A program made the translations under genes and the position numbers. The notes under the pieces are model-generated. The model saw only the letters and a list, made by a program, of their open reading frames with translations. It ran no database searches and was not told where the DNA came from. A stretch of 64,000 nucleotides of DNA from Syncephalastrum monosporum B8922 (Eukaryota > Mucoromycota > Mucoromycetes > Mucorales > Syncephalastraceae). The stretch is from NCBI GenBank assembly GCA_000697355.1, contig JNEN01000831.1, positions 47,126-111,125 of the forward strand, written 5' to 3'. Shown here one piece after another: positions 1 through 64,000 of the stretch (positions are counted from its first letter, which is position 1; the number at the start of each line of letters is the position of its first letter).

Positions 1-1490
1 GCTCCCACCCGAGGCAGAGCGAAACAATCCAGATAAACAGAGTCCTAGTAAACACAAACAGAAAAGCCCGATGTCAGTATCTCACATCATAACCGAGAAC
101 CAGAAAAGCGCGCTCCTCGTTTCTTATTATTATTTTTTTCTTCTTGGCTTTCTCCTCTCGCCCTGTTCCCACGATTTGATCGCGACTTACCGAGACGTAT
201 CGATGGTACTGCGTGCGGTGGCAGAAATAGAGGTAGTGATGGAGAGGCCAAACCAGTTGAAGAAAGCGATCGAGGTCGCGATGGCAATACCAATTTGCCA
301 TACCGCGGAATTATCAAAGAAGTCATGGAAGCCCTTGATGACATCAAAGTGGATGTTTTGGTTGCTAAAGAGCACGTGGAGGATAGGCATTCCAACGAGG
401 ACGGACACGAGACCAAAGGTGCCCTCAAATCCAACCGCCTTGAGCGGTGTGACCTTGTAATGGCTCATGATCTTTTCTTCCACCACAAATTGGGTCGCAG
501 TAAAGAGCTGCGCGCCCAGCACGAGCATGACACCCAAGAGAGATTTGGCATCGAACGTACTGCCGTCCTCGCCTGAGGCCGATGGCTTATTCTGTGGGTA
601 CAGCACAGAAGATAAGCCGACGATGGCCACGCCGCTGACGACCATGACGAGCGAAGCCCATTCGTACAGCTTGAGTCGACGCTGCAAGAAAAGGTAGCTT
701 GCGATGCCGGTAAAGATCACAATTGAGCCACGTAGCATTTGGTAGATACTCGCAGAGGTGAAGAGCAAACCAACGTTCATGATCTACATAACCCAGTTAA
801 AGACCTGGTGATAATTCAGTTCGACGACATTACAGTAGTGGCGGTCATGTCGCAGAGAGTGGGTATCCAGAGGAGGCAGGCACGCAGGCCCGTGAGGGGT
901 TGTCTCGGGTCGTCAGCGTGCTTAGCGATTTCATCGTCGACGACGGCGGCCGCATCGAGCTGGTTGACCGAAGACGGAGGCACACTGGCTGTCGCGACGT
1001 TCTGCTGATGACGCCGCCGCCGTTCCCACACTTGGTAAAAGTGAACCGTCCACACCGCAGCTTCACCCACAAACATGTTGAGCCTAATATTTGACAAGCC
1101 GTGTCAGCCAATAATACATACACACACACACACACACAGACGTGCGTAAATAGATCCGCACATGTCATGCACAAACATGTATGTATCTATCGGTATCCCA
1201 TTTTGCATACTTACGTCTGCCAGACCGGCTGCTCAAAGTAGCGTCGATTGGCGGGATCAGGGTCATTACAATTCTCGACACATTGCATGTCTTGGTACTT
1301 GTTCAAGATGGTATTGCACACGCCTAATCATTACATGTTCCGATCGCGGCACAATGGTCAGAGACATTCATGCAGTTAAATCGCAGATGCTTCTTTTACC
1401 GGAGATCAGCATGCCAACCACCAAGATAAGGGTTGTATTCTTTGCCGAGATAGCATTTGGTTCGGTTGATGTTGGAGAGGAAGAAGGCAT
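1..1490 (-). CDS. SLC35F6-like multi-pass transporter (3' end off the window)
   Basis: Drug/metabolite-transporter superfamily protein of the SLC35F6 (C2orf18) type, expected in endomembranes; substrate not known with confidence. Exons (minus): 1490-1400, 1323-1215, 1083-834, 783-191, 44-<1, all GT-AG with consistent phase. The spliced product starts MPSSSPTST, has a first hydrophobic helix (LILVVGMLISG), a soluble loop with two cysteines (CVENC), the family block CDMTATTIMNVGLLFTSAS, then QMLRGSIVIFTG and the late block SATARSTIDTSRTLFIW. These align in order with the animal protein from its N-terminus to the ninth helix. The last roughly 40-60 residues lie beyond base 1. The start is the only in-frame ATG before helix 1, behind a CT-rich leader. 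Family assignment is firm; transport activity is inferred. Confidence 0.88.
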
Positions 1491-4400
1491 AAGTGAGAGA
1501 GAAGAAGAAGAAGAAAAGAGGAAAAGATAAAAAGATATGCGAATCACTACGTCTCCTGAATGCTGCTTTGTTCTTGGTCGATCATTGGTTCATGCATGCA
1601 TATGGATAACAGCTGACAGATGACGATACGTCTATGTGCGTGCCATCCATTTGTCGGGACACCATCGCTTAATAAAAATATCCGTTGCCTCGAATTCCTT
1701 TACACTCTTCCAACATCAGCATGCTTACACGTCTTCTGTTTGTCTATGCATCTAATTATTTTTGTTTATTTACTTTCACTCCATTATTCCGTACGCTTTT
1801 GGTCACAAATTCCTTTTGTGTCATCTGACCGGATCGTAATGTCCAATTTCGAGCTGCGATTGCGCAACGCCCGCTCTCTCGCACAATGCATATAAACGTA
1901 TTCTCCTGTATCTTCCTTGTTGTATGTGTACATTCGCGTCATGTTTGAGATAGTATGAGTTGCTTCTTCTGAATATCACCTTTTTCTTTTTTTTTTTTTG
2001 GTTCTGTGCCATTAGGAATTGGACCTACCATAGTGACCGCTTCTCTTCAGTAGGATCCATCAGCACACGTGGATGAAAGACACCCTCCTGAGAAGGTTTA
2101 AAGCGGAGGTTCTTAGACACGTCACACTCGAAGTTTTCACTCTGTGCCGTTCAAGGTTGCCGCTGCTTGGAGTAATACTTGCTCAGCCACTGACGCCTTG
2201 CCTCAAACGCGAACCCAAGTGTAAAACGAGAAATTAGAATGACGTCCATAAAAAAGGAGTTTTTGGACGGGGTAACTGGCAATAAAAAAGAACAAAACAA
2301 CGCGGCATTCATTGTGCCTACTTGTTGTCTGTATGTGCATGCGGCCTCGATCATGGAGATAAAGAGCATGTTGTGGGTCCTGATATCCAGATAATACATA
2401 CTTGTCGCAAATATGTTCAGACACACTTGCTCGCTGTATATTCAGCCAATCATCTCATAGCGTATGCCTCGTTCCTTTTTTATTTCCCTAAGTAGATTAT
2501 GCAAGCAGCACTGCAGACTGCTTTAAGTGTGGTGCCTCCTTCAGCAAGACCTCCTGCGTGATACATTGATTTCCACATGTTTGCATACATAGCCGAGCTT
2601 ATGTATAAGAAAAAGATAAAAAATGTTAACGAGTGCGTTCCTGTCTCCGTGTATTTTTATAATATGCTTTATGTGTATCGAGTTGTACTTGATTGTGAAG
2701 AAGATAAGGCCCGGCATGTACGATGCAAGATAGAGGACTATTTCCTGCTTCAGCGTTGAAAAGTACATGGACCCGATCTTTTCTTGTCGAGCCGGACGTC
2801 GTTGCGAGAATTGGACAAAACTGATAACGTACATGAATGTACAGCAATATTAGAACACTCACGGAGCCGTCCTGCTCTGGTCGGGTAATCTCCCGTCCGG
2901 AAAAACACTTGCGCGCGGCTTGGCACTATGTAACAGAGTGTTTGTGTGGTACTTCTTCCCACACCATGCCACACGCCAAAAAAATAAAATAAAAGTAAAG
3001 CGATAAGCACAGGTTACAAGCTTATACGGAAGCAGGCGGGAACATATCACACGTGTCTAGACTATCAAAGTGAACCATGACGTACCTAATATTTATCTCT
3101 TCCTTTTCTCGCTCGTTTCTTTCCATGTCGTTCTCTTGCGAAGTCATAACACGAAGATTACCATAAGTCTGAGTGGAGGGAAAAGCTACAAGAAGACAAG
3201 GTTTTCTCCGGGTTCTACATGTACTCCTTGAGCAAAGATACCTTCAGTTTTTCTACGTTTCTCCGCTTTAGTGAATGCGCAACAAGTTTATTTTAAAAAT
3301 ACAGACTTGTGCACCCTTTGCATGGTAAAAGCAAGAAAAAAGAACGGGTGCTTCCCTAACCAGACCAAAGATTATCCGAATTTAGACTGGCCTCTCTTTA
3401 CGAAAAGAACTTCTCAACCACTTGCAACGCCGACTGTTTACAGAAGCAAAGAGCTTGTACCGAGATTAAAACCTGTATAGATCTAGGGTACTAGATGAAG
3501 CACAGATTTGGAATTCATTTGACTCGTCCGGAAATGATCAAGCTCCCGAAAAGCCATATGTTTCACCAATCATTGATGAGCTTCAGCCGATGGCCTTGTT
3601 ATGGACCCAATATCATCCCATATATCGGCTTTACCGTCCTCCGTTGGTGTCCCTTAACACTGGCATGCGATGATTATTCAAGTAGTATTATGCACGTGGG
3701 CCGGACCCGAAGCAAGAGAGATAAAAAAGAAGGATGTGTTTTCTGCATGGTAAAATACCGGATATATTATATCGGATACCGGGCAAGCCATTCCCGTTCA
3801 ATGTCAAGCCTGTAAGCACCTACAGACATAGTACATGTATGTTTATCCTCTTTGTGAATATCAGCTCGTTTTCTCAGGATGACATACCACTAAACTTTTT
3901 ATTCGGAATGCCGGGCGAGCGATCGCCTTATCACACGACCCAAAAGAAGCTAACGATTGGAGCAAAAAGAAAAACTTTGTCCTACCCATCCGCAACCCCA
4001 TATTTAGCAAAGTCGGTTGGCCTAAACACCCAAGCTTTTTGTGTCATGCAACCCGGGAAAGAGCGCTCTTTTTTTTTATAAAAAAAAAAAAAAGAAAAAA
4101 GGAAGAAAGGACGCATCGCCAATCGCACAGAAACCCAGATCGTGCGCGCGTGCCATGTGTCAAGCATTGCGATCCAGACTATGCCTCGCTGACACAAAAA
4201 AAGAGGTCCAAGAATCATTAGTAAGGGCAGATTGTGAATAATCATATTAATGATGAGTAAATCCTAAATCAAGGGTGTCCGCGGGTCTAGTCGTCCATAG
4301 CGTGATAAGAACGTGAACAATCTCCATGACTCCTAGCAAAAAACGTCCTTTCTTGTCTGTAGTTGTCAGGCGAAACAGACAGCAAATGTAAGTCTGCACC

Positions 4401-4730
4401 AGGTTTTGCGGATGTTATTGAGGAATAAGGTCTGGATCGAGCGTCGGAAACACAAAGAGCGGGTCCACTATTGTTATTAAAAAAAGGCATGTTGCACGTC
4501 GTTTCCCTTGAACATGGCGTTGGGCGCCAAACCAGCGTCAACGCATGTGTGTGTGGGAATCACAGAAAATGAATAAATGGGTCCGATCTCCCTTTTGGCT
4601 TTTCTCTTTTGAATTCCACTTTCCCTTCTTTTCACGCTTCACTCTCCTCTCTTGTTTCGTGCGCACACATATTTCCTAAAGCACCCAACTTCGTCTTCTT
4701 CTTTTCTTCTCTATACAGTCTGTTATAGTA
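1491..4730. other. Intergenic spacer, no supported gene
   Basis: About 3.2 kb between two divergently transcribed genes. Six-frame reading gives only short, low-complexity ORFs (longest about 120 codons) without recognisable domains or splice-joined continuity. It contains AT-rich runs, an A tract near 4080-4095 and a CT-rich stretch at 4600-4715 that looks like the promoter/leader of the following gene. Confidence 0.6.
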
Positions 4731-5882
4731 ATGACAGTCTTATCCGCAGCAAGCCCGTCCGCGAGCATCTGTGTCGATTACCTCTCATATGACTGGCAGG
4801 CCGAGGAACTTGTTCGCGCCCGGCATCAAGTTCAACAACAAATACGTGAAACGAATCTGAAGCTAAACAACAGCGATCCGGAGGAGGACAAAAATACACC
4901 TGCTTGCTTGCAGTCATGCAGCAAGCGGAAAAAGCTCCAGGTCGAGCAGTATCGTTTGGTGCGATATGAAAATGCAGTGTGGAGGCAAATGGCGCGCATT
5001 TGTACCGACAAGCTCAGCCGATTTAACGCTGTTGTGGATCCCTCGACGGTTGACTGGTAAGAAATGCTTAATCTTGTCATCTGACAGGGCACTCTGACTA
5101 ACGCTCTTTTATGACTTTTTTCTTTTCGCTCAACAGGCAAAAGGAGTCTGACATCACGTGTAAGCTTGCATCCTTTGATATCACAGGAGATCAAGGGAAC
5201 GTTTCAAATATCGACTGATTTTGGTCATGTTAGGGCTGTACGGACCACTCTATGTGGACGAAACACAACAGCACCACACTCCGCCGTCGATGTCAACTTC
5301 CTCATCCACGACTTCTACGAGCTCTTCATCCTATTCCCAAAAACAAAATGCATCCCATCCCTCTCCTTCTTCGCCCACTTCCACATCTGCATCATCTACA
5401 ACAACACCCTGCTCTGGCTTGAAGCCAGTACTCAAAAAAACCGATAGTAGCACAGACGTCCTCCAGCATGCTGCATTGCGACGACGACCCGATCTATTTT
5501 TACCATTGACAGATATCGTGCAACGTTTCGAGATTGACAGTGACAAGCTGCGCCAGCGCAGCAACAGTGGGAGCAGCAGCAGCGATAGCAGCAATCACCC
5601 GCTGACGCCGGGTGGTAGTGTGCGCTTCAATCCTGAAATTGTCAAGGTGCAATACCTGCCAGAGACACCTGTGCGTGAATCGCTCTCGCGTGATAACCCT
5701 TACTGGGCGTACGAGGATGATTTCTCGGAGGATGACGACGACGATGACGACTATGTTTGGACAGCACTCGTTGAAATGAGCCGGTTCCTGAAGAGCACGG
5801 CTTTTATCTGCTTACTGGAAATTGCCCACTACATGCGCCATCCATTCCGCAAACCGGCCGTGCAAGGCAATCAGCAGTCGGC

Positions 5883-5918
<36 letters not shown>

Positions 5919-6300
5919 TCAACAAACACAGCAGCGTCGACTCCCACGTCACTATCATTATCGCAGTGGTGGCATAGTAGTTCCCAAACCGCTATCGATA
6001 ACGGCCGCAGCGACGACTGTGATCAAGTCGGTTGCGACTGTCCTTTCAACGTGGCTCCTGTACCAGGGACTCGGCCAAATAACCTGGCTCGTGCGACGCA
6101 CGTTGCGGATCCAGAGGCGGCAGGAGACTGCCAGCGGGCCACTATCGGCTGAACGTCTTGCCGTGGGAGGCACCACGACTCAGTCGGTTCACATCCCCAG
6201 CACAACAACCACTCCCAAGACCACGACCGCAACAGTGCATACCAACAACGCTCGTCGTCGACGACAGGCGGCCATGCTGGAACGAACTGCTTCAGCTTGA
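4731..6300 (+). CDS. DUF1752 (GATA-AreA N-terminal) domain protein, Reg1/Hex2-like
   Basis: Exons 4731-5056, 5137-5159 and 5234-6300 give 471 aa. Residues about 15-125 match the fungal PF08550 module: an entry motif VDYLSYDWQAEELV, a central LVRYENAVWRQM block (family form: RLENASWR) and the ending ITWLYGPLYVD (family form: DVTWLYGPL). The small 23-nt exon is essential for this last motif. The module occurs in AreA-type regulators and in yeast Reg1/Hex2, a targeting subunit of protein phosphatase 1. A later SVRFNPEIVKVQYLP segment resembles the region around Reg1's PP1-docking site, but the basic residue of a strict RVxF motif is missing. Other features are an acidic run EDDDDDDDY, a poly-Gln tract (about 5890-5915) and a possible hydrophobic helix near the C-terminus. 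A phosphatase-targeting role is inferred. Confidence 0.75.
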
Positions 6301-6838
6301 TCCATTTAAAGCTTTTCTTACCCAAATTTATATGTATCATGTATATGTATCAAAAATTCATAGCGTATATTCTTTTATGGTATATCCCATTCCCCGTTAT
6401 TTCATCATACCAGTTGTACATAGCTCACAAAGAGAAAAAAAAAATCCTGAAGCGACAGACAACAAAAATACACAAATGATTGCACAAATAAGGAAGTCAA
6501 GATAGAAAATGGACGTGAGAGCGATATGATTGGATGCCGGAATGCGAGAAAACCACATGGAGTATGAATTAGCAAGCAGCTCCCGAGGTCGGCCGAGGGG
6601 GGCGACCCTTTTTTTTATGTTTTGTTCGGGATCGGATCTTCACAAGCGGCAGCAGACAAGAAATAACGCTGTTCACATAACATTAAGTGATAGGCAGTCC
6701 GTCAACTGGGTTGGTTTGTGAGTGGGTGGAGAATCTCACAACCCTTTTAACCTTTTTTTTTTCTTCCCTTCCCTTTTCTCTTCTCTCTTCACTTTTTTAC
6801 TTCTCACTTTATTATCTTATTTCTTGTTTCTTTGCGCT
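6301..6838. other. Intergenic / 5' leader region
   Basis: About 540 bases between two same-strand genes. The first part is AT-rich and probably holds the upstream gene's polyadenylation region. From about 6745 it is an almost pure pyrimidine run up to the ATG at 6839. No other gene seen. Confidence 0.5.
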
Positions 6839-8630
6839 ATGCAGCAACAGGAAAATATGCTATCGCTCGCCGCTCCACCACCCTCACCACCTTCGTCTTC
6901 GGCCATGAACGACAGTCGACGACCGTCGCTCAAGTATATCTTTGCGCCTCTGAGCCAGCGCGCACCAAAATCGACGACACCCTCAACGAACAAGATCATC
7001 CTCGACTATCTTTTGTACTTGTCTATCCAGTCACGGCTCAAGCAGGCGCACGTTGAGCTGATGGAACTGTCAACGCCTTTGCCAGACAGCTCCGAGTCGA
7101 TTGAAAGGCGAAAGCAGCGGTGGATGGACACCGCGTCCAAGGCTGAACAGGACAAGAACGCAGTGGAGTCGATCGTGGCCGGTATCCTTTCTACGCCTTC
7201 TCGTGCCAAGCCCTCCTTTGAGCTCGACGGCGACTTTGAGCAGAGGCTCCACCTCTGCCAGCTCACGAATCTTGTGTTTGGTCGCTTTGATGCAACTTCA
7301 ACAGGTCAGCACGTGATTGCGCATAACTCGGCCAGACGCCGCCGCCATGAGGCCATGGTCGAGAAAGAGGGCGAGAATGCAGACGAAACGGACGATGATA
7401 CGAAGCGAAAGCAACAGCTTTTTGCGCGGCCTGTTATTCCGCCTTTCTGCCGGCGACATCGTCGCCAGAACTGTTTAGGCTGCAGGTCGGCTTATCTCAA
7501 GACAATGAGGCCTGATCACGCGGAGCAGATGCGTCAGCTCCCCAAAGTCGAGGAGAAAGACTCCCCATCCGCCTCATCTTCGTCCTCTTCCAAACCTACT
7601 ATAACACAACAACAGTCCGGAACGGAGCGTCGACAACTTCCCGCCCCCGCGGGGCTCATTGAAGCCATCCCGACCTTTCTGAAGACGAGCGCCGACATGC
7701 TCCGCCGCACCCTCGAGACCGCTGGCTCGGATTCGGACGGTGCCGCTCGACCCATGATCTTTGCTGGCCAACGCGTCATGGGCGGTGGTATGCCCCCAAG
7801 ATGGTACGATCTCTTCCTTGAGCTCTTGACCCAGGCTGCGATCGAGAGCTACCTCTGCGATGGCCAATCCGGCCTCGAGCCTATCTTCGAAATCTTTTCG
7901 TACGGCGACGTCGAGGACGAGGACGAAGACGACAATGACGATGACAACGATGATAACGATAATGACAACGATAACGACAATGAAAATGACAATGACAACG
8001 ACAACGACAATGAGGAAGACGAGGACCCACAGGAGGACGAATGGGGCGTGCGTGCAGCGGACCACCACCTTCTCTTTCCCAAAACAAGGACCATGTATCT
8101 TTTCAAAACTCAAGTTCGCGAGCGCGAGAAGGAATTCTTTGAAACCGAAGGCGCCGATTTGAAGCAGCATTTCGAAAAGCTTGCACAGCGATACCCGCTT
8201 GAGGCATTTGAGAAGAGCATGGGTGAATTTATCCAAATGATTCTGAGCACGATGGACGTGCCTGCCCTGGATAAGGTAAATTTACTGACAATATAGAGTG
8301 CCTCAACAACACTCAGCGGAATCGGTGGTTGACTGACTGATATTTACCCGTATTTAGTACCAAAAAGGCGATGACAGTCCCATCAAATCGTGCGACTCGT
8401 CTCCGGAACTGAATTCAGCACCGGCTCCACTTCCATCCGTTTACAAGTATCCCGGTGATGGCTCCTTGCTCATGCCGGAAATCCCCGACGTGGACGAAGA
8501 AGATCAACAGGAGACGCCTGTGCTTACACCCAGCAGTGACGCCAACGACCCTGCTGCCCATGCGCATGGCACGAAGCGGGCTGCCTCCTCTGACCTGTCC
8601 GCTCCTGACGCAAAGCGAGCTGCTCGTTAA
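6839..8630 (+). CDS. Acidic low-complexity protein of unknown function
   Basis: Exons 6839-8275 and 8358-8630 encode 569 aa. I chose the ATG at 6839 because the open frame upstream (from 6722) is only the translation of a pyrimidine-rich leader. Visible features are a predicted helical N-terminal region (about residues 40-100), a basic cysteine cluster CRRHRRQNCLGC near residue 205 that could bind metal, a Ser/Gln linker, a segment rich in aromatic and hydrophobic residues (MPPRWYDLFLELLTQAA), an extreme Asp/Asn/Glu tract encoded at about 7905-8040, another folded-looking block and a tail ending KRAAR. I do not recognise the family. A nuclear or chromatin-associated role would fit the composition, but that is a guess. 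Confidence 0.7.
7905..8040 (+). repeat. Asp/Asn/Glu codon repeat inside the coding region
   Basis: Irregular tandem GAC/GAT/AAT/AAC/GAG triplets form a run of roughly 45 acidic or Asn residues in the protein above. The antisense strand is accordingly an open hydrophobic frame, which is a shadow. Such tracts expand and contract readily, so length polymorphism is expected. Confidence 0.85.
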
Positions 8631-9264
8631 TCAAGACGCAACACATTCCCAATTACTACTATCACCACCCACTCACACTTGTACACACGCACACCACTAT
8701 TTGTCATCTTACTGCTCTGACCCACCTTTCCGATTTCCATATACTGCTGTCAGCTACTCGAATCATCGCGTCATACCAACACACACACACATACACATGC
8801 ACACACAGCCTCTTTCTCTTTTTTCCGAGAGATCCCTCGCTTGCTCTATGCGCACCTTGCATTCCATCCTATCATCTTTTGTTGTATTATGTGTCGCCTC
8901 GTTCAGCAATGCATTCCCCCTACTCCTCTCTTCCTCTCGATTTTTTATTTTCATGCGCACCTCTTTTTTTTTCCCCTTTCCCTTTATTTTTGCTGAACAT
9001 ACTACAGAAAGCGTTTTGTTTAATACATTTTTTCTCCCATCCTCACAGTTTGCCGCGTCGATACCCATTGTCTATTAAAGCTTTTTTTTTTCTTTTATTC
9101 ACATGATAGCTCAACAAAGTGGCACGCATCAAAAGTGCTGCACGCAACACTTGTTCACTATTTTTCTTGGAGCTGGTAATTTTTATTTTTACGGAGTGGC
9201 TCGACTTCCCGTTTTACTCTGCAGAAACTTGTCTTTTTCTTTCGAGTAGAGGACTTTTGTTGCC
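8631..9264. other. Intergenic spacer with CA microsatellites
   Basis: About 630 bases of 3' UTR and promoter-like sequence: CA/CACA runs around 8672-8692 and 8780-8808 and pyrimidine-rich blocks up to the importin-11 ATG. Open frames here are shadows of the low-complexity sequence. Confidence 0.5.
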
Positions 9265-12200
9265 ATGACCGATGCGCGTACTCAGCTGCTTCAAGTGCTC
9301 CATGAAGCCGCTTCTCAGGACATTGGCCGCATGAGTCAGGCAGAACAGCTTCTCAAACAGTGGGAGAACGAGCCCAGTTTCTTTGCCATCTTGCAGGTAC
9401 TTTCTGCTGCGCGCGACGCCAAAGATAACCCTTCCCGCTCACCTTGAACAGGACATCTTTTACGATCCTGCCGTCCCACATGACGTGCGTTTTCTCAGTG
9501 GCATTTACCTCAAGAATGGCGTAGGTCGCTTTTGGCGAAAGACGGCCCCTCGGTGAGGAACAAAAAGATCGATCGCGTGGAAGGAATGGCTCATTGACGG
9601 ACGCTAGACCTATCGATCCCCAAGAAAAAACGGCCATTCGACAACGACTCCTCCAGTTTCTCAATGAGCCGAGCAAAAAGGTGACGACTGAAACGAAGGT
9701 CGAGATAGCATCACTGATTCAACAGAATAGCTGACTGCCCAGAACGCGATTATTGTCGCGCGTATTGCTCGGATCGATTATCCCATGGAATGGTAGTATT
9801 TCTGGGGACTTGGCTGGGATGTTCAGAGACTGACATAATCCAAACCCGCTAGGCCCGATCTACTGCCTTCTCTCATACAGGCTATCGAGAGCACACAGGG
9901 CGAACAAGAGGTGCTCGTCCACGACCGTGCGCTGGAAATACTTGTCGAAGTGCTTCAAGAACTCTCGACGCGCTTACTGTCGGCTGGCCGTCGTCAGTTT
10001 GCCGAAATCGCCCCGCGCGTCTTTCAGACAGCCGCCAACCTCTATGTCGCCTATACTTCTCGCATTCTCGCTGCCTTTGAACGTGAAACGAATGCCACCA
10101 CCGCCCTTGAGCTCGAGATTGTCGCGACTGTCATCAAATGCTTGCGTATCCTGATGGTCAATGGCATCCGGGACGTGCACAAGTATGATGAGACCAAGAC
10201 CTTTATCGATCTCAGCCGCCAACGCCTGCAGGAGTTTGTGCGCATCTGTAAGCCGAAAAGCCTGGTTTATTACATTTTCAACTGACACTGCCAAGACGAC
10301 ATGATGGTTCGCCTAGGAGCTGATCCAAAATCAATTGAATTGCTCAGCACCGTTGTCGAGGATCACGGTACATTGTATCTCAACCTGCTCAAGAAGCACC
10401 CTGTCTCGTGCGCACTCGTTCCGGCCTGGACCGATATTCTCAATTATTACTGGCAGAGCATTGTCCAGGAGGGCCAGCGCCTCGTGGACCGATACAAGCC
10501 TGGTAAGCTTGATAAATCATATGCAATGAAGCTAGATATACTCAGTCAAAGCAGACCAACCGCACAAGCCATCTATTTTCGAAGCCTTCTTGCTCCAAGG
10601 CATGCTGCTGGTAAAAGATACTATCAGGAACTCGGCCTACAGTTCCGAGAATGGTAAGCAAGCCAGCCAGCCCCATGTTCATATATTTTGCATTATTTAC
10701 TCATTGTTGATAGCCTCGTCAGATATCCTCTCTACGACTGAAGAAGAAAAGGCGCTGGTGACAGAGGCGCGCAATATCATTTGTCATCGTTTCATCACCC
10801 AGGAGTTTGTCGGCCTCTGTGCCGAGACGCTGGTGACCAAGTACATGCTCCTCACACCTGAAGACTTTGACATGTGGGAGGACGACCCTGAAGGCTGGGC
10901 CCAGTCCATTGACTCTGAAAATTGGGAGTTCGAGCTTCGTGTAAGTCCATCCATGGGTTTGGTTCGGGAATCCATCCTCATTCTATCATATTTCTTTTTG
11001 AAAAAAAAAAGCCATGCGCTGAAGTCACATTCATGAGCTTACTCACACGATTCCGCGAGGAACTGTGTCCCATCCTGCTCTCCCTCGTGGAGCGCGTGAC
11101 GGATGTCTCCGATTATCAGGGCTTGCTTTTCAAGGACGCGGTTTATGCTGCAGTTGGCCTTGGCGTACAGTCTATCTATGGCCGATTCGATTTCGAGGTG
11201 TTTGTGTCGAACCGTGTCATGCCCGAGATTGCCAACAGGGATCCCAAGTAAGGAAACATTAGAATCTGAGATACAATGTGTGTGCTAATATATACTTAGC
11301 TTCAAGGTCCTGCGACGTCGGATCGCCTGGCTCCTCGGCAAGTGGGTCAACGAAGGTATCAGTTCCAACTGCCGTATCACGATTTACGAGGCGCTTCTGG
11401 ACCTCATGCGAGAGGATGAAGATATGGTTGTGCGCTTGACGGCTGCGCACAGCCTGCGACTTGCCATCGACGACTGGGACTTTGAGATCAGCATTGTCCT
11501 GCCCTATCTCGGCACTGCCATGGATCTGTTGTTGAATCTTCTCAACCAGGTCGAGGAGGCCGATACGGTGATGAAACTCATCCATGATCTGAGTGCCATT
11601 ATGGACCGTACGGGAGAACATGTAAGTCCTCGCTTTATCGCATCTCTCATTTGGATGGCTCACTTGTACTCCTAGATGGTACCGTATGCCGCGCGGATTA
11701 TCGAACTATTGGTACCGCACTGGTCGCGCGCATCAGAGAATCCATTATTTCAATCCGCTTTGGTTGTCACTTTTACCAAAATTACGGGAGTAAGTCGTCG
11801 GGAAAGTCCTGAGGCGATCACTAATGCGCTGTATGTTAGATCCTCAAGGAAGAGTCTTCTCATGTCCATGGTCTCTTTCTACCCATTGTCAGCTACTGTA
11901 TCGATCGTAACAACGTAGGTCAAGAACCTAAACGATTTGAATGATATACTGAACATTCAATAGCCAGCACATGTCTATCTACTTGAAGACGCTCTCGATT
12001 TGTGGTGGACGTTGCTGCAGACAGCCACGACCGCGAACCAGGACCTGTTTTCCCTCGTTCCGGCTGCGATTAGTCTGCTCGACTATGACACCGACAGTTT
12101 ACGCAAGGTGTTGCGCATCCTAGAAAGTTATCTCCTTTTGGACGCCACGGCTGTGATTCAGGTAAGACAACGAGAACAATCTTCGTATGAATATCCCACT

Positions 12201-13245
12201 GTATTGGATTACTTAAGTTTTTTTAAGCAATGCGGTTTGCCGTTTTTCCAAGGTTTGGCAAATTACATTGGAAGCGACAAGACAGAAGTGGCAACGAGTG
12301 TTGCGCAGGCGGCTGAGATGGCACTTCAATCAAGTACGGTTCTTGTCTACGGCGAGCCGCTCCTCCAGTCAGGCTTGTTGCACAGCATTATAAAGGTGTT
12401 CCTTGCAGGCGAGGTAACTGGAAGACCACATCCTTAAGAGCCGGAGGGAATTGAACCCCATCTGACGACATTTTACAGCATTATGCACATGTGCTGCTCG
12501 CATACATGAGTGTGCTTGCCCGCCTCGCGGTGTGTGACGCCACATTCACCATTCAGGCTATTCGAGCCATAGGGCAGTCGCTCGCGCCCACAGATTCGGA
12601 CTTTCTCGGTAGCGTGCTGGATCGGTGGATGGACAAGGCATGCGATAATGAAGGACGTTTGACGTGATGGTTGATAACATATTCTCGTCTTTTTTTTTCT
12701 TTAGTTTGATAACATTGGCCACTCGCGCGCACGCAAATTGACATGTGTTGCTTTTACCCACCTTCTCAGCACCTGTGACCCGACTACATTAGCACGGCTG
12801 CCAAACTTGATGGCGATCTGGACAGACGTGCTCGCGGAGGTCAAAGAGTCGGAAGAAGAGTAAGTTTCTGTCTTTTAGCTTTGGTGCTTGCGTGTATATA
12901 TCTGTATGTGCGTGCTAATAGCCGGTAAATAGTGCTTTCTTCTACACAGAGACAGATCTTCAGGGGGATTTAGCGGAACTAGACTTGTCAGCAGAAAAAG
13001 ACAGACGACATGAGGTGAGTTTTGACATTGATTCTTGAGAAGGCACTAAAAACGTGAGGTTCATTTCTCGCTTTTAGCTGCGAAGACACGATGTGGCATT
13101 CACGACGGACTTGAGCGCTATGATACGTCATACATTAAGCGAGTGCGAGACAAATGCGGGAGGCGCGCAAGCCTTTCAAGAGGTTTGTCTGTCCAAAGTT
13201 GACCCAACTTTGCTCGACAAAGTCCGTCAGATCTTGGCGGATTAA
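9265..13245 (+). CDS. IPO11: Importin-11 / Kap120-type karyopherin beta
   Basis: Nuclear import receptor of the importin-beta family, made of stacked HEAT repeats and working through Ran-GTP. Eighteen exons: 9265-9396, 9452-9552, 9608-9680, 9743-9792, 9853-10247, 10296-10502, 10552-10653, 10714-10940, 11012-11247, 11300-11621, 11676-11789, 11840-11914, 11964-12161, 12228-12413, 12479-12637, 12705-12859, 12933-13014, 13078-13245. They sum to 993 aa, close to the animal protein's length. Colinear family blocks include QAEQLLKQWENEPSFF (importin N-terminal region), ARIARIDYPMEWPDLLP, MWEDDPEGW, LLFKDAVYAAVGL, RRRIAWLLGKW and HVYLLEDALDLW. Intron 15 (12638-12704) uses a GC donor. Intron 13 is a multiple of three and open, so retention cannot be excluded. 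The exon 3/4 junction is slightly short relative to homologues. Confidence 0.93.
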
Positions 13246-14222
13246 ACCAAAAGAAAAATAATATACCGACCATGCAAACACACCACATCCATTATACATC
13301 TCACTGTTTTACTTTTGCACCTGCCCCTCAAGGCATCCATCATAAACATCATTTAATCCCCTTCCTTTGATTGGGCCGAGTGCCTTGTTTAGCATAAAGA
13401 TTTCGCGCCTAGGATTGACGTCGTTCGTCCGATGATTAACTTGCACCCAGAAACATGCTACATGGAAAGCACGCCCATCAACACTCATGCACACACGGTC
13501 TTTTGGCCATCCACAACATGCTAGAAGGTACGGATACCAAGGAAAAGAGTCACAGGAGAACGTGGCAGACACGAGGAGCACAGACAAAGAGTGACTTCCC
13601 ACCCTCATCCTCGTTATCTCGATTATATTGTACAAAAAGAATGATCTGGATCGAACTAGGCTTCTAAACATTCAAAGTGGTGAGCTTTTCTTTGGAAGTC
13701 GTTACCACTGAACTTTACTAGCATGGTGCTTCCCAATACGCCTGTGCGTCACGTAAACACAAGATCGAACCTAAATATGGCAGACGTCGATCACTATCGG
13801 AACGCGCCGAGGCATGCATTGTTGTTTCCAGCCTCCGTGGACAAGCGCTTTCCCAAAAACAGAGGATGGGACGGGAGACGTCAATGTAAGATGTTTCATA
13901 TGGAAAGAATGAGTTTTCCATGCAAACGTGGATAAGCGTATGCTTTGGTCAATTTCTGATTCTGTAAAAGGATACGGCAGATAGATAAGGGCATCCTTCT
14001 TTCAATCAGCGCAGAACGCGCAGACATACAAAAAGAGTGGGAAGGAGGCACACCGTCATTGCAGGCATGCCCTATCCTTTGTCTCTCTTTCGTTTCCTTT
14101 CTTTTCTTTTCCACCTCATTTTAACCAACATAAAAACTCCCCATATCATTGCATTTGGTCCTTACCGTTACTTGGATGCCTTCTGCTTCTCTTCTTCTCC
14201 AAGGCACGCGTATGAACAAAAC
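13246..14222. other. Intergenic spacer; may hide upstream exons of the PKA-R-like gene
   Basis: About 980 bases. ORFs are short and unconvincing. A canonical PKA regulatory subunit has an N-terminal dimerisation/docking helix pair. None is encoded in the exons I could join downstream, so it may be lost or lie here in an exon I could not recognise. Confidence 0.4.
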
Positions 14223-15589
14223 ATGTTGGAGTGGCACTTCATACCGTTGACTACCAGAAGCCACACCGATCTCGAGCCACATCAAGAGCCACCGTCGCGC
14301 TACACATGTAGGCCCGTGCTTTCTCTTCCTGTTATTTTCACTAAAAACGTATGACTCCAACCGTCGTGGGCATCCTTGTGTCGTCTAGCGACCCGCAGGC
14401 GATGCGTCAGCTCAGAGACAGTGGTGTTACCTATAGAACCGTCGGAGCCCGTCCACAAAGCAGACCAGGACCGTGCACGCATCTTGCATGCTGTGAAAAC
14501 CTTATTCCCATTTCGCACACTTGACCCAGATCAAATTGCGACGATCGTCGATGCCATGACCTATGTGCGCGTTGCCCAAAACACTTGTCTTGTCCGCCAG
14601 GGCGATACCGATCCCATCGGCATGTACGTAAGAGAATGAATAATTGGATAAGTCAGACCAGCACGGCGGTACGAGTCGTCGTGTGAGAATATGGTGCTCT
14701 ACCCAGATATTCTTTCGTGTTCCTACATTTGCTTTCTCCTCTGCGCAGGCAGCACATGATACATGATACGTTAAGAGCAGTTTCTGAGCCTCTCTTTTTG
14801 TTTGCACATGTAGATTTTATATTGTGGCAGACGGCACATGCGACAGCTACACGAATGGACTGAAGACGGCTACTTTGGGGCCTGGAAGTACAATTGGCGA
14901 ACAGGCCCTTTTGCATAACACGACATATCCTGCCACTGTCACCACCACCAGCGTCAACGCAGCCCTCTGGACCATCGATCGGATCACCTTTCGCTCGCTT
15001 CTCGCACACTCGACGCAGCGCCGTCGTACATGTCTCCTCGATCTGCTCACACGCGTCCCTTTTTTGAAACCACTCGCGTTACACGAACTCCGGAAACTCC
15101 TTGATGGCCTACAGACCCAATATTTCTCTCCCGGTCAAGTCATCGTCAAGGAAGGCACAATCACCCAACCTTGTTTATATCTCGTCGAAGAGGGCAAGGC
15201 GCTCAGCTACCGCAATGATATACTGATAGAAGAATACAACCCAGGTAAAGGAAGCGAAAAAAAAAGGGAATGATCCTTTGTCTTAGCTTGGCATACTCGT
15301 CTAACGCCTTCCATTCATTTCCTATCTTTCCTCCTTCTTCTGTCCAGGCGACTATTTCTGCGAGCTCAACTTCCTACACCAGTCATCATCCTGTCATGAA
15401 ACCATTGTCGCTGGAGACAAAACGAATGGCCGTCCCCTTAAAGTCGTCACGCTTGAAAGCGCAGCCTTTGGACGCCTGCTCGGTCCTGTCCAAGACCTCT
15501 TGTCTGTTCACAGGCCTCTCCTTACTTCTCGTGCCATCCCCTCCTCCACACCCTCCACATCCCGTGCATCTATTCAGCCCGACGACTAG
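14223..15589 (+). CDS. Divergent cAMP-dependent protein kinase regulatory subunit
   Basis: Exons 14223-14307 (tentative), 14389-14623, 14814-15244 and 15348-15589 give 330 aa. Order: a pseudosubstrate-like inhibitor segment TRRRCVSSET (residues 30-39, family form RRxSVSAE), a linker, then two cyclic-nucleotide-binding domains. Domain A has GPGSTIGEQALLHN and domain B has PGDYFCELNFLHQ, each with the glutamate of the phosphate-binding cassette. The arginine that binds the cyclic phosphate is replaced in both (Tyr at the A position, Ser at the B position). Cys stands where the phosphorylatable or pseudosubstrate Ser/Ala usually sits. The family normally inhibits the PKA catalytic subunit until cAMP binds. 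Here cAMP control looks weakened or lost, an inference from these residues. The first exon and start are uncertain, and no dimerisation domain was found. The 3' end converges on NSRP1 60 bases away. Confidence 0.78.
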
Positions 15590-15649
15590 AAGCTCCACAT
15601 ACAGAAAATAAAAAGACAAGTAAATACGAAATGTATATAGCATGCTTGA

Positions 15650-16857
15650 TTATTCGTCCTCTTCTTTTTCTGGTTTTTTCTCGAGCTTGGCCTTTTTACG
15701 AGCCAGGAAACGTTCACGAGCGCTCATAGCCGCCTCGTCTGTGGTGCGCTTAACCGCCGCCTTCTGCTCGAGCGCACGCTGTTTCTCTTCCTCTGCCTTC
15801 TTTTCGCGCTCGCGGGTCTCCACCATCTGCTGCTCAATCTCGCGGCTGTACCTCTCCCGCTCGTCCTTGTCCAGTCCGCCACGCCGCTTGGCTTCATACT
15901 CTTCGACTTTTTTGCGCTTGTATTCGTCGTATTCCTTTTGGCGCTCACGCGCGCCCTTGTCCGCAAGGGAGCCAAGCGAGCCAAACTTTGGCCGCACGTT
16001 GAGGCCTGCTCCGAGAAGTTGCCGCCGGTCGACAATTTCGTTGTTGTCGTTGAGCATCACATCCTTGCCTTCCTGCTCTGCTTTTTTGGCGAGTTCCAGA
16101 TCGGCTTGCTCTTTTTCTTGCCGCCGTCTTGCTTCTTTTTCCTCCTGGCTGAGACTCTTTTGCGCTTCGAGCTGGGCCATGAGCTCAGCGTGGTCCGACG
16201 CCTTCTTGTCGAGCAGCTGCTTGTAAAACGATTGCATCTTCTTCTTCTTTTGCGTCTCTTCTTCGCGCTGCCGTTCTTCCTGTTCTATCCGTTCTAACTC
16301 TGCTTTTTGCTTTTTGTATCTATAATAGCAAAGATGCATCAGCCCACATACACGAGATTCAACCGGTCGACTTACGTCTCGGTCTCGAAGGTCTCCTTGT
16401 CAGCATAGGCATCGCCCTCAGCCTCACGCTCGCGCGCGACCTTCTTTTCCTCGGCGAGCAAACGGTCCTTTTTCCGGATTTCGGCCATCTCGAGTAAGTT
16501 ATGGATATATTTTGCCTTTTTGGTATCGGCACCCTTGAGGGCCTCCTTCTTTTTCCGCTCGACCTCCTTGAGATCGTCGTACACCGCGTCGTAGTCAAAG
16601 ATATTCGCATCCTCTTCAAGCGCTTTGGCATGCTCTTCTGCTTGTTTCTTGTTCATTCGACTGCCTTGAGCGATCTGTCGGTTCACATTGCTCATGTGCG
16701 TCTTCTTGTTGCCTTTCTGATTCTGATCTGGCTGTTCTTCGTCTGAATCGTCCTCTTGGCCAAATGCCTGAGCTCTACTAATAGCAGGCTTCGGCTGGGC
16801 TTTCTTTTTTGAGGCTACATTGAGGCCAAACTTCATTTTCTGTGGCTGTCGTTGCAT
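15650..16857 (-). CDS. NSRP1: Nuclear speckle splicing regulatory protein 1 (DUF2040) homologue
   Basis: Exons (minus) 16857-16376 and 16319-15650 give 383 aa. The product is highly charged and mostly coiled coil. Diagnostic DUF2040 blocks are NIFDYDAVYDDL, KAKYIHNLLEMAEIRKKD, DKETFETETYKKQKAELERI (spanning the splice junction) and SFYKQLLDKK. In animals the family acts in nuclear speckles on splice-site choice. The C-terminal half is Lys/Glu/Arg-rich and ends with an acidic tail. I preferred the ATG at 16857; an in-frame ATG at 16896 is also possible. Neighbouring spliceosomal genes (NKAP, SF3B4) lie 25 kb away and are not clustered with it. Confidence 0.9.
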
Positions 16858-17765
16858 CTTGATATGTTGTCGTGTGATAAAGGTTGTGTATGCCACTAGC
16901 GGGGTTTTTCACCCATAAAAGGAATGCGATACGACAATTTGACACCCACCTTTTTCTCGTTTTGCACTTTATACATCATACTATCGTATCAGAGTGGAGT
17001 TGTACGGCTCACATAGGCCTGTAAGCCTATGTAAGCCTATGTTATCCTATATAGTCTTTGTGATCCTATGTCCCCATTTCTTATGACTCTTTTCATACGT
17101 TTACAATTTCGTCATCATTCATGGTGCCTTTCAGGCCAGAAAGCGCGTAACAACACACATTTCACTCATCACAGATACCTTGCTGGATATTCACTTCCCC
17201 TCTTCTGCTAAATCTACCATGTAACAATCTTTTCTTGCAAATCAAGTTAGAGGCTACTTATTTTCTTCATGTATCCATCTGAAATCAGTCTGTATACTTT
17301 CGTTAGCTCAACCGCAGGTGGTTGCTTGGGCTTGAATTCAGCTAGCACAAACGCCTTCTGTACGAAGTATTTGGGCCGGTCAGCGTTTCAGTGCGTGCGC
17401 CTCATGGAGAGGAAAGTGGAGGCTTGAAGCTTGTCAGGATTGACAGGCAGGATGGCTTGGTCATGCTGAGGAGAGGGCGAAGGCGCTGGAGAGAAAAAGG
17501 TGGTCCTCGATGATACAATAGCTGCCAAAATTGACCAGTCGAGCATTCAGGTACTACTAAACAACGAGATTGCCGAGGCGTTTCCATGAGAACGAGTAAA
17601 GGAATATAAAGTACACTGAGCTGACGGCCTTACTATGATAAAACATTGCTGACTCTTTTATTTCTTTTTCTGGACGGGTGCCCATAAGCGAGCCATTGAA
17701 CGAAAACAAAAAAAGTGGGTATTAAAGAACACAATGCAGAATAGGAGAAAGGGATTTAGGTTAAG
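16858..17765. other. Intergenic spacer with a possible coding relic
   Basis: About 900 bases. Short direct repeats of cctatgtaag type occur at 17020-17060. On the plus strand at about 17420-17587 two adjacent frames read like protein (for example KKVVLDDTIAAKID followed by a stop) but do not join into an ORF, so a decayed gene end is possible. No complete gene supported. Confidence 0.4.
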
Positions 17766-18317
17766 TTACAGAAAGTCTTTGGGATTGATATCAAAACGCG
17801 TACAGATCCCTTCGAGGACGCGCCACAGGTCCCAGTACGCGTAGACTTGGGCGGTCTGGTGCAGCTGCTTTGCAATTTCCGCGAGACGGGCCATGGCGCC
17901 TGGGTCCTGCTTCTGTTGACACAGCTGCAGAGCCTCCAAAGGCAAGGGTTGCAGCACACGTGTGTCGAGCGTAGCAATGTGCTGTTGCTTTGGATCAGAT
18001 AGGTCCAGGAGACGTACAATGTGTAACAGAAAATGGTCTGGTTCGGGTAAAGGGGACAACAGAGAAATCGACTGTTGTTCTTTCAGCGCGACAACCCCAA
18101 ATCGGTCGTGCAAAGCGCCCCATAGCGTATGAAGGAGCGGATCTCGGTCATTCTTGGCCTTCAAGCGGTACTTGGCCAGGGTGGGATAATTCTGAGGCGG
18201 ATCGCGTATAAAGCATTGGATGGCGATTAAACTCGCTGGGGGATCGTGCTCGGCCTCTTCCACAATGGGCTCGACTAGCACGGCCATGGTCAGGTGACCC
18301 AAAGCCAGCAGCTGCAT
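17766..18317 (-). CDS. Hypothetical protein, 183 aa
   Basis: Single-exon ORF starting MQLLALGHLTMAV; a second in-frame ATG 11 codons in is an equally good start. Composition is that of a soluble, mostly helical protein (leucine-rich helices such as HFLLHIVRLLDLSD and AMARLAEIAKQLHQ), with no signal peptide, membrane segment or low-complexity tract. I do not recognise the family. It is divergent from the PP1 inhibitor 2 gene, the two ATGs being 165 bases apart, so they may share a promoter. Codon use resembles the surrounding conserved genes, which supports it being real. Confidence 0.65.
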   Translation of the reverse strand: MQLLALGHLTMAVLVEPIVEEAEHDPPASLIAIQCFIRDPPQNYPTLAKYRLKAKNDRDPLLHTLWGALHDRFGVVALKEQQSISLLSPLPEPDHFLLHIVRLLDLSDPKQQHIATLDTRVLQPLPLEALQLCQQKQDPGAMARLAEIAKQLHQTAQVYAYWDLWRVLEGICTRFDINPKDFL

Positions 18318-18482
18318 CTAATGTTCTTTTTTACCAAAAAAAAAAAAAAAAAGGGTAGCAGAAGGAGAAGAGAAACGACCAAAGTGTGCGGTGTGACTTG
18401 AAAGAAAGCGAGGGAAATGATCAATGCCGCGCTGGGCATTTTTTATCTCACCTGGCGCTTTTTTCCTGCAACGAACGAAAAT

Positions 18483-19184
18483 ATGAATCACGAAACAAAA
18501 CCCATCAAAGGCATCCTCAAAAGAAAAGCAAACAGTGGAGCCGAAAACAGCGATTCAAGGTACTATCATTACTATTTTCTATGCCTACATATCCAATACC
18601 ATTGTTTATATAGGTTGAAATGGGACGAAGCGAACCTCGAGATGAACGAGGGTCAGAAAGACTCGACAATGAAGATCGACGAACCCAAGACGCCTTATAT
18701 CCGGTATGATGCCGAGAAAGATGAGGTTTTGAATATGCCCGAAGGTATGTGTCCTGTCGAGATTAGGCAACTTTGACATCGTGGGTTGAACTGTCTGGTT
18801 TTAGACGCACCTTATGGAGCGCGAGCTGCCCACGAAGAACCCGAGGACTTTTCGCTGGATGCTGGTAACGAGTCCGACCGTTCGAGCACATCCAGCAGTC
18901 GTAGACGTCGGGTGTACCTCAGCAGCGACGACGATTGGGACTCTGAAGATGAAAAAGAAGAAGACGAAGATAGTAGGTTCATCGAATGCTGACCCCGTCC
19001 GTCGACTGACTCAATTCTCCATGAAGCCAAAAAATACCACGAAGAATTCGCAAAGAAACGTGCCGAGCATTACAATATGGGAAATGTGCTGCGTCAAAAG
19101 CCCATGGATCTCGACGAAGACGACGACGAAAACGAGAACAAAGGCAACCCACCGCCCGTGCCTCCGTTACCCGGTCGCTCATAA
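18483..19184 (+). CDS. GLC8: Protein phosphatase 1 inhibitor 2 (Glc8 / PPP1R2)
   Basis: Intrinsically disordered modulator of protein phosphatase 1. Exons 18483-18559, 18614-18744, 18805-18972 and 19027-19184 give 177 aa. The three PP1-contact elements appear in order: KPIKGILKR at the N-terminus, LKWDEANL across the first splice junction followed by [13 protein letters not shown] (the TP site phosphorylated in homologues), and [14 protein letters not shown] near the end (family form KRKxHYNEG). Between them is a Ser/Arg and acidic linker. Translation starts directly before the KGILKR element, as in the family. Together with the Reg1-like gene at 4731 the window has two PP1-related genes, but they are not adjacent. 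Confidence 0.9.
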
Positions 19185-19413
19185 GCTCCCAAACTCGTAA
19201 CACCATTGACAACACTTTTTCCCTTTTGCTTCATACGTTCTTGGCAGGAATAAAGCCAGTTGTCAAAAGGAAGTAGGTCCTTTTCCTTCTGTGTTACCTC
19301 GCTTCTCTTCCTTCCCTCGGCTTCTTTTTATTTCTTCTTCTTTCCCCTCTTCAGATATCATCTTTCCACTGTGTATTCTATTGTGTATTGTACAAGCAGT
19401 ATCAAACGGATTT

Positions 19414-19779
19414 ATGATCACGTTGGCACAGGAAAAGAAACAAAGTGAACCTTCTTCGATTACAAGTAAAAAAGGGTTTTCAACCTACCAAAGGATATAT
19501 CCTACACAGACCACTCCTGGGTCATGGCTCGTCTTCCAGGGCACGCGATGGTATCCTCTCGATCGGTCGAGCCAGCTGGCGTTGGATCATACGATTGCCA
19601 TAGGCGGCACGTTTGTGGACATCCAAGATTCGCATTTCCCCAAGGCACCGCGTGTTCGTGTTTTTCCCAAAGAGAACTACCTCAGTTATCTGGGTGTCAA
19701 GTACCAGTTATCACGCGTAGCTCAGCCCGACGCATGGAAGACGCCCCGTTCCGCGGAAGCATCATTATCCAAGAGATAG
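19414..19779 (+). CDS. Hypothetical protein, possible WWE-like domain
   Basis: 121-aa ORF. The frame is open further upstream but reads as a CT-rich leader, so I take the ATG at 19414; a 5' exon spliced at the AG near 19401 is possible. The core begins GSWLVFQGTRWYPLDRSS and continues with a GG-turn, FVDIQDSHF, then VRVFP and a tyrosine-rich strand ending QLSRV. Two spaced tryptophans followed by alternating short strands resemble a WWE fold (ubiquitin and PAR-related modules), but similarity is weak and only by eye. The C-terminus ends just after the module. It could also be a fragment of a larger gene. Confidence 0.45.
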   Translation: MITLAQEKKQSEPSSITSKKGFSTYQRIYPTQTTPGSWLVFQGTRWYPLDRSSQLALDHTIAIGGTFVDIQDSHFPKAPRVRVFPKENYLSYLGVKYQLSRVAQPDAWKTPRSAEASLSKR

Positions 19780-22370
19780 AGTCGCACAGCTGACGACAGC
19801 CGCATGGAGGATGGTGGACTTTCATAACGAGCTACGTATCTATGAGTTTATTTCCATCTCAGAAGAATGAGAATAATAAAAAAGGCTTATCGCCTTAAAC
19901 AGTCAAGGTGTTAAAGTTTCGCAAGGTGTGGTGATGTGGATGGTACGACGTTATGGACCATACATAGAGTCCTGTTGATGGCACGCGTGTTCACATTTTT
20001 CTGGTTATTCTCAATGGAAGTCCAAAAAGGGTAGTTAAATCCGACTCAGTCTCGCGCGAACAATTCAACCCCAAGTGCGCTTGGTTTATGATGGACGATC
20101 TTTTAGTCGAAGACTATATTGTGCGTGCCATTGAGCCCTTCCGCTTCGTTATTAATATTTCTGGTCCGCTTCAGTCCGCCAGCCGGGTTGCACACACACT
20201 AAACCAGAAAAGCATCCACATTGCCGGTATGAACCCTTTGAACAAATGGTAAATGCAGAAAATGGAGTCCGCCTTTCCCCGCATAATTACATCGCTACAG
20301 CACACCATTTGTAACCTCGTTTTTGTCCCATAATATTTAATTGACATGTCCTGCCGCAGACGTCGTGTACCGTTGCACATGGGCCCTAACTACATATCAA
20401 TCTTTTTCGGTTTTCTTTTCTTCTTTTTACTTACCCATTTACCCCACGTATGGTTATGGTTTTTCTTCTTATTCTTTAATTTTGTGTGACCATTCGTAAC
20501 AGCAACGTCACTTGGCTTCCAATATAATGAGAAAAGATTTCATCCCTTAATCTTTCTTGGCTATTAATAGCAGAAAGCAAAGAGAAAGACTACCCATACA
20601 TCTTTACCGTAATAATGGCTAAACAGAATAATAAAATGGGCGAAATCGCAATACAAAGTAAAATTGAATGCTTCATATTACCGCGAAAAGCAAAGTGTCC
20701 ATTGCTTTGATTGATATGACGACGCTGATGAGCAAGTCGTGTAACAATAAAGTCCGACTCCATTCATCCCATTTCCGTTCCCATTGTGCGCTGGAAGCGT
20801 TGATAATCGAACTGTTGTGTTATACAAAAAAGAAAACGAGAAAGATGCGGTTACATGATTACTAGGATCGGCTTAGATGTAAGTATATCATCACGGGCGC
20901 TGAGTGAGAAAATACAGCAAGCGTGGCCTAGACCAGCAGCACGAAATAAACAAAGAAAAGTGGTAATGGTACACGCCTTTTTCAGTGAAAGGCGATCAAT
21001 TATGTATGTATGTATGTAAGTATGTGTGTATGTATGTAAACATAGGTGAGATAGCATCTTCTTCTTGACATTTGCGGAAGAAGTAAAAAAAGAAAATGCC
21101 AAATAGGAGGTGGGGTCCACGTCAAATGGAACGCTCCACGGAACACACTTGCACGTAGGTTTAAAAGACACAATGTCGATGTTCTTTTTTGTGTATCCAT
21201 CCAGTGGGGCTTTTTTCTTTTTTCTTTCTAGCACAGTTTTTTTTTTATTTTCGTTATGCAGGTAAATGGGGTATCCGTGCGAAATTGTTTGGAGTAGCCT
21301 TTTAATGCCTGTTTTGTCAATTAAAAAAAGTAGCCATGCACAGCTGCCTTTTACGAAGCGGAACGGATGTTGCCTAAAAGCTCAGCCAGGTCATGTGTGC
21401 AGGGTCGGTTAGCAGGATCAGTTCCAAACAGGTAGTGGAGACCGACAGCGGGATTGTATTTTCCAAGAAAGAGTCGATCGACACGAGGTGAAATCCGTTT
21501 CTGGGCACAAGCTCCTGCGTCAGCTGCAGATGATTTGACGAGAGTCGATCTTCTGCAAGGAGACAAAGCAAGAGAACGTGTTAAGAGAGGCACGAACGGC
21601 CAAAAGAAAGGAGGACCCCATTCGTCAACTCTCATTCTGACACACACTGAGAAAGAGCAGTGCCCACCAAACACTCACGCCCACTCACACTCAGTCGCTT
21701 ATCTTTTTTGCTTGCATGAGATACCCAATCGGTCATGCTTTTTTTTTTTTTTTGGTTGATTGGCTGTGGTGCGAGCACGATATCTCTTTATTTTTTTGGA
21801 TGGGCCAATGACGATACAGATTTCCCCTTTCCCTCGTGCCTCGCGCCCCTTTTTTTTTTTTTTTTGCGTCCAGTGATGCATTTTTATTTTCTGCGCTCTG
21901 GCCTTCATTAGATACATGCGCAGAGGCACTTTCATGTCGCTCACATTACACACACGCAGCACCCCAATGTTATTAGCCAAAGTCAGTCAATAAACCTTTC
22001 ACAAACTCAACTTTAGTCTCGATCTTCAACAAAACCCATTTCGGTCGCATAAGAAACCTTGTCGTTCTAAATTGAACCTCCCTCCCTACCCTGGACTAAT
22101 ATCTCAGCACAAAAAAAAAAAAAGTAGACAGCCTTACTGTATTCATCGGACCAATCAGCGCTTCACTGTCGACAGACTTGACAGCTCCTCCATCGTTCAC
22201 CTTAAATAGCCTCGTACTTTCTTTCGTTTCCCTTTCTTCATTCGCTTTTCTTACGCTCACTCATCCTCACAAGTTTCCTATACTTACCCTTCCCTCTTCT
22301 CTTTGCTCGCCTCACCACCGTCATTAGTACTTTCCACTCCCTTTTTCTTATCGCTACATAATCCATCAAC
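19780..22370. other. Intergenic spacer with possible unresolved exons
   Basis: About 2.6 kb. At 20038-20225 (plus) an open segment including WFMMDDLLVEDYIVRAIEP ends at a plausible donor. Another coding-like segment follows an AG at 20360, but I could not build a gene from them. On the minus strand 21360-21551 also reads open in two frames. Poly-T/poly-A runs occur at 21740, 21850 and 22110. From 22200 to 22370 lies the CT-rich promoter and leader of the zinc-finger gene, with a TTAAATAG element at about 22201. Confidence 0.4.
21001..21041. repeat. (ATGT)n microsatellite
   Basis: Interrupted tandem tatg units at about 21001-21041, in non-coding DNA. Confidence 0.8.
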
Positions 22371-23683
22371 ATGTCGTCTCCTTGTGTTCAGCCTTCTTTC
22401 TCAGGACATCCGCTCGACGCGCAGGCCATGTCATCCTTTGTGAACCCCACCTCGCTCTCTCAGCACCATCACCACCAACACCACCACCACCACCACCACC
22501 CTCATCAGCAGCAGCCTTCGCCGCCTACCAGCTCTTCGTTCCTCTCTCCTGAGAGCACGGCCAGCTCGTCGTCGCCTCCGTCCTATGATTACGGCATGTT
22601 CAAGACCGAGTCGGCTGAGCAGCGATTTAGTTATGCTGATCTATTGTCGGAGCCCGTTACAGCACCCACGCCCGACTCGTACAAGTTTTCGCCCCCCAAC
22701 GAGTCTGACAGCCTGCAGCCGCTCGACAGCAGCCGTGGCAGCAGCACAGAGCGCTCTTTTGGCAGCAACGACATGGCGTGCTTGATGCCGCCCGTCTATG
22801 GCCAACAGCAGCACCCGGTGTCGCAGGCGGTGCACCCGCTCAGCAGTGCGTCCTTCTCGCCGGCTGACCAGCCCGCCTTCTTCCAGCACCGCCATTCGAT
22901 TGCGGCGCCCATGATCTCTCAGCCCGCTTCGTACTATGGCGACCGCCATCACTCGTTCAGCCATCCCCTCTTCAGCCAGCCGATGGATCCTATGGGTCGC
23001 TCCAACAGCGTGTTTGCCAACTTTGCCAGTCTCCGCAAAGATTCATACGAGCACCCGATGCTCATGGACTCCCAATTTGGTTATACCCTGCCTCCGACCG
23101 CGCCCGCCGCTGATGTGGATGCTGCTCAAGGCCGTCGCCGGTCTTCTACGCAGCCCACCAACGCTAACAGCGCCAACAAGGTCACCAAGGCTCCCCGTTC
23201 ACGTGGCCGCCGCGTCTCCAATGTGCCTTGCGCAAACGGTGCGCGCATGTATACATGCACCGCCGATAACTGCGGCAAGGTCTTTAAGCGATCTGAACAC
23301 CTGAAGCGTCATATCCGCTCCATCCACACACTCGAGAAACGTAAGCTAGACACATTGATTTCTTTTATGACACAGCTTGACTCATATGATATATTGTAGC
23401 GTTTGAATGCCCTTATCAGAGCTGCCACAAGCGTTTCTCCCGATCCGATAACCTCAACCAACACATCCGCATCCACCGACACAGCACCAGCAACGCGAGC
23501 AGCGGTGCACCCACCAAAGACAAATCTGGTATGGCTCGCCGCCAGTCGACCACAGCTGCCACTACCGCTCCCTCCTCTACCTCTTCCAACGCATCCGCGC
23601 CTCTCGAGGCACCCTCTTCTCAATCAGCAGCAGCGACGGCCGCCGCCAGCCAGCACTTTGCCAGCTTCGTGCAAAATTACATA
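22371..23683 (+). CDS. C2H2 zinc-finger transcription factor, Msn2/Msn4-type
   Basis: Exons 22371-23340 and 23400-23683 give 417 aa. A long disordered N-terminal activation region (His-rich tract encoded at 22466-22502, then Ser/Pro/Gln) is followed by a basic RGRR segment and two C2H2 fingers. Finger 1 starts YTCTADNCGKVFKRSEHLKR and finger 2 has FECPYQSCHKRFSRSDNLNQ. The RSEHLKRH and RSDNLNQH recognition helices are those of yeast Msn2/Msn4, which bind the stress element core AGGGG. The single intron sits in the linker between the fingers (LEK-P-FEC). The tail is Ser/Ala/Thr-rich. General stress or morphogenesis control is inferred from the fingers; fungi hold several paralogues with this pair. 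Confidence 0.88.
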
Positions 23684-24258
23684 TGAACAACCCGTATACC
23701 TTTGCATTCTTTCTTCCTTCCGCATCCCTATTCTCACCCCCCTTTACACACAACGCACTCACAATACCTCTCATCCATATCCTCACACACTCTCATGCGG
23801 TAATTAGTGGCACTTAGCTCTCTTAAGGCAATCCAAAACTCGATAGGAATCTAATATTGACTGTTAGATCCAATTCATATACACATTTACCTTATTATGC
23901 CTTTCGCACTACTATACGCCTTTCCATTCTTTATGATCCTTTTTTTTTTCTTTACTGTAAACATTTTTCTTTTTCTTCCCCCTTTTTTTTACAAAAGCTT
24001 TTTTCCCTCGATACCTTTTTCATGTAGGCATGTTGTATCATGCCATGATCTGTTTGTGTGTCTCTATTCCCCTTCCCCCGTTTTTTTTTTTCTTTCTAAA
24101 TACACACCTAATCGTAGCGTTTCTGCATACAAGATTCATGGTTGCACAAATGGAAATGGGGGCCGGGTATTTTGGGTCGGGGATGCCTCCAAAAATTCAA
24201 GCAAAAAAAAAAAAAAAGGGCGCTTTGGAGAAAAGGACAGTCTTTCCAAAAAGTTGAC
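23684..24258. other. Intergenic spacer
   Basis: About 575 bases of T-rich 3' flank and promoter with two poly-T/poly-A runs (23940-23950, 24204-24217). No gene seen. Confidence 0.5.
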
Positions 24259-26117
24259 ATGCAGATAAAGACCCTGAGCCGGATTGTCTCCGTCGCACGA
24301 TCTTACAGCACGACGACAACAGCAGCAGCAGCAGCTTCAAATTTACCGCAACGCAAGAACCTCGTGGGGTTGTCACTTGACCAGCTTCAGCACGAGCTCG
24401 AAACCCATGTCAGTGATCATCGATCTTTCACGGGTGTCCAGATCTGGAAACACATGTACCAACAAGGTTCATTTCTGTCTGTCTATTATGTTCTCCTTAC
24501 TCATATCTATATACGCCATACTCAATTCTATCATGTTTATGCCCTCTTTTTTGTATGGTTAGGTATCACCACGTTTGATAGCATGACTACGCTATCTCGT
24601 TCCTTGCGGTCCTATTTGTCCGACCATTATGTTGTCGACTATGGCCAGGTTAAGGTACATATACCATACACTTGTATACTCTTACAAGAACACAACCATA
24701 TACACGCACACGCGCACGCACACGCACGCACACATACATACGCACGAGGAAGTGTGGCTTCACCCTACATTACCCCCTGATATATTATTATTTTTTATTT
24801 TGTGATGACATTCTTTCTGACGTACCTGCGTTGTAATTTAGCTCGACCGGACAGCACGGGACGAGACACGGAAATGGCTAGTAGGATACGACGACCCACG
24901 CGCTGTGGTAGAGATGGTCATGATTCCCGAACCAAGCCGAAACACGCTTTGCGTCTCGTCTCAGATCGGCTGCTCGCTCAATTGCTCTTTTTGTCACACT
25001 GGCACCCAAAAGCTACTTCGCGGTCTTACTGCTGCCGAAGGTACATACTAGAGAAAGAAAGAAAAAGTGTGCGAAATAGGGGCAGCTCTCTCTCTCCACA
25101 CACACAGAGAGAGAAAGAGAACTCTAATGTTTATTGCTATGCTCAGTCGTGGGACAGTACATGATTGCTGCTCACAAGGCAGGTGATTTCCCAAGGACGA
25201 GTGCGAACTACAAGCGCAATCTATCCAATATCGTGTTTATGGGTCAAGGCGAGCCGCTTTACAACTGGCGGCAGGTGAGTCAGGCCATCCGGGTCTTGAC
25301 TGACGAGCGCGGTATCGCGTTTCCGAAGCCCAAGATCACGGTGTCGACCTCAGGTGTCGTTCCCCTCATCCCTAAAGTCGGGTCCGACTTGGGTGTCTCA
25401 CTCGCCATCTCGCTGCACGCGACCAGGAACAACTTGCGCGACGAGCTCGTGCCACTTAACAAGACTTTCCCCCTCGAGTCCGTTCTCGAGGCCTGCAAAG
25501 AATACGCTCAACAAAAGCACAATCGGGATCGGCGCATTACCTTTGAGTACGTCCCTTCTCCTTTTTGTTCGTCGTGTTCTTTCTTTTCTGGAAGATCGTT
25601 TTCCTTTTTTTTCCTGTTCCTGAATGATTGACAGCGCCTTTTTTTTTTTTTATTATTCTGCTAGGTATGTCATGCTCGATGGCGTGAACGACTCGATCCA
25701 GGACGCACGTCGGCTTGTGAAAATACTCCGGGACTTGCCAGCCCATGTCAACTTGATGCAAGTAAACCTGCACATGTCAACAGCGCGCATGCTAACCTAG
25801 TCCTGATTAGTCCTTTCAATCCTTGGCCAGGTACAAAGTATCGTACCTCGACCAACGCACAGGTCGATGCCTTCGAAAAGCGGGTCACTCAAAGCGGCAT
25901 CTTTTGTTCAGTGCGCCGGCCACGAGGTTCAGGTAAGAAGAAAAAAAAAAGAGATATCCAACATCGCCTCCTTATTTTTGTTTTACCAAATCGTTGGCCG
26001 ATCCCGGGCTGATGTACTCACTGCACTTACTTTATTTTAGATATTTTAGCTGCGTGCGGCCAACTCAAGAGTAGTCATGAAAGCAAACTTAAAGCAGCAC
26101 GTCTCGAGACTGCCTAA
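24259..26117 (+). CDS. RlmN-like radical-SAM RNA methyltransferase, probably mitochondrial
   Basis: Seven exons: 24259-24466, 24563-24654, 24842-25040, 25147-25546, 25665-25757, 25811-25932, 26041-26117; 396 aa. The N-terminus [19 protein letters not shown] is Arg/Ser-rich without acids, as in mitochondrial presequences. Then come the RlmN accessory region, the radical-SAM motif GCSLNCSFC (C144, C148, C151) preceded by C137 in [10 protein letters not shown], the [11 protein letters not shown] block, and the C-terminal [12 protein letters not shown] with the methyl-accepting cysteine C377. Bacterial RlmN makes 2-methyladenosine in 23S rRNA and tRNA using both conserved cysteines, and both are present here. 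Intron 5 (25758-25810) has a GC donor. The substrate in the fungus, presumably organellar rRNA or tRNA, is inferred. Confidence 0.9.
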
Positions 26118-29100
26118 CCATTTCGCTTTTCTTCATGTTTTCTTGTGTACATATCCTCCATCTTCTTGTCATCACATAATACCACATATAGATTGAATTT
26201 CGCATCCTTTTCTTACAACCCACACTCCATTTAGAGTTTCACAATAAATGCTTTAAGCGGTTTAGACAGTGCCCGCGCGTGCGCGTGCAATGACACGTCG
26301 GCTCTTTAACGTGAAAATGTACATGTATGCCCTTTTTTTTCCGTTCCTGAAAATCTAGACCTTAAGATATTAGCATGCCACTTTTATCTCCTTTCTTGTT
26401 GTGGCAACGTAGACGTACGTGCTATCGCATGGAATGCTATGCTTCGTCATTCCTCTCTGGGTAATGCATGTACATACGGGGTTGATACGACGTGTCCTTA
26501 GAAGCGCGTTGTCGCCTGACCCACATCCACAGCCGCAAAAAGGCAAGACGGATTGAGGAGAAACGCTGCTTTTCGCGATACTAACTGTGAATATGCTGTG
26601 TATGTGATATAATATCAGATTAGCATGCTCAGATAATCGAAAAGGTATGATTGAGATGATGAATGAACAGCGTTGCCAATCGTGCGAGCGAGAAGATCAC
26701 TTTCTGCTTTTTTTTTTTTTTTTGCTTGGCAATCACCCCCTTTATCGATCTGTACGTTATATTGGAAAAAGTAAAATATAAAAAAAAAATACACAGCGCA
26801 ATTGGATGAACGTGGCATGAGTGGATGCTCAGCCTGAAGGACTATGGAATAAATGCAGCCTTCTGTTCCTACTATTTTTAGTGTCCTGCCCCATGATAGT
26901 CTGGATTACCTTGAGATACACGAGTCCGTAATAAATTCGATATAGACGGAAAGGAATGAATGAATATATTGCTCAACAGGGATGTATACCAGAATCATCG
27001 GTCAAAAGTAATTAGGATGCATATGCGCATATATTTGACTTTTGTGTGTGTATGTTCCTTGTACCTGACATTTTCTTTGTTTCTTGTCTTTACTTTTCAT
27101 TTGGAACGGAGCGCTGCGGAAAAATGAGCGGCATATCCATATTTACTCATATGCGTACACGTCATCTGAGATGACATGTATTAATACTCCACTGATGCAG
27201 GTGCATGGCATGCACGGTATATTATGTGTCAGATCCGGCTTAAAAAATTAAAGGTGGTAGAATGATATGCTGCTGCTACCGATCAGCCAAGGTTACATGA
27301 TCCGTTGCCGGCCTTTCCACTGTGTTGGCTAACCTACCCAGATCGGCTTCATCATCCACTGTATGTATCGTCACTTTTCTCTCTCTCTTTCTTTTTTTTT
27401 TTTGACAGACCATTCATTTGCTTCTTTCATGCATAACTGTAATGAGCCATATTCAAGATGGTATACCCAAATCCGTTCGGAAGAAGGATGTTCATATTAA
27501 TTGCAATTCATGCAAATGTAATTATTGGTGCATAAAATAAGAGCCAATGGAGCGCAGCCGCGCAGGATTATAGATGGGCTAAAACTGGAGAGCAATAAAT
27601 GCACAATGTATGAATTCGATACATTCAAGGTGAATTGATGCAATTGATATTGCCTCTGTACTTATTCGGCATATATCATGATGTACCTGATATAGAACTA
27701 TGCACACTGAGAGCGTTGAATATGGCTATGTCGGGTCACTCGGTAAGTAGATGGTCGTAACACGTCTGATCAGCGGACACGGTGTGCAACACAGCTAGAA
27801 CACGTCCCAAACGTGGAAGGAGGGTAACGATGACATTCCATATAATAGTGATCTTTTATTGAGGGAGAGAAGCCTTGATTTTTTAGCTGGACATAAAGCA
27901 GCCTGGAAGGACGACACTTCCTTTAACAGCCCTCAGTAGCAAATGTTCATCAGCAGACTTCTCTTTATAGTATAGCCCGATATCGCTCCATGTAGCAAAA
28001 GCGAGAGGACGCGCGCGCGACATTTTGATGGCTTCGTGATAATCTACTCATGCAGGTGAGAACAGTTTCCTGCTTTATAATTTCTTCGTCCCTGCCACAA
28101 AGTTGCCCGCCGCTCACACTTCGCCGCAGTGATATTTGAATGCACGCCGTTTTTGGCCGACTTCCAGAATTTCTTGCTCAGGGTCACGTGATGAACATAT
28201 GTGTTTGAGACTCGAGTAGCAGAGGGCCATCGAGACGCTTGACGAGAAAAACGAAGGGACAAGGATAAAGAGTTGAAGACAACAGTCCGAGAACTACTAC
28301 GCACAGACTAAGATAGTTCCTTTGAGATCTGATCCAGGCATCGAATCCGGACAGGAGCGAAATTGCAAGGCCATCCCAGGGTGTTGTTCAGCCGTCGGAA
28401 TGCGACACGGAATGAAGCACAAATAATAGTGCACAGAATGTCCGTGTGCAAGAGCCAAAGGGTCACGGTCTTGCCAACACCAAGTATGGAAAGCCTCTTG
28501 GCAGCAAAAGATATAAAAAGGAAAGTCGAGGGTGGTTTGGCACTTGTCAACGAAAGAAGGATTGTGAATGAAAGGTTCACGCGCAAAAAAAAAGCTCGCA
28601 ATAAGTCCAAGTGTGTGATTCGCGCCATTCTCCGCTCGGAAAAATATTGTGATTTTTGAACGGTGTGCAGAAAACTCGAGAATTGCCTTCTCCTTGCTGT
28701 TGTCGTAAATCTTTCAGTTGCTTTTGATATTGTCTATGTCTCATAAGATTTACTCTTGAAGTTATTCTGCTTATTCCCACCCGAAATGGCTCTGATATGG
28801 TGAGGCATAGTTAGAAACTGAAGCCTTAATGCTATCGACCGGTAGACCTACGCTACGTGAGTAAAGTGAGCGCCGTCGTGCACAATATATATATTTCAAT
28901 CCCTTATTGCCTCAAGTATTCTGGATCACAACACATCCTGCTAAAATCCCATTTGAGGGGGGTGGGGGCAAAGACTACGCGTTTATAGAAGGGCAGGGAG
29001 CGTGATTTCACTGTATATGCTTCAGAGGATAGGTAGTCCTCATTTGACACATTTCATTGTAGGACTGCGTAGAAAGTTCTGGTGAAAGCACAGGAACATT

Positions 29101-30367
29101 GTGGATGCTGCTCGATTTTGGCCGTGTTTCCTTCGTTGAAACATTGCATACATAGCGGCTGAAATGCTAATTAAGTGATGGGCACCTGAGGTCCAATTAA
29201 GATCAAGCAAAAAAATGAATAATTAAACCCGGCCATAACGAATATTCATAGATAAACATATAGGAACGTTGAAAAGATACACGAATACATGCGTTATGTA
29301 TCAATTGCGAACTTTATCTATTTGGTATACGCTGACTTAACAATGTGATACATATGTATGTAGTTAAAGGAGGAACTAGCAATGCGAGACTTTAATATCT
29401 GTTACCTGGTAATCCTAGACCAATGGAAACAGCTTATGACGTATGGGTTTACGTACATCCGATCCATACATTTGCTATACGAGCGATAAATAACGTGCAT
29501 GACATGACTTCTATATATATATATATACATATACATATACATATATCTGTTCTTTTGAGCTTATTCCCTAGGGAGGAGAAGAGTTTCCATGAGCCCAAGT
29601 ATGTCTATGGGATAAAATAGTATATTGTGCTGTTTGAGACTCAAACGGTAGAACTCGACCCTTGCCATTTCTTGGTCTCGTATGCTAAAATTTCTTAGTT
29701 CCCGCGTTTGACATGAATCCGCCCAAACACCTACGGATAGTCTTCAAATAATAGGTGGTTGTCGACGGCGCCGGCCGTATGAGCGGGGCGCATGTGGATG
29801 TATCCATTTTGCAGACGTCACTTGACAACAAATAAAACATAGCTTACATGTACACGTCTATTTTCACGACGAAATAAACGCTACTTATTGAGAAAGTAAA
29901 TGACACACCTCCGTTGGACGTTTGCTATCTATATTTGACAGCCTTTTATGACAAAATATTAGATACACGTACCTTTTCGGGCGGTGGCCAGGAAATGCGG
30001 AGCTTGAGGAAATTGCAAAGGGTCCCGACCAGGCGATCGACGTTGCGGAAGATGAAATACCGAGATTCGTCTGGTTGGACAAAAAAGCGCCCTTGGCAGG
30101 TGGAGCAAAAAGGTGCGAGAGGGCGAGAGAAACGCTACGGTAATTGTTTCTTTCGGACGAGGCACGCTGGACTATACCGCACACAGGGCATTCATCACCA
30201 TATTTCTTTGAATCCGCTCCTTCCCTCCAATTACGTGCGTGTGCGTGTGTGTGTGGACATTAACCTTTTATTTTTGTCAATACTCCCTTTCGTTTTCCTT
30301 CCATCTTCCCCTTTTTTTCCCATTTTCTATTTTCTACTTTCTGCTTGTTTAAATAGCATCGCAGTCC
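26118..30367. other. AT-rich gene desert
   Basis: About 4.2 kb with no ORF over roughly 110 codons and no recognisable domain. It has poly-T/A tracts (26711-26723, 26780-26789), AT repeats at 29514-29545 and, near 29760, a short GC-rich patch. ORFs at 28044-28660 on both strands overlap and lack any conserved motif. From about 30180 the sequence turns pyrimidine-rich, as expected for the leader of the next gene. It may be old repeat-derived DNA; I could not identify an element. Confidence 0.5.
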
Positions 30368-31801
30368 ATGCCTGACAAGTTGACGCCCACCAAGGTGGTG
30401 AAATACCTCGCAGTGCTCTACGTCCTTTGTTCGCTACTCTACTCGACTGCGCACTTGCTGGGTCTCACGCGTTCATCATCTGCTGCCACTGCATCACACG
30501 CCATTAAGGCAAGATCCAATAATGAAAAACCGTTGACTGTGCCTGAACTGCAACAACGATACCAAGGCAACCAGCTCGTTTCATGGGGCAACTCAGGTAT
30601 ATTCTCTTCAATAGAATAGATGAGAGTCACCGAAGCTCATCTCTTTCCAATTTCATAGGCACTCGCCAGGAAGCCATGTCAGAAGATCTGTTGCTCGGCA
30701 AGGTCTTTTCAGATGCGATGGGACCCTCCAAAGTGATTCCTTATTATTTCAAAGCCGAGGAGCGATTCGACAATGAAGACCTGACCATGGCCACCCTTGT
30801 CACTCACAACCGTTTCAAGGTCCTGAGCCGTCTTGCGTCGCACTACAAGGGCCCTGTTTCGGCTGCGATCCACGTCAACGACGACGCCTCAAAGCAAGTC
30901 ATCCTGACCGACCTTCACAAGCTGTATGAAGAGAACCCGGACATGCGCCGCTACGTGGACTTGCATCTGGTAGTCGATAAGTTTGATCGACAGTTCAACA
31001 TGTGGCGCAACGTGGCCAAGTTCTTTGCCCGGACGGACTATATCATGATGCTCGATGTTGATTTCCATCTTTGCACCGATTTCCGCCAATCGCTTAAAAA
31101 GCACCCTCAGCTCATGGATGTATTGCGCAGCGGCCGCGGTGCGATTGTCGTGCCCGCGTTCGAGTACATTCACGAAGAAGACGGTGAGGACTGGCGCGAC
31201 TTCCCCAAGGACAAGGCCGCCTTGCTCGACATTGTGCGCACCGACAAAATCGACATGTTCCACCGATCTTGGAAACGTGGCCACGGTTCGACCAATTACA
31301 CGCGCTGGTACGACTCCACAGAGCCTTACAAGGTGGTCGACTACAACTACTCGTACGAGCCCTATGTCATTTTCAAGAAGGAAGGCACGCCCTGGTGTGA
31401 AGAGCGCTTCATTGGTTATGGCGCCAACAAGGCTGCATGTCTCTACGAAATCTATCTCGCCGGCATTGACTACTGGGTGCTCCCTGATGATTTTCTGATC
31501 CATCAGACCCACCATTACCCCGAAGAAACGCGTGCAAAAGAGGTAAGAAGAAGAAAAAGGGTCGTTGCATGGGAATGGAACAGGCAGTTAAACCCTAAAT
31601 CTTTTTTTTGTTTTGTAGCGCAAGTACAATAAGAAGCTGTACGATTATTTCCGAGAGGAGGTTTGCCTGCGCTACTCGCGTACAATGATCGCAGCCGGAC
31701 TGTGGGATACATCCCGAGCAGATAATGTGAAGCAGGAATGTAACAAGATCAAGGGCTTTAGCGACGTAGTAGGCCGCATGCTTGGCCAGACACAAGCTTA
31801 A
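30368..31801 (+). CDS. LARGE/B4GAT1-type glycosyltransferase (type II membrane protein)
   Basis: Exons 30368-30596, 30659-31542 and 31619-31801 give 431 aa. A short cytosolic tail is followed by one signal-anchor helix (residues about 11-31, YLAVLYVLCSLLYSTAHLL), a short stem and a lumenal catalytic domain. That domain contains the block TMATLVTHNRFKVLSRLASH, the metal-binding DVD (residues 209-211, MMLDVDFHLCTDF), then YEPYVIFKK and the late block ERFIGYGANKAACLYEI, all characteristic of the family-49 (LARGE-like) fold. Homologues add glucuronic acid or related sugars to glycan acceptors in the Golgi; the fungal acceptor is unknown. Start: the first ATG after the CT-rich leader. Confidence 0.87.
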
Positions 31802-32207
31802 ACACGTCAGCTTTTCCCTTTTTTTCCTTCCCTTTTTTTCTTTGCATCTAGATAGTCTCTTTCTCTTCTCTGTGTTAGTTTTTTAGTTTTCTTGCCCTCT
31901 TTTCCTCTTATCTCGAAGCATTGTTTCCTCCGTTTCTCATTCTCTCACCTTGACGCATATCCCTCACTACACCATATATAAACAAGAGATATAAAATGTG
32001 AATATTAGACCCATGTTCATGACGATGGCGTGTGTCTCCCTGTATATGGATTTATTGTAAGAATGCAACTTGAAGCGGAAGGTGTGCCTTGTATAAGCTA
32101 GAGAAACTTATGCAGAACCATAAATAGCGCGGCATGTCAACAAGAGATGGGGAGGGGGAGGAGTTTGTGGGGGAATAGAATGGGGAGAAGAGTAACAAGG
32201 CCGTCGT
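31802..32207. other. Convergent 3' intergenic region
   Basis: About 400 T-rich bases between two genes ending towards each other. It presumably holds both polyadenylation sites. No gene seen. Confidence 0.5.
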
Positions 32208-33121
32208 CTATTTCATGGATCGCAGACGGTCCTCGAGTTCCTTCTTCTTCTTGGCTATTTATATATCAAAGAGGGGTCAGTAAGTATATACAGTACCACA
32301 CATCCGACTGGACACGACATACCCTTTACGCTCATGACATCTTCCTTGGAGGCGTTGTAAGCAACGGTTTGCTGGTTGAAAGGGTTCTCAGGCGATTTCT
32401 GGAACGCCTTGTAGATCAGCTCCTTGAGCTGAGACTGGCGCAGACCAGGGTTATCTTTTTTGAAATTGGCCATCTCTCGCTCCTCAAACGCAGCCAGAGC
32501 AGCCTTGAAACGACGCTCAGGGTGGCGATCAATCTCTTTCTTGTTGTCCTTCTTGTCGTCAATCGAGAGCAGATCAATCGCATCGTCAATGTTGGTAGCA
32601 GAAAACTCGGGAATCGTACGACGCGCCTGAGCGCCCGCGTCTGCCTTGGCTGCTCTCTTGTTGGCAGTTTTCTATATTGCGTATGAGTTGATGAACAGAG
32701 ACAGAGATAGAGTGGTTGCTTTGTACTTGCATTGATCTTGCCCATTTCCTTCTCTTCCTCGGCCTAAGCAAAAGCAAAAGCAAAAAGCGTACGATCGTCA
32801 GTGGAAAGCAGGCAGCTTATTCTCAAGTGTTGGCTTACCATGAGCTTCTCCTTCTCAGCCTTCTTGGCAGCAGCAGCGGCCTGGTACAGGGTTGATTAGT
32901 CTGCTGTTCGTCCAATGGCGACATCCAAGACCAAAGAGAGGACATACCTTTCTCTCGGCCTCCGCTTCCTTCTTGGCATTGCTCTTTGAACCCTTGTTCC
33001 ACTGCGCGGCCTCGGCAGCTTCGGCCTTGGCAGCCGCAGCCTTGTCCTTTTCGGCCTGCGCAGCAGCCTTCTTTGCATTGGCTGCGTCAGCCTTGCTGTT
33101 GCCCGTCATTTTCTTGCCCAT
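32208..33121 (-). CDS. CCDC124 homologue, ribosome-associated coiled-coil protein
   Basis: Exons (minus) 33121-32948, 32880-32839, 32763-32731, 32671-32323 and 32254-32208 give 214 aa. The N-terminal half is Ala/Lys/Glu-rich coiled coil. The conserved C-terminal domain shows IDDAIDLLSI, DRHPERRFKAALAAFEERE, NPGLRQSQLKELIYKAFQ and SPENPFNQQTVAYNA, the family hallmark. CCDC124 binds translationally idle ribosomes and has also been linked to cytokinesis in animals. Two micro-exons (42 and 33 nt) are needed to keep frame, and the intron after the second (32730-32672) has a GC donor (AAT|GCAAGT). The start ATG opens MGKKMTGNSK, the position expected for the family. Confidence 0.9.
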
Positions 33122-33689
33122 GTTGATTTGACACTCGCTTAAAGAAAGAAAAAAAGAAACGTATACTGTGGACGCAGTGCCGCACGCGCACTCAAAAAAT
33201 AGAGAACTAATCACCGACAGAAGCTTCCCGATAAAAAAAAAAAAATTACAGAATTTGCGCTTGATGCTGTAGCTCTGCAGCCATCTCCACTTTATTGCTC
33301 AAATATGTTCTACTCCAATCACCTCCTCCTTCATAATGTCATTTTCTTATATCATCACAAGCCTTTCTCATACTTGTATATTTCCAACTTATCGTTTAGT
33401 ATTTATTCATAATTCTCAGCTTTGCCCCGATTCAAAAGGTGGAAGGAATTGAGTATGCCTGCTAACAGTCATTTCATAGGTATTCATTTCTATATTTTGA
33501 TAATGGTAGTTTATGTTCTTATTATTATATGAGATTAATATGAGCATGTAAGAAATAAAACCAGGATAATCAAATTGGTCTGCAAATGCATTATCACTAG
33601 TATCTGTCGTCTACCCAAACTTGTGTGCCTTGATAAACCCCTTGGCAGCATTGTTCAAGAGTATGGAGCCTTCACTCACATACTCCTTC
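33122..33689. other. Intergenic spacer
   Basis: About 570 AT-rich bases upstream of the CCDC124 start, with a poly-A run at 33234-33245. No gene seen. Confidence 0.45.
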
Positions 33690-35624
33690 ACGATTGCACA
33701 TCACCACGCAAATAATGCGCACCACGGCGGGTATGCCCCTTCATCACCTCGGCCCATCCCTTGTCAAAGATCTGGGCGAGCACCGTGTCGCTGTACATTG
33801 TGCCATAAGCCAACAAAAGGGCCGTCACTTGCAACAAACCGACGCGAAAAGAAAAGACTTGAATCCGTATGTCGATGGAAGTATAAGTCTCGGTATACGT
33901 CCTTCCAACCTTTATGATTATCATTAGGACGCGAGAACCAACCGGACGCAACCACGGCAACAGCAGCAAACAAAGAACATGTTGGTCGTTCGAACCGGGC
34001 AAGGCCTAGCCGGAGGGAGTAGTCGCTTGCAAAGGCGGCTGCCTCGGACTGCTTGATCCACCAAGAAGCAAGACAGGAGGAGTTGACTCATGCAATGCTG
34101 GTATCAGCAAATGCGTGGCTCCTATACAAATACATATCAATGTAAGTTTCAACTTGCAAGTAAAGAATATGAAATAATTTTACCTGACAATATCTGTAAT
34201 TGCCAAGTGATGGTCCACCAGCCTGGCCAAAGGAAGCCGCACTTCGTATCGGACACCGTACGGGCCTTGACGGATGCCATGGCAAGTCATCGTGATCAAT
34301 TGCTAATAGAAACATGTCAATAGAAAGCACCTTACCATCAATTACCAAAAGACTTACATGGAACTTTGCCATAAGCATCATCGACGAAGTGCATTGGGGT
34401 GAGGTTGACCCCGCTACGGTGCCTCTTGCCCGTGTAGTTGTAGAACGGAACCTTGATTTTGTTATATGCCTGCATATAACTCACACCAAAGGACGAAATG
34501 GGCGCAGGCGTGGTGGTATACGTGGCAAATCCGGCAAGTGACCCCGTATTGCCAAACTCATCCAATCTAATACAGTGTACATAAACCAAATGAGTATAAC
34601 GAATACATATATATTTAGATAACCCAAAACTTACCGGTATACCGAATTGAATTTGTTAATGGCAGGTCCAAACATACTTTGGATCAACGGCAAATGGCCA
34701 GCCTTGCCGATGATCCCCGTTACTTGCTGTTCACCTTCAGGAAACACCTCCATGCCGTAGTCGACAAAAACATCACCAAGATCCATCAAATCCCAACGAA
34801 TATCCGCCAAAAGGTCTTGAAAGGCATCGATCGGGATCGTGGGGCCTTGATACCGACCGCCCGGCAATCAAAAAAGAAGTCGCGGAAACGGTACAACTTG
34901 GGATTCTCGCCGATAATGTCCCGCATGGCTTGGGCAAGAGGACCTAGGTAACCGGAACCCAAGGATGTCGCCTTCGGGACGACTTAACCTTGATCGTTGC
35001 GGCAGCGTTCAAACTCAACCGCGCAAGAGACGCCAAAAGTTGTTGACCACGTAGGACGGAGCAGCAACCTCAAGTGCAGCCAAGAACACACCATCGAGAA
35101 ACGACCCCACCTCAGTACTGGTCATACGATACCCAAACTGGGTATTGCCAGTGCGCAGGTGAAGAAAAATCACGTTCACCTATATACAACAGAACGGAAA
35201 ATTATCAGTCAGTCATAAAGTAATCACCATCTTCTCAGCGAGTGCCTGAATGGCCGCAACGCACTGCGCAAAGCTCAGCCGATGAGGGGAGAACATGACA
35301 GCAGAGATGCACTCACCTGCCGGATACTCCATCCATCGAGACCATGCAGCGAATACAACGCGTGTTTTCTCAGTTACAGCAACCCAGAACCAGGCACGGA
35401 AATGACCGACTTCTCTGAGAAAAGAGGCCTTGCGGACGTGCTGATCCCCGGAGCTTTTGCCACTTCTGCTTGAAATGCATCACTTGCCGGTGCTGGTAGT
35501 GAAAGACATCCAGGAGGACAGGCAGCATGGAAAGACGCAGGTAAGCTTGGTCGCGTGTAAAATAGTATCTGCCTTTACATCTTTCAAAAGAGAAAAGCAA
35601 TACAAAACCAAGCAGTAAACTCAC
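33690..35624 (-). pseudogene. Decayed multi-exon gene of unknown family
   Basis: On the minus strand successive blocks look clearly protein-coding but are broken by stops and frame changes. In order from 35624: LRLSMLPVLLDVFHYQHRQ; then 35300-35230 ending at a good donor; LHLRTGNTQFGYRMTSTEVG up to a stop inside RLLRG; a shifted frame with AQAMRDIIGENPKLYRFRDF; another shift into DAFQDLLADIRWDLMDLGDV; an intact donor at 34637; LDEFGNTGSLAGFATYTTTP; and a last block near 33780-33850 with LLLAYGTMYSDTVLAQIFDK. Intact splice signals between some blocks indicate a once spliced gene, not a processed copy. I do not recognise the family; a transposon-borne gene is possible because such long unknown ORFs are often repeated in fungal genomes. 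Boundaries are approximate. Confidence 0.6.
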
Positions 35625-35777
35625 GCGCTAATTGCGGCGATGAAAGTACTGGTCAGATTGAAAGTCAGCCTGCTTCACACTATGAAAGGCACTAGAAGAA
35701 ACCATTCATTTTCCTTGGTCGCGAAATAATGCAGTGTTGCCAATATGTATGAATTGTATATATACAGTGCATGTTTA

Positions 35778-38700
35778 CTATGATGTGGAGAAAGGAAAAA
35801 GACTGCCTTTGCAAGCCAGAGGTCTGCTTCTTTCGCGTGTAGCTTGCCGCTCTCGGATGTGGTTAAGGTTGCAGAGGTGTCTCATTGTAGGTCTTCCGTG
35901 GGGACAATTCTGTTTCCATAACACTGTATTAGCTCTTCTCTCTGTCACCATGAAGGGATACATACCCAGGGCTGCTCGATTTCACCCATATGTTGGAGGA
36001 TCTGTACGTTTCGGAGTGAGTCGGAAGTTCTCGAAAGCCTTTCGCCCATATTACTTTTTTCATTTGACGTTTGTTTAGACTGTGTCCTATCATCACCGAA
36101 CGACGACACGCTCGCGAGGCGAACATGGCCCTGGCTCGCGAGCATCGTGCCATCTGCCCCGGGTGCTCCATCAGCTGAAAGACGAGCTCAGCGAAATCTA
36201 TCGCCGCCGTGTTAGTCTATTCCTTTAAACGCAGCTCGGCGCGTACCTTTTCTGTCAAAGACGATGTTCTTGCTGAACGGTTGTGAAATCACTTGGACGC
36301 GCTGCGTGGGTGCCTTCTCCATGTCTACGTGGAGGTCAAATCCATTGGCACGAAGGATATCCATATGGTCCAGTACAACGAGCTCTTCTGCTGCTGTTAA
36401 TTCCAGGTTCTGAGGACTGTGTAAAGTTAGCGCACATAGCGTGTGTATCACCCGTCAAAGATACTTGCTGAAACAACCGTTGCCCTTGAATGATCGTGGT
36501 CGCTTGCAAGGTCTCAAAGTTGTACTTTTCGTCGGAAGCGTGCTGGTCAATGACAAAGAGGTCGTGGTCATCCAGCGCGGCCACGATAAATCCAAGGTTG
36601 AACTGGCCGAGGACCTGCATTCGCTCAAAGTCCTGTTTCTGGATGACACGTGACAGAGCGGTTTCTGCTCGGCTCGGGTCTTGTACATTGGAGATGCTGG
36701 CATTCTCAAGTGAGCGTAGGACGTCTTCTGGGATTGAGGGCTTTTCCCGTGAGGGTTCCCGCGGCGTGCGTGTGAGTCGGGCCAGGGAGACGCGGCCCAG
36801 CACAGGTTTCGCCTCGCCTGTATACCATGCACTGCGTTTGTTACCGGGGAGCATGGAGACCATGGGCGCCTGCGCCTTGGGTTCCACTTCGTCCTCAAGG
36901 AATGCTCCGTTGTCTTGCTCGGCGTATTCTTGAGATCCATGCGCGTCTTCAGCGACGGGATCTTGATCAAGTTGCATGGTATCACCGTCGTGCTCGTCGT
37001 GCTCGTCGTGCTCGTCGTAGGTCATCTCCTCAACTGCTAAATCCGTTTGCATCTCTTCCTCCAAATGTATCGGCTCCTCGTTTCGGTCTTGCTGTGTTTC
37101 GTTTTCTCTTCCATTGACGTCTTCTTCATGTTCGGACCGTGCATCATCATAATGTTCCGTTGGATATTCGTCTTCGTCTTCGTCTTCAGTCACCTCTGTG
37201 CTCGTTGTTTGTGCTCTAGCCTGGGTAAAGGTTGATGTGAAAGGTTTGGGTCGTTTGCTGACATAATCCAGCAACGTCGTTGTCGGCCGCTTCGACCGCG
37301 TGGGTGAGCTGCGCGCTGGTTTGTAGTTGGAGTGAGCCGCAAGTCTGGATAGACTACTGATCGCGAAAGAGCCTGTGTTAGAGCTCATGCTTTGTGTTAC
37401 ACGCTGGGTCGATGCCGTGGTTGACATGGATTGCCTTGACGGGTTGTCGGGTGCAGTAATCGATGAGCCATCTAAGGACACATCATGGTCCTGATGACTG
37501 AAGGACGCACTTTGAGATTCGTCCATCTCTTGGGTATCATTCTCCAGTTCCTCTGAGCGAGGAGTGTCAGCCGAGGGTGGCTTCTCGGCCGGCGTTGCAC
37601 CGAAACGCATTTCGAATGTCGATCGTGAAGGTTCCAATTGGTCTGTCAGGGACGTCTATGACGCACGTGAGTGGTGTATCTCTGACCGTAGCCAAGTGCA
37701 TACCACAATTTCTGAAGTCACTGCTTGCTCGTTATGTAGGAAGATCGTTCGCTTGTCAGGCGTCACATTCACATCGTAGCTGTCTATAGTAGAGGACGTT
37801 AACTTTCGTATCCAAGCACGTCTTAAAGAACATGATGCGTACCTGAAGCTATCTGCAGATCAGCCACCAGAAATGGATACTGATTGACCAAGAAATCACG
37901 AAACACCTCATTGAAAGCTTTGGCAACCTGAAAATTTGGATGAGCGTTCCCTCTCTCTCTCTATCCCGATAGGTTTGCTACCTTTGGCAGCGTGCATGGT
38001 CGACCGTTGATATAAAAGTATTGTCGGTCACCACTGCTACGACCGTGACCGGGCTGGGGTTTAGAGATCCAGCCGACAATAGAGTGCCTGGGGTAGTCGT
38101 CAATGGATGTACGAGCCCTGTTCCCTGACACTTACTGTTGTGAATCCTCACTGTCTTCCCTGAGAGAGGGAATATCAATTGTGAAGGGCACAAGTTGGGA
38201 TGCAGTCTTTGTGCCGAATACATTCGATATGTTTTCGCGCACGGACTTGTTGCCATTCGTCGCGAGCACGCGAGAGCTTTGACTACCATGGACCAGTGAT
38301 GCATGAGCTGTCTTATACCTGATGTATGTCAAAAAATACCCTTTGCCAGCCTGATTGGTAACTACGATACGGACGTGGGTGGATATGATACCGTAGGCTT
38401 GGATCATAGAGAGGGCCTTTGCATACTCTCGTTTGATCGTACGCTTAAACTCACGTTGTCGTACAGGAAGCGCTTTGAACAGATCGTTCAATTGGACGGT
38501 TGTTCCATGCTAGCAGTGTGCGTCAGAGGACGATAATGGACATCCACAAGTGATTGTATGTCTTGTATGTCTTACCGAACGAGGTGCGGGTGTCTGCGAA
38601 GTCAGCTTGCCATCCGCATCGTATGTCAGCCGAACGCCTTTGGAATCCTGGTCCCTTGTACTCGTGATAACGGTCAGCTCAGAAAGTGCGCAGAGTGAGC

Positions 38701-39115
38701 TCAAGGCTTCGCCGCGAAAGCCAAAGGTGCCCACCCGCTCGAGATCTTCAAAGGTTCTCAGTTTTGACGTGTAGTGCTTGAGGGCTTAGTTACGAGTGAG
38801 TCGTATGCATCAGCTTGACATGTGTCACCGTTTACCGAGTGTTTCGTAGTTGGAAGGCGCAATGCCACTGCCATTGTCGATCACCTCGAGACCTGCTAGA
38901 CCTTGCTCCTTGAACTTGACATCTACCTCATGGTGAATACAGAAGACGGAACAGGCACTGAATGCGTGCGGGGGTTGTTTACCGATACTCGTCGCCCCTG
39001 CGTCAAGGCTGTTTTCAATCAGCTCCTTGACGGCGGTTGCCAAGTCCAGTACGACTTGCCCCGAGCATATGCGGTGCACGGCTTGGCGGTCGATTTGATT
39101 TATTGCACTCGCCAT
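35778..39115 (-). CDS. PMS1: PMS1/PMS2 mismatch-repair MutL-alpha subunit
   Basis: Thirteen exons (minus): 39115-38983, 38922-38836, 38784-38576, 38509-38340, 38282-38136, 38087-37982, 37927-37843, 37783-37704, 37655-36469, 36416-36247, 36197-36055, 36001-35966, 35909-35778; 894 aa. The N-terminal GHKL ATPase shows [38 protein letters not shown] and [16 protein letters not shown]. Exon 9 holds a long acidic linker and then the C-terminal endonuclease with [12 protein letters not shown], a perfect DQHA(x)2E(x)4E metal-binding motif. This is followed by [16 protein letters not shown] and [10 protein letters not shown]. The protein pairs with MLH1 and nicks DNA during mismatch repair in the nucleus. 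All catalytic motifs are intact. The intron after exon 9 (36468-36417) needs a GC donor to keep frame. Confidence 0.94.
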
Positions 39116-39803
39116 TGATATGCTTATATGCGGGGAAAAAAAGACGCGACGAGAAACGCGCCTGCACCTGCCAAAGATAAAGGGCGCCACTTGATTGGTC
39201 GGTGTCTACATCGTGCTCGCGTTTTCTGTCTATCAATCTATTCTCTACGTATTCATATCAGACCTACACAATGTCAAGTCTCGATGGCTGATAATGGCAG
39301 AGGAGGTATGGAGTCCATTTGCTTTTCTTTTCATTATTAAACTCAATATCATGTCGATGAGACCAATGTTTTCGCTATGCGTATAGGGTAACGCTGCTGC
39401 TGATAATGATTCCAGATAGAGGCGTTATATTCGCACAAGTAAAAAGATCGTTCTCCCCAGGCCCTGGGTGCGATCATTCGGAATTTGTCATAACTACGCG
39501 AAGATATCGCAGAGGGGAAACATATCAGCAGGACAGACAACACGGTATATGGTAGAGCGGTTGCTTAGTGTGGGTACACTCCTACATATCACTGAAAAGT
39601 TAATGTCCTTTAGACTGGCTACGTTTTCTGCATGTGCTATGTTAGTACCTTATATTGCTCTCAACGGAAGGTTACGAGTGGATAGGTGCGAAGGTGGGCC
39701 ATGGTCTGTAGCCTTTTTCACTCGCTGAAATTGAGAATTCGGCGCCCGCAGTCCAGCCTGAGCACTCGTCCTTTCCTTTCCCTTCCACGTACTTTTTTTC
39801 GGT
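39116..39803. other. Divergent promoter region between PMS1 and NKAP
   Basis: About 690 bases between the two start codons, no ORF of note, CT-rich just before the NKAP ATG. It could serve both genes. Confidence 0.5.
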
Positions 39804-41004
<1,201 letters not shown>

Positions 41005-41069
41005 AAAAGGAATGCTATTTTTTAATGTAAAGTACTGTATTGTACTGTTTATAGAGAGGATGATTTGTT

Positions 41070-42054
41070 TTATTGCCATGCACCACCATATTGCTGCTGC
41101 TGCGGGGGGTATCCCATGTTTGGTTGCGGCGGGTACATGCCCATCTGCGGCGGAGGACCCATGGGCGGTGGCGGCGGTGGGTGCTGCTGCGGGTAGGCTT
41201 GCATGTAAGGCTGCTGGGGAGGGGCTCCCATCGGTGGTGGAGGAGGTATACCGTTCGGCGTCGCGACAGGCGCCATCGCGGGGCCGCCCGCATACAAGCG
41301 GTTCGGCAGCTGCACGTTCTTTTGAGCTTGAGCAGCCAGCAGACGCTCGGCGGCTGAACCGTGTCGCTCGCCTTTGCCATCCTTTTTGAACGCATACGTC
41401 ACCGAGATCTGCTTGTTCATGAGGTATTGCCCGTTCATGGCCTCGATGGCCGCGTCGGACGAATCAAAGTTGTCAAAGCTGATAAATCCATAACCCTTGA
41501 GATTCCCCGTGTCCACATCCCGTGCGATCTTGGGCGTCTGTACAATCACACCAAATGCGCTGAATGTGTCGTATAGCAGCTTCTCGTCCACGTCCGGATC
41601 CAGATTGCCAATAAACAGTGTTGCTCCCACGTCGAGATTCTTTTTGTCTGAAGTAGCCTGTAGAGATCACCCGATAAGTTGAGGATACCAAGGAGTTGTA
41701 TGGTACTTACTTTGTTGACGCGAATGGGTTTGCCGTATAATCGGATCTGATTCATAATTTTGATGGCATAGTCCGCGTCTTCTTCGCTCATGAATTCACA
41801 GAAGCCATAGCCCTGATGGGTTTGCGTTACTCGATCCTTTGGTAAATGCACATTGACTGCGAGAGGATAGAAAGAGAATAGAACCCGTCAGTCCAGTCGA
41901 CCAAGAAAACGGCATGGGCGGGAAGGCCGCGGACAGAACACTTACCAACCGGACCGGCTTGAAGCATGAGCTCCCAGACGAGGGTGTCTGTACACCGTTC
42001 GTCGAGGTTGCCAATATATACAGTTGCTTCCTGATTGCGTTCGATCTGTGCCAT
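41070..42054 (-). CDS. SF3B4: SF3B4 / Hsh49, U2 snRNP SF3b subunit
   Basis: Exons (minus) 42054-41946, 41856-41711 and 41657-41070 give 280 aa. Two RRMs: RRM1 has [20 protein letters not shown] (RNP2) and GYGFCEF (RNP1), RRM2 has [20 protein letters not shown] and GYGFISF. After RRM2 follows [20 protein letters not shown], a conserved SF3B4 block, and then a Pro/Gly/Met/Gln tail of the PPPPMG type. The protein contacts pre-mRNA near the branch point within U2 snRNP. The number and spacing of RRMs and the short tail fit the family. Its promoter (42055-42320) faces the 3' end of the dehydrogenase gene transcribed in the same direction. Confidence 0.95.
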
Positions 42055-42320
42055 GTGTGCTCACTGGAAAGAAAGAATCCCACAAGTCCGCCTGCCTTGT
42101 CGAATTTCATCCTAATAAGGGAATTGCGCTGGCGAAATCTTTTTACCCACTCAGTCTGCAAATCAAGGAAGCAAGCTTTGTAACACGCAATGCTCACAAC
42201 CCTATTATACTGCACGTATATCTCCAGTAGACATCTCGCAGCATAACATAACATGGTGGCACACACAGTAGCCCATCCATGCGTATATTTTCCTCATTGC
42301 TATATACATGGTCTATACAT

Positions 42321-43304
42321 CTACTTCTTGCCCAAATCACCGTCCAAACCGGCCTGCTCTCGCAGAGCTGTAAGACGAATAGTAAAAAGGCGTGAGAGGA
42401 AGCATTTGCATGATGTATCTGACTTACCAACGACGACGCCCGAGATATCCACATCACCCTTGGTCTCCAGGACATGCTCCAGATTGGAGAGGAACCGCTC
42501 GGTAGTGGGCAGATTGGCGTTGGCATCCTTGGCCAGGTCGCGGATATGGTTGACATCCTTGCGGGTTGAAGTCAAGGGGAAGAAGATTTCGTTGTTGTAC
42601 GTGTTGCCGAGCATGCGTCTCGCATATACGCTCAAGAGGGTGCCAGGCCAGACAGAGTCGATCAGCTCGACGACGTGTTCCTGACCTACGCCGGACGCCT
42701 CGCCGAGAGTCATGCCTTCCGCAAGCACTTCACAGAAGGCAGTGACGAGGTAGTTACCGTTGAGCTTGAGCTTGTATCCCGCCGTAGGTGAGTCACCGAC
42801 TTCGATCTTTTTGTGGGCGACCACGTTGTCGAGGTACTCCAGTGCCTTGGCACGCGCGTCGGGTGCACCCGAGATCAAGAGTGTCAGCTTGGCTGCATCC
42901 GCTGCCGGCGGAGGACCCATCACGGGGCAAGCAATGTAGTGGATACCTTGCGCGGCCGCCTTGTCGGCTAGACCTTGACCCACACGCGGTGCAATCGTCG
43001 ATGTCTCGACAATGATGGCATCCTTCTTCAATCCACCATCGAGGAGCTTGGTCACCACGTCCGTCACAGCCGCGTCATTGAGCATGCTGACGATCACAAG
43101 GTCGGCTTGAGTCGCGACTTGCTCGACCGTCTCGGCAATCTTTATGTCGGGACGCGCGTGCTGCAACGCCTCCGACTTGCTACGCGTTCGGTTCCAGACA
43201 AGGAGGGGCGACTGGTTCGTCTTGGCAAGGTGGTCTTGAAGGTTCCGGGCCATGTGGATGCCCATCGCACCCAGGCCGACGAAAGCTACTTGTTGGCTCG
43301 ACAT
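42321..43304 (-). CDS. 3-hydroxyisobutyrate dehydrogenase-type NAD(P)-dependent reductase
   Basis: Exons (minus) 43304-42428 and 42367-42321 give 307 aa. Beta-hydroxyacid dehydrogenase family: N-terminal Rossmann motif VAFVGLGAMGIHMARNL (GxGxMGxxMA), WNRTRSK at the cofactor-specificity loop (Arg after Asn suggests NADPH), the substrate loop region ACPVMGPPPAA (altered from the common DAPVSGG form), and the helix with the catalytic lysine KLKLNGNYL (K-x3-N). The C-terminal domain ends GDLGKK. No mitochondrial presequence precedes the fold, unlike true valine-pathway HIBADH, so a cytosolic succinic-semialdehyde, glyoxylate or related reductase is equally likely. The divergent loop makes the substrate unclear. 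Confidence 0.85.
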   Translation of the reverse strand: MSSQQVAFVGLGAMGIHMARNLQDHLAKTNQSPLLVWNRTRSKSEALQHARPDIKIAETVEQVATQADLVIVSMLNDAAVTDVVTKLLDGGLKKDAIIVETSTIAPRVGQGLADKAAAQGIHYIACPVMGPPPAADAAKLTLLISGAPDARAKALEYLDNVVAHKKIEVGDSPTAGYKLKLNGNYLVTAFCEVLAEGMTLGEASGVGQEHVVELIDSVWPGTLLSVYARRMLGNTYNNEIFFPLTSTRKDVNHIRDLAKDANANLPTTERFLSNLEHVLETKGDVDISGVVVGKSDTSCKCFLSRLFTIRLTALREQAGLDGDLGKK

Positions 43305-43918
43305 GATATAAAATGGAAGAGAAGCTAAAGTTGTATGCTTCGGAGACGGGTGCGGAACACCCCTGTGGCAATCCGTCGTCTTGGTATTTATGTTGATAGG
43401 GAACGGGTAAACTCTGGTCCCGTTCATGCGCGCATGAATTTGGGGAGTTCCACAACCGGTGACTCAGAATTGCCTTTGGCTGACAAATATTGCTACGCCC
43501 CGCCTTGATATTTTGAACAGGACCGTCTCCATTATAAGTGTACGTCAACCCATCGCTTTATGAGCTTTTCACTAGCCCACGTCACAGAGTACTCAAAAGT
43601 ACTTCTTTCGGGTTCTTTCTCATGGTGCTCTTTTACCATATGTACTTGCTTCCGTAAATACCCATATTCACCTGTATGGCTGAGTGGCGTGGCATAGGAC
43701 CACCGTTGGGCTGATCTGATCACCAGACATCCTATTGGCTAGAAGACGCAAGACGCAGGAACACGTCAACATAGATGGGGCATAACATCCCACATTCCTA
43801 TGAAATTAGAATGGCTTCCATTCGCTATGTTTGCGACAGTGCTTACCAATTAAGGAAACAAGAGACAGTTTTCATCTGCTCGGTGTTTTTTTTTACTGCC
43901 GAGGTTGTATCGTCTGCC
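43305..43918. other. Divergent upstream region
   Basis: About 610 bases between the reductase start and the pseudogene start on the other strand. No ORF of note. Contains AT-rich and CCxCGCC-like segments (43495-43502). If the pseudogene is a retrocopy, its 5' insertion point lies near here. Confidence 0.45.
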
Positions 43919-44659
43919 ATGGAGAACTACCACGCTGTTGTCCTCGACATTGAGGGCACCATTACTCCAATTACTTTTGTCAAAGACATTTTGTTTCCGT
44001 ACGTTACTCAAGGCCTAGACGCGCTTCTAAAACGACAATGGTCTTCGTCTGACCTTTCAGAACACATCGAGCAGCTGCGCAACCAGGCTGCTGAAGACGT
44101 GAAGAACAGCGAACCGTCTGCTGTATTGGTCCCTTCTGATGGATCGGATGACGAGATTAAGCAAGCCTAAATAAAGAATATTGGGTGGCAGATGAAGCAG
44201 GTCGCAAGATCGGCGCTCTCAAGGCGTTCCAGGGTTACACTTGGAAGGAAGGATATATCAGCGGTCAGCTGCGTGGAGAAGTCTATCCTGACGTGATCCC
44301 AAAGCTCGATCAGTGGCAAAGCGCTGGCAAGAAAATCTACCTTTATTCATCCGGAAGTGCGCCAGCGCAGAAACTACTGGTCGGCTAATCGAATAAGGGC
44401 GACTTCTTGAAGTACTTTTCTGGTTACTTTGACACAGCTATTGGCCTCAAAACAAAAAGTTGAGTCTTACAGCCGCATTGCGCACGAAATTGGACAATCT
44501 CCTTCCCAAGTCCTCTATGTGAGCGACAATATCAAAGAAATTCAAGCCGCTGATCAAGCCCAGTTCCAGACGGTTATTTCTGAACGACCTGGTAACGCTC
44601 CCCGGGGCCCAGAGAGCCAGTCGTTCTAGATCATTACTTCATTTGACCAAATTGCATAA
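43919..44659 (+). pseudogene. Enolase-phosphatase E1 (methionine salvage) pseudogene
   Basis: The frame opens MENYHAVVLDIEGTITPITF, the HAD phosphatase DxEGT motif of enolase-phosphatase E1 (yeast Utr4), which turns a diketo-pentyl phosphate into acireductone. Family blocks then appear in the right order but broken: a stop after DDEIKQA (44168), a frameshift near 44190, GRKIGALKAFQGYTWKEGYI, the IYLYSSGSAPAQKLL block, a stop at 44386, a shift in an A-run at about 44455, ESYSRIAHEIGQSPSQVLYV and a stop before IITSFDQIA. No intron interrupts the homology over 740 bases, although surrounding genes are intron-rich, so a processed retrocopy is plausible. No clear poly-A tail or target duplication was seen. 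Not expected to be functional. Confidence 0.88.
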
Positions 44660-45939
44660 TTACAACTGTTTTATTCACGGTTCCATTATACAGTACAGCG
44701 TTGGCGATCATAAAGCCAAATTCATTTCCGCAGGCGAGCCTACGTATAAACAAGACCAAGTGGGCGTGAAAAATACTGGATTGAAAGCGAGTACTCACTC
44801 ACAGAAAAAGACAATTATTCTTTGTGAACGCCGCAACTGAAGGCAAGCAAGCCAAGACGCCGCGCATATAGAGTTTTATTGAGTTTTGATGAGCTAAAAG
44901 ACTACTCAGACGCCGCGAAGCAGAAGTAAACTACTAGACGAGGTTGTAAAAAAGGAGAGAGAGAGACGATGTCATTAATATAAACTGGACTCTTTTAAAA
45001 TCGGTAGACACACTGTGGGGGTTGGCTTGGATTTGGGGTTCCTGAATACCGAGCTTGATAGGTCGGTGTTGTATACTTGTTGAGTACCAGTCAAACCACA
45101 GAGATGCATTTGGCGTACGAGATAAGATCAGAGGAATTGTGCACTACTTGAGAATAAATGTAGCGGCTTTATTTGTCGGTGGAGAAGGCTAATCCAACGG
45201 AGACAATAGGATATGAATTTGAGTTGTTCAAGATATCGGCGTATTGAATAAAGTATATGTAGATTTAGAACTGGATATCTGTACTACTGATGTCTTCTTT
45301 AAGGGGACGAGTGATTAGAAAGAGGAAAGTGGTGAGTGAAGTGGCGAAAGAAGCGAAATTTCTGAGATAGGCCCCTAAGACTGAGCAGTCTCACAACATC
45401 TTATCCCACGCAATACAGGTACCGACGAACCAGTGCTGCTGTAGTTGTCGCGCGCCCAAAGGACCTTGTATCTGTGACATATAAAACAAAACCTGTTAGA
45501 TCTATCTTGAAGACTCTGAATTATAAAGTCGTACATGAATGTTCACCGAAAGCCAAACAGGGAATGGGGACTCCCACAGGCAACACGCTGAACGAAATGT
45601 CAACTGGTCGCTAATGACAAAATAAACGTCAGCCGTACTGGTAGTGTGTAACGAACTGCAGAGCTTACCCTTGTAGCCTTTGTGTAGATGGGTGTATGAA
45701 ATTAGGAAAAAATGATATATGGCTATCTCAAATTGAACTCTATATATTTTCAGAACAAGAGGTAGGATCCGCTCAGTGCTTGAACAGACATATTCACTGA
45801 CATGTCATACAGAAACTAATATCTTTCCTGATTATTAAATATACACACTACACAAGTCTACCAAGTGCGTATCTAGACCCAGTCAAAACCCACAACGTGT
45901 TCAAAGGAGAAGATAGTAAAATCTAGCTTTGTTATATAT
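44660..45939. other. Intergenic spacer
   Basis: About 1.3 kb with no ORF worth reporting. It contains an (AG)n run near 44957-44970 and AT-rich sequence with TATATA-type runs near 45930-45960 where the neighbouring gene ends. Confidence 0.5.
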
Positions 45940-46452
45940 TTAAACATATATATTTATATTGCTGCCTCCATAATGGCGACGGCGTCCGCGAGAGTGACCA
46001 CCACCGCGCTTCTGGTAAGCGCCACCGCGCTTCGGGAAAGCGCCACCACGAGGCCTGCGAAAGTGACCGCCGCCGTGCTCCTGGAACGCACCGCCACGAG
46101 GCCCGCGAAAGTGACTGCCACCGTGCTCGTGCAACGCACCACCACGACGCTTATTAGGGGCGACTTGAGTCCGAGAGCCGTTGGGGGCAGGCGAAAGGCG
46201 CTGGCCGCCGGCATCGCCATGGGAGTTTTGCTGCCACCATTTTCCGGGCAGTCTGTGCCGGATGTCCTTGATTTCTTGGAACATGTGGTCAAGCCGGCGC
46301 ACGAGCTCTTGGAGTTCTTGCTTCTTGTCCTGCCTCTTCTGTTGCTCTCGAAGCTGCTGTTGTTCCTGTTGTTGCTGTGTCGTCGGTGCGTTAAGGCTAA
46401 GGGTGTTCAGACTCTCCGCAACGCTGGCCGAGGCATCTAAAGTAGACTGCAT
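45940..46452 (-). CDS. RGG/His-repeat putative RNA-binding protein
   Basis: Single exon, 170 aa, starting MQSTLDASASVAESLNTL. The first half is a Gln/Glu/Lys-rich helix (coiled-coil-like, residues about 27-65, LVRRLDHMFQEIKDIRHRL). The second half is a tandem array with units of the type RRGGALHEHGGSHFRG, RGGAFQEHGGGHFRR, RGGAFPKRGG and AYQKRGGGHSRG, i.e. RGG boxes alternating with His/Gly. RGG arrays bind RNA and drive condensate formation in known proteins. A coiled coil plus RGG array suggests an oligomeric RNA-binding protein, an inference. A TATA box lies about 40 bases upstream. I recognise no orthologue family. Confidence 0.7.
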   Translation of the reverse strand: MQSTLDASASVAESLNTLSLNAPTTQQQQEQQQLREQQKRQDKKQELQELVRRLDHMFQEIKDIRHRLPGKWWQQNSHGDAGGQRLSPAPNGSRTQVAPNKRRGGALHEHGGSHFRGPRGGAFQEHGGGHFRRPRGGAFPKRGGAYQKRGGGHSRGRRRHYGGSNINIYV

Positions 46453-46490
46453 CTTGCTTCTTTCTGATAATAAAGAGACAAAGCACACAC

Positions 46491-46500
46491 GTATATATAC
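46491..46500 (-). promoter_or_regulatory. TATA box of the RGG-repeat gene
   Basis: gtatatatac, 39-48 bases upstream of the ATG at 46452, a fitting distance for a core promoter with a very short leader. Confidence 0.5.
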
Positions 46501-46543
46501 ATTTTTTGAGGACAATGGCAACGTTCTACTGATTAAAAGGGCA

Positions 46544-46690
46544 GTACTGTTTTATTGCTCTCTTGATAATATCGACCGGCAGCATTTCATTGATTTAAAA
46601 TGTAGGTACTGTTTCATTGCTTTTTTTCAACATCGACTGGCAGAATTTCATTGATCAATAATGAAGTCCTGGTTTATTGCTCTTTGATTT
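46544..46690. repeat. Tandem repeat, about 62 bp x 2.4
   Basis: Units start near 46544, 46606 and 46667. Each begins ggtactgtttyattgct-like, continues with a tcgac(c/t)ggcag core and ends catttcattgat. The third copy is partial. The array lies directly upstream of the RGG-gene promoter, so it could influence its expression; no protein is encoded. Confidence 0.75.
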
Positions 46691-47692
46691 CATACCAGAC
46701 CCGGATGGGAAACGCGAATTCACTCCAAGAATTCAGATGATAGAGACATGAACGTTAGTACACACTGTATCATAATCCAAGTAGTCTTTTGACGGAACGA
46801 AAGGGATCCGGGATTTATGAATAGGAGGGTCATGACCACAGTGCAGCGGCGGTTTACGGTTGCGTCGGAAATGATGAAACTAATATACTAGAAACTTGCA
46901 AATAAAAACACTCTCTGGAAGTGAGCTACATTGGAGCATTTATGGACCACAAACGAGGCCTCGGGACGATACTGGGTGGAACGGGTTCATTATTGAATAT
47001 CAAGCACCAGTTAGATCATAAAACGGCCAGCCGAACGGAGTTGTTGATATATCGTGTTGCATGAAGATGCAGGGGAAAAAAGAAATCTGACTGCGCGCCA
47101 AACTGGAGACGAAAAAATTCTGGATATGATCCCGTCATGTCATGACCAAGCTTCGGCGAGACTGTATCATGGAAAAGATACTGACTTTCCGATCAGGAAT
47201 GAAGCTTTGTATCAACTCAATATCAAAAGTATTGCAATCTGCTTGTTACGTGGAGCTAAAAGCTTCTTGCAGCGCTGTCTGGGCGCTTTTCTATTTTCGT
47301 CTCTTGATAAAAAGGATATAATCGAACTTGCTTTACCCCTGAAAGAAAGTTTTGGGGCAGGTGTACGCGGAGCACACGTGACCAGTGAGGGGAGCTGCAT
47401 CGATGTTTACCGATGCCTCAGGCTTTGTCATGTAAAATCACGAGCTAACTGATTTGACGGGCGGTTATTGAAGGTGAATCATCTCATAACCGCGTTGGTG
47501 GTGTGAAAGCTCTATGTATGTGACATGAGACGACGAAACAGGTCTTTAGATTCAGTCATGCTAATTTCAGGTAAAATACTGTAAGATCTAAATAAAGTGA
47601 TAGAATGAGGATTGATTGTTCAGACTTTGTAAACCTTTATTTATCTGCTATTATCTCGTCGATTCACCCTCTTTCTTTCCCTTCAAACAAAC
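46691..47692. other. Intergenic spacer
   Basis: About 1 kb. A 132-codon open frame at 47054-47452 (plus) begins with GTG, has no family resemblance and is probably spurious. The stretch before 47693 contains a CT-rich leader for the deubiquitinase gene. Confidence 0.4.
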
Positions 47693-50566
47693 ATGGGTGT
47701 GAAAAGAAAAGCCAAGTTACAAAAAGGAAAACAACCAAAGAAACAAAAAGGAAAACAACCAGAGAAACCATCCAAATCTATTAAGGATTACTTTCCAGCT
47801 TATGAGAAGGCTTCGCCGGCATCTACCAGGTATTATAGCACAGTATCAAGTAACGAATGTACTAAATCATCACATTTATAGTGTGGTGCCGCCCATTGGG
47901 ATACAGAACCCAGACAATGCCTGTTACATGAATGCATTGCTACAGTCTCTGTTTCATACATACAAGTTCCGCAATGCTTTGGGCCATGTCATGGAATTTG
48001 CCGGAAAGCCAGTAACGACAGCATTGTACAGAGTGTTTCAATCTCTCCAGGCTGCAGAAGAGCCCGGTAAGTGTGTATTTTGGCGAGGCTTCATCAGACA
48101 TTTACTCTAATATATACCTATACTAGATCCCCGGGAGCTCATGATGTCTATTAATTGGAAAGCATTTGATGATGGCGAATGGAACATGCAGCGGGACTCT
48201 GAAGAATGTCTGACAGTATTGCGGCAACACTTGATAGATGAAAACAAAAATGTAACTGATTTTATGAATGATGCCATCATGTACAAACCTAATGGATGAA
48301 AACCAGGAGGGCATTTACTTGAGCGATCTTGAAGCTGTTCTTCACGGCGATTGTGAAAAAACTGAGATAGCCAGAACAAGCAAGGTCAAGAGGATGCTTC
48401 AGCCGGAAATGCTTCCTCCAGGTAAATTTATATCAAAGATGAACAATGGACTTTTGCTAATGGAATATTTAGCATTATCGCTCCAAGTAGAGGGGTTTGG
48501 AAATCTTAAAGAATCCCTTGGGCACTACTTTACGAATAGCAGAGAAGCCCAGGATGATACTTGGGATATAATCACCAAGCTCACCAAATTGCCTCAGGTA
48601 TTATATTTGGGCCTCGGCCGCGTCAAGAACATGGGACAAAAGTTGGTCAAGGTAATCTATAAGAACACTTTTGGAGTAGCAAAAAGTATTGATGTACTCA
48701 CTTTTACTCTTAGATCAATGACAGATTTGCTTTCGAGGAGACGCTGGACTTGTCGGAATATACCAAAGCAGGGGATTTGGGAAATGCCACTTACACTCTG
48801 CACAGGTAACTGATAAATGTTTTGGTGATCTGCATACTTTTTTGTCTCACATGCAGCGTACAGCGTCATAATACATGGGGGAACACCCGGTACTGGGCAC
48901 TACTGGGTATACGTGAAGAAGACCGGCGTAAACCAACAAGAATGGTTTGAGTTAAACGATCTCAGCGTGACCCCTCGCTCTTTCTTTGACGTCACTAAGA
49001 CCGGCTATGGCGATGGTCAGTCCAACATCAGCGCACGGATGCTCGTGTATATCAAACAAGATGAGTACAATGACGTGATGTCCAACGACCCCCTTATTGC
49101 TCGAGGTACGTGCAGCGTTGATACAAGATGTAGCGCCTTCAATAATATATAACTTTGTATATTAGACCTACCGGTCGAGCATATCCAGCCGCCACCACTC
49201 AGCATCTCAATGCTGCCAATTGTATCCAGTTCGCTAACTAAGACAGCCCAGTCGCTGCAATTAGTCACAGCTCCGAGTGCATATCCATCAGGTAAGAAAG
49301 CATGGTCACCGTGGATGGCGCCAAAACAAAAAGATTCAACAATATTGAAAATCACAGTGAGTATATCCATATGAGTATGCGAGTCTTTTTTTTTTGCTAA
49401 TCCTTCACCATATCTATGACAGATCGCGACTATTGAAACCTTTCACGTAAATCCTGGACTTGGTTTTATTGACCTTGCTGACGCCGAGAGCAAAAAGACC
49501 ATACTGGCGCTCAGAGTCGAAAAGAGCAGGACATATAGCGACTTTACGCGCGACCTCGGTCTTTACGTCAGTGAGCCGATAGAAAACTTGCAACTGTGGG
49601 CCCTGATGAACAAAAGTGAAAACGCCAGAGAAAAGAAAAGGATGCGCGCATGTTCGCTGCTTTCTATGGAAGAAAACAGCAACTCCGGTAAGTGTAACTT
49701 TATTCTCTCTTCATTATTCTTTCAGCTGACAAACATGTATATATATTTTAGTGATGGAGCATATATACAGAGAAAAAGAAGGAACTAATGACGAGCTTTT
49801 CATCTATTTGCAAAAGCGCGAAACTAATACGCAGCTGAAAGACGATGACATACTGATCTTTATTAAGCATTATATCAAGCAGCCTATAAGGGGATATTTT
49901 TTCATGTAAGTGGCTTTTTTTATCGGAGCGACGCCTTGTTGACCCGATGTTTTTAGAAATTATGGCTCTGCTCTTGTTGAAAAGAAACAAACGATAAGAG
50001 CATCACTTTTGCTCCTCACCGGCAAAGAAGTCCAGGATAGCCAAAGTATCGCAGTCTATAAAGTATGTATAATATTCAAGAATACAAAATACAGATATCT
50101 CATACATTTTATACAGGAGACATACCACAGCGGTGAGCTGTTGGACCTGTCCAAAACATATGAAGAGGAAAATATCAGAAGCGGGGATATCCTTTATGTG
50201 GACTTCCTCAATCAGGAGACGTAAGTTAAAGATAAAGCATTAGAGCGCTGAGCAATAACTCGTTACAGGCACGGCAAGATTACTATTCCTCAGTTCATTG
50301 AGTATGCCAGCAAAAATATCAACCTCATATTGCTTCCTGGATTCGCATATCGCGATCTCAAGCCGGCTATGGAGCGGTGCCCCTGCGGTGTGACAGTCCA
50401 GCAGCTATACTTGTATGTGGCTGAGGCACTCCAAGAAGAAGTGAAGAACATACGGATTTGTAAAATGGACCATTTCAACGACAAGTTTCTTCTCGTACAA
50501 GAGTCTGACGAGACAATGGAAGATTTAGCTGGCAGATACATAATCATGTATGACCGCGCAGATTAA
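47693..50566 (+). CDS. USP7/Ubp15-like ubiquitin hydrolase lacking the MATH domain
   Basis: Thirteen exons: 47693-47829, 47882-48066, 48127-48251, 48307-48421, 48473-48651, 48714-48805, 48864-49105, 49166-49356, 49423-49687, 49752-49905, 49957-50062, 50117-50220, 50269-50566; 730 aa. A 45-residue Lys/Gln-rich basic N-terminus leads straight into a peptidase C19 domain. The Cys box is PDNACYMNALLQSLFHTYKF, then come QRDSEECLTVLRQHL, LPQVLYLGLGR and INDRFAFEETLDLSEY. The His box is GGTPGTGHYWVYV with ELNDLSVT downstream. The C-terminal half (from about TILKITIATIETF) aligns in order with the USP7 ubiquitin-like repeats. USP7/Ubp15 removes ubiquitin from many substrates and usually starts with a MATH domain for substrate binding, absent here. 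Catalytic Cys and His are intact, so activity is plausible. It may be a paralogue of a full-length enzyme elsewhere. Confidence 0.83.
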
Positions 50567-51011
50567 AGATGCTGTTTCTTGTTGTTTTCCGTTATCATGC
50601 ATTCATATAGCCAGATATGACATTATCTCATGCTGCTAATGGTCCTTGCTTGTTTCACATTGCGTTGCGAACTTTAAAAGAAGGCTCAGACTGTTTACCA
50701 TATGATTAAGGATGGAGGTTTACATAGCTGATCAGTATCTGAGAATATAGAGAAAAGAATTGATGATAGCGATGTTTGTTAATGGAGGCAAGTGCAAGAG
50801 AGAGGGCGCAGTATTCATCAGTACCTGACCGTCGTCGTTGAAAAATGCAAATACTAGAAACAGCTAACGTGCAACGTGGGTACGGGTTATTTTAAAAAAA
50901 ATGAAGAGGTATGAAAAGACTCTAGCAGATTTCTCGTGTAAAAAGTGAGTCCAGCGCTACGTTAGGACATCACATGATATTCAGATTTATTCTCAGATTC
51001 ACTGATCAGGT
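50567..51011. other. Convergent intergenic region
   Basis: About 445 AT-rich bases between two genes ending towards each other; nothing else seen. Confidence 0.5.
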
Positions 51012-51884
51012 CTACTCAAGATTCCTTAGCTCGCGTAAAACCTCCTGCACATCGTCAATGTCCACAATGTCGTCATCCAAGTAATCATCGGAATAAACCT
51101 CGGTATCAGGAATGTCGTCCTCAAACTCGTGTAACACCTCTTCCATATCGTCGACGTCCATGGTGTCATCCATATAATCATCGAGCAAGTCCTTGGGGTT
51201 AGGACGATAGTCCTCAAAGTACATGTCGCTCATTGTACGCCTTGCTTTACATATCGACTGCCTCAGTCTCTTGAACTCTCTCGCGCTAGCCTGGTCTGAC
51301 TTCTCCATAGCCTCCTCCAAAGTTCGTTTCAGATGGTTGTTGGCAGCAAGGACTGTATATTTCAATGTGTCAGCCGCTTGTTTGCTCATAGTATATGCGA
51401 AACCAAGCACTTACGTTCTGGCTCGGGTTGAGGAGGCGAACTGGTTGACGCAATTTTGTAGGAATAATCAGTTGTCTTTCCGTTGCATATGCCTTTTTTT
51501 CTTTTTCTTTTCCTTACCTTGATCCAAGTTCGAGCGTCATTATGTCCCTGATGGACTGCCCATACAATGTTGAGTGATCAGTACTGATAAAGCCATCGAT
51601 AATGGCTCGAGCAATATCTCCAGGGACTTCTTGGAGCTTAGCCTGGCGGAGAACACCGGTTTTGCAAATGCATGTCATGTACCATTGCTGGTCACTATCA
51701 GGAATATATTATCAGTCTTGTACTTTACGTTAATCGAACACACATGCACACACTTTGGAAGAGTCACCAGCAGATGAAAGCTGTAGTCTGCTTCATCCTC
51801 TAGACCATCTGGAACGACACATTCATGGATGATGAATTGAACCTCAAAGTCTTGTTCAAGGTAGATATCGTTATCATCCAACAT
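51012..51884 (-). CDS. Unknown protein, copy A of a tandem paralogue pair
   Basis: Exons (minus) 51884-51754, 51694-51518, 51440-51415 and 51352-51012 give 224 aa. The N-terminal module of about 100 residues contains CVVPDGLEDEADYSFHLLV and TCICKTGVLRQAKLQEV. It is shared in order with the gene at 52459-53184. The C-terminal half is a helix rich in Lys/Arg/Glu followed by a very acidic tail with repeated DD(V/M)(E/Q)EVL units and ending LRELRNLE. The shared module has paired cysteines and a conserved VLRQA helix. I do not recognise it. The 26-nt third exon is required for frame. Expression and function are unknown. Confidence 0.65.
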
Positions 51885-52458
51885 TGAAGCAGGGAAGGAA
51901 AGCGAAAGAAGGATTAATGTCGTTGACAAGACAGGACAAGACAAAAGCACGTATACAGTTAAAGAGAGAAGAAAGCACTCAATAGGAGATGAAACGCGAT
52001 TTATATTTTATAAAGTAGTGCGACACACGGTGGTAATGTCTTCGTCGCAACAAGACAATGAGCGATTATTACGTCAATCATAGGGGATGGATAGCCCTTA
52101 CGACTTGCATACCAACCGGCTGACTGATGGATAGAAAATCACTGTCAGGAGAATGCTCAATCGCAGGAGCCTAGCTCATAGTAGGCTTATCGTCCCAACT
52201 GAGTCCTTTTGTCGAAATCTCGTCATCTCATGGCATTCGTAAAAAGGCTCGTACAAGCGGTATGGATAAAGCTGGCTTTTTTTTAACTTTTTTATTTTCT
52301 TAGAGCTCACTCAAAAAGCAATACGATTTCAATTTACAATTCACCTTTTTACAGGTGTTCATGATCAAGGTCTTCTCCATTGACAATCACAAAAAGATGT
52401 GACATGTAGACTACTGATATCAATCAGTATTCACTTATTGAAGAAGGCACGTGCACCT
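51885..52458. other. Spacer between the tandem paralogues
   Basis: About 570 bases between the end of copy B and the start of copy A; AT-rich, no ORF. Confidence 0.5.
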
Positions 52459-53184
52459 TCATAAAGTCGCTCTTCCTATTTCTGCAATTCTTGCTGATCT
52501 CCTCAGTGCACTCGTCGCTTCTATATCGTCGAGGGTGTCAACCATGGTATCGTCAGAATCTGCAAGATCCACTGCAGAATAATTCTCGAAGAACTCGTTG
52601 CGGAAGTTGGATACGATGACGCCGAGCTCGTCGAATCGACGATTGATGGTGTGCGAAGCTGCGTCCATTGTTTCTTGGATAGTTCTTTGCGAGCTCGTGG
52701 TCATGGCTGCATCTTTCATCATATGAGCCCATACATACATGTAAATCTAGAATTTACTGCTTACATGATTGCTTCGGAGAAGGTGGGTTCTCTTTCAACA
52801 CGTAGCGGCGCACGAGCTCAATGGAGTCGATGATAAAGACCTGAGAACAGCGACGATTTCGAGGCGGTTCAACCATTTCTTCAATGATACCATGGGCTCT
52901 GACTCCGATATAGTTTTGAAGAACATCTTGAAACCTGGCTTGGCGCAGAACATCGGCTCTGCATTTGCATTCCATGTGCACTTTTTTATCTTCCCTTTGG
53001 AGATAGCTTATCAACTTTGTCTTCATAGAAAAAGGCATACCTGAACATACTCTGCGATATATACAAGCATATGGAAGGTATATTCCGCGGTGTCTTGTAC
53101 GTCCTCTGGAACAATACACGCTTGGCTGAAACAGAGAGCACTGTAGTATTGCTTATTCTGGGGTAAAGCATCATAAGCGCCCAT
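52459..53184 (-). CDS. Unknown protein, copy B of a tandem paralogue pair
   Basis: Exons (minus) 53184-53051, 52994-52765 and 52712-52459 give 205 aa. The module CIVPEDVQDTAEYTFHMLV then HMECKCRADVLRQARFQDV aligns with copy A, and a first-intron position is shared within a few codons. This supports both gene models. Copy B continues with FIIDSIELVRRYVLKENPP and a different C-terminus: a helix (TIQETMDAASHTINRRFDEL) and an acidic stretch ending with a basic RRSARIAEIGRATL tail. The C-terminal halves have diverged more than the N-terminal module. No known domain recognised. Confidence 0.65.
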
Positions 53185-54991
53185 GGTATAGTAAATAAAG
53201 TCAAAAGAAAAGAAAACAGAAAAGAGCACATACAATCTGTTCGAGCCTTATGTAAAAAGGCATCATTGTATCCTAACTAGCCTATGGAATTTCGTTCCGA
53301 AATCAGCTCTCGTAGACTACACTTCATTGAGGCTGGAGTCGTTGACACACGCTCATGGTGTGCTGCCTCCATTTCACCTGAATTTGAATGCATTCTTCAT
53401 TTACAGCAACACAATATACATTAACCAGTCGAAAAACCATTATCGGTGATGGAGCAGACATTTAGCGCTGTGGCGATGTCAGTGCATGATTTTTAAATGA
53501 GGTTCCGGTCACTGACGACAAAGGCTAGAAACACGCAAAGGGAGTAGGAGGAAAGGAGAGCAAAGCCGGAAGAAAGTAGAACCATGAGGGGAAGGAAGGA
53601 GCGGGAATGAAACCTGTGTTGACATTGCATATTCATTGTAGAGACATGAACCTGTTTCACTTTACATAGAAGACAGGAGGGGAGGGGGGAAAGAAGACAG
53701 CAAGCTAAGTATACATCGGAAGAAGGTTACCGATGTCCCAGATCATGCATGCACTCCTGACAAGACAATTTATTATCATGCACGTCGGTGCAGTTGAGCG
53801 GGCAGCCGGTGGCAGACGGATTTCAGGAACGCATGTGGTTTTCCATGAGATGACATAAACCGCATCTGGCAATAGGAAAAGGAACGGAGGAAGAAAAGAC
53901 CCTGATGAAAATTGATGTCAGATACCCTTCTTCCCTAGCTTAACCAGGTCTTTTTCATCTGGAAATTGATACGCTCATCCTCCCCCTTCATGTCTCTTGC
54001 ACTCACAACACCCTCCCCCCGCGCGTCGTTTCTTCCAAATAAGGTTCGCCTTGAACAGCAGCTTTCTCGTGTTACTTTGTCTTCCTGTCGGCACACTGAC
54101 TACACTATTCCTCCACCTGCATCCCCGGGGGTTGGGCCGGGAATTTTCCAAAACTGTCGAAAGTGGATTTCTATTTGGTCGCGATCGGCAATGACGCCGT
54201 CGTGCTGCGCACAGCCTGGAACCCACTTTTGAGCACCATCAAAAGAAGTGTCGTCCTTTTTCAGCAGAATGAACCTGTTGGAGGTGGTGCATGCACCAAA
54301 AAAATTACTATATCTGTATGAATTTTGCTTTTCGTGCTATGGAAAGCTGAGGACCTACATAGTTAACAGATCTCGTCATCTGTCTAACTTTCACATTTGA
54401 CATACTACGTAGTTTTTCAGGTGTGAAGTGAAGCAAGTCAATTTAGTACCAAGATATTTAGGAGTACTCTTCCCTCCGGGGAATTGCACGTACAGGAGTG
54501 AAGTAGCCAGTATAGAGAGGCAAAGAAAGTTGCCCAAAAAGGATAATGTGCGATGCGACGACAGCTTGCTGTTGTTCAAATCGATCTTTTTTTGAAGGGG
54601 GTGAGCGTATCAATTGGCTTTCTTTATCTTTTTCTTTTTATGTCTATTATTTGCTTTATATGATACCAGGCATTTCTGAACGTTCAAGTGACCTCCCTAC
54701 GTGTGAACGATACAAAGAGAAGGCAAGTTACTGGTGTCTAATTCAATGTGTATGGTAGGAAGCATCAGCGAGGTCAGAGTCGGAGAGGGGGGTTGGGTGT
54801 ACCAGGCAGACGCAATAACTATATAGATATCTCGTTTCTCATGTTACGGGAAAACGAGGTCTTTACACAACTATTCCCCTCATTCTGTCCGTCTATTTTC
54901 ACTATTAATAAAATAGTACTACAGATTTTTCAAGGTGTGATGTCCTATCCTCATGTAGTTACTATTACACCATTAGTTCCTTTACTACACG
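53185..54991. other. Intergenic spacer with a small coding-like relic
   Basis: About 1.8 kb. At 53990-54300 (plus) two frames in succession read like protein (LEQQLSRVTLSS in one, FYLVAIGNDAVVLRTAWNPL in the next), as if a gene fragment carries a frameshift; no family recognised. The rest is purine-rich (53530-53700) or AT-rich, with no ORF. Confidence 0.4.
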
Positions 54992-55342
54992 TTAACACAA
55001 TGGACCTACCAACTGCCTTACCAGTGACATAATACAACCCATCAAAAAGCCCACGCCGACTTCGTTAAAACTTTCAAGTCGCAAACTCGCCATTTGCATC
55101 TTCCATTTCTTATTTTCATTCTCTAGCATAGCAACATGAGTGAATCGAGACCTATTTTTGTAATAATCAGGCATCCCCCAAAGGGCCAAGACAATGACAA
55201 AGCTTGAGTGAGCATCATCCTCTGTCCGCGACCTTTGCAAAACCACAGCAGGGCTTTTGGGCAATTTTGAAATAACTTGTGAACCAGATATGGCTCTCAT
55301 TATCACTGTGTATGCAAGCGTCCAGCAGCACTGATCAGCCAT
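54992..55342 (-). CDS. Hypothetical ORF, 116 aa
   Basis: ATG-initiated ORF with ordinary amino-acid composition (SSFVIVLALWGMPDYYKNR and a C-terminal GVGFLMGCIMSLVRQL). It may be one exon, since a plausible donor precedes the stop. It lies next to the transposase relic and has no recognised domain, so it could be transposon-derived or spurious. Confidence 0.3.
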   Translation of the reverse strand: MADQCCWTLAYTVIMRAISGSQVISKLPKSPAVVLQRSRTEDDAHSSFVIVLALWGMPDYYKNRSRFTHVAMLENENKKWKMQMASLRLESFNEVGVGFLMGCIMSLVRQLVGPLC

Positions 55343-55394
55343 CTATATCGGCAGGGAGATGTCATATTTGGTAGGAGACCTCTTATATCCACAG

Positions 55395-55745
55395 GAAACA
55401 TAAAGTTCTACCACATTGTTTACTGTCATCTTTTGCCTTGACAACGGCAGCATTGATGCGCTCTGGCGTCCTCTCAATGTGCGTGTTCCAGTTCAGCTTG
55501 TCAAGAGACTCCCAAGTCAATTAGGATAGAATTCGTGAAGGCCTCATAAATAAAATGTCAGACTGGCACTCGTTTGGACTCACCAAAACATCATCGTGGT
55601 CCTGTCGATCTTTAACGTAGGTTCGAGACAGTTGAAGAAGTTGGCCTCGTCCTTCGAGCGCTAAACGCGTACTTGGCCTTATATATCGCCTCTATTAAAG
55701 CTGGCTTTGTCGGTCCACAAGAATTTGATCCAGTCATCAAGAGTT
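55395..55745 (-). mobile_element. Decayed Tc1/mariner-type transposase
   Basis: Read on the minus strand, frame-broken blocks resemble the DDE transposase core in the right order: WIKFLWTDKASFN (family form: W..VLFSDESxFN, here with Lys for the usual Glu after Asp), LEPTLKIDRTTMMFW (family form: PTVKxGGGSVMVWG) and a C-terminal LNWNTHIERTPERINAAVVK. Stops and shifts lie between the blocks, so it is dead. I could not define terminal inverted repeats or a TA duplication. Confidence 0.6.
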
Positions 55746-56370
55746 CAGGTCTTGTATCTTGTGTTTATTTGCCAGGAACGGCTACTTTTGGGCTTTAATG
55801 CAAGTCCGTTTTAGATAGCGTCGGATAATCTGGTGGACATATTGAGATCACAATGTCTCGTAATGTCGCACACTGGAGAGCAACGCTGCTCATCACTTCG
55901 CTCACTAAGAAGGAAGTGTATTATTGGCCGACTGTCCGGTGCCCGTCTCGTTTTTATCAAACACGTTTCTGGTATGCACGAATATTGACAGGTGGCAAGC
56001 TATTTTGATAGCTAACGTACTGCACAGTACTCTACAGCATGCACAATGCTGTATGAGTAAGCAGGGGTCGTTATAATTCTCCCGATGTGGAGGTAGACGT
56101 TGTGATCTTTATTGAGGGGCTGCGAATTCGGAAAACATGCTGCTTTGTTGGAGAAGTGGAGGATGTAAAAGAAGATAAAGAAAGCGACAAAATTAGACTG
56201 CTGAGCAGCAAATCACTTTCTAATTTGTTCACTTCGTGATTTCCCAATAGCCTACAGATGCAGGGCGGATACCAGCGTAAAATTCGTTGTTTCGATTCAC
56301 ATCTTGAGGAGTAGATATAAAGGGTCGATGTTGGAAACCGAATGGCTTCATTCCCAAACTTTTCAACAAC

Positions 56371-56580
56371 ATGCTCCGCAAAAACAAGACAAACGGCGGC
56401 GACGCCGGCAACCGCAAGGCTCCGAAGAAGCAGGCCCACGGGGCCAAGACGAAACTCGGGCACTGGAGTGCCCATCCAAAGGACCTGTGCTTGGTCCATC
56501 AAACCGCCAAGCACACCAACGAGCTGTGCAGGGCACAGCAAGCACTGCGCGTTGTGCAGCAGCAGCAGCAGCAGCAGTGA
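56371..56580 (+). mobile_element. Gag-like zinc-knuckle ORF fragment
   Basis: 69-codon ORF with a Lys/Gly-rich start and the pattern CLVHQTAKHTNELC (C-x2-H-x4-H-x4-C), a motif common in gag proteins of fungal LTR retrotransposons, followed by a poly-Gln end. No reverse transcriptase, integrase or LTR was found nearby, so this is at most a fragment. The match is one short motif. Confidence 0.4.
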
Positions 56581-56645
56581 GCGCCCGCTCTCTCCCTCGC
56601 TCTCTCCCTCGCTCTCTCCCTCGCTCTCTCGCTCTCGCTGTCTCG

Positions 56646-56714
<69 letters not shown>

Positions 56715-56818
56715 TTTCCTTTCCCCCCCCCTCTCTCTCTCTGCCTCTTTCCTTCTCCCCCTTCTCTCTGCCTCTCTCTCTCCCCTCTTTCTCTTCTTTT
56801 TCTTTTCCTTTTTTTTTT
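56581..56818. repeat. Long CT-rich polypyrimidine tract
   Basis: About 240 bases of almost pure pyrimidine on the plus strand: first ctctccctcg repeats, then about 65 bases of perfect (TC)n, then cctctttccttt variants and a poly-T end. Frames here are shadows. Such tracts can form triplex/H-DNA and are length-variable. Confidence 0.9.
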
Positions 56819-57236
56819 TTCCAAATAAAAGGCAGTTATAGCATAAATTGAACGCTTGCAAAGCATACATGTGGTTGCTCGGAGATAGAGTAGGCTGGAT
56901 TTCTTACTGACCAGTCGAATAGTCCAAGTACCAGAATCCAAAGTAAACAGGCCACTTAAGCTGTTCCATATCTATAGTGATAGCTGTATAAAGCTCGGTC
57001 ACTACGTGGCTTGCAAGCACTATTCATATTTTATATTTGTATGATCTCACGTCGCGCAACCAAGTATTTTGCTGTCACTATATTCAGCGCCTTCCCAACT
57101 TATTCAGAAGCCTTTCCAAACAGTCTCTCTGTTCACTGTATGAACAAGCTTTGTTTTCCCTCTTTTTCTCGCCCTTTTAGCACCATTGTATACATACATA
57201 CTGCCAACGAAAATTGACGTAAATTTCATACAAAAC

Positions 57237-57518
57237 TCAAAAATCTGTATCCTCATAACAGGCGACCGGATAGAAAGGTGGTCTGTTCGACCATCTGGTT
57301 TTTTTCGGTTTACTCAGTATGTGATGATTGTCAATGATTTCACTATTTTTTTTCCAGACCGGATAATGGGGAGGCCCACGGCCTGTTTGGGATTGGTATA
57401 ACTCCAAGGGTATTCTTGCCAGTTCAGTCTTGAGTGCGTCCGCTTCGACGAGCGCGACATGATATGGTTCTGCCCTGTCAATGTCTCCGGTCTTGATTTT
57501 GCCTTGTATCGGGTTCAT
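57237..57518 (-). CDS. Hypothetical ORF, 93 aa, possibly transposon-derived
   Basis: ATG-initiated ORF starting MNPIQGKIKTGDIDRAEPYH, with a helical ALVEADALKTELARIPLELY stretch. Ordinary composition, no low complexity, no domain recognised. Its position among element relics makes a retrotransposon fragment possible. Confidence 0.3.
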   Translation of the reverse strand: MNPIQGKIKTGDIDRAEPYHVALVEADALKTELARIPLELYQSQTGRGPPHYPVWKKNSEIIDNHHILSKPKKTRWSNRPPFYPVACYEDTDF

Positions 57519-58908
57519 CCCGGTATAAAAAGTTCCTCTTAGTCTTTGATCATGTATTATACAAATTTCTGATTCTTGAGGTATGTCAATGTCGATTTAG
57601 GTGATTTTTTCTTTTCAGCATGTGATATAGGGTAGGTAAGATAAAATAAAGGCAACAGGAATAAGTCTGTGAGAATGTCTGTAGGTTGTTTTTTATAAAG
57701 GCAGTTGAATTTGTGTTCTCAACTTATGCTAGTTGGGTTCTATCTTCTACCCTTTATATATCTTCTTGAATCTCACTTATGATGCCATGATCCGGGTACT
57801 CGGTTGCATACGAGCCCATCGGTATAAAGTGCGTAATGCAGATAAATTTCAATTGACATGTCGGATAAATGTGGTCCATACTAACGCAGTGAAACATTGA
57901 ATTATGCCAATGTCATAATAAAAATACCGGTATTCCTTGTGCGAGTCTTCTATGTCATCTTTGCGGGTAATCATTCTCATATTGGACGTACTTGTCTCGG
58001 TAATAATATTTATGTCTTCCTTGGCATTCAATCTCGGTATTATTATTAGGCAGTATGATTTGAGAGCAGCCGTATCAGTGACTAAGTGGCCACATCTACC
58101 ACACAGCATAAACTGACTTTACTGTCCATACATGTTAGTATTGATGTAGGATATTGCCGGTTTAATTTTTTTTGCCACCCGGTGTCTCGAAAAAATCGGG
58201 CAGTTTCTAGTGTATATTCTCTGGTATCAAAGTACAACGACCTCTCCGAGATATGTTTCTAGCCAGAAATGTACGGGCACTGGCTGGTGAGCAGTCATGT
58301 GGAAAGTCGTGAGACGATTTGCTTTCCGAAAGTTTTGGTATAGGTACGCGAATTATCTTGTGTATCGAGTTGAAGGAGCTGGGATCATGAGGCATTCTGA
58401 CAAAACAACGTATATCGCGGCGTTTTTGCGTGACAGGCATTGCTCCCGCGGCTTAAACCACAGGGTTGTACTATATAAACGAGAAAAAGGAAAATGCATA
58501 TATTCAAGTAAGAACAGCGATTTAACTGAGGCCAAGCGCTTCGCTGTGCTTTTTTATTTTTAACCAACAGTCATTTCAGTAGTCTAGCCGCAAAGTGTAT
58601 GGTACTTCTTCATTATACACTTCGTTTATGTGTAGTTTAAGCGTTTATAGAGTGTTTCCTATACGAAACAATAAGAGATGAGAAACCAAAAAAAAAAATT
58701 AGGAGTGAGGATTTGGGTTTATTCATTATATAGTAGCTGCTCAAGGTCTTTAAACCGAGCGCTGGAGAGCTTCACGTACTGGAATTATCATCAGCAAAGT
58801 CGCGTCTTTTGTCACTTAATACCTCTTTTCCTCTTTTCCTCGCTCCCTCTCCCTTTCCCTTTCCCTCTCTTCCTCGTATGTCTCTGATGCTTCTCCTTAT
58901 GGGCGCTG
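57519..58908. other. Spacer downstream of the Fanzor gene
   Basis: About 1.4 kb of AT-rich DNA with short ORFs only. The half nearer the Fanzor (58200-58900) could include the element's left end and guide-RNA sequence, but I could not identify terminal repeats by eye. Confidence 0.4.
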
Positions 58909-59273
58909 GGGCTGTGCTACCCTGGTCGACTGCTCAACAGCGGCGCGCTATTCCTCATGTTTCTTTTGTTCTTCTTCCTCTTGTGGAGTTCGGGTCTGAC
59001 GCTGGAGTTCGATTGATCTGTTGCCCTTGGTTAACTGCTCGACAGCGGCGCGTTGCTCTCCTGCTCTTCTTATTCCTCTTGTTCCTCTTGTTCCTCTTGT
59101 CCCTCTTGTCCCTCTTGTCCCTCTTGTCCCTCATGTTCCTCTTGTCCCTCATGTTCCTCTTGTTCTTCTTGTTCCTCATGCTCCTCCTGTTCTTCTTCCT
59201 CTTGGGGAGTTCGCGTCTGACGCTGGAGATCGGTCGGTCTGCTGCCCTTGGTCAACTGCTCAACAGCGGCGCG
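58909..59273 (-). repeat. Tandem copies of the Fanzor 3' terminal coding block
   Basis: A block read on the minus strand as RRAAVEQLTKG...LQRQTRTPQEEE (about 59195-59273) recurs at about 58977-59052, beyond the stop codon and with substitutions. It recurs again partially at about 58909-58947. Between the first two copies lies a 9-nt-period array (ctcttgtcc/ctcttgttc, about 59064-59170) that encodes the E/Q/G tail. The duplication means the present stop codon sits inside a repeat, so the original C-terminus is uncertain. Confidence 0.8.
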
Positions 59274-62200
59274 GCGAATGTTCCTGCTGGCATTGATGTC
59301 ACGTTGCCATAATCTGTTACAATTCTTGCAAGCCAGTACACCGTGCAATGCGGATTCCAACGCGGGTGGACGATAATTTTTGAGTCTGGCCTTCTTGTCA
59401 CGTAGCTTGCAGCGGGAGCATACCTGCGACGTGAAATACTCGTCAACCTTCACAACTTCCAACAGTCCTTGCCGCTGTCCACGTTTCAGCATCTTGGTGA
59501 GAGTTCCAGCCAGGCTAGCTGTTTGTTTGCCGCGATAGGTAGAGGGGAACGCCGCGTTTCCAAGAGCCACAAGAGGTTTTTTGCTCGATTGACTGAAAGG
59601 TGACTCTTTCCACTTGTTGCTGTTTGAGTAGAGATTCATTAGTGTAAAGAATAGATATCGGATCATTTTGTCAATGCATACCTTGGTGGCCGATGATAAC
59701 TCTCGAAAGCATAACGGAGAGGCGGGCGGTTACGTGGTGGATCCGCCAACGGTGGCCAAGGGTCCTCTGATGCTGGTACGTTGAAAAACCTGCGCCTGTC
59801 TGGTGGCGGGGCAGAAGGACCTCCTGGTGGATATGCGATCCGCTGATATGGTGTCGGGTCAGGATCAGGGAAGAAAAAACTCGAGACGGTCAGGGGTTGG
59901 GCTAGGTCCCATGCTGATTGTCGATACCACTGTCTCCGCTGGCGCGCGTCGCGCTGCTCTTGATGCGCTTGTTCCCGCTGTTCCTGTACGCCTCTTTGCT
60001 CTTGCCGTTGACGTAGGTTATCGCGTTGTTTTCGTAGGCGTTCCGGACAATATTTTCTGCCTCCGTTCACGAAAATATTCAGGATTTCTGATTGAGCGCG
60101 TTGCCGACCGGCATAGTTGTAAAATCGAAACTTGGGTCCATGGTCACGATAAAAGCTGGTCAGCTGCGGCAGCAGTTCGAATAACTGTTGGAGGTACTGC
60201 ATGAGCGTATTTGGGTCGCTGGTCTTGTATCGGGATCGGCTCAGTCGTTCCTCGGCCTGGATTATGCCTTGGTTTCCTTTCGCTTCCAGCATTTTCTTTG
60301 AGGACTTTTTGTAACCGGCGATCGAATAGAACTCTGCAGCGCTCATCTTGCGGATCTGGTGTGGCTCCTCAACGTGACCGTTGCTTGCCACGAAGATTTC
60401 GGTAACGCCGGGATCGACGCCCCATACCTCGTACTTGTTCTGTACTGCTTGGTCCGTTTCAGTCTCCGTGACATCTTTGACATGTTCTTCTTCTGTTCTT
60501 TGCCTGGCCAGAATAAAGTCCACACCGTGGCCATCGCTTCTGATATGACCAGTGAACATGACCGGAGGTTCTGGCTCTGTGATGGTCGCCAGCATATCGG
60601 GAAAGCCGATGGCAGAAAAGTCAAAAGTCTCGGCGAAAAGCCGGAGGATGTCGTCCCACTTTCTTGGATCGTTGGGAATGCCGCCTGATCGCTGACATAC
60701 ATCTTCCAGTAAGCGTGGTGTAGAATGCCGCAAAAGCGCCGCGAGCATTTCGCCGTCGATATACGAGTAGCGTCTGCTCAGATGGGAAGACGGCGACAGG
60801 CTGAAATACGGCCGTTGCTGAGCTACTTGATGGGCTTCTGGAGTAAAACAGTCGCCGAGCTGTACGCCGGCAGCATTACCACTCAGGTATCGGCGCGAGT
60901 TTTCGATTTGGCGTCTGGTATCATTGATAGTGTCTTGAACTCGCTGACGGGACGGCTGTGAAAGCTTCTCCATATCGACACGGTCTTGATACTTGATGAC
61001 AGCTTCCTGAATATCCTTTGCCAGACGGCTTCGATATCTGCGACCGAGCTGAGGCCACTCTGGTAGGTCTTTGATCACCGAGTATGCCCAAGAGCGAGTG
61101 GCCTGGATTTGAGGACGGTTGGCAGATGCTAGCTGATTAGCGTTGAATCGTTCGATGCGTCTGAGAGCGTGGAACATGAACGACATGTAGCAATAAGGAT
61201 ACTGGGCGAGCGATGCATCCGTGATAGGGAGGATATCTTCGAGGCGGTCCTCTGGCAGGTATCGCCATGCTTCATTGATCAACGCTTCGGTCCTCTCCTG
61301 CAACAGGGCCGTACGCTTGACGCTGGCTGGCCAGCGGGCTGGTTGCTCCATTTCTGCAAACTGGCCGTAAATATAATGCGCCAAGTGCTTGGCCTGTGGG
61401 ACGGTCAGACGTGTGACATCGTTGTTGTCAAGCAGTGCATATACAAAAAAGCTCTTGGCGTTCCGCTCGAAGCGCTCCGAGATTGAATTGCGGAAGGCCA
61501 CCTCCATTTCTTTGGCAAGGGCTTGTCGTGCGTGGCCGTATGGGAGACTTTCGACTGTGCATTTCGCCGGCCGCTGGAATCGGGGTTTGTAGATGTTTCG
61601 GAAAACCGTCGTCATGTCGACCCTGGGTAAGAGCGGATTTGGGCTCGATATCGAGGACCCGTCGACTAGCTGGATACAGGCCGCAAAGAAGGGCTGGTCG
61701 AAAAGAATAGCTGGAAGGGGCTGATTTGGGTCTCGGTTCAAGGTATGGAGCAAGTAGAAGTGAGCAAATGCTTGTGCCTTGATGCCCAGTTCGGTGATAT
61801 AGTCGACCATTCTGCGGAGCTCATTCATGAATCCTTGCTTTTGAGCACCATCAAAGCGAAGGACAGACTCGACGCTTGCCTTGCGGACAAATTGAGCAGG
61901 ATGACCGTCACGGAGCTTGTCTTGCATAATGTTCTTGTACGACGGATTGTTAAATGGGCACAGCTTGTTTCTTGTGCTGCCGTGCGGTTTGTCTTTGTCG
62001 TACACGCCTTCTTTCGTACACCTGGAACATGGCTTTACGTTCGGATTCTTGGTCGCCTGCTTCAGTTTTTCTTTGCCTTTTATGTGCTGCTCCTTTTTGG
62101 ATTCGCCAGCGTCGTCCAGGGAGTCTGCTTCGTCGTCAGACCAGGCTGCGGCATCGTCAGAGGCACCTATTGCCATTGATGCAAAGGCATCCAGTACAGA

Positions 62201-62679
62201 CCAAACTGGTGAAATTGGCATCGGCGATGGGGAGCGGGCGACATAGGCAGAAGGGGCGGCAGGGGAGGCGTAATAGGCGCTGCCGTTATGGATCGCAGCT
62301 GAAGAGCTTGCGCCGTTGGCCTCACTTCTGTCAAAGGCGCTTCAATTTATGTTAGATAGGTTATTCTTTTTTGTAAGTGATATTTACATTGGGTAGTCAT
62401 GGAACTGTTTTCTCGTAGGCCCAAGGAAAAAGTTTAAACGGTCTTCAGCACCGTTGATACCGTTGGCAAGGTAAGTCCCGTTGGTGATGCTGGCGATGCT
62501 GGTGTGGTTAGTTTGATGAGAATGGTTAGTATGGTTAGTGGGGTGCATGGGGTGGATGGAAGGGTTCAAATCCTTCAAGTCCAACTTTCGACGTTTCCTA
62601 TTACGGCTCAAAGGGAGATCAGCAACGTCTTTCATTTTCTGTTATCGTTTTCTTACGGTGGTGGTTGATCAAGATCCAT
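59070..62679 (-). CDS. Fanzor: eukaryotic TnpB-like RNA-guided endonuclease
   Basis: Exons (minus) 62679-62657, 62597-62388, 62339-59682 and 59619-59070 give about 1146 aa. Splicing of the 59-nt first intron joins MDLDQPPP to KRRKLD, a monopartite nuclear-localisation signal. Next come a disordered Asn/His-rich stretch, a Cys/His cluster (C182, C185, H197, C205; PCSRCTKEGVYD...LCPF), a large helical recognition region, and the TnpB/Fanzor block TGHIRSDGHGVDFIL. RuvC-I is VWGVDPGVTEIFVAS (D720). RuvC-II is degenerate, LVALGNAAF (Gly 984), with E1024 in VDEYFTSQ 40 residues later. The zinc ribbon CSRC...CKNC (1031/1034/1061/1064) precedes RuvC-III LWQRDINASRNI (D1071). An E/Q/G-rich tail follows. 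All catalytic elements are present and no internal stop was found. Fanzors cut DNA guided by an RNA encoded near their own 3' end. The start at 62679 is favoured by the signal; a start at 62635 without splicing keeps KRRKLD too. Confidence 0.9.
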
Positions 62680-64000
62680 TGTCGCATTTTCGACGAATGT
62701 CCAATGGACTTGACGTTCCATCTATTTGAAGAAAGGAGTCAACTGGTTAAAGCAAACGAATCACTATGCGTGGTAGATTGGTATTACAGTTCGTAATCAG
62801 TAGAAACGTGAAAAAAAGTACAGACTGAAAGACAAAGGACTAGACCTTCCAAAGGTGCGTTCATCTTAACGAGTTGACAAGTCAGTCACTTCCAAATAGA
62901 GGCAAACTACCCCTGAGTGACGAGAATCTATAACAGGAGAAGAGTAAACATCGCTTACAAAATTGTACCGACGTGTACTGCAAATAGATTTTGGACAATC
63001 ATTTCAATCCAAAAAAGAAAGAAAAATGTAAACATCGATGTCGCAAGGCTGACGACCACTGCCGAACATTTATCTCATGACCACATGTGCATACGAATCG
63101 TGACTCAAGGTCGCCCTTTGTGCTTCAAGTTGATTTTTAGATAATTCCTTGGCTCAACCTACAAATAAATTGAAAGCTACAAGTTCGAGTGATAACTCGT
63201 AAAATCTTAGTATTAGCCACCAAAATTCATGCGGTACAGAGTTTCTTCCTATCGGTGAACGGACGGTCGGGGAATCCAGTCCCCAAATCTTCTGTTCACA
63301 CCGATTCAGGAAGGATGTAAACTTGTTGAACGACCGCTAATAAACTTGTCCCTTGCATGATCACGTTGCTTTGCTTGTTGTTCATTGTCATATACCAATC
63401 GATTATTCAGAATGGTCGTGCTACGTGACTTATTTTATCGACGACACAAAAAATAACGTACCTTCGTTAAATCTTGGACAACTGTGGTATGTACATGCAT
63501 ATACACAGCAGGACGCATGATCTAGAAGGAACAAGCAATTTAACGCCATCGGAACAGTACACATGCGTGTAAGGTACTCGCTCTCGTATAATGACCGAAT
63601 ACGTCACCAGGAAAGGAAATGAAAAAGAATGTCATTGACATGGCGTGATATGCGCGGCAAGGTCTCCGGTCTCCTACGTGAGCCCGGGACCTCAACAACA
63701 AGGAACGGAAAGAGCAGCCTTGCAGCAAATGCATGTATACAGAAAAAAAATTTTAGACCCGGCGCGGGCCCCTTCCGAAAAGAATCCCAGAGTAGTATAC
63801 GTAGCCGACCTGATACCCTCCATAGACTGGAGGGACCATCATTGAAGACACTCGGAATAAATACTATTCGTAATGCCCAAATGAATTGTATTCCAGTGTA
63901 AAACAAGGCTTTCTGTTCTAGATATGTAAGCAGTCATCATATCTCCAAAGATGCGAATCTAGAGCGTGTGGTTTATTTTCGTCGTTTTGAGAGAGTAATG
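62680..64000. other. Upstream flank of the Fanzor, no gene supported
   Basis: About 1.3 kb. Short ORFs on both strands (for example 63604-63906) overlap each other and show no domain. The Fanzor promoter should lie at 62680-63000; no obvious TATA box was seen. Confidence 0.4.
63251..63305. other. Imperfect stem-loop
   Basis: atcggtgaac at 63251 can pair with gttcacaccgat ending at 63305 (two bulged bases), enclosing an inner gggg...cccc stem with an 8-base loop. It is outside any ORF, about 570 bases upstream of the Fanzor start. It does not fit a tRNA. It could be a small structured RNA, part of an element end, or chance. Confidence 0.35.

Follow-up and report, generated by a model that had tools for sequence, protein, structure and literature searches.

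Introduction

One end of a contig of Syncephalastrum monosporum B8922 carries a gene that, according to the original prediction, encodes a complete, intron-bearing Fanzor RNA-guided nuclease. This raises the question of whether the gene is an intact member of the Fanzor family, what its extra length consists of, and whether it belongs to a mobile element. We analysed a stretch of 64,000 nucleotides (hereafter, the window), which is the end of contig C75 in a genome of 198 contigs. We consider it very probable that the locus holds an intact gene, that the encoded protein is a long and divergent one of Fanzor1 type, and that the gene is carried by a repeat some 6.7 kb in length, which we take to be a DNA transposon. 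The protein is a long version of a known Fanzor family and not a new kind of system.

Structure of the gene

Splicing of the minus strand reproduced the predicted coordinates, strand, three introns and length of about 1146 aa: the Fanzor-type gene has four exons and three introns (Table 1), and its frame is open through all four exons, as expected of a frame free of lesions. The three introns are supported by their splice signals and by a protein of S. racemosum (P0001, see below), whose alignment runs across the exon joins, and intron 3 also by its position and phase, which are identical to those of an intron of a second Fanzor family (family B) in the same genome. A model with two introns, encoding 1151 aa and starting inside intron 1, was dropped in favour of the three-intron model, because exon 1 of the latter gives MDLDQPPPKRRKLDLK, which aligns with MDIDDHPKAKRRKLNLE of S. 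racemosum. The nuclear-localisation signal that had been proposed is plausible, judged by eye, as PKRRKLD.

Table 1. Positions in the window of the gene, its predicted protein motifs and the repeated element.
Feature	Position	Strand	Content or basis
Exon 1	62657..62679	-	start codon, MDLDQPP; aligns with MDIDDHPK of S. racemosum P0001
Intron 1	62598..62656	-	59 nt, GTAAGA...TAATAG
Exon 2	62388..62597	-	contains KRRKLD of the putative nuclear signal
Intron 2	62340..62387	-	48 nt, GTAAAT...CTAAC...GAAG
Exon 3	59682..62339	-	N-terminal region, helical region, RuvC-I Asp720, RuvC insertion
Intron 3	59620..59681	-	62 nt, GTATGC...CTAAT...ACAG
Exon 4	59070..59619	-	Glu1024, C4 zinc ribbon, Asp1071, acidic Glu/Gln tail (residues 1101-1146)
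N-terminal CCHC motif (C182, C185, H197, C205)	61958..62029	-	alignment
RuvC-I Asp720 codon	60413..60415	-	sequence
RuvC insertion, residues 842-964, 123 aa	59682..60049	-	alignment
PPGGP motif, residues 915-919	59816..59830	-	alignment
Catalytic Glu1024 codon (VDEYFTS)	59439..59441	-	sequence
C4 zinc ribbon, Cys1031, 1034, 1061, 1064	59319..59420	-	PF07282 match and sequence
RuvC-III Asp1071 codon (QRDINAS)	59298..59300	-	sequence
Non-coding block, candidate guide-RNA scaffold	58157..58359	-	close to the element's 3' end, kept in 5 copies
Approximate 3' boundary of the element (CCGGCAATATCCTACATC in gene sense)	58138..58156	.	set by one copy, C69
Element as far as the contig reaches	58138..64000	-	5' end lost at the contig end; for sister copy C154 the end is at 568113

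A RuvC module with a zinc ribbon

The profile check proposed with the prediction gave a result well above chance: exon 4 (open frame 59070-59729) matches Pfam PF07282, the TnpB/Cas12f zinc ribbon, with an E-value of 7.7e-13 and 48.8 bits, the cut-off being 26.3 bits. The same exon matches the PHROG 506 transposase (E 5.9e-15), NCBIfam TnpB models match with scores under their cut-offs, and Pfam on exon 3 gave no match at E <= 0.1. Alignment identifies the RuvC triad as Asp720, Glu1024 and Asp1071, the last of which sits in an RD motif. The catalytic residues and the four cysteines that had been predicted are present in order, but the Glu, described as an alternative one, sits where the catalytic Glu of Fanzors usually does, after the fifth beta strand and ahead of the TNB domain (Xu et al., PMC11423790). 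Compared with the Fanzor1 pattern of Bao and Jurka 2013, D-X(125,275)-[TS][TS]-XX-[C4]-X(5,50)-RD (PMC3627910), the order and all residues are found, with X5 before RD, but the first gap is 306 residues to Thr1027 (304 when counted to Tyr1025) and exceeds the limit of 275 because of the 123-aa RuvC insertion.

A catalytic profile with the RuvC insertion cut out (A5) retrieves 24 different PDB sequences at E <= 10, with a lowest E-value of 0.00055. The best 18 of these 24 are TnpB/TnpB-like, IS605 OrfB/OrfB_Zn_ribbon, transposase, LaTranC, Cas12f/Cas12m and Fanzor1 sequences, and the remaining six are unrelated. For the sequences of the Fanzor1 structures, the E-values are 0.014 (GtFz1), 0.064 (PpFz1) and 0.088 (SpuFz1), and the sequence links to solved Fanzor1 proteins are weak and restricted to the C-terminal module. 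Exon 3 alone matched no PDB chain at E <= 1, P0001 matched none at E <= 10, and the spliced window protein matched only one TnpB-like chain, at E 0.9. When the insertion was retained, a four-protein profile gave a TFIID chain as its top match (E 5e-05), having been misled by the Gln-rich stretch. AlphaFold2 returned low-confidence models both for P0001 (five sequences, pLDDT 40) and for the last exon (seven sequences, pLDDT 47); with the latter, Foldseek gave 44 matches at E <= 10 and none at E <= 0.001. Since the ribbon, the triad and the transposon setting are all found, and the best 18 of the 24 A5 matches are TnpB/Cas12/Fanzor-type, we call the protein Fanzor1-type, which is probably its place in the family.

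Relatives and selection on the protein

A six-frame search of the genome (27.5 Mb, 198 contigs) with PF07282 gave, as a lower bound, at least 26 places, of which 25 are over the cut-off. The places examined were sorted into three families, the remainder being left unsorted. Family A comprises the window gene, C154, C69, C70, C40 and fragments; family B comprises C167, C146, C105, C46, C86 and relics; and family C comprises C179, which was read, together with C173, C176, C24, C156 and C164, which were placed by similar scores only. The proteins of families A and B are 40% identical. Apart from the window gene, no copy of subfamily A was found that is both complete and unbroken. Its sister copy C154 is 95% identical over 6.4 kb, with a frame that is broken by two single-base frame-changing differences in exon 3. 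For C70, C69 and C40, which run off the ends of their contigs, completeness cannot be judged.

Between the window gene and C154, dN/dS is 0.326 in exon 3 (882 codons) and 0.245 in exon 4 (130 codons), and against the diverged copy C40 it is 0.256 (exon 3, 605 codons). Ratios of 0.24-0.33 point to selection on the protein. Within family B, C167 and C146 gave 0.225 (952 codons); between families A and B, dS is saturated and yields no usable ratio.

A homologue search with the Fanzor core found one relative among the candidates scored, S. racemosum BCR43DRAFT_518717 (P0001), and a five-row profile found the same single protein as the one-sequence search (scoring in each covered the 7993 or 7994 candidates with the most words in common). 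The identity is 70% over 94% of the query region, and P0001 also has the N-terminal KRRKL and CCHC motifs and the RuvC insertion, with IAYPPGGPSA. As annotated, it stops after DEYLTSQ (DEYLTSQYLQQTVAA) and is without the zinc ribbon and the last Asp, which may be an annotation error or a real loss. A dehydrogenase in the window (42324-43463) is 83% identical to an S. racemosum protein and 97% identical to an unnamed protein, in both cases over 86% of the query. These relationships fit a host that is a Syncephalastrum species other than S. racemosum.

The N-terminal region and the RuvC insertion

As the original prediction stated, the protein is longer than many described Fanzors: most Fanzor1 proteins have 600-700 aa (PMC11423790), of which 1146 aa is about 1.6 to 1.9 times, and some reach about 800 aa (PMC10711439). 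Before the first catalytic Asp stand 719 residues, with a CCHC motif that is invariant in all four aligned proteins. By eye, the family B protein (L041 4535-7429) has two more N-terminal CCHC-like motifs beyond the one shared with family A.

The extra length is due in part to the RuvC insertion, which sits between RuvC-I and the strand preceding Glu1024. Of the 107 columns in its second part, 14 are identical in three divergent proteins, namely those of the window, S. racemosum and C40. Five of the 14 stand together as PPGGP, which is kept as [FY]PPGGP in all three. A run of five identical columns appeared in 37 of 20,000 shuffles of the column order, in a test that was post hoc and in which the window and S. 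racemosum proteins are close relatives. The family B protein is without PPGGP and carries a Gln/Glu stretch and PAKKKKV in its place; among the loci examined, the motif is confined to family A.

The repeated element

The length of the element, about 6.7 kb, was measured on the sister copy C154. Its 5' end is sharp. The terminus (C)ATCC(C)ACATTCCTATG is kept, with differing flanks, in 12 of 16 aligned ends, which were drawn from 41 matches, many of them partial, of the last 276 bp (L040 3850-4125); the other four (C95, C99, C38 and C145) are degenerate. Four of the 12 kept ends are preceded by CTA, and three of these by ATCCTA, as at the 3' end in the window, so that those 5' flanks are not fully independent of the element. 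The shared bases may reflect a target preference or head-to-tail junctions.

The 3' region (window 58125-58600) was found at five places in the genome. C69 departs from the other family A copies just past CCGGCAATATCCTTCATC; beyond this point, sequence shared with the window continues in C154 to 57643 and, in rearranged form, in C95 and C153 to 56288. Because of this sharing, the 3' boundary is set by C69 alone. No target-site duplication of the element was identified, and C154, the sole copy read at both ends, shares its 3'-side flank with the window. The repeats that self-BLAST showed in the sister copy were all direct ones of the acidic tail; no terminal inverted repeats were seen. In C154, the open reading frames of at least 60 aa that lie between the gene and the 5' end measure 60-131 aa, exon pieces included, and none is of transposase size in this survey, which could miss spliced genes.

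Several other repeats were observed. The 5' end of the element has 41 genome matches versus only five for the 3' region, which implies that many derivatives share the 5' end alone. Rearranged family A copies (C95 = L046, C153 = L047, and also C116) share a junction at which window position 56288 is joined to 60367 in the opposite orientation, and this common junction suggests that one rearrangement was probably multiplied. At window 43784-45607 lies the relic of an element that has its 5' end in common with the Fanzor element (95% identical to the C154 copy over 43784-43893), with two weaker pieces behind it. The repeat at 57621-58103 was considered as the element end and rejected; it is now read as a probable solo LTR of 483 bp (TG...CA) with a 5-bp duplication, CAGCA, which adjoins the Fanzor element, has 54 genome matches, often several per copy, and has an empty site on contig C95. 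The plus strand at 56366-56583 encodes, as read by eye, a short CCHC piece resembling gag (CLVHQTAKHTNELC), after which come Gln repeats.

Candidate guide RNA and family B 3' ends

The candidate guide-RNA scaffold of family A is a block of about 200 nt kept in five copies. Covariation was seen in none of its 39 pairs. The terminal 148 nt in the window fold with a z of -1.64, and 16 of 200 shuffles fold as well; two family B ends gave z-values of 0.11 and 0.60. These folding energies are no better than expected and hence give the candidate RNA no support, and an Rfam search of the window at gathering thresholds gave no matches. In the candidate hairpin of family B, a single sequence has both bases of one of the 11 pairs changed, and several cells are broken.

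In family B, about 125 nt separate the stop codon from the element end. This 3' stretch has 16 matches at 15 loci, of which 14 were compared (C121 was left out) and, once the truncated C100 and C86 were dropped, 12 were kept. All 12 ends coincide within about four bases and then enter different DNA: CGTTTCAG is present in every one, the next C in 11 and CCGG in five, after which they diverge. A common 3' end with differing flanks is what would be expected if the flank of such an element served as its guide. It should be noted that the likeness of these ends is partly common descent, because most are decayed copies of family B. The family B elements (L041-L043, L052-L060) end in CTTGTTCGTTTCAG or nearly so, which resembles a 3' splice acceptor, and an insertion could thus splice into its flank.

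Discussion

The prediction of an intact, intron-bearing Fanzor in a fungal genome agrees with the motifs, the ribbon and the introns found here, and the designation RNA-guided nuclease is inferred from what is known of the family. By that knowledge, the protein would enter the nucleus and bind a guide RNA read from the 3' end of the element, the last part of which would be neighbouring host sequence. It would then cut matching DNA beside a short motif with a single RuvC centre (Asp720, Glu1024 and Asp1071), and the cutting of empty target sites could help the transposon to persist. The 12 compared family B copies offer ready-made guesses for the guide RNA and the guides, and the presence in one small genome of an intact Fanzor of such length, alongside many related copies, provides natural material for studying the function of the extra domains.

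An intact-looking gene could also be a dying relic, with a frame that is open through recent arrival and an enzyme that is no longer expressed or mobile. Such a fate would fit the single complete, unbroken copy of subfamily A, the two frame-changing differences in exon 3 of a sister that is still 95% identical (C154), the partial state of the other family A pieces (although C70, C69 and C40 run into contig ends and so cannot be judged) and an element in which no transposase-sized frame was seen. Against this, the catalytic residues are all kept, and the low dN/dS versus C154 (0.326, 882 codons) and C40 (0.256, 605 codons) indicates that selection acted along much of the history of the gene; we regard a relic as possible, but rather unlikely. 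Purifying selection, together with a 70% identical protein in S. racemosum, would also fit a gene domesticated by the host for a function of its own, but the gene belongs to a repeat family whose 5' end is sharp and whose sister copy is broken, and we regard domestication as very improbable.

The assignment to Fanzor1 has to be weighed against TnpB and Fanzor2, given that the top PDB sequences by profile are TnpB-type chains and that the NCBIfam TnpB models match, under their cut-offs. The length and the three introns argue against both, as do the survey of C154, which showed no recombinase-sized frame (the open reading frames listed reach at most 131 aa, although spliced genes could be missed), and the presence, as G984/E1024, of the Gly...Glu pair of Fanzor1 (PMC3627910). 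We hold a TnpB or Fanzor2 to be improbable, and compare the gene below as an intact one of Fanzor1 type.

Comparison with known Fanzor systems

Published descriptions of Fanzor1 genes from Mucor, Rhizopus and Phycomyces go back to 2013 (PMC3627910). In the literature searched on Fanzor, Mucorales and Syncephalastrum, which leaves many journals outside, we found no report of the present protein. The Fanzor1 proteins of Bao and Jurka (MCi, ROr and PBl; PMC3627910) have the C4 ribbon and RD as here, and some of their transposons are without transposase. Their elements show either MuDR-like inverted repeats accompanied by 9-bp duplications, or duplications of 11-12 bp or 6 bp (PMC3627910), whereas self-BLAST found no inverted repeats in the sister copy of the window element, the two being compared by description only. 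The Gly...Glu pair is spaced by 36 residues in their Fanzor1 (G500/E536; PMC3627910) and by 40 in the window protein.

SpuFz1 (8GKH) and GtFz1 (9CER) have the RuvC Asp, the Glu between beta 5 and the TNB, the zinc ribbon and the third catalytic position (PMC11423790). The last is Asn in GtFz1 (PMC11423790) and Asp1071 here, and neither protein is named there as a size exception, in contrast to the 1146 aa of the window protein.

PpFz1 of Parasitella parasitica (PDB 9CF0-9CF3) is a mucoralean Fanzor1 with a RuvC insertion of about 100 aa and a proline loop (PMC11423790). This insertion, the FRI domain, binds cyclophilin through P614 and P616, and its authors found it only in Parasitella and Rhizopus (PMC11423790). 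The insertion in the window protein also lies within RuvC and has 123 aa, versus about 100 aa in PpFz1. A maltose-binding protein tag has roughly 370-390 aa; the PpFz1 PDB chain, fused to such a tag, has 1259 aa, which leaves about 870 without it, versus 1146 here. As a tentative suggestion that is itself unlikely, the insertion may be a loop at which a host protein docks, the likeliest candidate being a cyclophilin that grips [FY]PPGGP, and the long CCHC N-terminus may be an added RNA/DNA domain. If the docking reading is true, mucoralean Fanzors that use a prolyl isomerase are not limited to those of Parasitella and Rhizopus. The [FY]PPGGP motif allows the question of host partners of Fanzors, which PpFz1 and its cyclophilin brought up, to be put to the test in a second lineage.
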